Source of the DNA: Hyphomicrobium denitrificans ATCC 51888
Lineage (GTDB): Bacteria > Pseudomonadota > Alphaproteobacteria > Rhizobiales > Hyphomicrobiaceae
Direction: 5' to 3'
Length of the DNA: 64,000 nt
NCBI RefSeq assembly: GCF_000143145.1
Contig: NC_014313.1
Coordinates: 186,001-250,000, forward strand
Part shown: positions 1-64,000 of the stretch, piece after piece
Numbering within the stretch: the first letter of the stretch is position 1
How the letters are laid out: each line of letters starts with the position of its first letter
The notes under the pieces: model-generated
Databases searched by the model: none
Seen by the model: the letters and a program-made list of their open reading frames with translations, nothing else
What the model was told of the DNA's origin: nothing
Program-made: the position numbers and the translations under genes

Positions 1-643
1 TATAAAAGTTCAGCGGGAATTCGATCGTCAGGCGCGCCAATGTGAGTGCCGGACTGGTGATTGAGGCGTGTTCGGCCGCAAGCGACATGCGCCTGTCCAG
101 TTTGGCCCTCATGTGCTCGAACGAGCGGATCGAAAAATGGTGGATGGGCGCATTGAGGCGTCCTACGGCATGGCCGTCTGTCACGACGGTGTCATGAACG
201 TGCGAGTCCCGGAAACGCACGATCCGGCGGTCGTAGAGCCTGACGCACCAATGGTCCCGAGCCCAGATGCGGGGCTTGATCCGCTGCGGGTAGATGACGT
301 GGATCGGCATGCCGTATGCCGCATGCTTTGGCGCGCCCGAACGGAATAGTTCCGTAATTTTCGTCCGAAGTTCTGGCGAGACGACTTCGTCGGCGTCCAG
401 GTTCAAGACCCAGTCGCGGTGGCACTGCTCTTCGGCAAATCTTTTTTGCCTGCCAAAGCCAAGCCACGTCTGTGAAATTACGCGTGCGTGGGCTCCTTGG
501 GCAACGGACACTGTATCGTCGGTGCTGCCGCTGTCGACGACCACGACTTCATCAACCCACGGTTCAACCGACCGAATTGTTCTGGCAATGCGATCGGCCT
601 CGTTTTGAGCAATGATGAAGCACGATATAGGCAGTCTGGACAT
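1..643 (-). CDS. Family 2 glycosyltransferase (WaaE-like), 3' end cut by window edge
   Basis: The reading frame is open from an ATG at 643 down to base 1, so only the first 214 residues are visible. The protein begins MSRLPISCFIIAQNEADRIA and carries the GT-A hallmarks of family 2 enzymes: a first strand followed by QNEADRI (about residues 13-19), VVVDSGSTDDT (about 34-44), and the metal-binding stretch WVLNLDADE (about 76-84). The whole resembles WaaE/KdtX-type glucosyltransferases of lipopolysaccharide core or capsule synthesis, which use a nucleotide sugar at the inner face of the membrane. A GGGGAG lies about 10 bases before the ATG. It diverges from the dmd region. The acceptor sugar cannot be told from sequence, and the C-terminus is outside the window. 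Confidence 0.85.
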   Translation of the reverse strand, partial: MSRLPISCFIIAQNEADRIARTIRSVEPWVDEVVVVDSGSTDDTVSVAQGAHARVISQTWLGFGRQKRFAEEQCHRDWVLNLDADEVVSPELRTKITELFRSGAPKHAAYGMPIHVIYPQRIKPRIWARDHWCVRLYDRRIVRFRDSHVHDTVVTDGHAVGRLNAPIHHFSIRSFEHMRAKLDRRMSLAAEHASITSPALTLARLTIEFPLNFY

Positions 644-984
644 ATCAGGCGAAATCTCCCCTCCCCCCGGGTGGTTGAACGCCATCCGTCTCGGCTCGAT
701 GTGCATTTCATCGCGTCGCCAGTCAAGATGTCTGGAAAGAGTAGGGCGCTTGGCCAGCTTTATTATCTCTCGATTTTCTGCTGGTCGCGGCTAGCGGCCT
801 TTATCTCAGAACGCTCAAATGGGCGCTTTCAGAAACTTCCAGCTAAATCCTGGCGCATTGTATATCAAATTGCTTTTGCTATCGAGGTTTTTAGGTCAAA
901 CGCACGGGAGCTCATAAAAGGTCCCGTTTTATATGGCATATTCATGCAATTCATTATGCGGAATATCCGTATTGTACTAATAAT

Positions 985-1001
985 ATATCGCAATGCGATA
1001 T
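985..1001. promoter_or_regulatory. Perfect 17-bp palindrome, candidate operator for dmd
   Basis: The sequence ATATCGCAATGCGATAT has 8-bp arms that match perfectly around a single central A. It sits 267 bases before the dmd start in AT-rich intergenic DNA, where a dimeric regulator could act. The regulator is not known, and none is encoded next to it in the window. Confidence 0.45.
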
Positions 1002-1196
1002 GTTGTGCGGCGAGCGCGCTCATGACCTGCCTGTGACCGCAGCGTACACACGTCATGACGAACCGTTTCATCGGGCTGCTTGACGCACTGCTCGAGAGCT
1101 TGTTTAGGCCCAGAGCAACGGTTATCCTTTGAGTTGACCGAAACTGCCGCACTTTGCATGTGCAGCAGGAATCTACCTCCTAAGGAGTAATCGGTC

Positions 1197-3478
<2,282 letters not shown>

Positions 3479-3533
3479 CGCCACTCCTTTCTTGGTGCAT
3501 ACTCCATCGTGTCAACACATTAGGAATAAGCCA

Positions 3534-3893
3534 ATGACCATCACAGCATTCGGAAAATACTCAGCACCGAAATCAACGCCGATCACCGCCGACCTCGACG
3601 GTTGGAAGCCGATCGCCGGCACGCCCTCGATGAAGACGTGGATCGAAAACAAGACCGCCGACGGCAAGTTTTTGACCGGCTTCTGGGAAGCACAGCCCGG
3701 CACCTATCACGTCACCTATAAGGCCGACGAATTGATCCATCTGTTCGAAGGCAAGGTCACGCTGACGGAAGACGGCACCGGTAAGACCGCGCAGTTCTCG
3801 GCCGGTGACAGCTTCCAGATCGACGCCGGTTTCGTCGGCACCTGGAAGACGGAAGCAACGATCCGAAAGATCTTCGCCATCCGCATCGCGTGA
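3534..3893 (+). CDS. Small cupin-fold protein of the amine module
   Basis: A 119-residue single-domain protein. The core WEAQPGTYHVTYKADELIHL, then FEGKVTLTEDG and SAGDSFQIDAGF, follows the pattern of small cupins of the DUF861/Cupin_3 (EutQ-like) kind: first beta motif, turn, second beta motif with GD. The ATG at 3534 follows AGGAA. It lies 55 bases behind dmd and just before a terminator, so it is probably co-transcribed with dmd alone. A role as a small-molecule sensor, or in handling the amine or formaldehyde product, is possible, but nothing in the sequence decides this. Confidence 0.8.
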   Translation: MTITAFGKYSAPKSTPITADLDGWKPIAGTPSMKTWIENKTADGKFLTGFWEAQPGTYHVTYKADELIHLFEGKVTLTEDGTGKTAQFSAGDSFQIDAGFVGTWKTEATIRKIFAIRIA

Positions 3894-3901
3894 TGTGCTG
3901 T

Positions 3902-3933
3902 GCCGCTCCATCGCGAGGTGGAGCGGCCTTTCG
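3902..3933 (+). terminator. Rho-independent terminator after the cupin gene
   Basis: GCCGCTCCA (3902-3910) pairs perfectly with TGGAGCGGC (3919-3927) and is followed by CTTTCGTTT. It lies nine bases behind the cupin stop, so it closes or attenuates the dmd-cupin transcript before the electron-transfer genes. Confidence 0.8.
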
Positions 3934-4126
3934 TTTCCGAACAAACAACAAAGAAAAATCACGACGATTGGCGTGGCGCGGGCATCCGCGCCATTTGCCG
4001 GCAGGTGTCGTTTGCGCCCTGATCGGAGGAAGTCCGGCGGCGCGATAGCGATATCGCAAGGGCCGATGGCGTGCGGCGCAGCCAGAGATGAGCCGCTGAC
4101 GGCGCCAGGCCAAAGAGGATAAATCG

Positions 4127-7100
4127 GTGGAATCGCGCGAGCTATTTTGGGGCATCAACACGCAGCAGCTGATCATGTTCTACATGCTCGGCACGCTGTC
4201 GATGGCGGTGTTCCTGTACGGGGCGTATGCGCATATCGCGAAGTACGCGCGTGGCAAGTCGCTGGTCGAGCCGCTTGAGCTTTACGACCGCGTCGTCCGT
4301 GGGCTGAAGGACATCTTCTCGCATCGCACGCTCAGGCGGCGCGATCGCTGGGCGGGCCTCGCGCACAAAGGCATCTTCTACGGCTATCTGTTCGGCGCCA
4401 TCGCCACGACGCTCTATTTCATCGAGGTCGATCTTCTGAAGCCGCTGACGGGCATCACGTTCGTCAAGGGCAAGTTCTATCTGATCATGAGCCTGCTGCT
4501 CGATCTCGGACATCTGTGCCTGATGATCGGCCTCATCTACATGATCGTGCGCCGGGCGCTGATCAAGCCGAAGAAGCTCGACTACGTGCGCAACTATCGC
4601 GGCGAGACGGAACTGCGCTCCGTCGCCGAAGGCTGGCGCATCGAGGACTGGGTCTTCGTCGTTTCGCTGCTGCTCATCGAATGCTCGGGCTTCCTGCAGG
4701 AAGCCTGCGGCCTCATCATCGACAAGCCGGCATGGGCGGCGTGGTCGCCGGTGGGCCTCGCGCTATCGAAGGTGCTGACCGGCGCCGGCATGACGGAAGC
4801 CACCGCGATCTCCATCCGGCAGGCGAACTGGTGGATGCACGGCATCCTGGCGCTGACGTTCACGGCCGCGATCCCGTGGTACAAGGCGAAGCACATCATC
4901 TCCGCCGTCGGATCGCTGATCTTCCGCAACAAGCAGCCGCTGGCGCTGTTGCCGGGCGAGCCCAAGGACGCCGAGAAGGCGGGCATTTCCGCGATCGAGG
5001 ACTTCACCTGGAAGGACATGCTGCATCTCGACGCCTGCACCAAGTGCGGCCGTTGCCATGAAGCCTGTCCGGCGCGGACGGCCGGATATCCGCTCAGCCC
5101 GCGCGACTTCATTCTCGATCTGCGCGCCTACAACGACGAGGCCAAGGGCTGCTCGTCACCGGCGCTCGATCTCGTCGGCGGCGTCATCGCGCCCGAGACG
5201 CTGTGGGCCTGCCGCACCTGCGGCGCCTGCCAGGAGATCTGCCCGGTCGGCATCGAACACCCGTCCCTCATCGTGCGCATGCGCCGGCATCTCGTCGAGC
5301 AGGGCACGATGGACCCCTTGCTGCGCAACACGATCGTGCAGATCGGCGACACCGGCAACAGCTTCGGCGAGAACTCGCGCAAGCGCTCGCAATGGACGAA
5401 GGCGCTCGAGTTCCGCGTCAAGGACATCCGCGAGGATGCCGCTCCGACGCTGTGGTTCGTCGGCGACTTCGCCTCCTTCGATCCGCGCAACCAGAAGGTC
5501 AGCCAGACGGTGGCGCGGCTCCTCAAGGCCGCACGCGAAGACTTCGCGCTGCTGCACGAGGGCGAGAAGACGGCGGGCAACGACGTGCGCCGCGTCGGCG
5601 AAGAGGGCCTTTACGAGGAACTCGCGAGCCACAACATCGAGCAGATGCAGGGCGCCAAGCCGTTCCAGCGCATCATCACCACCGACCCGCACAGCTACAA
5701 CACGATCAAGAACGAGTACCCGGCCTTCGGCGAGGTCGCGCCGATCGAGCACTATTCGAGCGTGCTCGCCGACCTTCTGACCAGCGGCCGGCTCAAAGTC
5801 AAAAAGCCGCTCAACAAGCGCGTCACGTTCCATGACCCGTGCCATCTCGGGCGCCTGAACGGCGGCTACGACGCGCCGCGCAAGGTGCTGGAGCTGATCG
5901 GCTGCGAGCTGATCGAGATGCCGCGCAATCGCGACAACTCGTTCTGCTGCGGCGCCGGCGGCGGACGCATCTGGATCCCCGATACGCAGGGCACGCAGAA
6001 GCCCTCCGAGAACCGCGTGCATGAAGCGGCGGCGCTCAACATCGATATCTTCGTCACTTGCTGTCCAAAGGACCTGACCATGTTTGAGGATGCTCGAAAG
6101 ACCGGCGGGCACGAGAAGGATTTCGTCGTCCAGGATCTGGCCGAGCTGGTCGCGGAAGCCATCGAGCTGAAGTCGCTTAACCTCAAGGATCTGCCGCCGC
6201 TCGCCGACCGTCTCGTCGCCGCGATCGCAACGCACATCTCGGATGCGGTGGCGACGAAGCTCGACGCCGTGATCTCGGCGCGGCTCGCGAGCCTGCCGGT
6301 GGCGGCCGCCCCCGTGGCGCTCGCTGCGGCGCCGGCTGCAACTGCGGCAGCCGTTGCGGACCAGGCTCCGGCGGCGACACCCACGCAAGCGCCCGCCGAA
6401 GCCGCGCCTGCACCCGAAGCGAAGGCTCCGGATGCTGCTCCTGCGGCTGCCCCCGCAGCACCGGCCGTCGAACAGAAGCTGACGCCGGTTTCGTGGGATG
6501 GACTGAAGCCCGTCACGCCGGCGACGTTCGCCGACTATCAGGCGCCGCCGAAGACCGGCCTGCGCATTCTCGTCACCATCAAGAACGTCGCCAAGCTCGG
6601 TGACGAATACGGCTTCACCGCCGACGGCCGCGACGTGCGCCGCGAGTTCATGGAGTTCTCCTTGAACGAGTGGGACGACGCGGCGCTCGAGGAAGCGCTC
6701 CGCTGCGTTGAGAAGCAGGGCGGCGGCGAAGTCGTGGCCGTCACGGTCGGCGACGGTGATGCCGATGCGTCGCTGCTCAAGGCGCTGGCCAAAGGCGCGC
6801 ACCGGGCGGTGCGGATCTGGGACGACTCGCTCGCCAACGCCGATCCGATCACCATCGCGCGCGCCATCGCCGGCGTCGCGAAGGCGGAAGATCCCGATCT
6901 CGTGTTCTCCGGCGTGCAGTCGGGCGACCAGGCGCATGGCGCCACCGGCACCGCGCTCGCACGCATCCTCGACCTGCCGCACGCCGCCGTCGTCGTCGGC
7001 TTCGAGTGGGACGGCAAGGGACCGCTGAAGCTCGCGCGCGAACTCGAAGGCGGCCTCCGGCACAACTTCGATCTCAAGGCGCCGGCCGTCGTCGCCATCC

Positions 7101-7324
7101 AGACCGGCATCAACACGCCGCGCTTCGCGACCATGAAGATGGTCAAGCAGGCGAAGCAGAAGCCGCTCGTCGTCGTCAGCGGCGCGGGCGTCGTCGACGG
7201 CAGCGGCGGCTACGTCGTCAAGCGCATGTACATCCCCGAGCAGTCGAAAGCCGAGATGCTGACCGGCACGCCGGCGGAGATCGCGAAGTTCATCGCCAAC
7301 CTCATTCGTGAAAAGAAGGGCTGA
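4127..7324 (+). CDS. DgcB-like membrane Fe-S oxidoreductase fused to ETF beta subunit
   Basis: One uninterrupted 1065-residue frame from a GTG with AGAGG before it. Residues 1-250 hold about five membrane segments like a NarI/gamma-type haem or quinone module. Two 4Fe-4S motifs follow, CTKCGRCHEACP (about 303) and CRTCGACQEICPVG (about 362), then CCG-type cysteine-rich motifs around HDPCH (568), FCCGAGGG (604) and TCCPKD (643) as in HdrD/GlpC. This matches DgcB, which accompanies the trimethylamine dehydrogenase-like DgcA in dimethylglycine breakdown. An Ala/Pro-rich linker (about 722-785) joins it to a full ETF beta domain (about 805-1065: ILVTIKNVAK, EFSLNEWDDAALEEA-like region, SGVQSGDQAHGATG). 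Elsewhere these are usually separate genes. The fusion would tie the flavoprotein to the membrane and to quinone. etfA follows two bases later. Confidence 0.85.
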   Translation: MESRELFWGINTQQLIMFYMLGTLSMAVFLYGAYAHIAKYARGKSLVEPLELYDRVVRGLKDIFSHRTLRRRDRWAGLAHKGIFYGYLFGAIATTLYFIEVDLLKPLTGITFVKGKFYLIMSLLLDLGHLCLMIGLIYMIVRRALIKPKKLDYVRNYRGETELRSVAEGWRIEDWVFVVSLLLIECSGFLQEACGLIIDKPAWAAWSPVGLALSKVLTGAGMTEATAISIRQANWWMHGILALTFTAAIPWYKAKHIISAVGSLIFRNKQPLALLPGEPKDAEKAGISAIEDFTWKDMLHLDACTKCGRCHEACPARTAGYPLSPRDFILDLRAYNDEAKGCSSPALDLVGGVIAPETLWACRTCGACQEICPVGIEHPSLIVRMRRHLVEQGTMDPLLRNTIVQIGDTGNSFGENSRKRSQWTKALEFRVKDIREDAAPTLWFVGDFASFDPRNQKVSQTVARLLKAAREDFALLHEGEKTAGNDVRRVGEEGLYEELASHNIEQMQGAKPFQRIITTDPHSYNTIKNEYPAFGEVAPIEHYSSVLADLLTSGRLKVKKPLNKRVTFHDPCHLGRLNGGYDAPRKVLELIGCELIEMPRNRDNSFCCGAGGGRIWIPDTQGTQKPSENRVHEAAALNIDIFVTCCPKDLTMFEDARKTGGHEKDFVVQDLAELVAEAIELKSLNLKDLPPLADRLVAAIATHISDAVATKLDAVISARLASLPVAAAPVALAAAPAATAAAVADQAPAATPTQAPAEAAPAPEAKAPDAAPAAAPAAPAVEQKLTPVSWDGLKPVTPATFADYQAPPKTGLRILVTIKNVAKLGDEYGFTADGRDVRREFMEFSLNEWDDAALEEALRCVEKQGGGEVVAVTVGDGDADASLLKALAKGAHRAVRIWDDSLANADPITIARAIAGVAKAEDPDLVFSGVQSGDQAHGATGTALARILDLPHAAVVVGFEWDGKGPLKLARELEGGLRHNFDLKAPAVVAIQTGINTPRFATMKMVKQAKQKPLVVVSGAGVVDGSGGYVVKRMYIPEQSKAEMLTGTPAEIAKFIANLIREKKG

Positions 7325-7326
7325 TC

Positions 7327-8292
7327 ATGGCCGGCATTCTCATCGTCGCCGAACATCTGAACGGCGTGGTTCGCGACATCACCCGGGAAGCGATCGGGGC
7401 GGCGCAGCAGGTGAAAGCGGGCCTCGGCGGTCCGGTCGTCGTCGCCGTCATCGGCAACGACATCGGCGCGATCGCCGACTCGCTCGACCTCGCGGGCGTC
7501 GACGAGATCGTGTCGGTCAAGGCGCCGGCCGATCACTTCGATCCGCACGTCTATGAAGAGTGCGTTCTGGAACTCGGCAAGACGTATCAGCCCGAGCTGA
7601 TCCTGCTCGGCCATACCGTCAACGGCATGGCGCTCGCCGGGGCCATCGCGGCGCGGCTCGGCGCGGGCTTTGCGAGCGACGTGCTGGCGCTCTCGGCCGA
7701 TGCCACCGGCCTGACCGCGACGCGCGGCGCCTACGGCAACAAGGTCAACCTCGAGGTGGCGTTCCCGGAACGCAAGATCGTCGTGCTGGCACTCCGCGGC
7801 GCGACGTATCCGGTGCCCGACGCCAAAGGCAGCGCCAAGCGCACGGCGATCGAGCCCAATCTCATCCAGGCCTCCGAGAGCATGCAGCACACGGGCTATA
7901 TCGAAGCGCCGCAGTCGAACATCGATATCGCGAAAGCCGAATACATTCTCTCCGTCGGCCGCGGCATCCAGGAAAAAGACAACCTGCCGCGCTTCGAAGG
8001 GCTCGCCGACCGGCTCGGCTTCACGTTCGGCTGCTCGCGCCCGATCGTCGATTCCGGATGGCTGCCGAAGCCGCACCAGGTCGGGCAATCCGGCAAGGTC
8101 GCGAGCGCCTGCAAAGTCTACGTCGCGCTCGGCATCTCGGGCGCCGTGCAGCACCTCTACGGCATGAAGCACGTCGACACCATCATCGCCGTCAACACCG
8201 ATCCAGAAGCGCCGATCTTCAACGTCGCAACGTACGGCGTCTGCATGGACATCTTCGAATTCGCAAAGGAGCTCGAAGCACAATTCAACTGA
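7327..8292 (+). CDS. etfA: Electron transfer flavoprotein alpha subunit
   Basis: A 321-residue protein beginning MAGILIVAEHLNG and ending in the FAD domain typical of ETF alpha: GCSRPIVDSGWLPKPHQVGQ, then ALGISGAVQHLYGMK and NTDPEAPIFNVATYG. It binds the FAD that accepts electrons from dimethylamine dehydrogenase. It starts two bases behind the fusion gene that carries its beta partner, so the two are translated together. The dimer would therefore be half free and half anchored through the linker. No second ETF pair is in the window. Confidence 0.95.
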   Translation: MAGILIVAEHLNGVVRDITREAIGAAQQVKAGLGGPVVVAVIGNDIGAIADSLDLAGVDEIVSVKAPADHFDPHVYEECVLELGKTYQPELILLGHTVNGMALAGAIAARLGAGFASDVLALSADATGLTATRGAYGNKVNLEVAFPERKIVVLALRGATYPVPDAKGSAKRTAIEPNLIQASESMQHTGYIEAPQSNIDIAKAEYILSVGRGIQEKDNLPRFEGLADRLGFTFGCSRPIVDSGWLPKPHQVGQSGKVASACKVYVALGISGAVQHLYGMKHVDTIIAVNTDPEAPIFNVATYGVCMDIFEFAKELEAQFN

Positions 8293-8908
8293 TCACGGCA
8301 CGATGAAGGTTGCCGGCGGCCAGGGAATTGAGTCTCCGGCATAAGCGAATTTTTGGATATGAGATCCCGGTGCTTTTCGGAGCAGCGGCGGTGAATCGCA
8401 TTCTGTCTTCACTTCACAAGCTTCTTCCAGCTCCGACGGACGCTCTGAGTTGATCGGGCGAGAATAAAAAGCGTTCTGGGAGCGCCTTAAGCTCTGCGGT
8501 CGTCGGCGAGCATGGCGAAGAAAGCATCGTCGGTGCCGCTCAGCGGCGACGCGCGCCGAATAATTCAATCAGCGGTGTTTGGCGGGCCGAAGCCGATGAA
8601 ACAGAGAACTACATCTACGCTATAGCCCTCCAAAATTGATGACGGAACGGCCATTATGCGGTGGAACCTGGAATGACCGCTTCTGGGCAGCGGATTTGGG
8701 AAGCCGCAATTTAGGTGGCTACAACACTTCGACCGCATCGTGCCTCAATTTTCGCCGCTCAGGGATAGGATGGGTCGCTCCCGAAAGAAGATATACGGTT
8801 GGTGCGGTCTCCGGCTCTCAACGCCGAGCAGGTTATTAGAGATACGTCGATTGACGCAATATATGCGAATGGCCGCCGCCGTGCCGCCGACGACCATTCA
8901 TACGATAA
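8293..8908. other. Gene-free stretch spanning the left border of the tRNA-Ser insert
   Basis: I see no gene in these 616 bases on either strand. The left repeat of the insert is at 8566-8585, and just before it GCCGCT-C-AGCGGC forms a short palindrome (about 8536-8548). The part after 8586 belongs to the insert and lies behind the AIPR-like gene, whose stop is at 8909. Confidence 0.5.
8566..8585. repeat. Left attachment-site repeat
   Basis: CAATCAGCGGTGTTTGGCGG, identical to 10804-10823. The flanking bases on both sides differ between the copies, so the repeat is exactly 20 bases. This is the distal copy, away from the intact tRNA gene. Confidence 0.75.
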
Positions 8909-10360
8909 TCAGGCCACTGCCTTCTTTGCCCGATGCTTGAGCAACGCCTTCTCGAACTCGCCCACCGCAAACTCGTGGCTGGCTTGGTTCTTCGCGAGCT
9001 TCTGTGGGTCGAAGCGCGCCATGTCCAGCACCAAGCGGTAAGCGCCAGCGATATCGCGGAGATACTTCTTGAGGAAGGCCTTCGGTTCCGTGGCCCACAC
9101 CACGCGGCCGTCCTCAATCTCCATCAAGCCTTTTAGGCCGTAAACAAGCGGCATGATCAGGCCGTCGGGATAACGGTAGTAGACTGGGCGGTTGAGATAG
9201 TGGGTCATCGGTTGTGTGGCCACATACGCCGCCTTGTCCTTGGCCGTCTCGCGTTTGACCGGGTCATACATTTTTACGATCGCGCTCGAACCGAAACGAT
9301 AGTTGTTCGAGTTATAAGCTTCCGGGAAATCCTCATAGATCTGGTCATACAGCGTCGGCAGATCCGCGAGAATATCGAAGCAGCTTTTCACCGTGTCATT
9401 GTGCAGATCGTGTGTAGGCCCTTCCCCCGCAATCGGCGCCGACACTCCGGGATCGCGCATGAGCTTATCGAATTGCTTCGAACACTCCCCCTTGTTGCGA
9501 TAGATGTTCTGCGGGGTGACGCTGATGTTCAGCGGCAGCAGATCCGCCTCATTTGCCTTGTTCAACGGGATCCACGACAGGGCAAGGAGGTCGCGAACTT
9601 TGATTGGGCGCGTTTCACTACTCTCCCATTCGTTGCTCTTCCACTCGACGCGGGCCGCAATCTTGGGATCTAGGCGGTCCCTGATCTCGGTGTAGAAGCC
9701 GAGCTTGTTCGACTTAGTTTCTTGCGTCAGCTGGGCGTTGTTATTACGAGCGGCGCAGATCTCCAGCACGGACATTTCAAACTGCTGGACGGCACGCACA
9801 TCTTCAATGTCAGAAGGCACGAGAAGCTCAACCGGCACCAAAAAGTCGAAGCTCTCCTTTTCCTTCTCAAGCTCCTTACGGTATCCGGTCCAGAGTTCTT
9901 TCATTTCTTCCCACAGAGCGATGCGGGCAATTTCCTTCTCTTCGGCGACCGCCGAGAGCATGTGCAGGCCGATGGCCAGCATGTTGTGACCACCATCAAG
10001 GATGCCCTCGGAAGCGGGATCCTTGAATGCGAGTTCAAAGCGGTTACGCTGCAATGCCTCGTAGGTGGATGTGCCGATCAAGATCCCCTTGGATTTAAAC
10101 GGGAACAGCTCGGGCGTCGTCTCCAGCGATTCCAGAATGGCGGTGGTCACGCTCCCGACCTTGGCCGCACGGGGGTTTGCTTCGAGAGAGACGTGATCGA
10201 ACAGGCCGAAGAGGTCGCGCCCCCGGACGAAACCCGTGTAGCGCTTGATGCCTGCAATCGAATTCTCACTCGAGACGGAACTCAGCCGCTCTTCGTCACG
10301 CGAGTCCGGTTGCTCCGCGACCAGCGCGAAACGAATGATCAATTTGGGAGTATCAGTCAT
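8909..10360 (-). CDS. AIPR-family-like protein, candidate phage-defence gene
   Basis: A 483-residue cytosolic protein. The pattern NPRAAKVGSVTTAI (about 62-75), LFPFKSKGILIG (about 85-96), GILDGGHNMLAIG (about 118-130) and ICAARNNNAQLTQETKSN (about 205-222) follows the order of conserved blocks in AIPR (abortive infection phage resistance) and DGQHR-type proteins: a GI strand, an NG/DGGQ/H motif, and an RNN-Q segment. No membrane segment or signal peptide. AAGGA precedes the ATG at six bases. It is the only gene of the tRNA-Ser insert, a usual place for defence cargo. The assignment rests on motif order seen by eye; the biochemical activity of the family is not settled. Confidence 0.65.
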   Translation of the reverse strand: MTDTPKLIIRFALVAEQPDSRDEERLSSVSSENSIAGIKRYTGFVRGRDLFGLFDHVSLEANPRAAKVGSVTTAILESLETTPELFPFKSKGILIGTSTYEALQRNRFELAFKDPASEGILDGGHNMLAIGLHMLSAVAEEKEIARIALWEEMKELWTGYRKELEKEKESFDFLVPVELLVPSDIEDVRAVQQFEMSVLEICAARNNNAQLTQETKSNKLGFYTEIRDRLDPKIAARVEWKSNEWESSETRPIKVRDLLALSWIPLNKANEADLLPLNISVTPQNIYRNKGECSKQFDKLMRDPGVSAPIAGEGPTHDLHNDTVKSCFDILADLPTLYDQIYEDFPEAYNSNNYRFGSSAIVKMYDPVKRETAKDKAAYVATQPMTHYLNRPVYYRYPDGLIMPLVYGLKGLMEIEDGRVVWATEPKAFLKKYLRDIAGAYRLVLDMARFDPQKLAKNQASHEFAVGEFEKALLKHRAKKAVA

Positions 10361-10817
10361 TTCCAGTCCTTCATCATAGAAGAGACTGGTCTCGGACCAT
10401 CGGGCGCACGTGCATGCGCCAATGAAATTGGCACAGCCGATTGACTAGCTGCTTTGCAGCAGCACGATTGCCGAAACCATCTCAGGCTTCTTTTCAGCCT
10501 CTATCCAGAGGCGCAGTAACCATGATGAAGGCTGCAGCTTTTGTCAATCTCTCGGCGTCTGATGCTCGCCTCGTGCGGCGGTTGCTTTACCTCAGCCGCA
10601 GGCCGGATCCTAAAGAAAGTCGAAGTGTGAACGTCAGGTCTCTACGATGGTCGCTCAAAATCCGGTGGTCTGCCATCAACCCCGGTCAAGTCGAAAGCCG
10701 TCATCTCCACTCTCAAGATATATCGGGCTGTAGCGTAGAATGGGCGGTGTACTTCTCACCCGGCGGGATGTGGTGATCGGCGGCAATATCGCACTATAGA
10801 TGGCAATCAGCGGTGTT
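10361..10817. other. Gene-free part of the insert upstream of the AIPR-like gene
   Basis: No protein-like frame. It should hold the promoter of the AIPR-like gene, which reads leftward. A small palindrome, GCTGC-TTT-GCAGC, lies near 10449-10461. No integrase remnant could be recognised. Confidence 0.45.
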
Positions 10818-10823
10818 TGGCGG
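10804..10823. repeat. Right attachment-site repeat inside the tRNA-Ser 3' end
   Basis: Second copy of the 20-base repeat. Bases 10818-10823 are the complement of the last six tRNA bases, CCGCCA, so insertion here leaves the tRNA gene intact. Confidence 0.75.
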
Positions 10824-10907
10824 AGAGGGAGGGATTCGAACCCCCGGTACCCTTGCGAGTACTCCGCATTTCGAGTGCGGCGCGATCGACCACTCTGCCA
10901 CCTCTCC
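10818..10907 (-). tRNA. tRNA-Ser(CGA)
   Basis: A 90-base class II tRNA read from the minus strand. Acceptor stem GGAGAGG/CCTCTCC, anticodon stem CCGCA/TGCGG around loop CTCGAAA giving anticodon CGA, a long variable arm (GTACTCGCAAGGGTAC), T loop TTCGAAT and an encoded CCA. Its 3' end is the attachment site of the adjacent insert. Confidence 0.96.
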
Positions 10908-10965
10908 AAGCCTTTGATTTGCAATGATTGTTTCAGCATTCGAAGGTCTGGCAGTATTTTGCCAA

Positions 10966-10986
10966 TGACTATCAGCTGACTATCAG
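10966..10986. repeat. Tandem 10-bp repeat upstream of tRNA-Ser
   Basis: TGACTATCAG occurs twice with one base between, giving an 11-base period, about one helical turn. It lies about 60-80 bases before the 5' end of tRNA-Ser and could be a binding site; chance cannot be excluded. Confidence 0.4.
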
Positions 10987-11202
10987 TATCTGCAAACCCC
11001 ACGTTTCCAGCGCAGTCGAAGTGGTCATCGAAGGCTGTAATTCGCAGCGGCGAGCGGCCCTCATATGACATGCTGCCGGTGCTGGCAAGCGCGCCTTTTC
11101 GATCCAGGCAAATCAAGCGCGTCAGGTGCTCGCGGTGACGGTCCCGTAGTGTGCCTTTTCCCACAACACTTGGGCTCTTCCGCTTGAGCCGTATGTCGTT
11201 TC

Positions 11203-11760
11203 CTAAGCCCCCAAATGATCAATCAAGATTGACAATCCAAGGCCAAAAAGTGCGATGCCGGCCACGGCCTCCGCAATGCGGCCAAGCCGTACGCCGATAA
11301 AGCGACCGATAATCATCCCACCAGACGACATGACAAACGTCGCCAAACCAATCGCAACGGCGATCACAAGAATATTCACGTCCAGAAATGCAAGTGAAAC
11401 TCCAACGGCCATTGCGTCAAGGCTCGTGCCGATTGCTGTTGCCATCAACACCAAGAAGGAGCTTCCGGGTTCTTCTTCCTCCGGCTTTTTTGAGAAGGCC
11501 GCAAAAAGCATGTGAACGCCGACGGCGGAAAGCAGTCCGAACGCGATCCAATGGTCAATGGCAGTGACCAAGTTGCTAGCTGCGACCCCAGCTGCCCAGC
11601 CGATAACAGGTGTTATCGCCTCGACGACACCGAAGACAGCGCCGGTGCGCAAAGCCTCCGAGAACCGTGGTCGATTGAGCGCGGCACCGCGGCCAACCGA
11701 GACAGCGAATGCGTCTACGGACATGCTCAAAGCAAGCACGATGATTGCGAAAGGGGACAT
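11203..11760 (-). CDS. mntP: Manganese efflux pump MntP
   Basis: A 185-residue membrane protein that exports Mn2+. It has the family's six-helix plan in two repeats, each with an acidic motif: [16 protein letters not shown] near residue 10 and [19 protein letters not shown] near 110; the Asp residues of these motifs are needed in known MntP proteins. A charged loop KKPEEEEPG separates the halves. The ribosome site before the ATG at 11760 is weak, in keeping with control by the Mn2+-sensing leader at about 11826-11932. Confidence 0.93.
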
Positions 11761-11825
11761 GAGGAATCAGCCTACGGACAATCGACCGGGTGCTCCCTCG
11801 TTCGTCCGTATGGAACGAGTTTTCA

Positions 11826-11932
11826 CCACGGTCTTGCCGGGCCGACTAATTCGGCTGATTGCGCCACGCGCACTTGCGCGAGCTTGTTGACGCGATCCCG
11901 CAGATGAAGCGGTGGCTACTCCCCGATGCGCT
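11826..11932 (-). promoter_or_regulatory. yybP-ykoY (Mn2+) riboswitch in the mntP leader
   Basis: Read on the minus strand, the leader holds the conserved blocks of this family in order: CGGGGAGTAGCC (about 11928-11913), CGTCAACAAGCTCG (about 11894-11881) and CCGGCAAGACCGTGG (about 11841-11826). They sit 66-172 bases before the mntP start. The family binds Mn2+ and turns on efflux pumps such as MntP, so sensor and gene match. Outer limits are approximate. Confidence 0.92.
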
Positions 11933-11976
11933 TGAGATAAGATAAGCAACCAATAAAGTCAAATTACATCAAATAC

Positions 11977-11990
11977 TTAAGTGCACTTAA
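11977..11990. promoter_or_regulatory. Perfect 14-bp palindrome upstream of the mntP riboswitch
   Basis: TTAAGTGCACTTAA is a perfect palindrome placed about 45 bases before the riboswitch begins, where the mntP promoter should be. It may bind a metal-responsive repressor that adds transcription control to the riboswitch. Confidence 0.45.
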
Positions 11991-12112
11991 TAGTCATTTG
12001 CAAGTGGCGCTGTCGCCTGAGATGAGGTGCGCGTTGTGTGAAGCGACAGGCGTGCTTCGGACGTTCGACGCAGCGGCAGCTGAAGAATAATGAGCTAGCA
12101 AGCGGTCGCTCA

Positions 12113-12145
12113 GAGTGCGGCGCGACCGATATCTTTGCCGCCTCT
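12113..12145 (-). pseudogene. Degenerate 5' half of tRNA-Ser
   Basis: The 33 bases match the 5' half of the intact tRNA-Ser (10873-10905) at 27 positions, the first 13 without change, in the same orientation. It covers acceptor stem, D arm and part of the anticodon stem; the rest is missing. It is likely a relic of a duplicated tRNA or of an older integration event. Confidence 0.55.
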
Positions 12146-12167
12146 ACTTTGCGCGTCAGGCAAGCGG

Positions 12168-13211
12168 TCAGGCTGCTGGACGCCAAGTCAAATCGAGCGT
12201 TGTCGTCGCGGGGCCGGCCGCCTCGTAGCCGCGCGCGATCATGCGGCCTTCGCTGGCATCGGCAACCATCGCGAGCCGCGTCTTGTCGTTCAGGATGGGT
12301 GGTGTGAGCCAGCGGAATTCCGGATCAAAGGACGTGTCCACGTCGCGCATGAGGCAGGCGCGATCAGTGCTTTGATCGCCGCGCGGATGTCCGTGCCAAT
12401 CCGGCGTTTCCCAATGATTGGCGGCGACGTGCGCGCCGTCCCTGGCACGAGCGTCATTCTCGGTGCGCTCAATCACGGTCGTCTCAGAGGGGGCGAGCCC
12501 CGCGAGCGTGAAGATGGCCGGTGTGGAAATCGGTTCATCGATCAGCATGCGGCGGGCTTCGGCGAAATCGCGCGCCTCTTCCGCAACTTTGCGCAGCAGG
12601 TGGGCGGGCGTCGGGTGCGGCATATGCCAGACGCGGCGGCGATTGGCGGCCCAGTCGAGATAAAAGAGGCCCGTCGCCTTGCGCATCGGAGGTTGATTGA
12701 TCGCCGCTGAAAAGCGGCCGGGAGCCATGACCTGCAGAACACCCGTGTATCCGGGCCAGGTCAGCAGCGAGAATGGTCCAGCGTCGGCGCCAGTCACTTT
12801 CGCGCAGACGAGGTTGGCACCGAGGCCCGGCGCCTTCCAGTCCAGAACCCTGACGAGGCGCGCCGACCGGCCATCAGGAGAGGGTGCTGCGCGGCAGGTG
12901 CAGGCCCATTCGTAATTGACGGAGAAAAAGTAGGCTCCAGGGCGGCCGAGCGTGCGGGCGATCTCATCGATTTCGGGAAGATGGCGGTTGTTCCAGCGCG
13001 CGAGCCAGGCACGGGACACCTTGTCGAGGGCCGTCAGCGCGCTGCGCGGATAGCGCCGCGATGCGGCATCGAGCAGGGCATGCGTTCGGTCTTCGAAGGC
13101 GCGGAGCGTTGCGAGCGGGAAATCGCGTCCGGTATCGAGAACGGGAATTTCGTTGAGGCTGGGTCCACGCGCGCGAATTGCAGCTGCATCGTGTTGAAGC
13201 TGTGCCTGCAT
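12168..13211 (-). CDS. Ntn-type amide hydrolase (acid amidase/C45-like)
   Basis: A 347-residue protein. FSVNYEWACTCRAAPSPDG (about 96-114) followed by RLVRVLDW (about 118-125) resembles the nucleophile region of acid ceramidase, N-acylethanolamine acid amidase and acyl-CoA:6-APA acyltransferases, where a Cys followed by Ser or Thr becomes N-terminal after self-cleavage and R-x-(M/L)-DW follows. NHWETPDW (about 275-282) fits the later Asn-His block. Such enzymes split linear amide bonds; the substrate is unknown. No signal peptide is evident. It stands alone between the tRNA-Ser fragment and rplU, and the start at 13211 is the first of few options. Confidence 0.6.
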   Translation of the reverse strand: MQAQLQHDAAAIRARGPSLNEIPVLDTGRDFPLATLRAFEDRTHALLDAASRRYPRSALTALDKVSRAWLARWNNRHLPEIDEIARTLGRPGAYFFSVNYEWACTCRAAPSPDGRSARLVRVLDWKAPGLGANLVCAKVTGADAGPFSLLTWPGYTGVLQVMAPGRFSAAINQPPMRKATGLFYLDWAANRRRVWHMPHPTPAHLLRKVAEEARDFAEARRMLIDEPISTPAIFTLAGLAPSETTVIERTENDARARDGAHVAANHWETPDWHGHPRGDQSTDRACLMRDVDTSFDPEFRWLTPPILNDKTRLAMVADASEGRMIARGYEAAGPATTTLDLTWRPAA

Positions 13212-13529
13212 CGCGTTTCCCGGCTTTCCTCTTGAATGGTCCGGCAGTCTGGCGGCCGGCTTTGCCTATCGCGAGTGAAAATGGTTACTGGGTGGCGCTT
13301 TTGCGAGGAGCAGCGAGGCCGCTCAAACAAAAAGCGAAACGCCGCATGGCGATTGACAAGGTGCCTCAGTTCGACAATAAACCGCCACTCGCAGGCGGGA
13401 TAAAAGTTCCGCCTTCAATGCGCTGCCCGAGGCTCATGCTGATAAATTCGGCATCACTCTGAAAGTCCATCGTTTTTCGATGGCGCCACAGGGCGCGGAA
13501 ACAGGCCAAGAAGGCCGGAAGGATTGAAC
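13212..13529. other. rplU upstream region
   Basis: No gene seen. It holds the rplU promoter (13353-13381) and a leader of about 140 bases with a small hairpin, CCGCC (13382-13386) / GGCGG (13394-13398). Confidence 0.5.
13353..13381 (+). promoter_or_regulatory. Sigma-70-type promoter for rplU-rpmA
   Basis: TTGACA (13353-13358), 17 bases, then AATAAA (13376-13381), which matches four of six -10 bases. It is 149 bases before the rplU start. Confidence 0.5.
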
Positions 13530-13844
13530 ATGTACGCTGTCATCAAGACGGGCGGCAAGCAATACCGCGTCTCCAAGGACGATGTCGTCACGATCGAACG
13601 GGTTGCCGGCGACGCCGGAGCCACCGTTGAATTCGACCAAGTGCTAATGGTCGGCTCGGGCGCCGACGTTAAGATCGGTGCACCGATCATTTCAGGCGCG
13701 AAGGTCGTTGCAGAGCTTGTCGAGCAGTCGCGCGGGCCGAAGCTCATCGCATTCAAAAAGCGCCGCCGCAAAAATTCACGCCGCAAGAAGGGACACCGTC
13801 AGGACCTTTCGATCGTGCGTATTACCGATATCACCGGCGCGTAA
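13530..13844 (+). CDS. rplU: 50S ribosomal protein L21
   Basis: A 104-residue protein starting MYAVIKTGGKQYRV, the standard L21 N-terminus, with the basic stretch KKRRRKNSRRKKGHRQ near the end that contacts 23S rRNA. I take the ATG at 13530, with AGGA before it, over an in-frame TTG two codons earlier because family members begin MYAV. rpmA follows after 30 bases, the usual pair. Confidence 0.97.
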   Translation: MYAVIKTGGKQYRVSKDDVVTIERVAGDAGATVEFDQVLMVGSGADVKIGAPIISGAKVVAELVEQSRGPKLIAFKKRRRKNSRRKKGHRQDLSIVRITDITGA

Positions 13845-13874
13845 CGAGCCGCCGCTTCATTCGAGGATTCTGAA

Positions 13875-14147
13875 ATGGCACAGAAAAAAGCAGGCGGCTC
13901 GACGCGTAACGGCCGCGATTCCGAGAGCAAACGTCTCGGCATCAAACGCTACGGCGGCGAGTACGTCATTCCCGGCAACATCCTTTGCCGTCAGCGCGGC
14001 ACGCAGTGGCATCCGGGTTCGGGTGTCGGCATGGGAACCGACCACACGATCTTCGCAGTCGAAGAAGGTACGGTCGAGTTCGATACCAAGCGCAACGGCC
14101 GCATCTATATCTCGGTCAAGCCGGCGAAGGTTGTCGCGGCCGAGTAA
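13875..14147 (+). CDS. rpmA: 50S ribosomal protein L27
   Basis: A 90-residue protein, [20 protein letters not shown], whose N-terminal tail reaches the peptidyl transferase centre. The Gram-negative form without the cleaved extension seen in Firmicutes. Its neighbours rplU and obgE are the conserved order. Confidence 0.97.
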
Positions 14148-14259
14148 GCCGCGAGACCAGATTGCTGCGAATTCGGGGATGGCGCTGCCGTCCCCTTTTG
14201 CTTTTCTGGCGGCGGCCTCGTATCCCTTTTCGCCACACACGTTCGTTTAGTTGTCAGAA

Positions 14260-15818
<1,559 letters not shown>

Positions 15819-15902
15819 ACAACTTTACGCTTTGTCTTGCGAGATGCACGCAAGTCGCGCACAATCACTCATCCGCCTTTAATCCTCATCAAAAGAGCAT
15901 CA

Positions 15903-17000
15903 ATGGTTCATTCGACGCGAACGCCGGCTTGGTCGTGGGCACTGCCGATTGTTGGGGTAGCGCTTTTCGCGTTCGCGACATGGGTCGGTTTTGGCGATGA
16001 TTTTGCGTCGGATCCCCTCGGTATCGCTATAGCGATCATCCTGATCCCTCTTCTTATGGGCGCTGTATTTTCGGCGGTCTATCATGCGGAAGAGGTTGCA
16101 CACCTCACCGGTGAGCCTATTGGAACCCTGGTTCTGACGATGGCCGTGACGGTGATCGAACTCGCTTTGATCGTGTCCCTCATGCTGACCGGTAAGGCGG
16201 CGCCGACGCTGGTGCGCGATACCGTGTTCTCCGTGGTCATGATCATTACGACAGGGCTCGTGGGCGCGTGTCTTCTCGTCGGCGGCATTCGATATCGCGA
16301 GCAGTCGTTCGACGTGACCTCGGCTAAGATCTATCTAGCCATGCTGCTCGTCTTGACGACGCTGTCGATCATCCTGCCGAATTATACCAGCTCGGCTCCG
16401 GGCCGCCTGTACTCGACAAGCCAGCTGGCGTTCATGAGCTTCGCGATCATCGCGCTCTATGCTGTCTTCGTCTTTACGCAGACGGTTCGGCACCGGGATT
16501 ATTTTGCCGGAGATTACGATCCGCCCGATCCCAATGCGGAGACGGGCGGGAAACTGATCCGTTCGATCCTCTTTCTCTGCGTCGCGCTCGTTGCCGTCGT
16601 TGTGCTCGCTAAGCTGTTCGCAATTGAAGTGAACGCCGCCGTCTCGGCTGTCGGCGCCCCACCGGCGTTTAGCGGCGTCGTGATCGCGTTTATCGTGCTG
16701 TTGCCGGAGTCGATCGCGGCGATCCGGGCGGCAAGCCGCGATAATCTGCAGAAAAGCATCAATCTGGCGCTGGGGTCGTCATTGGCGACGATCGGGTTGA
16801 CGATCCCGGCAATCGCTGCGGCCAACATCATTCTGCAAAAGCCCCTCATTCTCGGACTCGATCCGCGGGACATGGCGCTCGTCGTGATGACGCTTGGCGC
16901 CAGCATCCTGACATTCGGCACCGGCCGGACGAATGTGCTTTTCGGCTTCCTGCATCTGGTGCTGTTCGGCACGTTCCTGTTCTTCGCCGTGGTCCCCTAA
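15903..17000 (+). CDS. chaA: ChaA-type Ca2+(Na+,K+)/H+ antiporter
   Basis: A 365-residue inner-membrane protein with about eleven helices. The two alpha repeats of the cation/Ca2+ exchanger superfamily are visible: GEPIGTLVLTMAVTVIELALIV (about 75-96, Glu in the centre) and VLLPESIAAIRAASRDNLQKSIN followed by ALGSSLATIGLTIP (about 262-300). This matches ChaA, which exports cations for protons at alkaline pH. The ATG at 15903 is preceded by AAAAGAG. It stands between obgE and proB as in several relatives. Confidence 0.88.
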   Translation: MVHSTRTPAWSWALPIVGVALFAFATWVGFGDDFASDPLGIAIAIILIPLLMGAVFSAVYHAEEVAHLTGEPIGTLVLTMAVTVIELALIVSLMLTGKAAPTLVRDTVFSVVMIITTGLVGACLLVGGIRYREQSFDVTSAKIYLAMLLVLTTLSIILPNYTSSAPGRLYSTSQLAFMSFAIIALYAVFVFTQTVRHRDYFAGDYDPPDPNAETGGKLIRSILFLCVALVAVVVLAKLFAIEVNAAVSAVGAPPAFSGVVIAFIVLLPESIAAIRAASRDNLQKSINLALGSSLATIGLTIPAIAAANIILQKPLILGLDPRDMALVVMTLGASILTFGTGRTNVLFGFLHLVLFGTFLFFAVVP

Positions 17001-17151
17001 GGCGGGCTTGCGGGCAGTTAATTAGGTAAAAATTGACGTGGCGGGCTGATATGCGGCATCGGCCTCTTGCCCGAATGCGCGCATTTACAGATAAGCACGC
17101 GATGCTCCGGTGCCTCGCGCATCGGGGTTCGAATTTCAATCCGGGATTGTC

Positions 17152-18312
17152 ATGATCCGCGCTCCGCAGTCCGCCGCTACGATCGCTACCGCGCGCCCTG
17201 AATGGGCAAAGGCGCGGCGCATCGTCGTGAAAATCGGTTCGGCGCTGCTGGCGGACAAAAGCACCGGCCGCATCAAGGCGGACTGGCTCAATTCGTTCAT
17301 GGACGATGTCGCCGAGCTTGCACGCGCCGGCAAGGACATCGTGCTTGTGTCGTCGGGCTCCATCGCGCTGGGCCGGCATGTGCTGAAGCTGCCGAAGGGT
17401 CCGCTCGAACTCGAGCAGAGTCAGGCGGCGGCATCTGTCGGGCAGATCAGTCTCGCGCATGCCTATCAGGAACTCGCGGCCGCGCGCGGTCTGACGGCGG
17501 CGCAGATTCTTCTAACGCTCGGTGATACGGAAGAGCGGCGGCGGTATCTCAACGCGCGTAACACCATTGAAGTTCTGCTGGCGCTGAAGGCCATTCCGGT
17601 CGTCAATGAAAACGACACGGTCGCGACGGCGGAAATCCGCTACGGCGATAACGACAGGCTGTCGGCGCGCGTCGCGTCGATGGTGTCGGCGGATTGTCTC
17701 GTGCTGCTGTCGGATGTCGACGGCCTCTATACCGCGCCTCCGGCTGACGATCAGAACGCCAGGCACATCCCGCTCGTGACAGAGATCACGCCGGAGATCG
17801 AGGCGATGGCCGGCGATGCCGGGACCGAGCTTTCCAAAGGCGGCATGAAGACGAAAATCGAGGCGGGCAAGATCGCGCTCTCGGCCGGTACCGATATGGT
17901 CATCACGACCGGCAAGGTTCTTCATCCGCTCAAGGCGATCTCGGACGGCGCGCGGGTCACGTGGTTCGTCGCCAATTCGGATCCGGTGACGGCGCGAAAG
18001 CGTTGGATTTCCGGGCAGCTCGAGCCGAGCGGCCACGTTTACCTCGATGCAGGCGCCGAGAAGGCTCTCACATCGGGAAAAAGCCTTCTGCCGGCGGGTG
18101 TCACCCGCATCGACGGCAACTTCGACCGCGGCGATGCGGTTACGATAAGATCGGCGGACGGCCGGGAACTGGGCCGGGGCCTTGTCGCCTATGCGGCGGA
18201 CGATGCGCGACGTATTATGGGCAAGCGTTCGAGCGAGATCGCCGCGATCCTCGGGTTCAAGGGGCGCGCGACGCTGATCCATCGGGACGATATGGCGCTG
18301 ACGAGGAAATGA
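17152..18312 (+). CDS. proB: Glutamate 5-kinase
   Basis: Phosphorylates glutamate as the first step of proline synthesis. At 386 residues it has the amino-acid kinase domain ([53 protein letters not shown]) and a C-terminal PUA domain from about 290. I take the ATG at 17152; an upstream GTG at 17110 gives residues without similarity. proA overlaps its end. Confidence 0.95.
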
Positions 18313-18314
18313 GT

Positions 18315-19601
18315 ATGAACAAACCGGAGCGCATCGAAAACGAGACCGCCGAGCTGATGCGCGGCATCGGACAAGCAGCTAAGGCTGCGAGCCGCAGGCT
18401 TGCGATCGCGACGCCGGAGGAAAAGAACGCGGCGCTTATCGCTGCGGCGAAAGCTCTGCGCGCGGCGACGCCCAAAATCCTTGCGGCGAACGCGCAGGAC
18501 ATCGAAGCTGCGAAAGCTGCTGGTCGACCGGCTGCGTTCGTCGATCGGCTGCTGCTCAACGAGAAGCGCATCGACGGCATCGCTGTCGGTCTTGAAGAGA
18601 TCGCGGCACTTCCCGATCCCGTCGGAACCGTGCTGGCGGAATGGACGCGGCCCAATGGTCTCAAATTTCAGCGCGTGCGCGTGCCGCTCGGAACGATCGG
18701 CATCATCTACGAAAGCCGTCCGAACGTAACGGCCGATGCAGGCGCGCTGGCGCTGAAGGCCGGGAACGCGGCGATCCTGCGCGGCGGTTCGGAAAGCCAT
18801 CATTCGAGCGTCGCGATCCATGCCTGCCTGGTTGAAGGCCTGCGCGCTGCGGGATTGCCCGAAGCCGCGATCCAGCTCGTTCCGACGACGGATCGCGAAG
18901 CGGTCGGCGCGATGCTGCGCGGCCTGGATGGGTCGGTCGATGTCATTGTACCGCGCGGCGGCAAAGGGCTGGTAGAGCGCGTGCAGAGCGAGGCCCGCGT
19001 TCCGGTCTTCGCGCATCTCGAAGGCATCTGTCACACCTATGTCGATCAGGGCGCGGACATGAAGATCGCCGTGCCGCTGGTCGTCAACGCCAAGATGCGG
19101 CGCACGGGAATTTGCGGCGCGACCGAGTGCCTGCTCGTCGACAAGAATGCGCGTACCGATCTCTTGTCGCCGATCGTCAAAGCCCTGCTCGACGATGGTT
19201 GCGAAGTGCGTGGCGACGAGGCGACGCAAAAGGTCGATCCTCGCGTGAAGGCGGCTCAGGCCGATGACTACGGCAAGGAATTTCTCGATGCCGTTATCGC
19301 GGTGAAAACCGTCGACGGAGTCGACGGCGCCATCGAGCACATCGCGCGCTATGGTTCGCAGCACACCGACGCGATCATCACGGAATGCGAAGCGACGGCC
19401 GAACGGTTCCTGAACCGCGTCGACTCCGCGATCGTTCTCGTCAACGCATCGACGCAGTTCGCCGACGGCGGCGAGTTCGGCTTCGGCGGCGAGATCGGCA
19501 TCGCGACGGGCAAGATGCATGCGCGTGGGCCGGTCGGCGTCGAGCAGCTGACGAGCTTTAAGTACAAGGTGCGAGGCACCGGCCAGACGCGGCCGAAGTA
19601 G
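18315..19601 (+). CDS. proA: Glutamate-5-semialdehyde dehydrogenase (gamma-glutamyl phosphate reductase)
   Basis: Reduces gamma-glutamyl phosphate with NADPH in proline synthesis, directly after ProB. 428 residues of aldehyde-dehydrogenase fold; the catalytic Cys lies in [23 protein letters not shown] before 18315 fits that ATG; an ATG at 18309 overlapping the proB stop is the alternative and adds two residues. nadD follows. Confidence 0.96.
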
Positions 19602-19625
19602 CGCTACGGATGAGGCACGTCTGAT

Positions 19626-20279
19626 TTGACGCGAAAGATTCCGCAGCAGAGTTTTGGATCGCTTCGCGTCCATCCGCCGATGTGCCTTCCCGGTCAACGG
19701 ATCGGGATCATGGGTGGCTCTTTCAATCCGCCGCATGCTGGGCATCGCATCGCCGCCGAAGCCGCGATGAAGCGTCTGGGGCTCGATCAGCTGTGGTGGC
19801 TGATCACGCCAGGCAATCCTCTCAAGTCGCGCAATGGTCTGTCGGCGCTGGATGGGCGCATGGCATCGGTCCGGCAGTTCGCCGTCGGTCCGAAAATGAA
19901 AGTAACGAGCTTCGAGCGCGAACTCGGCACGAGTTTCACGGCCGCGACACTGGCGTATTTGAAGCGGCGGCATCCTGGCGTGCGCTTCGTGTGGGTGATG
20001 GGTGCCGACAATCTCGCGTTCTTCGACCGATGGCAGCATTGGCGGAGCATCGCCGATCTGATGCCGATCGCAGTGGTGGACCGGCCCGGCTGGCGGTTAC
20101 GAGGCCTGTCGTCGCCAGCCGCTCTCGCGCTTTCGCGCTGGCGCATTCCTGAATCCGAGGCGCGTGGACTGGCTGCCAGAAAGCCGCCGGCCTGGACGCT
20201 GTTGACGATCCGCCTTTCCGACCTTTCGTCGACCGCGCTGCGCAGCGCCGCGCGCTCTGCGTCAGAGCACGTCAGTTAA
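19626..20279 (+). CDS. nadD: Nicotinate-nucleotide adenylyltransferase
   Basis: Joins nicotinate mononucleotide and ATP to make deamido-NAD. The nucleotidyltransferase motif GGSFNPPHAGHRIAAEAA shows the H-x-G-H pair, and SSTALR near the end is the second nucleotide-binding block. The start is uncertain: a TTG at 19626 gives 217 residues, an ATG at 19680 (MCLPGQRIGIMGGSFNPPH) gives 199; neither has a strong ribosome site. proA-nadD-rsfS-rlmH is a common Rhizobiales order. Confidence 0.92.
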   Translation: MTRKIPQQSFGSLRVHPPMCLPGQRIGIMGGSFNPPHAGHRIAAEAAMKRLGLDQLWWLITPGNPLKSRNGLSALDGRMASVRQFAVGPKMKVTSFERELGTSFTAATLAYLKRRHPGVRFVWVMGADNLAFFDRWQHWRSIADLMPIAVVDRPGWRLRGLSSPAALALSRWRIPESEARGLAARKPPAWTLLTIRLSDLSSTALRSAARSASEHVS

Positions 20280-20390
20280 GCCATTAAAATTTATGACGTT
20301 TTCACAACAGACGGCTTCCGGAATTCATTTGCGGGCCGAGGCGACGCCGTTTAATATATCGCTAACCCGGAATCGGCCGGGCCGTCTGAC

Positions 20391-20852
20391 ATGCGGGACC
20401 AATCAGCAAAGGATGCTTACCGCTTGATCCGAACCACAGCCGAGGCCGCCCGCAAGGGCAGCTCTCAAGCCCAGTCCGCCGCCAAGGCGCCGGATGCGGC
20501 CGCTCTCCTCGAAGACGTCGTCCACTGGCTTGACGACGCGAAAGCCGAGGAAATCGTTTCGATCCCTCTCAAAGGCAAGTCTTCACTCGGCGACTTCATG
20601 GTTGTCGCGTCCGGCCGTAACGACCGGCATGTCGGCGCAATCGCCGAGCAGCTGCGCGACAAGCTCAAAGCGCGCGGCGAGGCTCGCGTGAGGGTCGAGG
20701 GATTGAACTCCTGCGATTGGGTCCTGATCGACACGGGCGATATCATCGTCCACGTCTTCCGGCCCGAGGTGCGCGAGTTCTATAACCTCGAGAAGATGTG
20801 GCAGGCGGATATCCCCGCCGATGCCTCGCGCGGCGACAGCTCGCAGCACTGA
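20391..20852 (+). CDS. rsfS: Ribosomal silencing factor RsfS
   Basis: A 153-residue protein that binds L14 and blocks joining of the subunits when nutrients fail. The family pattern is clear after a variable N-terminal 35 residues: DDAKAEEIVSIPLKGKSSLG, DFMVVASGRNDRHVGAIAEQ, then GLNSCDWVLIDTGDIIVHVF and REFYNLEKMW. Next to nadD and rlmH as usual. Confidence 0.95.
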   Translation: MRDQSAKDAYRLIRTTAEAARKGSSQAQSAAKAPDAAALLEDVVHWLDDAKAEEIVSIPLKGKSSLGDFMVVASGRNDRHVGAIAEQLRDKLKARGEARVRVEGLNSCDWVLIDTGDIIVHVFRPEVREFYNLEKMWQADIPADASRGDSSQH

Positions 20853-20874
20853 GCCTTTCCGCTTTTCGTTGAAT

Positions 20875-20953
20875 CGCGGATCGGCTCTAGGTTTTTGTTT
20901 TGTCGTGCTTCTTCTCGGAAAACCGGTTCCCACTTTTCCGGAAGCACTCCAGG
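20875..20953 (+). repeat. 79-bp interspersed hairpin repeat, copy 1
   Basis: Matches 56687-56765 at 71 of 79 positions with no gaps. Within it GTGCTTC pairs with GAAGCAC and inside that CGGAAAA pairs with TTTTCCG, so it can form a long two-part hairpin. It lies 62 bases before rlmH. Similar hairpin repeats are common between genes in Rhizobiales. Confidence 0.85.
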
Positions 20954-21015
20954 CGTCGCGGCGCGCTCCTATTCGTTGTTTTGCGCGGTTCGCTTGGTGA
21001 CCGCGGGCGGTTTTC

Positions 21016-21498
21016 ATGCGCATTTCGCTCCTCGCCGTCGGCAAGCTGAAAGACGCCGAGGAGCGGGCGATTTCTGATCGCTACGCCAAACGCTTCAACG
21101 GCGCGGGCCGGTCAATCGGATTGGGTCCGATCGATATTCGCGAGCTGAACGAAAGCCGCCAGGCGAGCGCCGACGAGCGCAAGCAAGATGAAGCCGCGCG
21201 GCTTTTGAAGGATCTGGCGGCCGACACGTTCATCGTCGCGCTCGATCCAGCAGGCAAGTCCGTCAGCAGCGAAGCTTTCGCGCGCACGCTCGGCGAAAAG
21301 CGCGACGGCGCGGTGAAAACGTGCGCGTTCCTGATCGGCGGTCCGGATGGGCATGGTGCGCAGGTTTTGAAGTCAGCTGGAATGACGCTATCGCTCGGTG
21401 CGCTGACGCTGCCACATGGTCTCGCGCGCGTCGTGCTGCTCGAGCAGCTGTACCGCGCGGCGACGATCCTCTCCGGGCATCCTTATCATCGGGCGTGA
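21016..21498 (+). CDS. rlmH: 23S rRNA pseudouridine1915 N3-methyltransferase
   Basis: Methylates pseudouridine 1915 of 23S rRNA in assembled 70S ribosomes. 160 residues of SPOUT fold with the knot motif FLIGGPDGHG and the C-terminal HGLARVVLLEQLYRAATILS and HPYHRA. The ATG at 21016 gives the usual MRISLLAVGKLK start. The next gene begins six bases later. Confidence 0.96.
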   Translation: MRISLLAVGKLKDAEERAISDRYAKRFNGAGRSIGLGPIDIRELNESRQASADERKQDEAARLLKDLAADTFIVALDPAGKSVSSEAFARTLGEKRDGAVKTCAFLIGGPDGHGAQVLKSAGMTLSLGALTLPHGLARVVLLEQLYRAATILSGHPYHRA

Positions 21499-21504
21499 CG
21501 CGTT

Positions 21505-22041
21505 ATGCCGGGAGCGAAGGCGAAATACAGCTTTCCGCCGATCGTCACGGCGGACGCGCATCTGCTTATTCTTGGCACGCTGCCGGGTGAGGAATCGCTG
21601 CGACTGCAGCAATACTACGGGCATCCGCGCAATCATTTCTGGCCGCTGATCGCCGCGATTTTCGGCGAGGCCGTGCCATCCGACTATTCTGCGCGGATCG
21701 CTCTTCTGAAGCGTCACGGTTGCGCGCTTTGGGATGTGCTGGAAAGCGCGGAGCGCATCGGAAGCTCGGACGCCGCCATTCGGAATGCGACCGTCAATCC
21801 GTTCGCGGCATTTCTCGCCGACTATCCGAACATCCGGACGATCGCGTTCAATGGTCAGAAGGCGCGCGACTTGTTCCATCGCCATGTCGTGAAGCCGGGG
21901 CATGTGCCGGAGCAGGTTTGCACGATGATCGATCTGCCGTCGTCGAGCCCGCTCTACACGAAATCGCTCGAGGAGAAGCTCGGCATTTGGCGGGCTAAAT
22001 TGGCGGAATCGCTGGCGGCTCAGAAGCGCCGGGCGAAATAG
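21505..22041 (+). CDS. DNA-deoxyinosine glycosylase (HDG family, UDG superfamily)
   Basis: A 178-residue repair enzyme that would remove hypoxanthine from deaminated DNA. LILGTLPGEESLRLQQYYGH and PRNHFW (about 22-46) is the signature of family 6 of the uracil-DNA glycosylase superfamily, with the Asn in PRNHFW in the active site, and IDLPSSSPLYT (about 151-161) is the second loop. Coupled to rlmH; its last 22 bases overlap the end of the opposite SDR gene. Confidence 0.85.
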   Translation: MPGAKAKYSFPPIVTADAHLLILGTLPGEESLRLQQYYGHPRNHFWPLIAAIFGEAVPSDYSARIALLKRHGCALWDVLESAERIGSSDAAIRNATVNPFAAFLADYPNIRTIAFNGQKARDLFHRHVVKPGHVPEQVCTMIDLPSSSPLYTKSLEEKLGIWRAKLAESLAAQKRRAK

Positions 22042-22844
22042 TCGATGCCGAACTGCGGCAGCAGGCGGCGCATCGCGGCTGCGATCAGCGTCGGCGTGGT
22101 CACATAGTAATGCGCTTTCGGACGGCTGCTTTCGACAGCATGGATCAGGCGTTTGCTCACGGCCTCGGGCTCGAGCTTGAACGATATCTGGCCGCCGGCC
22201 TTCATCTGCTCCAGCCGCGTTCGATAGACGTCCCGGTGCGGAGAATTGTCGATGTCGATCGTCGCGAGCAGCCGCGCGACGGAATGCTCGACGAAGCGCG
22301 AGCGGATCGGGCCGGGCTCGATCAGCGACACGCCGATGCCGGAGCCTTCGAGTTCGAGCCGCAATGACGTCGTCAGCGCTTCGAGTGCGAACTTCGACGC
22401 GCAGTAGGCCCCGCGATACGGCGCAACGACCATTCCCAAGACCGAAGAGCAATTGACGATGCGTCCGGCGCCGTTCTTGCGCATGGACGGAATGAGGCGT
22501 CGCGTCAGATCGTGCGTTCCGACGAGATTGACTTCGAGCTGTTCGCGCAGGAGCGCTGGGGTCAAATCCTCGACGGCACCCGGTTGACCGTACGCCGCGT
22601 TGTTGAACAACGCATCCAGGTGTCCGTGCGTCAGTTCCAGGGCGCGAATGGCGCAGGTTGCGATCGATTGCGGATCGGCCAATTCGAGTCGCAGAACTTC
22701 GAGGCCTTCGTACGTGTTGAGGCGGGTGAGGTCTTCGGCGTTCCGGGCCGTCGCGATTACGCGCCAGCCGCGCTGTTTCATCGTTCGGGCGGCGTCGAGG
22801 CCGATGCCGGACGAGCATCCGGTGATGAGAATTGAGCGTGCCAT
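22020..22844 (-). CDS. Short-chain dehydrogenase/reductase
   Basis: A 274-residue classical SDR. ITGCSSGIGLDAART gives the TGxxxGxG cofactor turn, NNAAYG the structural block, and Ser in NCSSVLG with YCASK gives the catalytic Ser-Tyr-Lys. ATARN after the second strand hints at NADP. Substrate not predictable. It ends inside the glycosylase gene on the other strand and has no strong ribosome site. Confidence 0.9.
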   Translation of the reverse strand: MARSILITGCSSGIGLDAARTMKQRGWRVIATARNAEDLTRLNTYEGLEVLRLELADPQSIATCAIRALELTHGHLDALFNNAAYGQPGAVEDLTPALLREQLEVNLVGTHDLTRRLIPSMRKNGAGRIVNCSSVLGMVVAPYRGAYCASKFALEALTTSLRLELEGSGIGVSLIEPGPIRSRFVEHSVARLLATIDIDNSPHRDVYRTRLEQMKAGGQISFKLEPEAVSKRLIHAVESSRPKAHYYVTTPTLIAAAMRRLLPQFGIDYFARRF

Positions 22845-22961
22845 GAAAGCCCGGTTAGCAACGTGAATCGAGGACGGTGTTCGTCCTCGTGTATAGGCTC
22901 ACGGACGCAACTGCAAAGCCGCAAAAATTCTGCGGGGTCGGAACGGCTTTAGGCGCGAAGG

Positions 22962-23351
22962 TCACTTCTTGAACTTCAGGATCACCTTGCCGCTCTCGTC
23001 CTTGAGGCTGACGAGAGCGCCGTCGGTCGTGAACGACCGGGCGGCCTCGAGAGCGGCGAAGTATTGCGCTTCCGTTTCGGATTTGCCTTCGCAGAATATC
23101 TTCGTCGAGGCCAACGGTCCGATCTGGATCGCGTCGTCCTCGATGCTGATCGGACCGGTGAAGCGATTGCAACCGCCGGTTCCGGAGGCTTTGTCCGACG
23201 TAAAGTCGAGCGTCAGTCCATCGACGGCTTTGCCGTTGAGCTCGACGGCGGTCCAGCTGGCTGCCGGCGCGCCTTCGTCATCTTCGGCGAGGGTGGGGGC
23301 GCTGGCTGCAAAGGTCAGCGCCGCCATGAGGATTGCCGTTGTGAATTTCAT
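22962..23351 (-). CDS. Exported META-domain (HslJ-like) protein
   Basis: A 129-residue protein with signal peptide MKFTTAILMAALTFAASAPTL, likely cleaved after TLA. The remainder is one META/HslJ domain: GGCNRFTGPISIEDDAIQIGPLASTKI-type core with the Cys pair CN...FC. Such proteins sit in the periplasm or outer membrane; function poorly known. AGGAG lies nine bases before the ATG at 23351. A longer frame reaching 23774 is a shadow of mcd. Confidence 0.85.
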   Translation of the reverse strand: MKFTTAILMAALTFAASAPTLAEDDEGAPAASWTAVELNGKAVDGLTLDFTSDKASGTGGCNRFTGPISIEDDAIQIGPLASTKIFCEGKSETEAQYFAALEAARSFTTDGALVSLKDESGKVILKFKK

Positions 23352-23389
23352 CGGTCTCGGCTCCTCATTCCCTTGGTAAAGCTGTTCAC

Positions 23390-25069
23390 TCAGTTGGCGT
23401 TTTCGAGCAAGCGGCGCGCGATGACCTGCGCCTGAATTTCGGCGGCGCCCTCGAAGATGTTGAGAATACGCGCATCGCAGAGCACGCGGCTCACCGGATA
23501 TTCGAGTGCGAAGCCGTTGCCGCCGTGGATCTGCAACGCGTTGTCGGCGTTGGCCCACGCGACGCGAGCACCGAGCAGCTTCGCCATGCCCGCTTCGAGA
23601 TCGCAGCGGCGTCCGGCGTCCTTCTGGCGTGCCGAGAAGTAGGTGAGCTGGCGCGCGATCATCGTCTCGACGGCCATCATCACGACTTTGTTGCGGACGC
23701 GCGGGAAGGCGTAGATCGCCTTGCCGAACTGGTTGCGTTCCAGCGCGTACTTGAGGCCGAGATCCATCGCGCACTGAGCGACGCCGACGGCGCGGGCTGC
23801 GGTCTGGATGCGCGCGCCTTCAAACGTGTTCATCAGCTGCTTGAAGCCCTGGCCTTCGGCGGCGCCGAGAAGATTGGCTGCCGGGACTTCGAAATTGTCG
23901 AAGGAAATGTCGTATTCCTTCATGCCGCGATAACCGAGAACCTCGATCTCGCCGCCGGTCATGCCTTCGGCCGGGAACGGGTCCTTGTCGGAGCCGCGCG
24001 GCTTTTCGGCGATGAACATCGACAGGCCCTTGTAGCCCGGCTCGTTCGGATTGGTGCGCGTCAGCACGGTCATGATGTCAGCGCGGACCGGGTGCGTGAT
24101 CCACGTCTTCTGGCCGGTGATCTTGTAGACGTCGCCGTCTTTCACAGCGCGCGTTTTGAGCGAGGCGAGGTCGGAGCCGGTGTTCGGCTCGGTGAAGACA
24201 GCGGTCGGCAGGATTTCGCCGGATGCGATCTTCGGGAGGTATTTCTCTTTCTGCTCGGGCGTGCCGTTGTGCAGGATCAACTCGCCGGCGATCTCGGCGC
24301 GCGTGCCGAGCGAGCCGACGCCGATGTAGCCGCGCGAGAGCTCTTCAGAGGCAACGCACATCGATTCCTTGCCGAGCGCCATGCCGCCGAATTCTTCCGG
24401 GAGCGACAATCCGAAGACGCCGAGTTCGGCGAGCTTCGCGATGACGTCGAGCGGAATGTATTCGTTCTTCAGGTGCCACTCGTGCGCGTGCGGATAAACT
24501 TCATCGAGGCAGAAGCGGCGCATCAGGTCCTGAATCTGCGCGTGCGTTTCGTCGAGGCCGGTGTCGCCGAACGTCATCGCTTCCGGCTGCGCCGCGATCA
24601 ATTCGCCGAGGCGCGCCTTCACCGGTTCCGAACCGCCTTCGGCGACGAGATCGGCGATCGAATCCTCGAAGCGGCGGAGGTCGGCCTTCGGCACGCCGAG
24701 CGCGTCGGGACGGGCGATCTCGAGCTGGCTCATCGGAATGCCGCTCGCGATCTGGGCGCCGTATTCCGCGAAGGCGGCGATCAGGAGGAGTTGTTCGAAT
24801 TCGCCGAAGCGTCCTTCGCCGGAGAGGCGGCTCGCCCAGTCGTGCATCTGGCGGAGGCCTTCGACGGCGGTCGCGAGCCATGCGAGCCCGTGCGCGGTGT
24901 GCTGCGCATTGTCGATGCCGCCGGCTTCCTGGATCTTGACGCGGACGCCGGCTTTCGCCGCCTGCAGGATACGATCGGCTCCGGTGACGGCTTCGCCGCA
25001 GCGCTCGATCAGTTTCTCGGAACCGGCGTGCAGAATAGAGGTTCCGGCCTTCAAGGGCGCGACGGACAT
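23390..25069 (-). CDS. mcd: (2S)-Methylsuccinyl-CoA dehydrogenase
   Basis: Oxidises methylsuccinyl-CoA to mesaconyl-CoA in the ethylmalonyl-CoA pathway, using FAD and passing electrons to ETF. At 559 residues it is longer than ordinary acyl-CoA dehydrogenases by an N-terminal helical domain of about 150 residues, which marks Mcd. The core shows AVFTEPNTGSDLASLKTRA, GQKTWITHP and FEGARIQTAARAVG with the family's Glu, and the end IHGGNGFALEYPVSR. AGGAG is six bases before the ATG at 25069; the frame runs further up but without homology. ccr and ecm of the same pathway are close by. Confidence 0.92.
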   Translation of the reverse strand: MSVAPLKAGTSILHAGSEKLIERCGEAVTGADRILQAAKAGVRVKIQEAGGIDNAQHTAHGLAWLATAVEGLRQMHDWASRLSGEGRFGEFEQLLLIAAFAEYGAQIASGIPMSQLEIARPDALGVPKADLRRFEDSIADLVAEGGSEPVKARLGELIAAQPEAMTFGDTGLDETHAQIQDLMRRFCLDEVYPHAHEWHLKNEYIPLDVIAKLAELGVFGLSLPEEFGGMALGKESMCVASEELSRGYIGVGSLGTRAEIAGELILHNGTPEQKEKYLPKIASGEILPTAVFTEPNTGSDLASLKTRAVKDGDVYKITGQKTWITHPVRADIMTVLTRTNPNEPGYKGLSMFIAEKPRGSDKDPFPAEGMTGGEIEVLGYRGMKEYDISFDNFEVPAANLLGAAEGQGFKQLMNTFEGARIQTAARAVGVAQCAMDLGLKYALERNQFGKAIYAFPRVRNKVVMMAVETMIARQLTYFSARQKDAGRRCDLEAGMAKLLGARVAWANADNALQIHGGNGFALEYPVSRVLCDARILNIFEGAAEIQAQVIARRLLENAN

Positions 25070-25392
25070 GGATTTCTCCTGAAAATAGCTGGGAGCGTTG
25101 GCTCGAGCCGCGATGCTCATTCGCCACGCCGCGAACAGTTTACTAGCGGCCGGAAATAAGCCAACTGGTCGTCCGCCGCAACCGGTACTGAGCCGCAGCT
25201 TGGCGGTCCGGGGCTCGTGCGGCCGCCTCACGGGGCAGCCCGAGGGCTGGCGGTTAACGGATCGGACGCAGGTAGAAAAACCTGTGTCTGAAATGCAGCC
25301 CGAGCGGAAGAGCTGCTTTAAGAATTATGGACCTCTGGAACCTCAACAACTAGGTTCCGCGGCGAACGGCAGGCCGGGAGACTAAAGAAACG
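25070..25392. other. Divergent intergenic region between mcd and brkB
   Basis: No gene seen. It should hold the promoters of both genes. Near brkB there is an inverted repeat GGAACCT (25337-25343) / AGGTTCC (25352-25358) with eight bases between, a candidate operator or leader hairpin. Confidence 0.5.
25337..25358. promoter_or_regulatory. Inverted repeat upstream of brkB
   Basis: GGAACCT and AGGTTCC are perfect complements spaced by eight bases, 35 bases before the brkB start. Could be an operator or an mRNA hairpin. Confidence 0.35.
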
Positions 25393-26277
25393 ATGAAGCG
25401 CGCGCGCAGATTGTTCGAAGCCATTTATCGGCTCTACGAGCATTCCGGGTTCGCCATGGCGGGTGCAGTCGCGTTTTCCTTCGTGGTGTCGATCTTTCCG
25501 TTTTGCATCTTCTTGGGCGCGCTGTCCGGCGTGTTCGGCGGGCGGGAACTGGCGCAGGATGCCATCAACCAGCTTTTCGCCATTCTGCCTGAGCCGGTCG
25601 CCAAGGGCATCGCGCCGGAAATCGAAGCGGTGATGGGATCGCGGCGTATTGATCTTCTGACGGCCAGCGGATTTCTGGCGCTGTTCTTCGCGACGAGCGC
25701 GATCGAGACGCTGCGTGCGGCGCTCAACGGGGCCTATCGCGTGCACGAAAAGCGGCCGTATCCGCTTTGCCTTCTGATCAGCATGCTGTTTGTTTTCGTC
25801 AGCGCGATTTCGACGCTCGTTCTGACGTGGGCGGTCGTCGTCGGCCCGAGCGTCGTCGGCCCGGCGATCGCGTCGCAGTTCGAGTCGGAATGGGTCAAGC
25901 GCCTCTTCGACTCGACGGCGCTGGGTCCGGGCGTCAGATATGGGCTCGCCGGCGCGGTGATCGCGGCGCAGCTCTGCGCGTTGCATTTATGGCTTGCGGC
26001 GGGGCGGCGTCGCCTGGCTGACGTGTGGCCAGGCGTCCTGCTGTCGATCGTGCTTTGGCTGGCACTGGCGGGACTTTGGTCGCGGTATCTCGCGATTACC
26101 AACTACTCGCTATTTTACGCCGGTCTTTCGCAGCTGATGATCGCGCTGATCTTCTTTCAGTTCACGGCGATCACGATTTTGCTTGGCGCAGAGTTCAATC
26201 GCGGCGTGAGCGAAATGAAGCGGATGCGGCGTGAAGCGGCCGAGCGCGCGGCCTTTCAAGGTGGTTCGCCGAGCTGA
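25393..26277 (+). CDS. YihY/BrkB-family inner-membrane protein
   Basis: A 294-residue protein with about six helices. GFAMAGAVAFSFVVSIFPF near the start is the family's AAxaFyallS-like block, and LLGAEFNRGVSE near the end is its conserved tail. The family was once named RNase BN in error; its role, perhaps transport, is unknown. It lies between mcd and ccr but faces the other way. Confidence 0.88.
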   Translation: MKRARRLFEAIYRLYEHSGFAMAGAVAFSFVVSIFPFCIFLGALSGVFGGRELAQDAINQLFAILPEPVAKGIAPEIEAVMGSRRIDLLTASGFLALFFATSAIETLRAALNGAYRVHEKRPYPLCLLISMLFVFVSAISTLVLTWAVVVGPSVVGPAIASQFESEWVKRLFDSTALGPGVRYGLAGAVIAAQLCALHLWLAAGRRRLADVWPGVLLSIVLWLALAGLWSRYLAITNYSLFYAGLSQLMIALIFFQFTAITILLGAEFNRGVSEMKRMRREAAERAAFQGGSPS

Positions 26278-26288
26278 GAGCTTGAGGG

Positions 26289-26320
26289 TCTATCCCCTCC
26301 CGTCGAGGGGAGGGGATAGA
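26289..26320. terminator. Hairpin between convergent brkB and ccr, likely two-way terminator
   Basis: TCTATCCCCTCCC (26289-26301) and GGGAGGGGATAGA (26308-26320) form a perfect 13-bp stem with loop GTCGAG, starting 11 bases behind the brkB stop and ending 42 before the ccr stop. The U run is poor (TTGGTTTT on the + side), so strength is uncertain. Confidence 0.7.
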
Positions 26321-26362
26321 GCATTGGTTTTGGGCCGAGGCACAAGCCCCGGCGCGGACGCC

Positions 26363-27682
26363 TTAGCCTTGCCGTGGACCGGCTTCGATGACGTCCTCGA
26401 GCGTACGAAGTCCAGTCGTCGGAGCCGAGACGAGAACGGCCATGTTGCCGGGCTTGTGCTCGTTGCGCATCATCCGCATGTGGGCCTTGGGGATCTGCTC
26501 CCAAGACAGAACTTCCGACATGCAGGGATCGATGCGGCGCTCGACGACGAGCTTGTTGGCCTGCGAAGCCTGCGCAAGGTTCGCGAAGTGCGAGCCCTGG
26601 ACGCGCTTCTGATGCATCCACAAATAGCGTGCGTCCATCGTCAGATTGTAGCCGGTCGTACCGGCGCAAATGACGACCATGCCGCCACGCTTCACGACCT
26701 GCACCGAGACGGCGATCGTCGATTCACCCGGGTGCTCGAAGACGCAGTCGACGTTCACGCCCTTGCCGGTGATGTCCCAGATCGCCTTGCCGAACTTGCG
26801 CATTTCCTTCAGCCACTCGCCGTATTCCGGCGAGCCGACTTTCGGAAGCTGACCCCAGCAATTGAAGTCCTTGCGGTTGATCGCGCCCTTGGCGCCGAGC
26901 TGCAGGACGTAATCGCGCTTGTCGTCTTCGGACACGATGCCGATGGCGTTGGCGCCGGAGGTGGCGCAAAGCTGAACTGCGAAGGAACCCAGGCCGCCCG
27001 ACGCGCCCCAGACGAGCACGTTATGGCCGGGACGCAGTACGTGCGGACGATGGCCGAACAGCATCCGGTAAGCGGTTGCGAGTGTCAGCGTGTAGCAGGC
27101 GCTCTCTTCCCAGGTCAGATGCTTCGGACGCTCGAGAAGCTGGCGGTCCTGCACGCGGCAGAACTGCGCGAATGAGCCGTCCGGTGTTTCATAGCCCCAG
27201 ATGCGCTGGCTCGGCGAGAACATCGGATCGCCGCCGTTGCACTCTTCGTCGTCGCCGTCGTCCTGGTTGCAGTGAATGACGACTTCGTCGCCGACCTTCC
27301 AGCGCTTCACCTTGGAGCCGACGGCCCAGACGATGCCGGACGCATCAGAGCCCGCGATATGGTAGGGGTTCTTGTGGACGTCGAACATCGAAATCGGCTT
27401 GCCGAGCGAAGCCCAGACGCCGTTGTAGTTCACGCCTGCCGCCATAACGAGAACGAGCACGTCGTGGCTATCGAGCTGCCACGTCGGAACGACCTCGACC
27501 TGCATGGCCTTATCGGGTTCGCCTTCCCGCTCCTTGCGGATCGTCCAGGCATACATATTCTTCGGTACGTGTCCGAGAGGCGGGATCTCACCGATCTCGT
27601 AGAGGTCTTTTTTGACTCCTGCCTCTAGCGGATGGGCAGCGGCCGCCGCCTCATTTTTTGTTGCCACGTTTTGGCTCGCCAT
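26363..27682 (-). CDS. ccr: Crotonyl-CoA carboxylase/reductase
   Basis: Reduces and carboxylates crotonyl-CoA with NADPH and CO2 to ethylmalonyl-CoA, the defining step of the ethylmalonyl-CoA pathway. 439 residues of medium-chain dehydrogenase fold. Typical stretches: AAGVNYNGVWASLGKPISM, HCNQDDGDDEECNGGDPMFS, the cofactor turn LVWGASGGLGSFAVQLC and WMHQKRVQGSHFAN. Lies between mcd and ecm but is separated from each by another gene. Confidence 0.96.
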   Translation of the reverse strand: MASQNVATKNEAAAAAHPLEAGVKKDLYEIGEIPPLGHVPKNMYAWTIRKEREGEPDKAMQVEVVPTWQLDSHDVLVLVMAAGVNYNGVWASLGKPISMFDVHKNPYHIAGSDASGIVWAVGSKVKRWKVGDEVVIHCNQDDGDDEECNGGDPMFSPSQRIWGYETPDGSFAQFCRVQDRQLLERPKHLTWEESACYTLTLATAYRMLFGHRPHVLRPGHNVLVWGASGGLGSFAVQLCATSGANAIGIVSEDDKRDYVLQLGAKGAINRKDFNCWGQLPKVGSPEYGEWLKEMRKFGKAIWDITGKGVNVDCVFEHPGESTIAVSVQVVKRGGMVVICAGTTGYNLTMDARYLWMHQKRVQGSHFANLAQASQANKLVVERRIDPCMSEVLSWEQIPKAHMRMMRNEHKPGNMAVLVSAPTTGLRTLEDVIEAGPRQG

Positions 27683-27808
27683 TGATATTGCTTCTCCCGA
27701 CTTTCCCCGCGATGAGGGTCCGTTCTGGCTCTTCTTCTTCGCGCTTCCCCTGCGGTCCGGTAAAGGGGGTCGCAGTATGAAGCACGTTTTTGCGCTGCAA
27801 TGAAGGGG

Positions 27809-27870
27809 GCTAAAACCAGACGTTAACCGAGGATCAAGAACTCCTTAACCGGGGACGTCTAGGTTTTAGC
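27809..27870. repeat. Long inverted repeat between ccr and the small membrane gene
   Basis: GCTAAAACC-AGACGT (27809-27823) pairs with ACGTCT-A-GGTTTTAGC (27855-27870) with one unpaired A. The 31 bases between hold two copies of TTAACCG. The region is the divergent promoter of ccr and the gene at 27939. Confidence 0.6.
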
Positions 27871-27938
27871 GTGTACAAGAACTGATACTTTTTGCCACCG
27901 GCACATTCGCCGCACGCCTTTCGACCGGATGATCCGAC

Positions 27939-28313
27939 ATGCAAGACCTGCTGTGGCAGATCAGAGATACTGACGCGTTCACGTTCTATATCGCTGCAGC
28001 GTTCGTGGCCGCCGTCTTCTGGTTCATCCGGGAAATCGTGCACGCGCCGTTGCTGGCCATTGTGTCCGTGCCGTTTTTGCTGCTCGGAGGAATTCTGGCT
28101 CCGATCGGATTTCGGAGGGCGATGGTCTCGCTGACTTATGATCGCGATACCAATACCGCCGCGACGGTGGCGGTCGGGGTGGTGGCTGCACTCCTCGTGA
28201 TCGTAAGTATTAATTGGCTCTGGGCGCTGTTGCTCGAACATCAGGCGCGCCGCGCGCGTATCGAGCCGGTTGCCGCCCGTTCGCCGGCCCGGCGTCTGCC
28301 GTCGAACCGATAG
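27939..28313 (+). CDS. Small integral membrane protein, function unknown
   Basis: A 124-residue protein with three predicted membrane helices (about residues 15-33 FTFYIAAAFVAAVFWFI, 38-58 LLAIVSVPFLLLGGILAP, 75-95 AATVAVGVVAALLVIVSINW) and a basic C-terminal tail. I do not recognise a family. It lies between ccr and ecm and may be co-transcribed with ecm. Codon use looks native. Confidence 0.65.
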   Translation: MQDLLWQIRDTDAFTFYIAAAFVAAVFWFIREIVHAPLLAIVSVPFLLLGGILAPIGFRRAMVSLTYDRDTNTAATVAVGVVAALLVIVSINWLWALLLEHQARRARIEPVAARSPARRLPSNR

Positions 28314-28449
28314 CTTGATTTTGGTATAAGCCGGGCGTTATCAAGTCGGCAAAACGCGGCGAACTGCCGTTTTTGCGTTTCCGCGACATTCTATTACCTT
28401 ACAGCCCCTGATCCTAGCGACTGTTCCTGAGCCGAGAGACGCCGTCCGC

Positions 28450-30465
28450 ATGTCCGAATCCAAGACTGTAAGTCCAGCCAAAGCTAAAGACGGCAAGGTC
28501 GAGCGCGAGAAGCCTTGGCTGTTTCGGACCTATGCCGGTCACTCGACCGCCGCAAAGTCCAATGAGCTTTATAAGAAAAACTTGGCCAAGGGTCAGACGG
28601 GCCTGTCGATCGCTTTCGATCTGCCGACGCAGACGGGCTACGATTCCGATCACGAGCTGGCGCGGGGCGAAGTCGGCAAGGTCGGCGTTCCGGTTTCGCA
28701 TCTCGGCGACATGCTGACACTGCTCGAAGGCATTCCGCTCGATCAGATGAATACGTCGATGACGATCAACGCGACCGCGGCGTGGCTGCTGTCGCTCTAT
28801 ATCGCCGTCGCCGATCAGACGGGCGCGTCGCGGCTGAAGCTTACCGGCACGATCCAGAACGACATCATCAAGGAATATCTGTCGCGCGGCACCTACGTGT
28901 TTCCGCCGCAGCCGTCGCTCAGGCTGATCAAGGACACGATCGTCTTCTCGACGAAGAACGTGCCGAAGTGGAATCCGACGAACGTCTGCTCGTACCACTT
29001 GCAGGAAGCAGGCGCCTCGCCGGTGCAGGAGCTCGCTTACGCGCTGGCGACGGCCATCGCCGTGCTCGACACCGTCAAGGCATCGGGAGAGGTGCCGCCG
29101 GAAGAATTCGGCAACGTGGTCGGCCGCATTTCGTTTTTCGTGAACGCAGGCATGCGCTTCATCACCGAGATGTGCAAGATGCGCGCGTTCAACGAGCTTT
29201 GGGACGAGATTGCGCGCGATCGCTATGGCGTCGAAGACCCCAAGCACCGGCGCTTCCGCTACGGCGTGCAGGTCAACTCGCTCGGCCTCACCGAGCCGCA
29301 GGCTGAGAACAACGTCTATCGTATTCTGCTAGAAATGCTGGCGGTGACGCTGTCGAAAAACGCGCGTGCGCGTGCCGTTCAGTTGCCCGCCTGGAACGAA
29401 GCGCTGGGATTGCCGCGGCCGTGGGACCAGCAATGGTCGCTCCGCATGCAGCAGATCGTGGCTTATGAGACGGATCTGCTGGAATACGGCGATATTTTCG
29501 ACGGGTCGGTCGAGATCGCGAAGAAGGTCGCGGCTCTGAAGGAAGAGGCCAAGGCCGAACTCGCGACGATCGACAAGATGGGCGGCGCGGTCGCGGCGAT
29601 CGATTACATGAAGCGCCGGCTCGTCGAAAGCGGCACGGGCCGGCTTTCGCAGATCGAAAGTGGCGAGTTGACTGTCGTCGGCGTCAACCGGTTCAAGGAA
29701 ACCGAGCCGTCGCCGCTGTCGGGCGGAACGGATGCGATCATGGTCGTCGATCCGGCTGTCGAAGCCGAGCAGATCGGACGCCTCAAGGCCTGGAAAGCCA
29801 ATCGCGACGCCAAGAAGGTTGCGGCGGCGCTGGCAGAGGTCGAGCGGGCCGCGAAGGAAGACATCAACATCATGGATGCGTCCATTGCCGCCGCGAAAGC
29901 CGGTGTCACGACGGGCGAGTGGGGCACGATCCTGCGTAAGGTCTTCGGCGAATATCGGGCCCCGACCGGCGTCGCGCAGGCGGCCGTCGTGCGCGAGGGG
30001 GCGCAGCTTGCAACCGTTCGCGAGTCCGTCAACGAGGTGTCCGATCGCCTCGGCCGCCGCATCAAGTTTCTTGTCGGCAAGCCGGGCCTCGATGGCCATT
30101 CGAATGGCGCCGAGCAGATCGCCGTTCGTGCGCGCGACGTTGGTATGGAAGTGGTCTACGAGGGTATCCGGCTGACGCCCGCACAGATCGTCCGCGCCGC
30201 CGTCGACGAAGCGGTGCACGTCGTCGGACTGTCGATCCTGTCCGGGTCGCATGTGCCGCTCGTCAAGGACGTCATGGAGCGGATGCGCAAGGAAGGCCTC
30301 GACGATGTGCCGGTGATCGTCGGCGGCATCATCCCGCCAGCAGACGAGAAGGCCTTGAAAGCGTTCGGCGTTGCGGCCGTCTACACGCCGAAAGACTTCC
30401 AGCTTAACGACATCATGGCGGATATCGTGCAGCTGGTTGACCAGCACACCAGCGCGGCGGCTTGA
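28450..30465 (+). CDS. ecm: Ethylmalonyl-CoA mutase (coenzyme B12)
   Basis: Rearranges ethylmalonyl-CoA to methylsuccinyl-CoA, between Ccr and Mcd. 671 residues in one chain (also called MeaA): the barrel opens EREKPWLFRTYAGHSTAAKS and has AFDLPTQTGYDSDHELA, and the B12 domain at the end has the cobalt-ligand motif DGHSNG in GKPGLDGHSNGAEQIAVRAR and VVGLSILSGSH, VIVGGIIP. The methylmalonyl-CoA mutases are related, but the FRTYAGHS opening and the neighbours favour Ecm. Start at 28450. Confidence 0.94.
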   Translation: MSESKTVSPAKAKDGKVEREKPWLFRTYAGHSTAAKSNELYKKNLAKGQTGLSIAFDLPTQTGYDSDHELARGEVGKVGVPVSHLGDMLTLLEGIPLDQMNTSMTINATAAWLLSLYIAVADQTGASRLKLTGTIQNDIIKEYLSRGTYVFPPQPSLRLIKDTIVFSTKNVPKWNPTNVCSYHLQEAGASPVQELAYALATAIAVLDTVKASGEVPPEEFGNVVGRISFFVNAGMRFITEMCKMRAFNELWDEIARDRYGVEDPKHRRFRYGVQVNSLGLTEPQAENNVYRILLEMLAVTLSKNARARAVQLPAWNEALGLPRPWDQQWSLRMQQIVAYETDLLEYGDIFDGSVEIAKKVAALKEEAKAELATIDKMGGAVAAIDYMKRRLVESGTGRLSQIESGELTVVGVNRFKETEPSPLSGGTDAIMVVDPAVEAEQIGRLKAWKANRDAKKVAAALAEVERAAKEDINIMDASIAAAKAGVTTGEWGTILRKVFGEYRAPTGVAQAAVVREGAQLATVRESVNEVSDRLGRRIKFLVGKPGLDGHSNGAEQIAVRARDVGMEVVYEGIRLTPAQIVRAAVDEAVHVVGLSILSGSHVPLVKDVMERMRKEGLDDVPVIVGGIIPPADEKALKAFGVAAVYTPKDFQLNDIMADIVQLVDQHTSAAA

Positions 30466-30662
30466 GGCCGTACCGATCGGGTCGAGCTAACGCGCCTTTA
30501 TTCTCGCTTTGATTTTTATCGTGGATTTGCCGCGCCGACCGATGACGTTCGCAGGCCCGGCGGCCACGCGGCGTCGCCGATCATAGATTTACCCCCATGC
30601 AGTGGATGACATGGCGCGGTGAGTTCTGATACAGGCGGCTCGGCTTCAAGGGAGAGAGACCC

Positions 30663-31013
30663 GTGCGCGAAGATGTTCGGCGGCGACTGGATCGAGCCAT
30701 ATGGCTCGATCGTGCGAAGTACCTTGGAATTGGTCTCGGCATTGTCGCGGCGATCGGGCTGGCCTTCGGCTACGAGACGCTCGACACCAAGGTCGACAAC
30801 AAAGACGTCCATGGCAAAGTGACCGACATCGAGCCGCTGGTGACGAAATCGAGCGTGGCCGAGGCCGAAGGAGAAAACGTGATCGTTCAACTCGATCACG
30901 GGCCGCTGATCCGCGTGCTGGCTTACAAGTCGCGCGGCATCAAGGTTGGCGACGAAATTCAGGTCGTGGAGCACCATCACGGAACGGGCCGCGTCACTCA
31001 TACGCTGAAATAG
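30663..31013 (+). CDS. Membrane-anchored small protein, function unknown
   Basis: A 116-residue protein starting at GTG with GGGAGAG before it. One helix (about residues 19-37, YLGIGLGIVAAIGLAFGYE) is followed by a soluble, beta-like domain with GKVTDIEPLVTKSSVAEAEG and KSRGIKVGDEIQVVEHHHG, which looks like a small barrel facing the periplasm. I recognise no family. It stands alone before tRNA-Leu. Confidence 0.6.
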   Translation: MREDVRRRLDRAIWLDRAKYLGIGLGIVAAIGLAFGYETLDTKVDNKDVHGKVTDIEPLVTKSSVAEAEGENVIVQLDHGPLIRVLAYKSRGIKVGDEIQVVEHHHGTGRVTHTLK

Positions 31014-31026
31014 CCCGTCTCACGCG

Positions 31027-31056
31027 TTGACGCAGGCGTGCAGGCCGGTGTAGATC
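31027..31056 (+). promoter_or_regulatory. Promoter of tRNA-Leu
   Basis: TTGACG (31027-31032), 18 bases, TAGATC (31051-31056), ending 29 bases before the tRNA. Confidence 0.55.
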
Positions 31057-31085
31057 GCCCCTTCTCGCCCGTTTCGGGCGGCTAA

Positions 31086-31171
31086 GCCTCAGTGGCGGAA
31101 CGGTAGACGCGGCAGACTCAAAATCTGCTATTCGCAAGGGTGTGGGGGTTCGAGTCCCTCCTGAGGCACCA
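31086..31171 (+). tRNA. tRNA-Leu(CAA)
   Basis: An 86-base class II tRNA. Acceptor stem GCCTCAG/CTGAGGC, anticodon stem GCAGA/TCTGC around CTCAAAA giving CAA, long variable arm, T loop TTCGAGT, encoded CCA. Confidence 0.96.
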
Positions 31172-31246
31172 ACGGCATATTTGGCCATCCGGCGCGGCAC
31201 CGGTTTATTCGAACCTGAGTGCGGCCCAGCCGGAAGTATCTCGTCG

Positions 31247-32632
31247 TCAAGCCTGTGAGGTTGTTCGCGAAGGCGTTTCTGCGGTTCCGCGCATTCCGCC
31301 TGTTCTCTCGCCTGCGCTCTTGGCCAACGCCAGAGCAGCTGCGCTCATGCATACCGCCGCAAAATACCAATGCTGCCAGAGGCCCCAGCTGAATGCCATG
31401 ATGGCGGTTACTGATGCGAACGCTGCGATCGCAAATGGGAACGATCGGGCGGGCATCGATGCTATTCGCCGCAAAATCAGGAGACCGGCGATCGAGAACA
31501 GTAGCGCGCCGACAGCACCGAATTCATACCAGATTTGCAGGTAGATGTTGTGCGAGTGGTGGCCATTGCGTTGCGCGCTCAGCTCGCCGGGAACCACAGT
31601 CGCGGTCGGAGCTTGGAGCTGGTCGTAGTAAATCACGCTTTGAATGCCCCGGCCGAATAGCCAGGCCTCGGGAATCTGCTGGGCCTCGAAATTCCAGATG
31701 ACGATGCGGGCTCGCGCCGATCCGGCGAGCACCGTGGAATTTTGCAGGCCGTTGTCGTAGGCGATGCGAGATGCGGGGACGACAGCCAGCGTTGCCAGCA
31801 TCCAAATGACTGTCATTGCCGATAACGCCGCCCGCTTCGATAGTTTGCTCAGAACAAAAACGGCGCAGGCCAATAACAGCGCGACCTTCGATGTCTTATG
31901 GACCGACAGGAAGGTTGCGCAGAACGTCGCGAAAAACAGGCCATAGACGTAAAGCTTGCTTTTGAGGTCCTTCAAGCGTTCGGCTTCGTTTGCCGCGATG
32001 AGCAGCATTGGCCAGAAGAGCAGGTTTAAAACGCCGATGTTGCGATTGAGAACATACGTGCGGACGGATTGGATCCTATCGTCTGCAAATATGAAATGGC
32101 CTTTTCGTCCGCCGGCCAGCAAGGGCACATGATTGAGAACGGACGTGACGATGGATTGCGAGGTCAAGAGCTCGGCAACGAGATATACGGCGCCGACTAA
32201 TGTTCCAGCCAGCAGACCTTGAGTGAGTTTTCGCTGATCAATCGGATTGAGTCCGGTGAGCGTCCGGCTCATCTGCCAGGCCATCGCCAGGAACGCGCCG
32301 AAAACGGCAAGTAGCGCCAAAGCGCTTGCTGGTTGAGGCGCCGTCACTGCGCGAGCGAACAAGTACAGGGCCGCAGCAACAAAATAAATGGGCGTGAAAC
32401 CGGAGCCGAAGGACATCGGCTGCGTCGTCGTCTGCCGGGCGGAGCGACCTTGTAACAGCACGAGACAAGCGAACGCGGCCGGCAATAGGGTGTGGCTGAA
32501 CTTGGGGGCGACGAGCGACATCAGAGCGAACGTGAATGCGACAGGCAGCAGCGCGTCACGAGCTGCGACCGCCGCAGCAGCTGTTCGTTGTTCGACGTAC
32601 TCGGTGGCGCCTGAAAGAGATTTGCCCAGCAT
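31247..32632 (-). CDS. O-antigen ligase/polymerase family membrane protein
   Basis: A 461-residue protein with about eleven helices and a periplasmic loop holding RNGHHSHNIYLQIWYEFGAV (about 370-389), the Wzy_C/WaaL signature in which the His is needed for transfer of polysaccharide from its lipid carrier. WNFEAQQIPEAWLFGRGIQSV before it fits the same loop. It could be the ligase to lipid A-core or a polymerase; no other O-antigen genes are beside it, though a glycosyltransferase opens the window. GGAG precedes the start. Confidence 0.85.
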   Translation of the reverse strand: MLGKSLSGATEYVEQRTAAAAVAARDALLPVAFTFALMSLVAPKFSHTLLPAAFACLVLLQGRSARQTTTQPMSFGSGFTPIYFVAAALYLFARAVTAPQPASALALLAVFGAFLAMAWQMSRTLTGLNPIDQRKLTQGLLAGTLVGAVYLVAELLTSQSIVTSVLNHVPLLAGGRKGHFIFADDRIQSVRTYVLNRNIGVLNLLFWPMLLIAANEAERLKDLKSKLYVYGLFFATFCATFLSVHKTSKVALLLACAVFVLSKLSKRAALSAMTVIWMLATLAVVPASRIAYDNGLQNSTVLAGSARARIVIWNFEAQQIPEAWLFGRGIQSVIYYDQLQAPTATVVPGELSAQRNGHHSHNIYLQIWYEFGAVGALLFSIAGLLILRRIASMPARSFPFAIAAFASVTAIMAFSWGLWQHWYFAAVCMSAAALALAKSAGERTGGMRGTAETPSRTTSQA

Positions 32633-32792
32633 GCCCCGCTCCGCAAATGCACGGAGCGACTATTAGTGATTCGGAATGGGGGTGGATCGTTTGATCCACA
32701 ACACAGTGACTTTATGAAAGGGATTTTTGGATCAAGTGGAAGAAACAACGGATACGGACGATCTGGTGCCGGAACATCGGCGCGGCGTGGGG

Positions 32793-33944
32793 CTAAGGGT
32801 GCTCTGAAGCGCGAACAAGCCTGCGAAAAGTCTCTGATTCCAAGTCCTTGCGGATAAGGCCCCCGCTATCCGCTGCGAGCAGAGCCGCCATCACAGTATC
32901 GAAATGCTTGTCAGAGTTGGACAGCAGCACGAGGTCAACGCCCGCATTGAGTGCTTTGACCGCCGCTTCCCCGATGCCGTCTTTCGACTCGAGGATCGCT
33001 CCCATTCCAAAATCATCGGTGACGAGCAAGGCATCGACCTTCCAGCGTGAGCGGAGCAGCCCGTCGATCATCTCTGAAGAATATGAGGCAGGGAGCGTTG
33101 GATCTATCGCGTCGACGCGCACGTGACCGATCATCATAGCGAAACGGGGATCGTTCTTGAGGCGCTGAAACGGCAGCCAGTCCTCGCGCTCGAGTTGCGG
33201 TTCGGGAGTCGCGAGCGTGCCGGCTACGACGTGCGTATCGTTTGCGACGCGCCCGAGGCCTGGGAAGTGTTTCAACGTGCACGTGACATCGAATTCTGCG
33301 AGTGTCTCGCAGTACCAGACCGCAACTTTTGCGACGATCTCGGGATCGCTGGAAATCGCTCGTGAGTAGATCCGGCTTCCGCTGTCGTTGGCGGGAGCGG
33401 CTGACGATTGCAAGTCGACGACCGGTCCGAAGTTCATGTTTACGCCCAGCGTCTGCAGTTCGCGAGCTTGAGTTGCGGCATACGCTTTGACCGCCTTTTC
33501 CCGTTCGTCATCGGAATTCAGGTTGGAGATCGTCGCGCCAAGCGAAGGCTGAGCCGTCAGTGGCGGCGACAGATGCGAAACGATACCGCCTTCCTGATCT
33601 GCGGCAACGATGAGGCGAGGCAAGCCTTGAGCTTTTCGGATCGCCTGCAAGCGCTCGATCTCGGAGCGAATCTGATCGGCAGTGCGATCCTGCGCGTTAC
33701 GTGTGGTGAGGAATATGCCGGCGATTGCGCGCTTTTCGACGAGCGCTTTGATCTTTGCGACGTCCTTGTATCCGACGATCAACCGTCGGCCTAGGCGCTC
33801 CAGACGTGCGGGGTCAGATTGAAGAATGGAAGCTCGCAAGGCATGTTTGCGGAAATGACCGGAGCCATAAAAAATTGCGAGAGCGACCACGATGACGAGC
33901 ATCGCGGAGCCCAACCAGCCGAGCCGTGCGAGCATTCCCTTCAT
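32793..33944 (-). CDS. Glycoside hydrolase family 3, NagZ-like, membrane-anchored
   Basis: A 383-residue enzyme probably cutting N-acetylglucosamine from peptidoglycan fragments. An N-terminal helix (about 9-27) anchors or exports it, unlike cytosolic NagZ. IVAADQEGGIVSHL, then KHFPGLGRVANDTHV (about 236-250; the His and Asp of the NagZ acid/base loop), and LLVTDDFGMGAI with the nucleophile Asp. The loop has GLG where NagZ usually reads GHG. It follows the O-antigen-type gene. Confidence 0.85.
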   Translation of the reverse strand: MKGMLARLGWLGSAMLVIVVALAIFYGSGHFRKHALRASILQSDPARLERLGRRLIVGYKDVAKIKALVEKRAIAGIFLTTRNAQDRTADQIRSEIERLQAIRKAQGLPRLIVAADQEGGIVSHLSPPLTAQPSLGATISNLNSDDEREKAVKAYAATQARELQTLGVNMNFGPVVDLQSSAAPANDSGSRIYSRAISSDPEIVAKVAVWYCETLAEFDVTCTLKHFPGLGRVANDTHVVAGTLATPEPQLEREDWLPFQRLKNDPRFAMMIGHVRVDAIDPTLPASYSSEMIDGLLRSRWKVDALLVTDDFGMGAILESKDGIGEAAVKALNAGVDLVLLSNSDKHFDTVMAALLAADSGGLIRKDLESETFRRLVRASEHP

Positions 33945-33993
33945 CGATGAGAACCTGCCAGAGGGGTTAGAAATTTTTCGAGCGCGCGCCGCT

Positions 33994-35070
33994 TTATACC
34001 GAATTGCGGAAGACTTGGCTGATCGTCTTTATGGCTCCGGCATCCTTGACGCGATAGCCCGGCAACGCCGCAATGGCGGCGTGGAATTCCTTCCCGCGCA
34101 TGATTTCGAGAACGCGCTGCATCGCCGGTAATTTGAGGATCTGTTTGCGGCAGACAAAAACGTAGTCCTCGGTCAGGATCGGAACGAAGTCGAGATTGAA
34201 TTGGCGTGCCGCGGATTCAACGCCAAAGGCGACATCGGCCAAGCCGCTGGCGACATATGCAGCCACGGCGGCGTGGGTGAACTCGGACTGCTCATAGCCT
34301 CGGATGGACGAAGCATCCATGCGATGCTGCGCCAGGAGTTGATCAAACAGCAATCGGGTTCCGGAGTGAGGCTCGCGATTGACGAAGCGAACGGACGGAT
34401 TGCGAAGACTTTCGAGATTGGAAATTTGCAGCGGATTTCCGCGCTGAACCATCAGGCCCATCTCTCTGGTCACCAGGGAAATGACGCGGTGCGTGTTCGG
34501 GTTGAGCCATTCCTTGTTCGCGGTGATCGCGCGCTGGCGTAATTTGCCTTGAGGCAAATGCATTCCGGCGAGATCACATCCGCCGTGCGCGAGAGAAGCG
34601 AGCGAGTTTTGATTGCTCACATATCGAAAGTCGATGCCGATCTTGGGTTCGCGACCCAATAGCTCGCGTAGCTTCGGCACGGCAAATCCGTGACTGGCAT
34701 GAACTCGCAATATCAGAGGACTGTTCGGAAGCAGCTCGTTGATTTCGGTTTCGAGTTCTTGCGAGAGGTTCTGCAGCAGCGGTCGCAGCCGCGCCTCCAA
34801 TCTCTGTCCGGCCCACACAAGTTTTTCGCCGAAGTCGGTCAGTTGTGTTCCCGCTCCTTGCTTGCGGACAACGAGCGGCATCTTGAAGAAATCAGACCAC
34901 TTCTCAATCAAATTCCAAGCGTGCCGGTAAGAAACGCCGGCTCTGTCGGCCGCTGCCGTAATCTTACCGGTCGCGCGAATTTCGGTGAGGAATTCGAGCA
35001 TGATCTTCATGGATTGGGCGTCGCCGTCGTGCTGGAAACGCCATATCGGATCAATCTCGACCTTGATCAT
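33994..35070 (-). CDS. ModE-like regulator with periplasmic-binding-type sensor domain
   Basis: A 358-residue one-component regulator. The first 100 residues are a ModE/LysR-like winged helix (MLEFLTEIRATGKITAAADR, AGVSYRHAWNLIEKWSDFF, QLTDFGEKLVWAGQRLEARL). From about 130 a solute-binding fold follows (RVHASHGFAVPKLRELL, GCDLAGMHLP, RFVNREPHSGTRLLFDQLL, ASGLADVAFGVESAARQFNL), the type found in molybdate/tungstate-linked regulators. It diverges from the exported hydrolase at 35380, with a 16-bp palindrome between them. The start at 35070 gives the family-like N-terminus; a frame to 35196 exists. Ligand unknown. Confidence 0.8.
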   Translation of the reverse strand: MIKVEIDPIWRFQHDGDAQSMKIMLEFLTEIRATGKITAAADRAGVSYRHAWNLIEKWSDFFKMPLVVRKQGAGTQLTDFGEKLVWAGQRLEARLRPLLQNLSQELETEINELLPNSPLILRVHASHGFAVPKLRELLGREPKIGIDFRYVSNQNSLASLAHGGCDLAGMHLPQGKLRQRAITANKEWLNPNTHRVISLVTREMGLMVQRGNPLQISNLESLRNPSVRFVNREPHSGTRLLFDQLLAQHRMDASSIRGYEQSEFTHAAVAAYVASGLADVAFGVESAARQFNLDFVPILTEDYVFVCRKQILKLPAMQRVLEIMRGKEFHAAIAALPGYRVKDAGAIKTISQVFRNSV

Positions 35071-35379
35071 GTTCGCTTTCGGGATGCGGGCAGTCTGATT
35101 TTTCGTATCGCAGAAGATTTCATGTTCGCGAGATTTTACAAGGTTATTAGCGCGCCAATCGTCCCCATGCTGACGGCATTCTTCGCTGCAATGCAATAGG
35201 TGCTGTTGGAGTTCCTGCGAAGGGATTTCCGAAAATAGGTCTCATCTTCCGCTTCACGTCGTTGCAGGCTTGGCGTGCTCAATCGCCGAATACACTTGGC
35301 GCCAAGTGGAGTTCACAAGCCCCCAAGACGCTCCGTTGCGATCCCGCAGAATAAGAGCTTACGCAACTCGGAGAGACAG
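35071..35379. other. Divergent control region of regulator and hydrolase 1
   Basis: No gene. Holds the perfect palindrome at 35293-35308 and presumably both promoters. Confidence 0.55.
35293..35308. promoter_or_regulatory. Perfect 16-bp palindrome, candidate operator
   Basis: CACTTGGCGCCAAGTG is fully self-complementary and lies 72 bases before the start of exported hydrolase 1 and 223 before the regulator, so it is the best candidate site for the adjacent regulator. Confidence 0.5.
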
Positions 35380-36543
35380 ATGACAAAGAAACATTTTGAT
35401 AGAAGATTTGCTGTGGGAGCAGCAGTGGTGTGCTCGGCGCTACTGAGCATGACGGCCGGCGCGGCGTCGTCTTCGTCGCGTGACAACGACAAAAGGAATC
35501 AGAGTCGACCCCATTATACGTTGGCCAAGCCCATGACGTTGCTTGACGAGGGCACGTTTTTCATCGGCGGAGAGCAAGCCCATAGCGACTTTCCGAGTTC
35601 CACGCCAACGGGCCTGAATGCGCCCGGGACGTACGTCATCAATCAAATGTTCGTCCATTACCGCATCCCGGCGACTGGCTCCAAGAAGCTACCGATCATT
35701 ATGGTGCATGGGTCAAATCATACCGGCAATACCTATGAAACGACTCCTGATGGGCGGGAAGGATGGGCAACGTATTTCGTTCGCCACGGCTATCCCGTTT
35801 ACGTCGTCGATCAAGCAGGTCGAGGCCGGTCTGGATTCAATCCCACTGCGGTCAATCAGGCGATTGCGCAGAATAATCTGGCGTCGATCCCCGCAGCCGG
35901 TTTTCAACTTTACCCGCGTGAGGGAGCATGGGTGAATTTCCTATTCGGACCTGCTTACGGTCAGGCATGGCCCGATCAGCGTTTTCCGCTGCAGGCGATG
36001 GACCAATATCAATCTCAGCTCGTTCCTAACACCGAGGTGACGTTGAACGGCGGTACTGCCAACACCACGAATGCACTTGCTTTGCTGTTGGATAAAGTCG
36101 GGCCGGCGATTTTGATCGTGCACTCGCAATCCGGAGTCTTGGGTCTCGGCGCCGTCGTCAAGCGTCCTAACCTTGTCAAAGGTCTGATTTCGGTTGAAGG
36201 CGGATGCACGCCCGTCGCCGACGCAGATATCAAGAACGCCTTTTCAAAAGTGCCGTACTTGTCGTTCTGGGGCGACCACAGTGTGGGCGCCGTGGGTGCG
36301 AACGGCGATGATCGGCGGCAAGGATGCCAAGCTACCGTCGCGTCGTTCAAGCAAGCGGGTGGCAATGCGCAGTTCCTGCTGCTGCCGGATCTCGGCATCA
36401 AGGGCAACAGTCACATGCTGATGATGGACAACAACAATCTCGAGCTTGCGGACATTCTTCAGACTTGGATTGTCCGAAACGTGGATCGCGATAGGCATTT
36501 TCCATGTAACTGCGGCCCGCATCGCGTGGGGGCCTGCTGGTAA
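35380..36543 (+). CDS. Exported alpha/beta hydrolase 1
   Basis: A 387-residue secreted serine hydrolase. A signal peptide (FAVGAAVVCSALLSMTAGAA) is followed by the fold: LPIIMVHGSNHTGNTYET, YPVYVVDQAGRGRSGF, and the elbow LIVHSQSGVLGLG (HSxSG, not the usual GxSxG) with the nucleophile Ser. The acid is perhaps the Glu of ISVEGG and the His that of GNSHMLMMD. A Cys-rich tail FPCNCGPHRVGACW is odd and may form disulfides. GGAGAG before the ATG. It is a paralogue of the gene at 36616-37863, which faces it. Substrate unknown; an ester or lactone is likely. Confidence 0.85.
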   Translation: MTKKHFDRRFAVGAAVVCSALLSMTAGAASSSSRDNDKRNQSRPHYTLAKPMTLLDEGTFFIGGEQAHSDFPSSTPTGLNAPGTYVINQMFVHYRIPATGSKKLPIIMVHGSNHTGNTYETTPDGREGWATYFVRHGYPVYVVDQAGRGRSGFNPTAVNQAIAQNNLASIPAAGFQLYPREGAWVNFLFGPAYGQAWPDQRFPLQAMDQYQSQLVPNTEVTLNGGTANTTNALALLLDKVGPAILIVHSQSGVLGLGAVVKRPNLVKGLISVEGGCTPVADADIKNAFSKVPYLSFWGDHSVGAVGANGDDRRQGCQATVASFKQAGGNAQFLLLPDLGIKGNSHMLMMDNNNLELADILQTWIVRNVDRDRHFPCNCGPHRVGACW

Positions 36544-36566
36544 AGTCTGATCGCTCGTTATTCGTG

Positions 36567-36600
36567 GGCGGCCGCAAACCTGAGCGCGGCCGCCTTTTTT
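36567..36600 (+). terminator. Strong terminator between the two hydrolase genes
   Basis: GGCGGCCGC (36567-36575) pairs perfectly with GCGGCCGCC (36586-36594) and six T follow at once. Confidence 0.9.
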
Positions 36601-36615
36601 GTATTCGCGGAGACT

Positions 36616-37863
36616 CTATCTTCCCCAAGCTATGTCGTTGTCGTGAACCTTGAGAGCCTTGCTTAGCCATTGCTCGTCAAGAGCGGCGATGTCCAGGTTG
36701 TTCATCTCCAGCATCTGCATATGCCCGTTGCCGTAAATCTTTGCGGTCGGCAGGTACAAATATGTGTTCGGTATGCCTGCCTGGGTGAGGAACGCCGAGG
36801 TGCAATAATCATATCCAGCGTGATATGAAGCTTCGCCCGTTTGAATGAGAATCGGGATGCCTTTCAAGCCCGTTGGCTGGTGAATGACCTTGCCCGATTG
36901 CAGCCAGCAGCTCTTCAAGTTTGCGGCCGGTTGTCCCTGAACGCCTGCAGCGGGAGGAGGTGTTTTGGTCAATCCAAGATCGGCGGGACTTGCGACCGGC
37001 GGATTGAACGCAAGGCAGACATTCGACAAACCGCAGGTCGTTGCAGGTGCCGTATCTCCAGTGAGACTGGAGTTACCTGATGGTTCAACTGCGATGATCG
37101 CTTTCACCATGCCGGGATTTGCCTGCGGAATAAACCAGCTTTCCGGACCGGACATTGAATGTGTCATGATGATCGCAGGGCCGATCTTCTTGATAAGTGC
37201 GGTGACGGCGGCCGTCGTCAGGGCAAGTGCCTGATCGCCGTTCGGCATGTTGGCGACCTGCGATGCGAAGAATTGATCAAACGCATAGTTTCCAGGAACG
37301 CCGCTTTTCGGGCCGCCCGGCCACTGGGTGTGTTTGATCGCTTGCGGCCAGCCCAATGGCGACGTCAATTCCGGTGCAGTGAATTGCTGCTTGACGGTCG
37401 TTGGACTTGGGTTCGCCGCTTGAGGTCCGTAGGCATTTGGAAAATAGCCGGATTTGCCACGGCCCGGCTGGTCGATAACGTAGACAGGCCATCCGTGAGC
37501 GACAAAGTATGATGCCCAGCCGGCACGACCATCAGGTGTCCCGAGAAAGTTTGCGCCAGTTTGCTGGCTGCCATGGATCATGATGATCGGAAGCCGGCTG
37601 GTTCGTTTCCAATTCCACGAGTGATTGTTTGGCGACAGCGGAAGCTGATAGAAAACATGCATCTGACCGGACATTGTGGTCGGAGCGCCAGCCGATGGCT
37701 GAACGTCATAAACGCCGCCTTCGTAAAGGACACCTTGTTCACCCACGATGAAGGGGCCGAGGTCATCATTTTTCTTGCCATGGGCAAATGCAGAAGAAAT
37801 GCAGAGAGCGCTTGCGAGCAGGATGAGCGGAACCTGACGCTGAGGCTTTGAATAATTCGTCAT
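36616..37863 (-). CDS. Exported alpha/beta hydrolase 2
   Basis: A 415-residue paralogue of hydrolase 1, on the opposite strand and end to end with it. Signal peptide VPLILLASALCISSAFA; LPIIMIHGSQQTGANFLGT, WPVYVIDQPGRGKSGYF, IIMTHSMSGPESW (nucleophile elbow HSxSG), IAVEPSGN and GNGHMQMLEMNN line up with the same blocks in gene 1, which supports the triad. Two Cys pairs in the cap region suit a periplasmic protein. AGGAG lies before the ATG at 37863. Its promoter is in the AT-rich stretch 37864-38116. Confidence 0.85.
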   Translation of the reverse strand: MTNYSKPQRQVPLILLASALCISSAFAHGKKNDDLGPFIVGEQGVLYEGGVYDVQPSAGAPTTMSGQMHVFYQLPLSPNNHSWNWKRTSRLPIIMIHGSQQTGANFLGTPDGRAGWASYFVAHGWPVYVIDQPGRGKSGYFPNAYGPQAANPSPTTVKQQFTAPELTSPLGWPQAIKHTQWPGGPKSGVPGNYAFDQFFASQVANMPNGDQALALTTAAVTALIKKIGPAIIMTHSMSGPESWFIPQANPGMVKAIIAVEPSGNSSLTGDTAPATTCGLSNVCLAFNPPVASPADLGLTKTPPPAAGVQGQPAANLKSCWLQSGKVIHQPTGLKGIPILIQTGEASYHAGYDYCTSAFLTQAGIPNTYLYLPTAKIYGNGHMQMLEMNNLDIAALDEQWLSKALKVHDNDIAWGR

Positions 37864-38116
37864 AACGTCTCCTCCTTTTCTTTCCGTTTTGGATTTGCGA
37901 TGCGCGTGCCTTTTGTAGAGTTTCGGCCGCATTGCGTCGCAGTCAGGAGCGAACCGTCGGAGCGGTGAGCGCACTTTGCAGAACAAGTTTTTGAGGATGA
38001 CGCTTAATTATTCTTTTTGGATTGTGTCGCGAAGAAATATTGGTGTGGCGATCTCCATGTCCATCGCTAGCGGCTGGCCGATGAAAGAGGCGCGCTATTC
38101 AGAAGCATCTGCTCGA

Positions 38117-39310
38117 TCAGTTCGAGAGCAGGTTCTCGTATTTGCGATCGGTGAGCGTTTTCAGGAACGCTAGGAGAGCGTCGACATCTGAGGAGCTGAG
38201 CGAGCGAGATCCGAGATCGGCGATGTTCGCGGAAACTTCGGGATCGTCCCAAACGGAACCTGTTTCGGGATTGGTCTTGGCGATGGCGGTATCAGATGAG
38301 CGCAGGTGGAAAAGCACGGCGGTTCTCAGGTCCTGAAAAATACCGTTGTGCATGTAGGGTCCGGTGATGGCGACGTTGCGAAGTATCGGAACCTTGAACT
38401 TTCCATCGAACTCGCCGTGCGTGGCCGCGGGATTCTCCATGAGCCCGTGATCAACGCGCTGTGGTTTGCTGTCGTTCAGGCGCCGCGTGACGGCGTTTCG
38501 CGGCACGCCCAAGTTGAAATAGCCGAAGTTGGTGAACACTTCATCGCGGGCACCGGCGGCTGCGCTTGCGTGGCAGCGATTGCAGCCTGCACCGTCGTTG
38601 GAGAAGAACAGGTCGCGGCCACGTGCTTCGGTTTCCGAAAGCGAAGTTTCGCCGCGCAATGAACGGTCGTACTTGGAGGTGAACGGCGCGAATTCGGGCG
38701 TGTCGAGAAATGCTGCGAGGGCGCTTTTGAGCGCGGCGATCGCTTTCGGCGTGCTGGCCAGCGCATCATCGCCGTAGAGCGCGGCGAAGGCGGTGCGGTA
38801 GTCTGCATTCTCACGCAGGCGGGCGACGATGCTTGCCTCGTCCGGCATGGCCATTTCCACCGGATTGAGAATTGGGTCGCGGACTTGATCCTCGAGTGTT
38901 CTTGCGCGTCCGTCCCAAAACATTCCGCCGACAGCCTCGCGTGCCGGCGATATATGAAACGCCGGCGTCGTGCGGATGTAGACAAGCGTCGGAGAATTGC
39001 GGTCACCCAGCGAGCGGCCGTCGCCACCGCGTGACACGGCGCCTTGGATTTCGCCTAGAACTCTCGGGTCGGTGAACGCCAGCTCGGGAGAGTGGCAGCT
39101 CACGCAGTTCTGCTTGCGACTGAAGGACAGATTTCTGTCGGAAAACAGCGCCTCTCCGAGTTTTTCCCGCGTCTTTAAATTTTCAGCCTGCGCAGATTGA
39201 AGCGTAACGCAGGAAGCTGCCGCGGCCGTAATGGCCGCGCAGCAGTAAAGACAAGCGATGCTTCGGCGAAGCCAGCGCGCAATCGCGAGTCTTTCGACCC
39301 GAACCATCAT
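38117..39310 (-). CDS. MauG/cytochrome-c-peroxidase-family dihaem protein
   Basis: A 397-residue periplasmic protein with an N-terminal export signal ending SAQA. Two haem-binding motifs, CVSCH (about residue 69) and CNRCH (about 244), and the family stretches GEALFSDRNLSFSRKQNC, AVGGMFWDGRARTLEDQ, VPILRNVAITGPYMHNGIFQ. Members either destroy peroxide or, as MauG and MbnH, oxidise Trp side chains of a partner protein. Its ATG overlaps the stop of the 181-residue exported protein as ATGA, so the two are made together, which favours a partner-modifying role. The peroxidase reading remains open. Confidence 0.9.
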   Translation of the reverse strand: MMVRVERLAIARWLRRSIACLYCCAAITAAAASCVTLQSAQAENLKTREKLGEALFSDRNLSFSRKQNCVSCHSPELAFTDPRVLGEIQGAVSRGGDGRSLGDRNSPTLVYIRTTPAFHISPAREAVGGMFWDGRARTLEDQVRDPILNPVEMAMPDEASIVARLRENADYRTAFAALYGDDALASTPKAIAALKSALAAFLDTPEFAPFTSKYDRSLRGETSLSETEARGRDLFFSNDGAGCNRCHASAAAGARDEVFTNFGYFNLGVPRNAVTRRLNDSKPQRVDHGLMENPAATHGEFDGKFKVPILRNVAITGPYMHNGIFQDLRTAVLFHLRSSDTAIAKTNPETGSVWDDPEVSANIADLGSRSLSSSDVDALLAFLKTLTDRKYENLLSN

Positions 39311-39852
39311 TTCTTATCGGCCTCGCGGACCGTCAGCTTCATCGACTTTTCCGCAGAGCCGCCGATCTGCACGATTACAGGCCCTGAGCCGAGTTCAAAC
39401 TGCACGCTCTTTCGCAGCGTCTTGCATTCCGGGTCGCCGGAAAAAGCCGTGGACTGCACCAGTTCATCGTTCTGCACGACATCGATCCAAGAGTGGTCAG
39501 GTATCGTGATCTGGTAAAGACCAGGCTTGGCGATGGCGTCGATCTTGAACCATCCAGAAAAGTTGTTCTGGGGGATCGCCTGCTTTTTGATGCCGGATGC
39601 TGCCGGGAATTTGATGCCAGGTGACGGTTCAAGCTGCAGCTGGATTGCCTTGCTCGGAACGGACGCGATCGCGCCGCCTGAAGCGACCGTCACCGCTTCC
39701 GGCGCCGCCATCAGGGTCAAGTCGGCGGCAACGGGCCACTTGAACGCAGCACACGTTTCTGCCGAGGCGGCGCCTTGAAAACCCGTTGCCGCGAAAACGG
39801 CAACGGGCAGGAGCCGCAATGATACGTGCAAACGGGAGATTGAACGTTTCAT
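39307..39852 (-). CDS. Exported 181-residue protein of the TonB/MauG operon, unknown
   Basis: A signal peptide (about residues 1-28, ending GAASA) and a mature domain of about 150 residues starting ETCAAFKWPVAADLTL. It has only two Cys (ETCA near the start, PECKTL near 145), which could pair, and three Trp (FKW, GWF, SWI). The end VIVQIGGSAEKSMKLTVREAD suggests a beta-sandwich. I know no family by name. It is translated between the TonB receptor (19 bases away) and the dihaem protein (overlap of four bases), and could be the partner of one or both. The start at 39852 is chosen because the signal peptide begins there. Confidence 0.75.
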   Translation of the reverse strand: MKRSISRLHVSLRLLPVAVFAATGFQGAASAETCAAFKWPVAADLTLMAAPEAVTVASGGAIASVPSKAIQLQLEPSPGIKFPAASGIKKQAIPQNNFSGWFKIDAIAKPGLYQITIPDHSWIDVVQNDELVQSTAFSGDPECKTLRKSVQFELGSGPVIVQIGGSAEKSMKLTVREADKK

Positions 39853-39871
39853 AGCGAAGAACCTAATCCGG

Positions 39872-42130
39872 TTAGAATTGCGTGCGCATGTTGGCGTAGA
39901 AGCTACGTCCCATCTCAGGATAGCCATCGGTCAGGACATAGTTCTCGTCGAGGATGTTGCGTGCCGTGAACATTAGGCTCGTCTTGTCGGTCAGATCGTA
40001 TTCGGTCTGGAAGTTCGCCAGAGCGAATGCGCCTGTTTTATAATAGAGCGTGCCGGCTGAATTGACCGTCCAGCGATCCGATGCGAACTCGACGTTCGGC
40101 GTGATGCTCCACGCATCGGTGATTTTGTAGGTCAGGTAGCTGATGCCCTTTACTCTCGGCATCCCCGTCAATTCGTAGGCCGGGTTCGACGGGTTGTGAA
40201 TGTCACGCTGCAGCCACGTGATGTTGCCGCCGACGAGCAGCTTGTCGCTCACTGCGTAGTCGATCGAATACTCTACGCCGTAAAAGTTTCCGTCGCCGAC
40301 GTTCTGGCTCTGGCTGACGGCCTGTCCCTGGCAAGCAGGATCCTGGCAGATATACGGCACCGACTGAATGAGATTGCTGACGTCGCTGTAGAAGATCGCC
40401 GCGGACATCTGGCTGTTGCGTGCGAAGGCGCCCGTCCAGCCCACTTCGTAGTTGATGGATCGCTCAGGTTCGAGATCCGGGTTGGATGTCGCGCCGCCGA
40501 AGCGTGAACTGAAACGCTCGAAGATCGTCGGGAAGCGCGTGCGATCCGAAACGCTGGCATGCCATGTGTTGAAGTCGTCGGATCGGTACACGATGGCGCC
40601 TTGCCAATTGAAAGCGTCCGAATTCTTCTTGTTGTATTCGAACATGCCGAGGTCGGTCGTGAATTCCTCGGCCGTGTATAGTTTACGCCAGTCGTAGCTT
40701 GCGCCAGTCACGATATCGAGCCGGTTGGTCGCGTGAATCGTGTTCTCGAAGGCGATTGAATAGGTGTCTTCCAAGTCGGTCTGGGTGGGTTCCTGAAAGC
40801 AGGGCTTTGTCGATCCGCAGGATCTGCCTCTGATGTTGTACGCCTGGGTTTCATCGTGCTGATCGCGGCGATAGAGGAAGGTCGCCTTGAACGTGTCCCA
40901 CGGCGTGATGTCGGTTCCAAACAGGATGCTGCCGCCGCCAGCCCAGTCATCATAATTGCTGATGAACGCTTTCGGCAGACTTTGGGTCGTCTGCGCCGGA
41001 TCATCGTAGCTCACGAGCTTGTCCTGGAACGTCGTGTAATACGCTTTCGTTTCGACGAAGGAAGCTGAGCCGAGCTTGGTGTGCGAGAGCCAGTACAAGT
41101 TCTGTTGAGTGGTATCCGGCCAATCCCAATAGCGCTGCTGGGCGACAGGGTCCGTGACGTGGTACGGCGCGCCTTTGGCATTGTTCATACGGACGAAGTT
41201 GATGGAGTAATCGTCCGTTGCGTTCGGGGTTAAGCCGAGCTTGGCGCTGATCTGCCAGTTGTCCTTGTAGGAATGATCGCGTTCGCCGCCGTTTTCGACC
41301 GGGGTCGGCTTGAAGTCGTTGGACATGAACCAGCCGTCGGTGTCCAACAGCGCGCCGCTGACCTGGGCGTAGTATCCGCGCTGACGCGTTCCGAGGGAGG
41401 CGTAGGTCTTGTAGCCTTCGTATTGTCCATCGGTCCCGAACATCATGCCGCCCTGGACTTCGCCTTCGACGGCCTTGGTCGGCTTCTTGGTCACGAGGTT
41501 GATTGCGCCGCCCATGCCGCCGGGGCCGTTCAATACGGACGTGTAGCCTTTGGCGATTTGAACTTCCGAGATGTCGGCGGTCAAAAAGCTGGCAAAGTCG
41601 ATGCGGTTGTCGGCGGGTCGATAGATGGTGATGCCATCGATTGAGAGCGGAACCTGCCAGCGATCAAATCCGCGTACGAAAATCAGCTGCTCATTACGGC
41701 TGCCGCCGGAATTCGACGCCGCGACGCCCGGCGCCAGTGCTAACGCTTGATCGAGTGTGGACTTCGAGAAGGTCCACATGGCGTCATTGGTGATGGCGCT
41801 GCCGCCGACCATGTCGATCTGACCGAGCGTGAAGACGCCTGCAGTTCCGGGCAGGCCGTTGCCGCTCAAGCCTCCGTCGGTGCCCACGCCATCAGTATCG
41901 ACGTCTTCGGCTTGGCCGCTTGTGGAGCCTGACTGCGTCGTATCCGTCCCTTTGGGCTTAGTTTTGGGCTTCTGCGCGATGCGTTGCTTCGGCGCCGCCA
42001 CCACGACGGGCGGGAGTGTGACTTCCGACGCGCCTTGATTGGTGACACCAGCTTCCTGCGCATGCAGGCCGCCGGCAGATGTCATCGCCAGCGCAATGCA
42101 CGCGGACGCACAGACGTTTTTCGAACGCAT
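39872..42130 (-). CDS. TonB-dependent outer-membrane receptor
   Basis: A 752-residue receptor importing a scarce ligand. Signal peptide to GLHAQ, a long hydrophilic stretch, then the plug (STLDQALALAPGVAASNSGG; VRGFDRWQVPLSIDGITIYR; YTSVLNGPGGMGGAINLVTKK) and a 22-strand barrel ending with Phe (FYANMRTQF), as required for assembly. No N-terminal signalling domain. GGGGAG stands before the ATG. It leads an operon with the 181-residue protein and the dihaem protein. The ligand could be a metal chelate; nothing in the sequence fixes it. Confidence 0.93.
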   Translation of the reverse strand: MRSKNVCASACIALAMTSAGGLHAQEAGVTNQGASEVTLPPVVVAAPKQRIAQKPKTKPKGTDTTQSGSTSGQAEDVDTDGVGTDGGLSGNGLPGTAGVFTLGQIDMVGGSAITNDAMWTFSKSTLDQALALAPGVAASNSGGSRNEQLIFVRGFDRWQVPLSIDGITIYRPADNRIDFASFLTADISEVQIAKGYTSVLNGPGGMGGAINLVTKKPTKAVEGEVQGGMMFGTDGQYEGYKTYASLGTRQRGYYAQVSGALLDTDGWFMSNDFKPTPVENGGERDHSYKDNWQISAKLGLTPNATDDYSINFVRMNNAKGAPYHVTDPVAQQRYWDWPDTTQQNLYWLSHTKLGSASFVETKAYYTTFQDKLVSYDDPAQTTQSLPKAFISNYDDWAGGGSILFGTDITPWDTFKATFLYRRDQHDETQAYNIRGRSCGSTKPCFQEPTQTDLEDTYSIAFENTIHATNRLDIVTGASYDWRKLYTAEEFTTDLGMFEYNKKNSDAFNWQGAIVYRSDDFNTWHASVSDRTRFPTIFERFSSRFGGATSNPDLEPERSINYEVGWTGAFARNSQMSAAIFYSDVSNLIQSVPYICQDPACQGQAVSQSQNVGDGNFYGVEYSIDYAVSDKLLVGGNITWLQRDIHNPSNPAYELTGMPRVKGISYLTYKITDAWSITPNVEFASDRWTVNSAGTLYYKTGAFALANFQTEYDLTDKTSLMFTARNILDENYVLTDGYPEMGRSFYANMRTQF

Positions 42131-42154
42131 AGGACTCCCCCCAGAGACCGCAAT

Positions 42155-42192
42155 ATAGCCTAATGGCTATGATTTGATAGCCTATTGGCTAT
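42155..42192. promoter_or_regulatory. Double palindromic operator upstream of the TonB receptor
   Basis: Two sites ATAGCC-N4-GGCTAT at 42155-42170 and 42177-42192 with six bases between; centres are 22 bases apart, about two helical turns. The inner halves also form GGCTAT-N6-ATAGCC. They lie 25-62 bases before the start, so a dimeric repressor bound cooperatively is likely. The regulator is not known. Confidence 0.7.
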
Positions 42193-42473
42193 ATCGAATT
42201 TCTGAAAGGCTCCAAGGCGACATTTTGGAATTGTTTTCGTAAATGTTTGAGCGTTGTATTTTTGCTCCACGGCATCGCATCGCGATAGATATGGCCTATG
42301 GCGAAATCGATATCGGCGAACTTCATCTCAAACGGCGCGTGTCTGTCGGTGTTCGTTTATCCAGCGCGTGCGGAGCATTATGGGCTGGCGATCATGGCTC
42401 GGCGGCAGGGGTAGGAAAGGTTGCGCGTTAGGTCCGGCCGCGGGACTCGGCCTTGGCTGTTTCTCATCCGCCC

Positions 42474-42493
42474 GGCGGGTGGCCGCCTTTTTT
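42474..42493 (+). terminator. Terminator-like hairpin with six T, no gene in front
   Basis: GGCGG (42474-42478) and CCGCC (42483-42487) with loop GTGG, followed by TTTTTT. An unknown short transcript may end here, or it insulates crcB. Confidence 0.5.
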
Positions 42494-42544
42494 ACTGCTT
42501 GAGACCTTTTAGTTTCCCCAGATTTTCGTGTATGAGTAGCCGTC

Positions 42545-42596
42545 GATGGGGATGGGGTTCCCCGATAACCGCCGCTATGGCTGATGACTCCTGGCG
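42545..42596 (+). promoter_or_regulatory. Fluoride riboswitch (crcB motif)
   Basis: GGGGATGGGGTTCCCCGATA, then ACCGCC, CTATGGCTGATGAC and TCCT give the conserved order of the crcB motif, with its GATG and the CTGATGAC-type end. It sits 38 bases before crcB, whose product exports fluoride, so sensor and gene agree. Confidence 0.9.
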
Positions 42597-42633
42597 AGGC
42601 CGCATTCGTTCGGAATGAGGTAAGGAGAGCCAT

Positions 42634-43065
42634 ATGAATTTCACGACATGCCTGATCGTCATGTTCGGCGGCGCGCTGGGAACGCTGATGCGCTATCTGG
42701 TGTCGCTGTTCGCGCTGCCGATCAGCAGCCAGCTGCCCTGGGGCACGATCATCGTCAATATCACCGGATCGTTCATTATCGGACTTTTCGGAACGCTCAC
42801 CTTGGCGCATGGACGCTTTCCGGTGTCGGATGAATTCCGGCTGTTCGTGATGATCGGCATCTGCGGCGGCTATACGACGTTTTCATCCTTCAGCCTGCAG
42901 ACGCTCGATCTGTTGAGAGACGGCGCTCTTGGCCGCGCCGCCCTGAACATCATCTTATCGGTGGCGCTCTGCATCGGCGCCGTTGCCGTCGGCCATCTCA
43001 TTGGCGCGCACTTCAACGGCGGAGCGACCGAAATCGCGCAGTCGGCGATCGAAGAAGACGCTTGA
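42634..43065 (+). CDS. crcB: Fluoride exporter CrcB/Fluc
   Basis: A 143-residue four-helix channel subunit that dimerises to let F- out. GGALGTLMRYLVS, PWGTIIVNITGSFIIG and GICGGYTTFSSFSLQT are the family blocks; the Asn in VNITGSF and the Phe residues of TTFSSFS line the fluoride path. AAGGAG is six bases before the ATG. It ends two bases from the stop of egtD on the other strand. Confidence 0.96.
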   Translation: MNFTTCLIVMFGGALGTLMRYLVSLFALPISSQLPWGTIIVNITGSFIIGLFGTLTLAHGRFPVSDEFRLFVMIGICGGYTTFSSFSLQTLDLLRDGALGRAALNIILSVALCIGAVAVGHLIGAHFNGGATEIAQSAIEEDA

Positions 43066-43067
43066 GT

Positions 43068-44060
43068 TCAGCCAATGTCGCGGCCGGTTTTCGGCCAGAT
43101 GAGTTCGTGAACGCTGAACTGTTTGTTGGCGTCGGTCCAGACGCGCTTCGCGTTCCAGCCCGACGCGCGTGCGACGTCACGAAACTGATCGAGCGTGTAC
43201 TTATATGAATTCTCGGTGTGGATGGTTTCGTTCTCTCTGAACCGGAACGAACGGCCACAGATTGCGACGCGCTGATTGCGCGCGCTGACGAGATGCATTT
43301 CGACACGGCCCTTGGCCGGATCATAAAGCGCGCGATGCCGAAACCCTTGCTCATCGAAGTCGCCGCCAAGTTCGCGATTGATGCGGTGAAGCAGGTTGAG
43401 ATTGAATGCCGCTGTCACCCCTTCGGCATCGTCATAGGCCTCGATGAGGACGCGCGGATCTTTTTTCAGGTCGACGCCGATAATGAGGCGGCTGCCTTCG
43501 CCAAGCGCGCGGCCGAAAATCGACAGAAGAGACTGAGCGTCAGATGGCGCGAGATTGCCGATGGTCGAGCCGGGAAAGAAGCCGGTCTTGCGGCGCGATG
43601 CGAGATCGGCAGGCAATGCAATCGCGCGCGAGAAGTCGGCTTCGATCGGCCGAACGTCAAGTTCTGGATAGCGCTTCGTGAGCCTGCGTTTTGCGTCGGC
43701 AAGTGCGGTTTGCGAGACGTCGATCGGCACGTATGCAATCGACGATGCGATACGGTCGAGGAGGATTTCGGTTTTCAAGCTCGATCCCGAACCGAACTCG
43801 ACAAGCAATTCGCCGTCGCCGATTTCACCGACGATGTCGGCGGCATGATCGCGCAAGATCTGAGTTTCGGTCCGCGTCGGGTAATATTCCGGCAGGCGCG
43901 TGATATCTTCGAACAGCTCGCTGCCGCGTGCATCATAGAAATAGCGGCACGGCAGCGTTTTTTTCTCTTTCGACAAGCCCGCGATCACGGCGCGAGCGAA
44001 CTCATTCTCGGGCGTGTCGACATGAGCGGGAGCTTTGGGAAGCGTTTGAGCGCGAGACAT
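43068..44060 (-). CDS. egtD: L-histidine N-alpha-methyltransferase EgtD
   Basis: Trimethylates histidine to hercynine with S-adenosylmethionine, first step of ergothioneine synthesis. 330 residues: KTLPCRYFYDARGSELFEDI, LPEYYPTRTE, LVEFGSGSSLKTEILL (cofactor site), FFPGSTIGNLAP, and HTENSYKYT near the end. The ATG at 44060 overlaps the egtB stop by one base, with GGAGG seven bases before it; longer frames to 44282 are inside egtB. Confidence 0.95.
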   Translation of the reverse strand: MSRAQTLPKAPAHVDTPENEFARAVIAGLSKEKKTLPCRYFYDARGSELFEDITRLPEYYPTRTETQILRDHAADIVGEIGDGELLVEFGSGSSLKTEILLDRIASSIAYVPIDVSQTALADAKRRLTKRYPELDVRPIEADFSRAIALPADLASRRKTGFFPGSTIGNLAPSDAQSLLSIFGRALGEGSRLIIGVDLKKDPRVLIEAYDDAEGVTAAFNLNLLHRINRELGGDFDEQGFRHRALYDPAKGRVEMHLVSARNQRVAICGRSFRFRENETIHTENSYKYTLDQFRDVARASGWNAKRVWTDANKQFSVHELIWPKTGRDIG

Positions 44061-45361
44061 TAGCGAGCCTCCGATGCCAGCCTGAGACCGACGAATTGCC
44101 AGCGTTGATGTGGGTAGAAGAAGTTGCGATAGGTCGGCCGCGAATGGCCCGCTGGTGTCACGCACGATGCCCCGCGAAGGACCTGCTGGCTGATCATGAA
44201 TTTGCCGTTGTATTCCCCGATTGCGCCTGCCGGGGGACGATAGCCGGGATAGGGCAGATAAGCGCTCGACGTCCATTGCCACACGTCGCCGAAGAGCTGT
44301 CGCGGCGTTTGGAGATTCGCGTCTTTCGCGCGTTGAGGCCTGAAATGATTTGCTGGCTGGTCGTGTCGCGCGCTTGCTTCAAGCGCTGCCATTTCCCATT
44401 CGAATTCAGTCGGCAGGCGTTTTCCAGCCCAGCGAGCGAACGCATCGGCTTCGAAGTAGGACACGTGCGCGACTGGCTCCGCGGGTACGACCGGCAGAAG
44501 TCCGTGCAACGACATTTGGAACCAGCCGGCGTCGCTTTTTTCCCAATAGAGCGGAGCCTGCCAATCCTCGCGGTTGACCGTCGTCCAGCCGTCTGCGAGC
44601 CAAAGCGATGCTGTGGCGTAGCCGCCGTCGGCAATGAATTCGAGCCACTCGGCGTTGGTGACAAGACGGTCTGCGAGCTTAAACGGATGCACGAGCGCGT
44701 CATGCTGGGGCCGTTCATTGTCCCAGCAATAGTCATTCGACGCATGCCCGATGCGATGAATTCCACCTTCATATTCAATCCAGCGCAGGGGTTCGGGCTG
44801 CGATACGTCGACATTTGAAGGCGACGCCTGATAGGCGGGCTTGAGCGGGCTCGCGGCAAACAGAGCGAGAATGTCCGTCAGGAGCAGTTCCTGATGCTGC
44901 TGCTCGTGATTGATGCCGATTTCAATGAGGCGCGCGAGATCTTCGCTCTGGCCCTGTTCAGATGCGAGAAGCATTTCGAGCGCCTCATCGACGTGGGCGC
45001 GGTAGGCAAAGATGCGTTCGGCGGAGGGACGTGTCAGCAGTCCTCGTCTCGGACGCGGATGGCGTGGTCCGAGCGCTTCATAATAAGAGTTAAAGCAATA
45101 ATTGAAGTTTTCGTCGAACGTTTGGTAGCCATCGAGATGCGGCTTCAGAACGAAATTCTCGAAAAACCACGTGACGTGCGCGAGATGCCATTTGGTGGGG
45201 CTCGCGTCTTCCATCGCTTGCACGACCATGTCCTCGGACGTGAGCGGTGCGGCAAGCGCAATCGAATGACGCCGCGTAGCGAATAATCTTTCGGCGATCG
45301 TCGTGGCAGTAGTTTTTGTGAGAGGCGCGGCGCTCGCAGCGGTGAGCAATGTGGGATGCAT
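44060..45361 (-). CDS. egtB: Ergothioneine biosynthesis sulfoxide synthase EgtB
   Basis: Iron enzyme joining hercynine to a thiol with O2. 433 residues: a DinB-like N-terminal domain with iron ligands in KWHLAHVTWFFENF and GINHEQQHQEL, and a formylglycine-type C-terminal domain (LPTEFEWEMAALEA; DVWQWTSSAYLPYPGY; LRGASCVTPAGHSRPTYRNF). AGGAG fits the ATG at 45361; one at 45367 is too close. Operon with egtD. No lyase gene (egtE) is seen nearby. Confidence 0.95.
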   Translation of the reverse strand: MHPTLLTAASAAPLTKTTATTIAERLFATRRHSIALAAPLTSEDMVVQAMEDASPTKWHLAHVTWFFENFVLKPHLDGYQTFDENFNYCFNSYYEALGPRHPRPRRGLLTRPSAERIFAYRAHVDEALEMLLASEQGQSEDLARLIEIGINHEQQHQELLLTDILALFAASPLKPAYQASPSNVDVSQPEPLRWIEYEGGIHRIGHASNDYCWDNERPQHDALVHPFKLADRLVTNAEWLEFIADGGYATASLWLADGWTTVNREDWQAPLYWEKSDAGWFQMSLHGLLPVVPAEPVAHVSYFEADAFARWAGKRLPTEFEWEMAALEASARHDQPANHFRPQRAKDANLQTPRQLFGDVWQWTSSAYLPYPGYRPPAGAIGEYNGKFMISQQVLRGASCVTPAGHSRPTYRNFFYPHQRWQFVGLRLASEAR

Positions 45362-45670
45362 GATCATTCTCCTCGGCCGGCTCCTATCGCGCGACGATCA
45401 TAGGTCTAAGATTTGAGATGTGAAATATTGCGCTGCCGAGCGCGAGCAATTGGGTAGCAACGCTTCGCGTTCTAATGCTGCCTGGTCAGGCGTGACGTGC
45501 GAAAAATGGTGAGCAGCGGCGTTCTGCCGAAGCTCACCCGACAATGCACAGAACACGCTGCTCAAGAGAACTCATCCGCTTCGATATCCGTCGCCCGCGG
45601 CACGACAAGATCGCAACGCGAAGTCCGATATATTGTTCCAAGCCTTCAACTGAGGTCATCAGCGTTGGCG
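45362..45670. other. Region between egtB start and DUF427 stop
   Basis: No gene seen. It should contain the egtBD promoter; a small hairpin GCGCT-GCCG-AGCGC is near 45430-45443. Confidence 0.45.
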
Positions 45671-46033
45671 TCAGGGCGTGTTGTTTTCGATGAATTCGAC
45701 GACCTTTGCGTCGAATGCCAAGTGCCCGCTGATTTGGCCGACGTTCGGGAATGGCTTCTCGTAGCTCCAGGCCACGTCCGGGGCGGTCGCATCGTCCGAA
45801 TGCAAAGAAAAGTAAACGGCTTCGCCCTTGAAGGGGCAGCTCGTTACGGTCGCAGTCTTCTTTAACATCGTCATGTCGATGTCGGCGCGCGGAATATAGT
45901 GCACGGCGGGATATGAGCCTTCGTGCAGTATCAATGCGCCTGTGGTGTCGGCGATGACGTGGCCGCGCCAGCAAACGCGCAGGCGCGCCGGATGCGGAAG
46001 GATGCGGATCACGCGATCAGTTTTGGGCTGCAT
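45671..46033 (-). CDS. DUF427-domain protein
   Basis: A 120-residue cytosolic protein: RILPHPARLRVCWRGHVIAD, YPAVHYIPRADIDMTMLKKT, TSCPFKGEAVYFSL, DVAWSYEKPFPNVGQISGHL and AFDAKVVEF are the regular blocks of DUF427 proteins, a small beta fold of unknown activity. GGAG lies six bases before the ATG at 46033; the longer frame adds an arginine-rich stretch without similarity. Confidence 0.88.
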   Translation of the reverse strand: MQPKTDRVIRILPHPARLRVCWRGHVIADTTGALILHEGSYPAVHYIPRADIDMTMLKKTATVTSCPFKGEAVYFSLHSDDATAPDVAWSYEKPFPNVGQISGHLAFDAKVVEFIENNTP

Positions 46034-46156
46034 CCGATACTCCGCGTTACTGATTGATCTGGTGCGATATGGGAGCCGCAGCGCCAATCGCAACCGGCGA
46101 TCACGGCGTTTGATGTTTATTGCGAACCGCGCCTTCACCGTTTCGCAGGTCGGGTC

Positions 46157-46186
46157 TTGACGTTTGCGCGGTCACGTCGCTTATGT
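46157..46186 (+). promoter_or_regulatory. Promoter of rnpB
   Basis: TTGACG (46157-46162), 18 bases, TTATGT (46181-46186), ending seven bases before the apparent 5' end of RNase P RNA. Confidence 0.65.
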
Positions 46187-46193
46187 CGCGGGA

Positions 46194-46665
46194 CCAGCCG
46201 GCCGGGCGGCCGCTGCCGGACTTCGTTGTGGCGAAACGCGCTCTAAAGGCGCGCAAGCAAGACATCCGGTGGAGGAAAGTCCGGGCTCCTTGATGACACG
46301 GTGGCGGCTAACGGCCGCCGGGGGCGACCCCAGGGAAAGTGCCACAGAGAACATACCGCCCGCCTTCGCTGCTTTGCAGCTTCGGCGCGGTAAGGGTGAA
46401 AAGGTGCGGTAAGAGCGCACCGCGCTTCTGGTAACAGAGGCGGCAGGGCAAACCCCACCGGGAGCAAGATCGAATAGGGATGGGCGCGCGGAGCGGGAAA
46501 CCGCAGACGCGGGGCGTGTCATCGCGCTACTCATCCGGGTTGATTGCACGAGGCGTCTGGCAACAGGCGTCCCAGATGAATGGCCGTCGCGGAGCATTTA
46601 GGCCAACACCCGGCATGCCGGTGTTGGGCTTTCTCCAGACAGAACCCGGCTTACAGGCCGGCTGG
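46194..46665 (+). ncRNA. rnpB: RNase P RNA (type A)
   Basis: The catalytic RNA that trims tRNA 5' ends. The conserved core GAGGAAAGTCCGGGCTCC (46273-46290) and the matching AGACAGAACCC near the end are present, and the ends CCAGCCGGCC (46194-46203) and GGCCGGCTGG (46656-46665) pair as stem P1. An extra 11-bp hairpin CCAACACCCGG/CCGGTGTTGG lies just before the 3' core. Ends are judged from P1 pairing. Confidence 0.95.
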
Positions 46666-46708
46666 TAATTTCTTGCGCAGTGCTTGCTTGCGCGTTTCGG
46701 AAGACCGC

Positions 46709-47656
46709 ATGCGATCGCTGTCTGCGTTACTCGTGTCCTTTTTCATCGCCGCAATGTTTGCAGGACCAGCGATGTCATGGTCGGACGAAGATGTGACACG
46801 CGATGGTCTGCATGGCTCGCTGATTGTGCCGTATCGTGGCGCGCGATCTGCAACCGTTTTGATCCTCGCTGGATCGGGTCCGGTCGATCGAGATGGGAAT
46901 TTGCCCGGTTTGCGCAACGACGGCCTGAAGCTTCTCGCTCGCGGGCTCGCAGAACGTGGCATCGCTTCTCTCCGTATCGATAAACGCGGTATCGGCCAAA
47001 GCCGAACCGCCGCGATGCGCGAGGAGGACCTGCGTATTCAAACGTATGTCGATGACGCAATCGGCTGGATGGCGTTGCTTCGTGCGCGTCAAGACACCGG
47101 TCCGATTTTCATTCTCGGCCACAGCGAGGGTGCTTTGATCGCGACGCTCGCGGCGCAGCGGGTGGATGTTGCCGGCGTCATTCTTGTCGCGGGAGCAGGC
47201 GAACCTGCCGCAGCGCTCATTGGACGGCAGCTTTCAGATGCTGGCGTTCCCGAACACCTTCAGACAGAGTCGAAAAGAATTTCACAAAGCTTGGCGCGCG
47301 GCGTTGCGGTTGCGGACGTGCCGTTGGAACTCACGGCGCTCTATCGCGCCAGCGTGCAGCCTTATCTCATGTCGTGGCTGCAGCTCGATCCCGCCACAGA
47401 GCTTGCGCGCGTCAAGGCTCCGGCTCTCATCGTGCAAGGCACGCATGATTTGCAGATCAGGGTCGAGGATGCGCAGCGTCTGGCGGCGGGGCAGCCGAAT
47501 TCCAAGCTCGTTTCGATTGAAGCGATGAACCACGTCTTGCGAGAAGCGCCCAAGGAACGCGCCGCGAATCTTGCGATCTACGGCGCGTTCGACCAGCCGC
47601 TGGCGCCGGAACTCGTTCCGGCGATTGCGTCATTCATTGAAGCGCACGCTCGCTAG
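46709..47656 (+). CDS. Exported alpha/beta hydrolase 3
   Basis: A 315-residue serine hydrolase with signal peptide (LSALLVSFFIAAMFAGPAMS). VLILAGSGPVDRDGNLPGLR, ASLRIDKRGIGQS, the elbow FILGHSEGALIA (GHSEG), then VQGTHDLQI (Asp) and MNHVLREAP (His) give a complete triad, as in YqiA/dienelactone-type peptidase-like esterases. Different from the pair at 35380-37863. Its end overlaps the next gene by 23 bases on opposite strands. Confidence 0.88.
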   Translation: MRSLSALLVSFFIAAMFAGPAMSWSDEDVTRDGLHGSLIVPYRGARSATVLILAGSGPVDRDGNLPGLRNDGLKLLARGLAERGIASLRIDKRGIGQSRTAAMREEDLRIQTYVDDAIGWMALLRARQDTGPIFILGHSEGALIATLAAQRVDVAGVILVAGAGEPAAALIGRQLSDAGVPEHLQTESKRISQSLARGVAVADVPLELTALYRASVQPYLMSWLQLDPATELARVKAPALIVQGTHDLQIRVEDAQRLAAGQPNSKLVSIEAMNHVLREAPKERAANLAIYGAFDQPLAPELVPAIASFIEAHAR

Positions 47657-48509
47657 CTTCGATTTTCTCGGGCACGACAAGCTTCCGATACAAATGCCAG
47701 GTCGCGTGTCCGAGGATTGGCAGCACGAAGGCGAGGCCCAACAGGAACGGTATCGCGCCCAGCACCAGTCCGATCACAACGATCAATCCCCACACCGCCA
47801 CAGGCACGGGATTTTCAAGGGCGGCGCGGATCGACGTTCTGACCGCCGTGCCTGCGCTGACGTCACGGTCCACGAGCATTGGGAACGAGACGACGCTGGT
47901 TACCAACACGACGAGCGCGAAGACGAAGCCGACGACGTTGCCGACGACGATGAGGTGCGTGCCTTTCGCGGTTGTCGTGAGCTGATCCCAGAATTGCTGC
48001 GGTGTCGATGCTTCACCGCCAAAGAGCTGGGTGTGGATGAGGTTGGCGGTATAGAGCCATCCGACAAAAATGCCGGTAAGCGCCAAGCCGAGGAGCAGGA
48101 TTGCGCCGATGCCGGGTCTCTTCAGAACGTCGAACGCTCGGGCGGGCGTATTGTCGAGACCGAGTTCCCGGCGGCGGCTCAATTCGTACAGGCCTATCGC
48201 GACGAAGGGGCCGAGCAACGCGAAGCCGGCGGCCATCGGATAGATCAACGGCAAAACGTCGTAGCCGAAGAACAGCCGCGCCAGCAGGAGTCCGACGACC
48301 GGATAAATGATGCAGGCGAAAAAGGCGTGTGTCGGAAACTCGCGAAAGTCCTCAATGCCTTGGGCGAGCGCATCCCGCACATCGGCAACGGTGATCTTGC
48401 GGACTTCCGGCTCGCCGTCCCGCCAGAGACCGGATGCGGGCCAGCGAAGTTCAGTTCCTGGATTGAGGATGGGATGAAGGATTGCTGACTGTGATCTAGG
48501 GCTGCTCAT
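47634..48509 (-). CDS. DUF2189-family integral membrane protein
   Basis: A 291-residue protein with six helices. VRKITVADVRDALAQGIEDF then PLIYPMAAGFALLGPFVAIGLYELSRR-type and PVPVAVWGLIVVIG segments are typical of DUF2189. Function unknown. It converges on hydrolase 3. Confidence 0.85.
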   Translation of the reverse strand: MSSPRSQSAILHPILNPGTELRWPASGLWRDGEPEVRKITVADVRDALAQGIEDFREFPTHAFFACIIYPVVGLLLARLFFGYDVLPLIYPMAAGFALLGPFVAIGLYELSRRRELGLDNTPARAFDVLKRPGIGAILLLGLALTGIFVGWLYTANLIHTQLFGGEASTPQQFWDQLTTTAKGTHLIVVGNVVGFVFALVVLVTSVVSFPMLVDRDVSAGTAVRTSIRAALENPVPVAVWGLIVVIGLVLGAIPFLLGLAFVLPILGHATWHLYRKLVVPEKIEASERALQ

Positions 48510-48887
48510 GTTGACACCCCATAGGTTGCCGTGCCGAGCCCATGCGTGGGCGTCGGTACTCTCATGCCCGCCCGCCTCGCCTGATCATCTTAACATGGGC
48601 CGTCCGCTTCCACGGTCAACTCAGGAAGCCGTGACCGTGCTCGGGTCCAGTCAAACGCCCTAACCAAGCGCGCGCTTCAGTTCCCGGAACCGGGCTTGTT
48701 GGCTCGATGCGAGCAAAGCACTGGTGCAAAACCGCGTCTGGGCAGAAATATCCTTAAGAAACCGTTGACGACCGCGTTATCCCATGCGATCCCATATGTG
48801 CCCGTCCGCACCGGGCGGATACCGTGGTAGGGCGCCGGTTTGGTTGAGGGCCCAAATCTGAGCGACCGCCACGGCCTCTTTCCTAAT

Positions 48888-48930
48888 TGTCTCTGGCGAC
48901 TTCGCTTCGCGAAGCCGGCCACCAGAGACA
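48888..48930. repeat. Nested hairpin A before mraZ
   Basis: Outer arms TGTCTCTGG (48888-48896) and CCAGAGACA (48922-48930), inner arms CTTCGC (48900-48905) and GCGAAG (48909-48914), all perfect. Confidence 0.7.
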
Positions 48931-48938
48931 GGTTTTCC

Positions 48939-48979
48939 GGCCCTGGCGGCCGGCTCCCCGAAGGGGAGTCGCCAGGGCC
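48939..48979. repeat. Nested hairpin B before mraZ
   Basis: Outer arms GGCCCTGGC (48939-48947) and GCCAGGGCC (48971-48979), inner arms CTCCCC (48954-48959) and GGGGAG (48963-48968) with loop GAA. It follows hairpin A after eight bases. Confidence 0.7.
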
Positions 48980-49037
48980 AATTCAAAGCGTAGCGACCAG
49001 TAGCGAGTGAGGAGGACGAGTTTTCGTTAGCTGGGAG

Positions 49038-49529
49038 ATGGACCGCTTTGTCTCGACATTCACAAACAAGATCGACGCCAAAGGCCGCGTCTCAATTCCG
49101 GCCTCGTTTCGCGCCGTCTTGGAGCGCGATGGATACGCGGGCGGCCTCTACTGCTACCCCTCGCTCGATGCTCCTGCGCTCGATGCAGGCGGCGAAAGAC
49201 TTGCAAAGAAAATCGACGGGCTTCTCGCGGGCCTGCCGGACTATTCGGACGAGCGCGACGAGCTGTCTGTCGCACTCTATGGCGACGTCCAGGTTCTCAC
49301 GATCGATGGCGACGGCCGCATCGTCCTTCCTGAAAGCCTTCGCGCGCACGCCGGCCTGGGCGCCGCCGTCACGTTTGTTGGCCTCGGTGACAAGTTTCAA
49401 ATCTGGGAACCCGGACGTTTCGAAAAACGCCGGGCCGAAGCGCGCAGCAAAGTCCAGGTGACGCGCAAGCTTTTCGCAGCGGGTAGTCGCACGTCGAACG
49501 ACGACGGTGACGCGGGAGCACGGGAATGA
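49038..49529 (+). CDS. mraZ: Transcription factor MraZ
   Basis: A 163-residue AbrB-like double-domain protein that represses its own dcw operon. [17 protein letters not shown] and later [18 protein letters not shown] are the two half-domains. The GGGAG touches the ATG, and the stronger AGGAGGA is 22-28 bases up, so initiation here is unusual. First gene of the division cluster. Confidence 0.95.
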
Positions 49530-50563
49530 CGCGCGGTGGCGGGGCAGAGGGAGCCTCGCTGGGGCCGGCTGAAAAGCCTCCGCGCCATATTCCCGTGCTT
49601 CGTTCCGAGGTCCTCGAGACGCTCGCGCCGAAGGCCGGCGAAACCTACATCGATGGTACGTTCGGCGCAGGCGGATATACGCGCGCAATTCTTGAAGCTG
49701 CCGACTGCCGAGTGCTGGCGCTGGATCGCGACCCCAATGCCATCCGAGGCGCAGCGCCGTTGCTGGCCGAGTTCGCTCCGCGGCTGACGCTCGTCGAATC
49801 GCCTTTCAGCCGGCTTGAGGAAGTCGCTCAGGACGCGCTCGGCGGGGCGCAGGTGGACGGCGTCGTGCTCGACATCGGCGTCTCGTCGATGCAGCTCGAC
49901 GATGCGGAGCGCGGCTTTTCCTTTCAACACGACGGCCCGCTCGACATGCGCATGTCGAGCAACGGGCAGACGGTCGCCGATTTCGTCAATTCGGCAGCGG
50001 AAGAGATAATCGCCAACGTCATTTACGCGTTCGGAGAGGAACACAAGTCGCGGGCGATTGCGCGCGCGATCGTCAGGCGTCGCGCGGAGACGCCGTATGC
50101 ACGTACGCGGGAACTCGCCGACACGGTGTCTCGCGTTTTTCACGGACGCAAAGTCGACGGCCGGCACCCGGCGACGCGGACGTTTCAGGCGTTGCGGATT
50201 TTCATCAACGACGAGCTTGGCGAACTGGCTTCGGCGCTATCGGCTGCTGAGCGCGTGCTGAGGCCCGGCGGGCGTCTTGTCGTTGTCTCGTTTCACAGCC
50301 TGGAAGACCGGATCGTTAAAAAATTCATCGCCGAGCGCAGCGGCAAAACCCAGTCCGTTTCACGCCATTTGCCAACAGAAACGATAAAAAGCACGCCTCC
50401 AAGTTTCCGAATTGTTAACTCGCGGCCGTTAACACCTTCTAAAGGTGAATTGGATGTGAACCCGCGTGCTCGGTCGGCACGTCTCAGAGCAGCATTTCGT
50501 ACAGACTCGGATCCTTGGCCGCTCAATCGCGAAACGTTAGGTTTTCCTGCGTTCGAGGATTAG
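49526..50563 (+). CDS. rsmH: 16S rRNA (cytosine1402-N4)-methyltransferase
   Basis: Methylates C1402 of 16S rRNA. 345 residues; [32 protein letters not shown] (cofactor site), [30 protein letters not shown] and [14 protein letters not shown]. Overlaps mraZ by four bases. Confidence 0.96.
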
Positions 50564-50603
50564 TATCTAGGGTTGAGTCCAGAGTAAACGGAGAGAGCCC
50601 GCC

Positions 50604-50900
50604 ATGCGTCTCCTGAACATTGCCGCGTTTTTCTTCGCCATCACGAGCGCACTGCTCCTTTACGGACTGAATTACGACACCCGGCGTCTCGAAGCGGAAG
50701 TGCAGTCGAAAGAACGCGCTGCGGAGCGCGCTCGCGACGACATCGCGGTGCTCAAGGCGGAACGCGGAACGCTGGCTCGTCCGGACCGCATCGACGGACT
50801 GGCGCGGCAGATCGGTCTTGCGCCTCCGCGTGTCGATCAATTCGCCAATGGGCGCGAAGTGTCCGATCTCGGCGAGCAGGATCGTGGCAATGGCCGCTGA
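50604..50900 (+). CDS. ftsL: Cell division protein FtsL
   Basis: A 98-residue bitopic protein: short N-terminus, one helix (AAFFFAITSALLLYGLNYD), then a heptad-like coil (RRLEAEVQSKERAAERARDD) that pairs with FtsB and recruits FtsW-FtsI. The sequence is weakly conserved; place before ftsI decides. Confidence 0.88.
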   Translation: MRLLNIAAFFFAITSALLLYGLNYDTRRLEAEVQSKERAAERARDDIAVLKAERGTLARPDRIDGLARQIGLAPPRVDQFANGREVSDLGEQDRGNGR

Positions 50901-52566
50901 CGGCACTCTGGCGATCGGCCGCCCGGCGCCTGACGACGTTCGTAAGCGGCGCACGCGCAGCGCGACGGAAACGGTCGTCTATGGCTTTCTCTTTTTCGCG
51001 TTCGCGGAAGTCGCGATTCATCTGCTCACGCTGGCGGCTGGTCATCAGGCGGCCGTGACGCTCGCGGTTTCGGAGCCGGTCGCGACGAGCTTCAGCCGTC
51101 CCGATATCGTCGATCGCAATGGCCGGCTTCTGGCGACGGATTTGGAAGCGCCGTCGATCTATGCCGATCCGGGCGTCGTGCTCGACCGGGACGAACTCGT
51201 TGAAAAGCTCGCGACGGTTTTGCCGGATATCGATCAGAAAGAGCTTCTGCGGGCGCTTTCGGACCGCTCGCGCCGTTTCGTCTGGGTGCGCCGGGGCGTG
51301 TCGCCGAAAATCGCGCAGCGCGTGCATGATCTCGGACTTCCCGGGCTTTCCTTCCGCTATGAGTTGAAGCGAGCGTATCCGGCGGGACTGCTCGCAGGCC
51401 ACGTGCTCGGTACGGTCAACGTCGACAATCGCGGACTGACTGGCATCGAGAAATACATCGACGACAGCGTCGGCACCGATCCGGTTCATGCGGCGTCGCT
51501 CTCGACGCGGATGCCTGTGCGGCTTTCCCTCGACATCGGTGTTCAGCATGCGCTCGAAGACGAACTCGACGATGCGGAACAGAAATACCGGGCGGCCGGT
51601 TCTGCGGGCATTGTCCTCAACGTCAAAACGGGAGAAGTGCTCGCCAGTGCATCGACGCCGCGGATCAATCCGGCGTGGCCGTCACAGGCGCATGACGACA
51701 AATATCTCGACAAGATGACCGCCGGAACGTACGAGCTCGGCTCCGTCTTCAAGACGCTGACGATCGCGATGGCGCTGGATGAAGGTCTCGCCAAGCCGGA
51801 TACGATCATCGACGTGCGCAAGCCGTTGGAGGTCGGACGTTTCACGGTGACCGACTTCCATCCCGCGAACCGGCCTTTGAGCGTGACAGAAGTTTTCACG
51901 CATTCGTCCAACATCGGCGCGGGCATGCTGGCGCTGCAGGCCGGGCCGGACAAATTCGAGGCGTTCCTGCGCAAATTCGGAATGTTGTCGCCGCTCAAGA
52001 CGGAAGAAGGCCCCGTGGCCGCGCCACAGCTGCCGCCGAAATGGGGGAAAGCGTCGACGATCACGATATCCTACGGGCACGGTCTGGCCGTTGCACCGTT
52101 GCAATTCGCGGCGGCGACGGCGTCGGTTCTGAATGACGGCAAGCCGGTTCATCCGACCTTTCTCAAGCGCTACGGCGGCGATCAGGCTGCCGAGAAATCG
52201 CTCGTCACGCGCACGACGTCCCGCGATATGGCGCGCCTGATGCGGCTCAACGTGACCGCGCCGGATGGGACCGGCAAGGAGGCCGACGTTCCGGGTTATC
52301 GCGTCGGCGGGAAGACCGGTACGGCCGACATGCCGGGTCGCGGAGGGTATTCGTCGAAGTCCGTGATCTCGTCGTTTCTCGGAGCGTTCCCGATGGATGA
52401 TCCGCAGTATGTGACATTCGTCATCCTGTTCGATCCGAAGGGAACGGCGGAGACGAAGGGCCAGCATACGGCGGGTTACACCGCGGCGCCGGTCACAAGC
52501 CGCTTGATCTCGCGGATTGCGGGGCAACTCGGCGTGGCACCGACGGACGTGGCGGCAAGCCAATAG
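50890..52566 (+). CDS. ftsI: Septal peptidoglycan transpeptidase FtsI (PBP3)
   Basis: A 558-residue class B penicillin-binding protein. One helix near residue 35-55, the dimerisation domain, and the transpeptidase motifs SVFK (nucleophile Ser), SSNIG and KTGTA. It overlaps ftsL by 11 bases; the ATG at 50890 keeps the usual short cytosolic tail. Confidence 0.95.
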   Translation: MAADGTLAIGRPAPDDVRKRRTRSATETVVYGFLFFAFAEVAIHLLTLAAGHQAAVTLAVSEPVATSFSRPDIVDRNGRLLATDLEAPSIYADPGVVLDRDELVEKLATVLPDIDQKELLRALSDRSRRFVWVRRGVSPKIAQRVHDLGLPGLSFRYELKRAYPAGLLAGHVLGTVNVDNRGLTGIEKYIDDSVGTDPVHAASLSTRMPVRLSLDIGVQHALEDELDDAEQKYRAAGSAGIVLNVKTGEVLASASTPRINPAWPSQAHDDKYLDKMTAGTYELGSVFKTLTIAMALDEGLAKPDTIIDVRKPLEVGRFTVTDFHPANRPLSVTEVFTHSSNIGAGMLALQAGPDKFEAFLRKFGMLSPLKTEEGPVAAPQLPPKWGKASTITISYGHGLAVAPLQFAAATASVLNDGKPVHPTFLKRYGGDQAAEKSLVTRTTSRDMARLMRLNVTAPDGTGKEADVPGYRVGGKTGTADMPGRGGYSSKSVISSFLGAFPMDDPQYVTFVILFDPKGTAETKGQHTAGYTAAPVTSRLISRIAGQLGVAPTDVAASQ

Positions 52567-52683
52567 GCGGACCGGAGCAAACCCGGTGGCGATTTGACGA
52601 CCGAGGGGTCTGCCACGTATCTAACTTCCGCGAATTCATCCGCGCGATTTGATGCGGCCGAGACGACACGGGCGAGGGGAAGT

Positions 52684-54129
52684 ATGCGGCTTAGCGATGT
52701 GCTGCCGGCCGGCATCGAGCCGCCTCCTGGCGCAGGCTCCGTTGAAGTGACAGGAATAACGGCGGCAAGCGCGGCGGTCGGCAAGGGCGCCATTTTCGCG
52801 GCGCTACCGGGATCGAAGGTCGACGGCGCGTCGTATGTTCCGGACGCGCTCCAGCGCGGCGCCAGCGCCATTGTTATCGGTAAGGGAAAAGGCGTCACGG
52901 TTCCTGCCGGCGTTGCGCTGATCGAGGTCGACAATCCGCGCGCGGCACTCGCGAAGATTGCCGCGAAATTTGCCGGTCGCCAGCCGCGCTGCGCGGTCGC
53001 GGTGACGGGAACGAGCGGCAAGACTTCAGTCGCCGATTTTACGCGGCAGATCTTTACGTCGCTCGGGCGCAAGGCGGCGTCGGTCGGGACGATTGGGATC
53101 GTGAAGCCTGATGGGGCCGTCTACGGATCGCTGACGACGCCCGACCCGGTGACGCTGCACACGACGCTTGCCTCACTCGCCGATGAAGGCGTGACGCATC
53201 TCGCATTCGAGGCGTCGTCGCACGGGCTCGATCAGAACCGTCTGGATGGCGTTGAATTGAGCGCGGCTGCATTCACGAATCTCGGCCGCGATCACATGGA
53301 TTATCATCCGACGGAAGAAGCTTATCTCGCCGCCAAGCTCCGGCTGTTCATGGAACTTCTGCAACCGGGGCAACCGGCCGTGATCAACACGGACGGGGCG
53401 CGATCTGCCGACGTTGCGGCGGCAGCGAAAGCGCGCGGTCTTCGCGTCATGACGGTCGGGCAGTCGGGCGATACGCTGAAACGGACTTCACTGACACGCG
53501 ACGGGTTTCAGCAGCGCATCGGAATTCTGTTCGATGGCCGGAGCTTTGACGTGCGGTTGCCGCTCGTCGGCGCTTATCAGGTGGAGAATGCGCTCGTCGC
53601 GGCGGGCCTGGCGATTGCAACGGGCGAAAAGGCTGATGCGGTTCTCGCAGCACTCGAAAGTCTCAAGGGCGTGCCGGGGCGATTGGAAATTATCGGGGAA
53701 CGGAATGGCGGTCTTGCCGTCGTCGATTACGCGCATAAGCCGGAAGCGTTGGCCGCAGCGCTCGATGCGTGCCGGCCGTTCGTGACGGGCCGTCTGATTT
53801 CCGTCTTCGGCTGCGGCGGCGATCGCGACAAGGGTAAACGGCCGATCATGGGTCGCATTTCGGTCGAGAAAGCTGACGTGACGATTGTGACGGATGATAA
53901 TCCGCGCAGCGAGGACGCCGCCTCGATCCGCGCCGAAATTCTGGCCGGGGCGGCGGGGGCTCGCGAGATCGGCAACCGGGCGGAAGCGATCGCGACGGCC
54001 GTCAGCATGATGCAGCCGGGCGACGTTGCGCTGATTGCCGGCAAAGGCCATGAAACGGGCCAGATTGTCGGAGATCGCATCCTGCCATTTTCGGATCACG
54101 ATGAAGTCCGCAAGGCGCTCGAGAGCTGA
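52684..54129 (+). CDS. murE: UDP-MurNAc-tripeptide synthetase MurE
   Basis: Adds meso-diaminopimelate to UDP-MurNAc-dipeptide. 481 residues with VTGTSGKTSVADF (ATP loop), EASSHGLDQNRLDG, and DDNPRSED, the motif that marks enzymes taking diaminopimelate. AGGGGAAG precedes the ATG at 52684; a TTG 30 codons earlier is less likely. Confidence 0.95.
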   Translation: MRLSDVLPAGIEPPPGAGSVEVTGITAASAAVGKGAIFAALPGSKVDGASYVPDALQRGASAIVIGKGKGVTVPAGVALIEVDNPRAALAKIAAKFAGRQPRCAVAVTGTSGKTSVADFTRQIFTSLGRKAASVGTIGIVKPDGAVYGSLTTPDPVTLHTTLASLADEGVTHLAFEASSHGLDQNRLDGVELSAAAFTNLGRDHMDYHPTEEAYLAAKLRLFMELLQPGQPAVINTDGARSADVAAAAKARGLRVMTVGQSGDTLKRTSLTRDGFQQRIGILFDGRSFDVRLPLVGAYQVENALVAAGLAIATGEKADAVLAALESLKGVPGRLEIIGERNGGLAVVDYAHKPEALAAALDACRPFVTGRLISVFGCGGDRDKGKRPIMGRISVEKADVTIVTDDNPRSEDAASIRAEILAGAAGAREIGNRAEAIATAVSMMQPGDVALIAGKGHETGQIVGDRILPFSDHDEVRKALES

Positions 54130-54133
54130 CAGT

Positions 54134-55537
54134 ATGCAACCGTTGTGGACGTTTTCCGAATTGAGCGCCGTGTTCGGCGTCGCGCCCGAGGGCGGGACGG
54201 ACCAGCCGGTTACAGGCATTTCGATCGACACGCGCACGCTGCAGGCCGGCGATCTTTTCGTGGCGCTGAAGGACCAGCGGGACGGGCATGACTTCGTTTC
54301 ACCAGCGTTCAAGGCCGGGGCCGCGGCGGCACTCGTTTCCGAAGGTTACGTGCGGCGCGCGGAAGACGGCGCGCTGTTTCGCGTGTCCGATACGCTGAAG
54401 GCGCTCGAAGCGCTGGGCCGTGCGGCGAGAGACCGGCTCAGTCCGGATGCGCGTGTCATTGCGGTGACCGGCAGCGCGGGCAAGACCGGAACGAAAGAGA
54501 TGCTGCGCGCATGTCTTTCGCATCTCGGCGTGACGCATGCTTCGGAGAAATCCTACAACAATCATTGGGGCGTGCCGCTGACGCTGGCGCGGATGCCGCG
54601 CGAGACACGCTTCGGCGTGTTCGAGATCGGCATGAATCACGCGGGTGAAATCCGGCCGCTGACGAAAATGGTTCGCCCGCATGCCGCGATCATTACGACG
54701 GTCGAGGCGGTGCATCTCGAGCACTTTCCATCGGTCGAAGCGATCGCCGATGCGAAGGGCGAGATATTCGAGGGGCTTCTGCCCGGCGGCACGGCGATCA
54801 TCAAATTCGACAATCCGCATGCGGCGAGGCTCAAGGCGATCGCGGAGCGTTTGGGCGCGAAGGCGGTGACGTTCGGCTTCAGTGCGGGCGCCGACGTTTG
54901 CGGAGACGATCTGGTGCTCGATCATGACGGCAGCACACTGTCTGTCCGGTTAGGCGATCGGCGCATTCCTCTCAGAATTGCGATGCCAGGACGGCACATC
55001 GCCGAGAACGCTCTGGCGGTTGCGGCCGCCATCGACGCGATCGGTGCGGATATCGAAACGGCGTTGTCCGTGCTTGCCGGATTGCAGCCGCCCGGCGGTC
55101 GGGGAGCACGGAGCGTGCTGCGTCTCGACGGCGGCGAAGCGCTCTTGATCGATGAGAGCTACAACGCGAACCCGGCGTCGATGCGGGCCGCGCTGGCGAC
55201 GCTTGCGTCGCTGCCGCGGCAGAGATTTCCGCGCAGGATCGCGGTTTTGGGCGATATGCTGGAGCTCGGCGCGGACGCGCCTGGGCTTCATGCGGGCCTC
55301 AAAGACGCTGTGGAGGACGCGGGGATCGACGTCATATTTGCCTGCGGTCCGCATATGAAGGGCCTTTATGATGCCCTACCGAAGTCCAAAAGGGGCGGCT
55401 ACGCTCAGACGTCGTCCTTGCTGCAGCCTGCGGTTCTGTCCGAACTCAGAGGCGGCGACGCGGTCATGGTCAAGGCGTCGAACGGGACGCGGCTTGGCGC
55501 GGTCGTGGAAGCGTTGAAGTCCAAGTACGGGAATTAG
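54134..55537 (+). CDS. murF: UDP-MurNAc-pentapeptide synthetase MurF
   Basis: Adds D-Ala-D-Ala. 467 residues; ISIDTRTLQAGDLFVALKD, VTGSAGKTGTKEML (ATP loop), ASEKSYNNHWGVPLTLA and DESYNANPASM. Starts four bases after murE. Confidence 0.95.
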   Translation: MQPLWTFSELSAVFGVAPEGGTDQPVTGISIDTRTLQAGDLFVALKDQRDGHDFVSPAFKAGAAAALVSEGYVRRAEDGALFRVSDTLKALEALGRAARDRLSPDARVIAVTGSAGKTGTKEMLRACLSHLGVTHASEKSYNNHWGVPLTLARMPRETRFGVFEIGMNHAGEIRPLTKMVRPHAAIITTVEAVHLEHFPSVEAIADAKGEIFEGLLPGGTAIIKFDNPHAARLKAIAERLGAKAVTFGFSAGADVCGDDLVLDHDGSTLSVRLGDRRIPLRIAMPGRHIAENALAVAAAIDAIGADIETALSVLAGLQPPGGRGARSVLRLDGGEALLIDESYNANPASMRAALATLASLPRQRFPRRIAVLGDMLELGADAPGLHAGLKDAVEDAGIDVIFACGPHMKGLYDALPKSKRGGYAQTSSLLQPAVLSELRGGDAVMVKASNGTRLGAVVEALKSKYGN

Positions 55538-55581
55538 GTCCGGCACCAGCGGATCGGTAAGAGGGGGAGAATTCGGCGCGC

Positions 55582-56664
55582 ATGCTCTATGAGCTCGTCA
55601 ATTTCAGCGATCAGATCAGCGCGCTGAACGTTTTCCGCTACATCACCTTCCGTTCCGGCGGGGCGATCTTCACGGCGCTGCTGTTCGTGATGATGTTTGG
55701 TCCAGCGATCATCGATCTCTTGCGCGTCAAGCAGGGGAAGGGTCAGCCGATCCGCGATGACGGTCCGCAGAGCCATCTGCTCAAGCGCGGCACGCCGACG
55801 ATGGGCGGGCTCATGATCCTCGCGGGCGTAACCGTTTCGACGCTGCTCTGGGCGCAGCTTTCGAACGGCTACATCTGGGTGGTTCTGGGCGTCGCGATCT
55901 GTTACGGCGCGATCGGCTTCTATGACGATTTCCTGAAAGTGACAAAGCGCTCGACAGCCGGGTTTTCCGGAAAGTCGCGGTTTCTGCTTGAAGTGCTGGT
56001 GGCGGCAGTCGCGGGCTACATCCTGATGAAGCTCGGCCCGAAGGGGCTCGATACCGATCTGACATTCCCATTCTTCAAGGATCTCGTTATCGATCTCGGG
56101 CCGTTTTTCATTCTCATGGCGGTTCTGGTCATCGCGGGAGCGGGCAACGCCGTCAACCTGACGGACGGACTCGACGGTCTGGCGATCGTGCCGGTGATGA
56201 TCGCGGCGGCGACGTTTGGCGTCATCGCCTATCTGTCGGGCAACGCGAAGTTCGCAGGGTATCTGCAGATTCATCACATTCCGGGAACGGGTGAACTGGC
56301 GGTGATCTGCGGCGCGCTGATCGGTGCGGGGCTCGGGTTTCTCTGGTTCAACGCTCCGCCTGCGATGATCTTCATGGGCGACACAGGTTCATTGGCTTTG
56401 GGTGGCATCCTCGGCGCCATCGCGGTCGCGATCAAACATGAGATCGTGCTGGCTGTCGTCGGCGGGCTGTTCGTTCTCGAGACGCTCTCGGTCGTCATCC
56501 AGGTGATGTCGTTCAAATGGACGGGCAAGCGCGTGTTCAAGATGGCGCCGCTACACCACCACTATGAGCAGAAGGGCTGGAAGGAATCGACGGTTGTGAT
56601 CCGCTTCTGGATCATTTCGGTCATTCTGGCTCTGATCGGCCTTTCGACGCTGAAGCTGCGCTAG
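55582..56664 (+). CDS. mraY: Phospho-MurNAc-pentapeptide transferase MraY
   Basis: Makes lipid I on undecaprenyl phosphate. 360 residues, ten helices; [33 protein letters not shown] and [12 protein letters not shown] hold the catalytic Asp residues, and [11 protein letters not shown] the HHH motif. Confidence 0.97.
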
Positions 56665-56686
56665 AGCCTTGCCGATTTTGATGGGA

Positions 56687-56765
56687 CGCGGAATGGCTGT
56701 AGCTTTTTGTTTTGTCGTGCTTCTTGCCGGAAAACCGGCTCCCACTTTTCCGGAAGCACTCGAGG
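56687..56765 (+). repeat. 79-bp interspersed hairpin repeat, copy 2
   Basis: 71 of 79 positions match 20875-20953. It lies between mraY and murD, ending 40 bases before the murD start, inside a gene cluster that is otherwise tightly packed. Confidence 0.85.
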
Positions 56766-56805
56766 ACCTCAGCCAAGCGACCTCAGATGCGGTAGATTTC
56801 AGCCG

Positions 56806-58221
56806 ATGATTCGCGCCACGTCCTTCAACGGCAAGACCGTCGCCGTGTTCGGCCTCGGGGGTTCCGGAATCGCATCCGCCCGTTCACTTCTGGCCGGCGG
56901 CGCGACCGTTGCCGCTTGGGATGACGGCGAGGCGGGCCGAAGCGCGGCGGCCCGCGAGGGTGTGCCGCTCGTCGACCTCGCCGAGGCTGACTGGTCGCAA
57001 TTTTCTGCGCTAGTTCTCGCTCCGGGCGTGCCGCTGACGCATCCCGAGCCGCACTGGACCGTGCGCAAGGCGCAGGACAGCGGCGTTGAGATCATCGGCG
57101 ACATCGAGATTTTCGCGCGGGAACGTGCCGCGCAGGCGCCGGATGCGCCATTCATCGGCATCACCGGCACCAACGGCAAGTCGACGACGACGGCGCTGAT
57201 CGCGCATATTCTCCGTCACGCGGGCCGCGACGTACAACTCGGCGGCAATATCGGGCGCGCCGTGCTGACGCTGGAAGACCCTGCGCCAGAGCGTTGTCAC
57301 GTGATCGAATTGTCGTCGTTTCAAATCGATCTGACGCCGACGCTGAAGCCGACCGTCGGCGTGATGCTGAACGTCACGCCGGATCATCTCGACAGGCACG
57401 GGACGATCGAAAATTATGCGGCGGTCAAAGAGCGCCTCGTCGATGGCGCCGAAGTTGCGGCGGTCGGCCTCGACGACGAATTCGGATTGGCGATGCTCCA
57501 GCGGCGCATTCAGAAGGCTCCGGCGATTGCCTTCAGCGCCGAAAAATCCATCGCTCCGGGTTACAGTCTGCTCGACGATACGATCATCTGCAGCAATCGC
57601 GAAGCGCTGGCCGTCAAGCTCGCGTCGCTCGGTGGCATCGCGACGCTCAGGGGCAAGCACAACGCGCAGAATGCGCTCGCAGCCGTCGCTGCCGTGCGCG
57701 AGTGCCTGAACTGGATCGGGCAATCTTCCGACCTCGATTGGCAGGGCGCGCTTGCGTCGTTCCCAGGACTGCCGCACCGGATGGAAGAAATCGGGCGGAT
57801 CGGAAACGTGCTGTTCGTCAACGACAGCAAGGCGACGAACGCGGATTCGACCGAGAAGGCGCTGCTGTCGTTTCCGCGCGATGTGTTCTGGATCGCCGGC
57901 GGCAAGCCGAAAGCGGGCGGGATCTCGGCGCTCGAAAAATACTTCGGCGGGGTCGCGAAAGTTTATCTCATCGGGGAGTCGAGCGAAGATTTCGCGCAGA
58001 CGCTCGAAGGGAAAGTTACGTTTGAACGCAGCGGCACGCTCGACGCTGCCGTTGCGGCCGCGGCGCGCGATGCGAAAGCGAGCACAGGTGCCGAGCCCGT
58101 CGTCCTGCTGTCGCCTGCGTGCGCGAGCTACGATCAGTTCCGGAACTTCGAGGTTCGCGGGGATGCTTTCCGCAAACTCGTCGAAGCAGTCCCAGGCGTC
58201 GCGATGCGGGGAGCGAAATGA
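56806..58221 (+). CDS. murD: UDP-MurNAc-L-alanine:D-glutamate ligase MurD
   Basis: 471 residues; VAVFGLGGSGIASARSLL, GITGTNGKSTTTALIAHIL (ATP loop), LNVTPDHLDRHGT and NDSKATNADS. The ATG at 56806 is chosen because the longer frame reads through the hairpin repeat. Confidence 0.95.
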   Translation: MIRATSFNGKTVAVFGLGGSGIASARSLLAGGATVAAWDDGEAGRSAAAREGVPLVDLAEADWSQFSALVLAPGVPLTHPEPHWTVRKAQDSGVEIIGDIEIFARERAAQAPDAPFIGITGTNGKSTTTALIAHILRHAGRDVQLGGNIGRAVLTLEDPAPERCHVIELSSFQIDLTPTLKPTVGVMLNVTPDHLDRHGTIENYAAVKERLVDGAEVAAVGLDDEFGLAMLQRRIQKAPAIAFSAEKSIAPGYSLLDDTIICSNREALAVKLASLGGIATLRGKHNAQNALAAVAAVRECLNWIGQSSDLDWQGALASFPGLPHRMEEIGRIGNVLFVNDSKATNADSTEKALLSFPRDVFWIAGGKPKAGGISALEKYFGGVAKVYLIGESSEDFAQTLEGKVTFERSGTLDAAVAAAARDAKASTGAEPVVLLSPACASYDQFRNFEVRGDAFRKLVEAVPGVAMRGAK

Positions 58222-59399
58222 AACTCTCGCGCGCCGATCGCAGCCTTCTAGCCGACTGGTCGTTCACGATCGATCGCGGGCTGCTGACGGCGCTGTTGGC
58301 GCTGTTGGCGCTCGGCGTGGTGCTGTCGTTCGCGGCCTCGCCGGCAGTCGCGATAAAGAAGGGTTTGCCGACATACTACTTTGTCGAACGGCATGTGACG
58401 TTCGCCGCTATCGGCGCGGCGCTGATGCTCATCATTTCGCTGTTTTCGCCAGCGGGTGTGCGCCGGCTCGCCGCCGTGCTGCTGCTCGCGTCTGTGGCGG
58501 CGATGATCGTCGTGTTGTTCAAAGGCACGGCGCTCAACGGCGCACAGCGCTGGCTGATGCTCGGCAGCTATTCGCTGCAGCCTTCGGAATTCGCGAAGCC
58601 GGCATTCGTCGTCGTGATTGCCTGGCTCTATGGCGAAGCAGCCAGGCGCTCGGACATGCCCGCGCTGCCGCTGGCGCTTCTGCTTTGGAGCGTCATGGCG
58701 GGATTGCTCGTCGCGCAGCCGGACGTCGGACAAACCGTGCTGATCAGCGTGACTGCGGGACTTCTTTATCTTCTGGCCGGATTGCCACCGATCGGTGCGG
58801 CCATCCTCGTGCTGATCGGCAGCGGCGGCTTTTGGCTCGCGTACATGAATTTCGGACACGTGCAGTCGCGGCTTGAAAAGTTTTTCAGCGCGGCGCCGTT
58901 CGAAAATTATCAGGTCGGGCGCGCGATGCAGTCGTTTTCCGAAGGCGGTTTTTTTGGACGCGGGCCGGGCGAAGGCACGATCAAGTCCGTGCTGCCTGAT
59001 GCGCACACCGACTATATTTTTGCGGTCATCGGGGAAGAATATGGCGTCATCGCCTGCGTCGCGCTGCTCGCGGTTTTCGCCTACATCGTGATCCGGGCAA
59101 TGCAGCGCGCCAGCGATGAGCCGACCGCAGCCGATCGCTTGGCGGTGCAGGGACTTTCGCTGCTTCTCGGGCTTCAGGCGCTGATCAACATGGGCGTCAA
59201 CATCGGGCTGCTGCCGCCCAAAGGCATGACGTTGCCGTTCATTTCGGCGGGCGGATCGTCGATGCTGGCACTGGCGATTACGGCCGGGATGCTGCTCGCG
59301 CTGACGCGCTGGCGGCCCGATCCGATGCGGCTAAAAAAGCCGCGCCGTGTGCCGACCATCGACGAGGCACATTTCACAAGTCATACTCCGTCTGTTTGA
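58218..59399 (+). CDS. ftsW: Septal peptidoglycan glycosyltransferase FtsW
   Basis: SEDS-family polymerase that works with FtsI. 393 residues, ten helices; LMLGSYSLQPSEFAKPAFVV, AQPDVGQTVLI with the essential Asp, and PPKGMTLPFISAGGSSML. Overlaps murD by four bases (ATGA). Confidence 0.95.
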   Translation: MKLSRADRSLLADWSFTIDRGLLTALLALLALGVVLSFAASPAVAIKKGLPTYYFVERHVTFAAIGAALMLIISLFSPAGVRRLAAVLLLASVAAMIVVLFKGTALNGAQRWLMLGSYSLQPSEFAKPAFVVVIAWLYGEAARRSDMPALPLALLLWSVMAGLLVAQPDVGQTVLISVTAGLLYLLAGLPPIGAAILVLIGSGGFWLAYMNFGHVQSRLEKFFSAAPFENYQVGRAMQSFSEGGFFGRGPGEGTIKSVLPDAHTDYIFAVIGEEYGVIACVALLAVFAYIVIRAMQRASDEPTAADRLAVQGLSLLLGLQALINMGVNIGLLPPKGMTLPFISAGGSSMLALAITAGMLLALTRWRPDPMRLKKPRRVPTIDEAHFTSHTPSV

Positions 59400-59409
59400 G
59401 CGGGGGAAA

Positions 59410-60537
59410 ATGAGCGGCATTCAATCGATCATGCTGGCTGCCGGGGGAACGGGCGGCCATCTGTTTCCGGCATTCGCGCTAGCTGAAGAACTCGGGCGGC
59501 GCGGTGTCGCCATCGATTTGATCACGGACATGCGCGGCGATCGCTACGGCGGCGGATTTCCCGCACGAAAGATCTATCAGGTGCCGTCGGCGACGTTGGC
59601 GTCGCGGGCGCCGCGCGATGTCGCCAAGACGGTTTTGACGCTCGCGCGCGGGACAAGCGCCGCTCTGCGGCTGCTGGGCCAAGCAAAGCCTCACGCGGTG
59701 ATCGGCTTCGGCGGTTATCCGACCTATCCGCCGCTGGTCGCGGCGCGGCTGCGCGGGATTCCAACCGCGATCCACGAGCAGAACGCGGTGCTCGGACGCG
59801 CCAACAAGATGCTTGCGAAGCGCGTCAATGCCATCGCGACATCGTTCGAGCGTACGAAGTTTCTCGACGGCGCGCTGGCTGCGAAAGCGGTTTTGACGGG
59901 CAATCCGGTGCGGAAGGCGGTGCTCGATGCGGCGGCGATCGGGTTTCTGCCGCCGCTGCCGGACAGCCCCATTCGCATCCTGATTTTCGGCGGTAGCCAA
60001 GGCGCGCGGTTCTTTTCCGATATCGTGCCGCTGGCACTGTTCGCGTTGCCGGACGGCTTGCGCAAGCGCCTGCGCGTCGTGCAGCAGGCGCGGGAAGAAG
60101 ACATCGAGCGCGTTCAAACAGCCTATCGCGAATCCGGGATCGATGCCGACGTCGCGCCGTTCTTCAGCGATCTGCCGGCGCGGATGGCGGATGCTCATCT
60201 CGTGATCGGACGCGCGGGAGCTTCGACGGTCGCGGAAGTGACCGCAATCGGTCGCCCGTCGATCCTGGTGCCGTTGCCGCACGCGCTGGACAACGACCAG
60301 TTGAACAACGCCCGGCGGCTCGAAGAAGCCGGCGGGGCCTGGTGCATCGAGCAGCGCAACCTGTCGCCCGAGCGCCTCGCCGATGAACTCGAAAGGCTTC
60401 TAAAATCCCCCGATACCCTTGCGGCAACGGCCAAGGCGGCTAAAAACGCAGGGCGTCCGGACGCCGTTCGTAATTTAGCCGATTTCGCATTGGCTCTTGC
60501 GGAGGGTCGTCGTCCGGGGGGAAATCGCACATCGTGA
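59410..60537 (+). CDS. murG: UDP-GlcNAc:lipid I N-acetylglucosaminyltransferase MurG
   Basis: Makes lipid II. 375 residues, GT-B fold; LAAGGTGGHLFPAFALAEEL, GFGGYPTYPP, IHEQNAVLGRANK, GGSQGARFFS and IGRAGASTVAEVTAIGRPSI. ATG at 59410, ten bases behind ftsW. Confidence 0.96.
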   Translation: MSGIQSIMLAAGGTGGHLFPAFALAEELGRRGVAIDLITDMRGDRYGGGFPARKIYQVPSATLASRAPRDVAKTVLTLARGTSAALRLLGQAKPHAVIGFGGYPTYPPLVAARLRGIPTAIHEQNAVLGRANKMLAKRVNAIATSFERTKFLDGALAAKAVLTGNPVRKAVLDAAAIGFLPPLPDSPIRILIFGGSQGARFFSDIVPLALFALPDGLRKRLRVVQQAREEDIERVQTAYRESGIDADVAPFFSDLPARMADAHLVIGRAGASTVAEVTAIGRPSILVPLPHALDNDQLNNARRLEEAGGAWCIEQRNLSPERLADELERLLKSPDTLAATAKAAKNAGRPDAVRNLADFALALAEGRRPGGNRTS

Positions 60538-60596
60538 GTATCATTACGCGAGACTTTTCGGAGCGCGGCTCCGGCTTCACGAGGATACCTCTTTTC

Positions 60597-62033
60597 ATGC
60601 AAATGCCGCGCGACATTGGCCCATTCCACATCATCGGCATCGGCGGGATCGGCATGAGCGCCATCGCCGAGATTCTGGTCGCCAAGGGCTATACGGTGCA
60701 GGGCTCGGACCAGAAGGAAAGCGCGAATGTCAGGCGCTTGAGGTCGAAGGGCATCCGGGTTTTCGTCGGGCACGATCCGGTCAACCTGATCGGGGCGCGC
60801 TATGTCGTGATCTCGACGGCGGTGAAGCCGTTCAATCCGGAACTGATCGCTGCGCGCCAGAAGGGTCTGACGATCATCCGGCGCGCCGAGATGCTCGCCG
60901 AACTGATGCGGCTCTATTCGACGATTTCCGTCACCGGCACACACGGCAAGACGACGACCACGTCGCTGCTCTCGCACATTTTTACGGAAGCAGGCGAAGA
61001 ACCGACGGTCATCACGGGCGGCATCATCAATTCCTGGGGCTCGAACGCGCGGCTCGGTCAGGGCAAGTGGATGATCGTCGAGGCCGACGAGAGCGACGGT
61101 ACGTTCACGCGGCTGCCGACCGAGATTGGCATCGTGACGAACATCGATCCCGAGCATCTCGACTATTTCGGCTCGGTCGAGGCGATGCATCACGAATACG
61201 AAGCGTTCCTGAAAAACATTCCGTTCTTCGGGCTTGCCGTTGCGTGCATAGATCATCCGGTCGTGCGGGATATGATCGAACGGCTGAACCTTCGTGCCGA
61301 TGGGCGCAGGCTGCTGACATATGGGCAGAGCCAGGACGCCGACCTTGTGCTGCAGTCGATCCGTATTGAAGGCAATACGACGTATTTCGACGCGACACTG
61401 ACGGCGTCGGTCAAGGGCGGCGCACGCAAGCTCACCGACTGGTCGGTGCCGATCCCCGGCGCGCACAATGCGCTGAATGCGCTGGCCGCGATTGCGGTCG
61501 CGACGCAGGCAGGGCTCGAAGATGCGAAGATCAAAGCCGCGATGGCCGGGTTCTCGGGCGTCAAACGCCGCTTCCAGTTCACGGGCGAGTGGAACGGCGT
61601 CGGCATCTACGACGACTACGGTCATCATCCGGCGGAAATTTCAGCCGTGCTTGCGGCTGCTCGCGGCGGCACCAAGGGCAAAGTGATCGCGGTCGTCGAG
61701 CCGCATCGTTACACGCGCGTGCGCGATCTGTTCGAGGATTTCGCGCGCTGCTTCAAAGACGCCGATCACGTCATCGTCGCGCCGCTTTACACGGCAGGCG
61801 AACCGCCGATCACGGGCATCGATAATCAGACGCTGGCGGCGCGGATCGCGACGGCCGGACGGCGTTCGGCGGAAGCGGTCGACGAGCCGGGCGCGATCGC
61901 GGCGGCAATCAAGCGCGTCGCTGGTCCGGGCGATATCGTCGTCTGTCTCGGCGCGGGCAATTCGACCGACTGGGCGCACGCTTTGCCTGACTGGCTCGCG
62001 GGAACGGCGCAGCGGGCTGGGAGCGCGGCCTGA
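60597..62033 (+). CDS. murC: UDP-MurNAc:L-alanine ligase MurC
   Basis: 478 residues; [39 protein letters not shown] (ATP loop), [19 protein letters not shown] and EPHRYTR. I choose the ATG at 60597 ([12 protein letters not shown]) over a GTG at 60534 that overlaps murG, because relatives begin MxMP. GAGGAT is about 14 bases before it. Confidence 0.94.
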
Positions 62034-63013
62034 TGTTCGACGACATCACGAGCGAGTTGCGCGCGCTGATGCCGGAACTCCGGGGACGTCTCATCGCCAA
62101 TGCCTCGCTCGCGGATATCACTTGGTTTCGCGTCGGCGGCCCGGCGCAGGTTCTTTTCACTCCGGCCGATGAAGCGGATCTTGCGTACTTTCTGAAGCGC
62201 AAGCCGCGCGATCTGCCGGTTTTCGTCATGGGTCTCGGGTCGAACCTGCTCGTGCGCGACGGTGGCGTCGCGGGCGTGGTGATCCGGCTCGGACGCGGGT
62301 TCGGTGAGATCAAGATCGAAGAGGGCGGACGGCTGAGAGCCGGAACGGCCGTTCCTGACGTCAAGGTTGCGCGGGCGGCGGCCGAAGCCGGCATTAGCGG
62401 ACTGGCGTTCTATCGCGGCATTCCCGGCTCGATCGGTGGCGCGCTGCGCATGAACGCGGGCGCGCACGGTCGCGAGACGAAAGATTGTCTGATCGGGGCG
62501 CGCGCCGTCGATCCCGAGGGCAACGTGCATGTGCTCTCGCTTGCCGACATGGGGTTCACGTATCGGCATTCGGCCATTCCGGAGACCTGGATTTTCACCG
62601 AGGCGACGTACCAGGGTGCTCCTGGCGATCCGGCGGAAATCCTGAAAGAGATGGATGCCGTCGCAGAATATCGTGAGCAGAACCAGCCGATCAAAGAGCG
62701 CACGGGCGGCTCGACGTTCAAAAATCCGCCGGGACATAGCGCCTGGAAGCTCGTCGATGACGCGGGATGCCGTGGCCTGCGCGTCGGCGGTGCGAAGGTG
62801 TCCGAAATGCACTGCAACTTTCTGATCAACGACCGGCAGGCCTCGGGCGAAGACGTCGAACGGCTCGGCGAAACAGTCAGGGCGCGCGTCAAGGCGAAAT
62901 CCGGCGTCACGCTCAACTGGGAGATTATCCGGCTTGGCAGTCCGCGGCCGGGTGCTGCGGTCGGCGAGGCGCTGGCTATTTTGGACAACACGGTCGATCA
63001 AGCCCAATCGTAG
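62033..63013 (+). CDS. murB: UDP-N-acetylenolpyruvoylglucosamine reductase MurB
   Basis: NADPH- and FAD-dependent. 326 residues; [44 protein letters not shown] and GGSTFKNP with the catalytic Ser. Type I by the length of its loop. Overlaps murC by one base (TGATG). Confidence 0.96.
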
Positions 63014-63040
63014 GCTTCAGGAAATGATGGGAAGCGAGCC

Positions 63041-63994
63041 ATGACAAAACTCGGCGCGTTGCCGAAGCGCACGCGCGATCACGTGGCCGTTCTCAAGGGC
63101 GGGCTTTCCGCCGAGCGCGACGTCAGTCTCAACTCGGGCGCGGCTGTCGGAGAAGCGCTGCGCGAGGAAGGCTATCGCGTCACCGAGATCGACGTCGATC
63201 GAAACCTTGCGGCGCAGCTCGAAGCGATCAATCCGGACGTCTGTTTCAACGCGCTGCACGGCAAGTTCGGCGAGGACGGGTGCGTCCAAGGCGTCCTCGA
63301 AATGCTGGCGATCCCGTACACGCATTCCGGAGTTCTGGCCTCGGCGCTCGCGATGCACAAGGAGCGCGCCAAGGACATCATGAAGCTCGCGGGCGTTGCC
63401 GTCGCCGAAGCGAAGCTCGTCACACGGCGTGAGGCTGCGGAGGCCCATGTCCTGCCGCCGCCCTACGTGGTGAAGCCGCCGACCGAGGGTTCGAGCGTCG
63501 GGGTCGTGATCGTCCCGCCCGGCGCCGATCGGCCCCCGAGTTCGATCGCATCCGGGGGCTCTCCCGACCAGATCGTGATGGTCGAGCGCTACGTGCCGGG
63601 ACGTGAGCTAACTTGTGCTGTGATCGGAGATTTCGTGACCGACGTCATCGAAATCGTGCCGCTCCGAGGGCTCGCTTTCTACGATTATGAATCGAAATAC
63701 GGTGCGGGCGGCTCGAAGCACGAGCTGCCGGCACAACTTTTACCGGATGTTTACCAGTCAGTCCGTTCCTTAACGTTAAGGGCGCATCAGGCGCTGGGCT
63801 GCCGAGGCGTGTCGCGGGCGGATTTCCGTTTCGACGATACGGCTGGTGGAACCGGCGAGCTGATCTGTCTCGAAGTGAACACCCAACCGGGCATGACGGG
63901 AACGTCCCTCGTGCCTGAATTGGCGGGTCATGCGGGCTGGTCGTTCGGTGACCTCGTCCGATGGATGGTCGAGGACGCGAGTTGCAACAGGTAG
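63041..63994 (+). CDS. ddl: D-alanine:D-alanine ligase
   Basis: ATP-grasp enzyme supplying D-Ala-D-Ala to MurF. 317 residues; VLKGGLSAERDVSLNSG, NALHGKFGEDGCVQG, YVVKPPTEGSSVGV, YDYESKYGAGGSKHELPA and CLEVNTQPGMT. It is complete, ending six bases from the window edge; ftsQ should follow. Confidence 0.96.
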   Translation: MTKLGALPKRTRDHVAVLKGGLSAERDVSLNSGAAVGEALREEGYRVTEIDVDRNLAAQLEAINPDVCFNALHGKFGEDGCVQGVLEMLAIPYTHSGVLASALAMHKERAKDIMKLAGVAVAEAKLVTRREAAEAHVLPPPYVVKPPTEGSSVGVVIVPPGADRPPSSIASGGSPDQIVMVERYVPGRELTCAVIGDFVTDVIEIVPLRGLAFYDYESKYGAGGSKHELPAQLLPDVYQSVRSLTLRAHQALGCRGVSRADFRFDDTAGGTGELICLEVNTQPGMTGTSLVPELAGHAGWSFGDLVRWMVEDASCNR

Positions 63995-64000
63995 CGGGCA

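Follow-up and report, generated by a model that had tools for sequence, protein, structure and literature searches.

A candidate ModE-controlled, TonB-dependent uptake unit for molybdenum with a MauG-type di-haem protein in Hyphomicrobium denitrificans

Three adjoining genes of Hyphomicrobium denitrificans ATCC 51888, encoding a TonB-dependent receptor, a small exported protein and a di-haem protein, probably form a ModE-controlled uptake system for molybdenum (or tungsten). This reading is preferred because relatives of the small protein keep company with molybdenum genes and because palindromes resembling the ModE box, of a kind common to modA genes, precede the receptor gene. The genes lie in a 64-kb window (the whole stretch of DNA that was analysed, 64,000 nucleotides), which is part of a 3,638,969-base single-contig genome. 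All three are on the minus strand, with the receptor gene first. The interval 38117–42192 ends on two inverted repeats that were absent from the original prediction for this locus and are the key to the new reading. The features are the following:

42173..42196, no strand: distal Mo-box-like operator; core ATAGCCTATTGGCTAT at 42177–42192; the frame ends 42 bp before the receptor ATG
42151..42174, no strand: proximal Mo-box-like operator; core ATAGCCTAATGGCTAT at 42155–42170; the 24-mer stops 20 bp short of the receptor ATG
39872..42130, minus strand: TonB-dependent outer-membrane receptor, 752 aa; PF00593 at 127.3 bits, PF07715 at 57.9 bits
39307..39852, minus strand: exported protein, predicted β-sandwich, 181 aa, of an unnamed family linked by its neighbourhoods to Mop/ModA/ModE; no Pfam/NCBIfam match
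38117..39310, minus strand: MauG-type di-haem protein, 397 aa, with His at MauG Tyr294 and without Trp199, as judged by MauG homology and ligand positions

The coordinates confirm the three-gene unit that had been predicted, with a 19-bp gap between the receptor gene and the small gene and a 4-bp overlap (ATGA) between the small gene and the di-haem gene; the arrangement recurs in 11 triads, and the spacing suggests that the three genes are translationally coupled. The proposal of an uptake unit that includes an exported accessory protein is likewise supported. Plug and barrel of the receptor both score above the Pfam cut-offs (PF07715, 57.9 versus 23.9 bits; PF00593, 127.3 versus 27 bits). 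Receptors of the other seven triads of the genus share 65–87% identity with it. The best NCBIfam model for the receptor is a siderophore receptor subfamily (156 bits, under the cut-off of 223.5), and its weak matches are siderophore receptors. The AlphaFold model of the receptor (pLDDT 31.3, six sequences) gave no usable fold, and no relative was found in the viral contigs searched.

Neighbouring genes were also considered as parts of the unit. The hydrolases at 35275–37986 were rejected as members, since none of the other genus triads has a match to them nearby; they are convergent, exported α/β hydrolase-like genes with weak Pfam matches (35275–36543, plus strand; 36616–37986, minus strand) and lie between the triad and a regulator gene. 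The latter (33994–35196, minus strand), three genes from the triad, encodes a ModE-type HTH fused to a PBP_like (MoeA-type) domain. As a conserved operon regulator, this fusion was likewise rejected: among the 22 genomes compared it is full length only in this one, the other 21 genus genomes having short or weak matches. At the opposite end, two overlapping genes (43068–45367, minus strand), which we take to resemble the ergothioneine pair EgtD/EgtB, adjoin the region upstream of the triad.

The small protein contains three tryptophans (W39, W101 and W122) and one cysteine pair (C34 and C143), read from the sequence as originally described. Its placement outside known families also held up: no Pfam or NCBIfam match was obtained at E ≤ 1, a profile search of solved structures returned nothing, and there was no match to known molybdate-binding families. 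In total, 169 relatives were found, 120 of which were listed. Among 162 aligned family rows, some of them duplicates, C34 and C143 are both kept in all 162, W39 in 155 and W122 in 161, whether or not the enzyme is present. R147-K148-S149, D124 and Q127 are conserved as well. An AlphaFold model of the protein reached a pLDDT of 86.3; its fold matches, including those of the PPC/collagen-binding type, are at the level of the common sandwich arrangement.

Judged by gene neighbourhood, the family is most likely linked to molybdenum, as its commonest identified neighbours are molybdenum genes. Within the genus, mop lies directly upstream of the small gene in 16/16 non-triad copies; this mop encodes a molbindin of ~68 aa with a TOBE domain, and six of the 16 (L061, L065, L069, L070, L071 and L183) show the order TonB–mop–small with a full-length TonB gene. 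The two genes share the same 17 of 22 genus genomes, a co-occurrence that arises because they are mostly neighbours. The window genome itself has a separate mop–small pair (mop at G000:C1:3410045-3410248, small gene at 3409515). Elsewhere in the order, ModA, ModB, ModE, Mop or TupA is encoded within 4.5 kb of the small gene in 22/40 loci, compared with 1/13 control loci, fetched for other reasons, where the single case is one weak ModB match. A TonB receptor of the same kind is found at 7/40 of these loci outside the genus, and neither a molybdenum gene nor a TonB gene is nearby at 16/40. The 40 loci were taken by E-value from 59 non-genus, non-triad rows, with 18 weaker or partial rows left out.

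Several loci join the small domain still more closely to molybdenum genes. In L019, from a metagenome-assembled genome, ModA and the small domain are fused in one frame; in L020, the small domain lies between ModA and ModE; and in L024, a TonB gene is followed by the small gene, with a divergent ModE. All six ModA proteins tested exceeded the TIGR01256 cut-off; ModA was checked by a curated model for these six and Mop by Pfam for one, the rest being named by likeness. TupA-like proteins adjoin three small genes (L008, L009 and L190), that of L009 reaching only 247 of the 400 bits required by the TupA model. Two of the locus sets share species (L024/L193 and L022/L188), and their counts were kept apart. 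A DUF2325 gene is repeatedly found beside modA/modE/small loci in Methylobacterium and relatives (L016, L018 and L019, also L010), preceded in the first three by ModE-like boxes.

Both operators are inverted repeats with perfect arms, and the pattern ATAGCCN4GGCTAT occurs in the whole genome only as the two operator cores. Sites like CGWTATAG-N8-CTATAWCG are present upstream of 13/13 inspected TonB genes of the triad and TonB–mop–small types, the palindrome being close to CGATATAGYY-N4-RRCTATATCG; in L054 and L070, the site falls within the automatic ORF call yet ahead of the conserved start. The pattern ATAGYYNNNNRRCTATAWCG has 30 matches in 16/22 genus genomes, including double-counted overlapping or palindromic sites, against one for the reversed pattern, and several TonB sites miss this strict form. 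Four of the matches, at G017:C2, are tandem copies near genes that we take to be Cas genes, and these are probably CRISPR repeats. A matrix made from the TonB sites only gave scores of 13.8–30.5 at 10/10 modA genes, seven of which were picked by ModE homology and three by pattern; at the L128 modA gene, the site lies 25 bp inside the called start. Among control promoters, 2/269 scored at least 13.5, both via one common site. A broader window set (29/386 at 13.5 or more) takes in loci that had been selected by the motif or had contributed to the matrix, and the 269-promoter set is clean.

The published ModE consensus is given as atCGnTATATA-N6-TATATAnCGat in the available text of the source; the genus box has the same 24-bp frame, and its eighth base differs from the E. 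coli consensus (PMC545781). Outside the genus, 6/7 TonB-bearing small loci carry a ModE-like box scoring 13/16 or more, versus 5.3% of random windows, and the seventh locus, L193 (the same as L024), has a 15/16 site beyond the scanned stretch. In a second set outside the genus, which includes the outside triads, 8/24 unit starts reach at least 13/16 and 16 fall below, compared with 30/1320 random windows. With the genus matrix, the outside triads L171, L172 and L177 have no box above 12, only diverged palindromes, and around the eight orphan small genes of the genus that lack an intact TonB gene, sites within 700 bp score no higher than 8.1. The window genome holds a ModE-like gene, with the HTH only, behind modABC at L127; its best model is TIGR00637 (87.7 bits, below the cut-off of 98.5). 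Because the box stands so near the receptor start codon, its position suggests that the operator may act by repression.

A near orthologue of the small protein (at least 43% identity) is encoded in eight of the 17 genus genomes that carry the family, in 8/8 cases between a TonB receptor of the same kind and a di-haem gene. Three further TonB–small–MauG triads outside the genus (L171, L172 and L177) bring the total to 11. The original prediction had made the di-haem enzyme the regular partner of the small protein, with constant co-occurrence as its test; the wider sample speaks largely against this. Among 397 genomes of the order, the small family is present in 65 and a MauG-like match at ≤1e-100 in 27, and both are found in only eight, adjacent in seven. 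The small protein is thus widespread without the di-haem gene: 58/65 small-bearing genomes have no adjacent MauG-like enzyme, and none of the 40 further loci of the order has a MauG-like gene near the small locus. Syntenic loci of one genus illustrate the same point, as L171 has the enzyme and its close sister L196 does not, with near-identical small proteins; the L196 receptor gene is full length, and L195 is a second enzyme-less case. Because these sisters do without it, the enzyme is not needed for receptor and small protein to stay paired. Its distribution marks the di-haem gene as a lineage-specific addition.

No mop gene lies within the fetched stretches of the 11 triads. At the conserved mop–small site, 5/7 non-triad genomes of the genus (G002, G005, G007, G008 and G020) have an intact TonB gene and the other two (G016 and G018) a decayed one, whereas it is intact in 0/7 triad genomes and survives as a remnant in one of these (Fisher p 0.021, uncorrected for descent). 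This count leaves out G010, G011 and G021, whose mop–small site is not in comparable form. On account of this difference, the data fit a scenario in which the triad has replaced the older receptor of the mop–small site in its function. In the triad genome G003, the mop-linked small paralogue (L073 4988–5522) is split over two frames and is therefore apparently broken.

That the third gene encodes a MauG-like enzyme, as first proposed, is well founded. The protein has two CXXCH motifs and matches PF03150 at 142.9 bits, and its nearest solved relatives are those of Paracoccus MauG (E ~1e-98 over residues 50–396); more distant ones are 6nx0 (7e-47) and 6e1c (2e-32), presumably BthA and MbnH. Against the MbnH model TIGR04039, it scores 150.7 bits, with a cut-off of 362.85. 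In a tree, the triad enzymes cluster together with moderate support (89/83). The enzyme keeps the GMFWDGRA motif with a Trp between the haems, and 9/11 triads retain a counterpart of MauG W93. Trp199, which we take to be the electron-hopping residue of MauG, is absent from 11/11 triad enzymes. Tyr294, the axial ligand of the six-coordinate haem in MauG, is replaced by His in the window protein and in 10/11 triads, with Tyr in L177. One report finds that neither MauG nor BthA shows the bis-Fe(IV) feature once Tyr is changed to His, while BthA with this change retains peroxidase activity (PMC6405878). Thus, a natural MauG relative bears the same substitution that removes bis-Fe(IV) in the laboratory.

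No methylamine dehydrogenase light chain is encoded in the eight triad genomes of the genus, and PF02975 occurs in 2/22 genus genomes, neither with a triad; therefore, the normal client of MauG is absent there. MauG-like genes at 49–53% identity lie near DHOR genes in L140 (a neighbourhood checked by Pfam), L141, L173, L179 and L180, and imelysin genes also adjoin them in L140, L173, L179 and L180, with L141 having DHOR only. Given these relatives, this branch of enzymes is associated with more than one envelope system. The Pseudomonas ModA system likewise has a receptor, IcmP, that is presumably imelysin-like.

The function first ascribed to the enzyme, on the model of MauG with methylamine dehydrogenase or MbnH with MbnP, was oxidation of a Trp of the exported protein, which in its modified form would bind the imported ligand; this now seems quite unlikely. 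It draws on the gene overlap in the window and its recurrence in 11 triads, on the closeness of the enzyme to true MauG, on the W93 counterpart kept in 9/11 triads and on the missing usual client in the eight genus triad genomes. W101 also speaks for it, being W in 9/11 triads and 0/32 non-triad proteins, and is found in 22/122 database relatives as well, mostly with gene context unseen. Its use as a marker of the enzyme was nevertheless abandoned when the initial 8/8 triads versus 0/32 fell to 9/11 with three more triads, position 101 being F in two triads and in two enzyme-less sisters. The predicted conservation of the Trp residues holds for W39 and W122, but with or without the enzyme, so no Trp of the small protein is both triad-specific and invariant across the 11 triads. 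The same reading is opposed by the 58/65 genomes in which the small protein has no adjacent enzyme, by the near-identical small proteins of L171 and L196, by His for Tyr294 in 10/11 triads together with the missing Trp199, and by the loss of bis-Fe(IV) on the Tyr-to-His change, as the available text describes it (PMC6405878). Trp as the enzyme substrate is thereby weakened; in the W101 lineage, Trp modification may still occur.

The other alternatives concern the cargo. Under one, the ModE-controlled operon would import something else that cells short of molybdenum require, for instance tungsten, iron or a further metal serving Mo-free enzymes; we regard this as unlikely, though it has the company of the box in its favour. 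In other genus genomes (L117, L118 and L126), Mo-box-like sites adjoin the genes for a LysR protein and a Mo-free, NAD-dependent formate dehydrogenase. The dehydrogenase owes its name to its likeness to the L120 protein, which NF005750 recognises; this pairing looks like an enzyme swap in molybdenum shortage. Such sites also precede haem aldoxime dehydratase-like genes (L118, L120 and L122) and a formate-tetrahydrofolate ligase gene of the window genome (L114 5011; C1:3203391), the latter suggesting that formate assimilation may be under molybdenum control. At L115:5398-8943, a site lies upstream of a TonB receptor of another kind, which has a PF01497 binding protein after it. The TupA-like neighbours at L008, L009 (247 of 400 bits) and L190 and the weak siderophore-receptor matches of the window receptor lend further weight. 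Since the same box accompanies a Mo-free formate dehydrogenase and other genes, molybdenum control is no proof of molybdenum import. However, the exported partner is found family-wide beside mop and modA and in one case forms a fusion with ModA; these associations favour the oxyanion itself as the cargo. Far less probable is an ordinary siderophore-type receptor with chance neighbours, for which the molybdenum link would be a coincidence. TonB receptors are common and the best NCBIfam model is of the siderophore subfamily, albeit at 156 bits under a cut-off of 223.5, but coincidence accounts poorly for a box at 10/10 modA genes versus 2/269 control promoters, for molybdenum genes at 22/40 small loci versus 1/13 controls, or for the existence of a ModA–small fusion.

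The preferred reading, ModE-controlled molybdenum uptake, builds on the operon structure, the molybdenum-neighboured family, the operator common to modA, the mop-less triads and the haem-ligand change established by computation. When molybdenum is sufficient, ModE would occupy the two operators before the receptor gene and repress the operon, which would be expressed in molybdenum shortage. The receptor would then import a molybdenum species through the outer membrane, probably molybdate (or tungstate) on an organic ligand, and the exported β-sandwich protein would handle this species in the periplasm and pass it toward ModA/ModABC, with Mop acting as a cytoplasmic molybdenum buffer. TonB–mop–small would be the older form of the operon; in the window lineage, mop would have gone from the operon and a MauG-type enzyme would have been placed after the small gene. 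The di-haem protein would be an accessory, probably with peroxidase-type chemistry, and may act on the organic ligand to free molybdenum or on the small protein. Counting against this reading are the 16/24 unit starts outside the genus that fall below 13/16 and the 16/40 small loci without a molybdenum or TonB gene, together with the differing eighth base of the genus box, the low site scores of the outside triads and orphan small genes, the ModE-like protein below its model cut-off and the lack of a match between the small protein and known molybdate-binding families. A bolder version can be offered only tentatively: the unit might be the first TonB-dependent outer-membrane molybdenum importer, its small protein might define a new periplasmic oxyanion-handling family, and its lineage-recruited, His-ligated MauG descendant might be a periplasmic oxidase that strips molybdenum from an organic carrier or matures the handling protein.

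Known systems resemble the unit in part. MbnH converts Trp to kynurenine in MbnP. The MbnT–MbnP–MbnH genes of methanobactin operons, and also MopE/SACCP and CorA/CorB, similarly place a receptor, a partner and a MauG-like enzyme side by side, as far as the available text of the source extends (PMC3621798). Unlike MbnP, the small protein of the window matches neither TIGR04052, the MbnP model, nor any other NCBIfam model, and the window enzyme stays far below the MbnH cut-off of TIGR04039; moreover, the control element here is a Mo-box and the enzyme is optional. Paracoccus MauG, which serves TTQ biosynthesis, is the closest solved relative and shares the two CXXCH motifs and the WDGRA Trp; the window enzyme differs in having His for Tyr294, in lacking Trp199 and in the absence of a methylamine dehydrogenase light chain from the genome. 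With the ModE/ModABC/Mop regulon, the unit has in common the 24-bp-frame palindrome found at modA, and the family has modA, modE and mop as neighbours; we know of no outer-membrane receptor in that regulon.

Molybdate is usually assumed to cross the outer membrane by porin diffusion, and the passage of scarce molybdenum through the outer membrane of Gram-negative bacteria has been little explored. Among the listed matches in the open-licence literature, no title or abstract reported a TonB-dependent molybdate or tungstate importer. The T6SS–ModA–IcmP system of P. aeruginosa is alike in having an outer-membrane receptor step in molybdenum uptake and differs in relying on secreted ModA and IcmP, with no TonB receptor or small partner for molybdenum mentioned in the available text; it is the only outer-membrane precedent for molybdenum among the matches listed (PMC9769707, PMC11734730). 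The receptor, its conserved partner, the operator and the genus together provide a named system in which active outer-membrane uptake of molybdenum can be tested. Likewise, an unnamed family with 169 members found gains a functional handle, namely molybdenum. Among the remaining Mo-box-like sites, one lies near a molybdenum hydroxylase (L121), and two are directly followed by genes for 126-aa proteins (L116:4554-4934 and L120:4707-5087), that of L116 being without a Pfam match.
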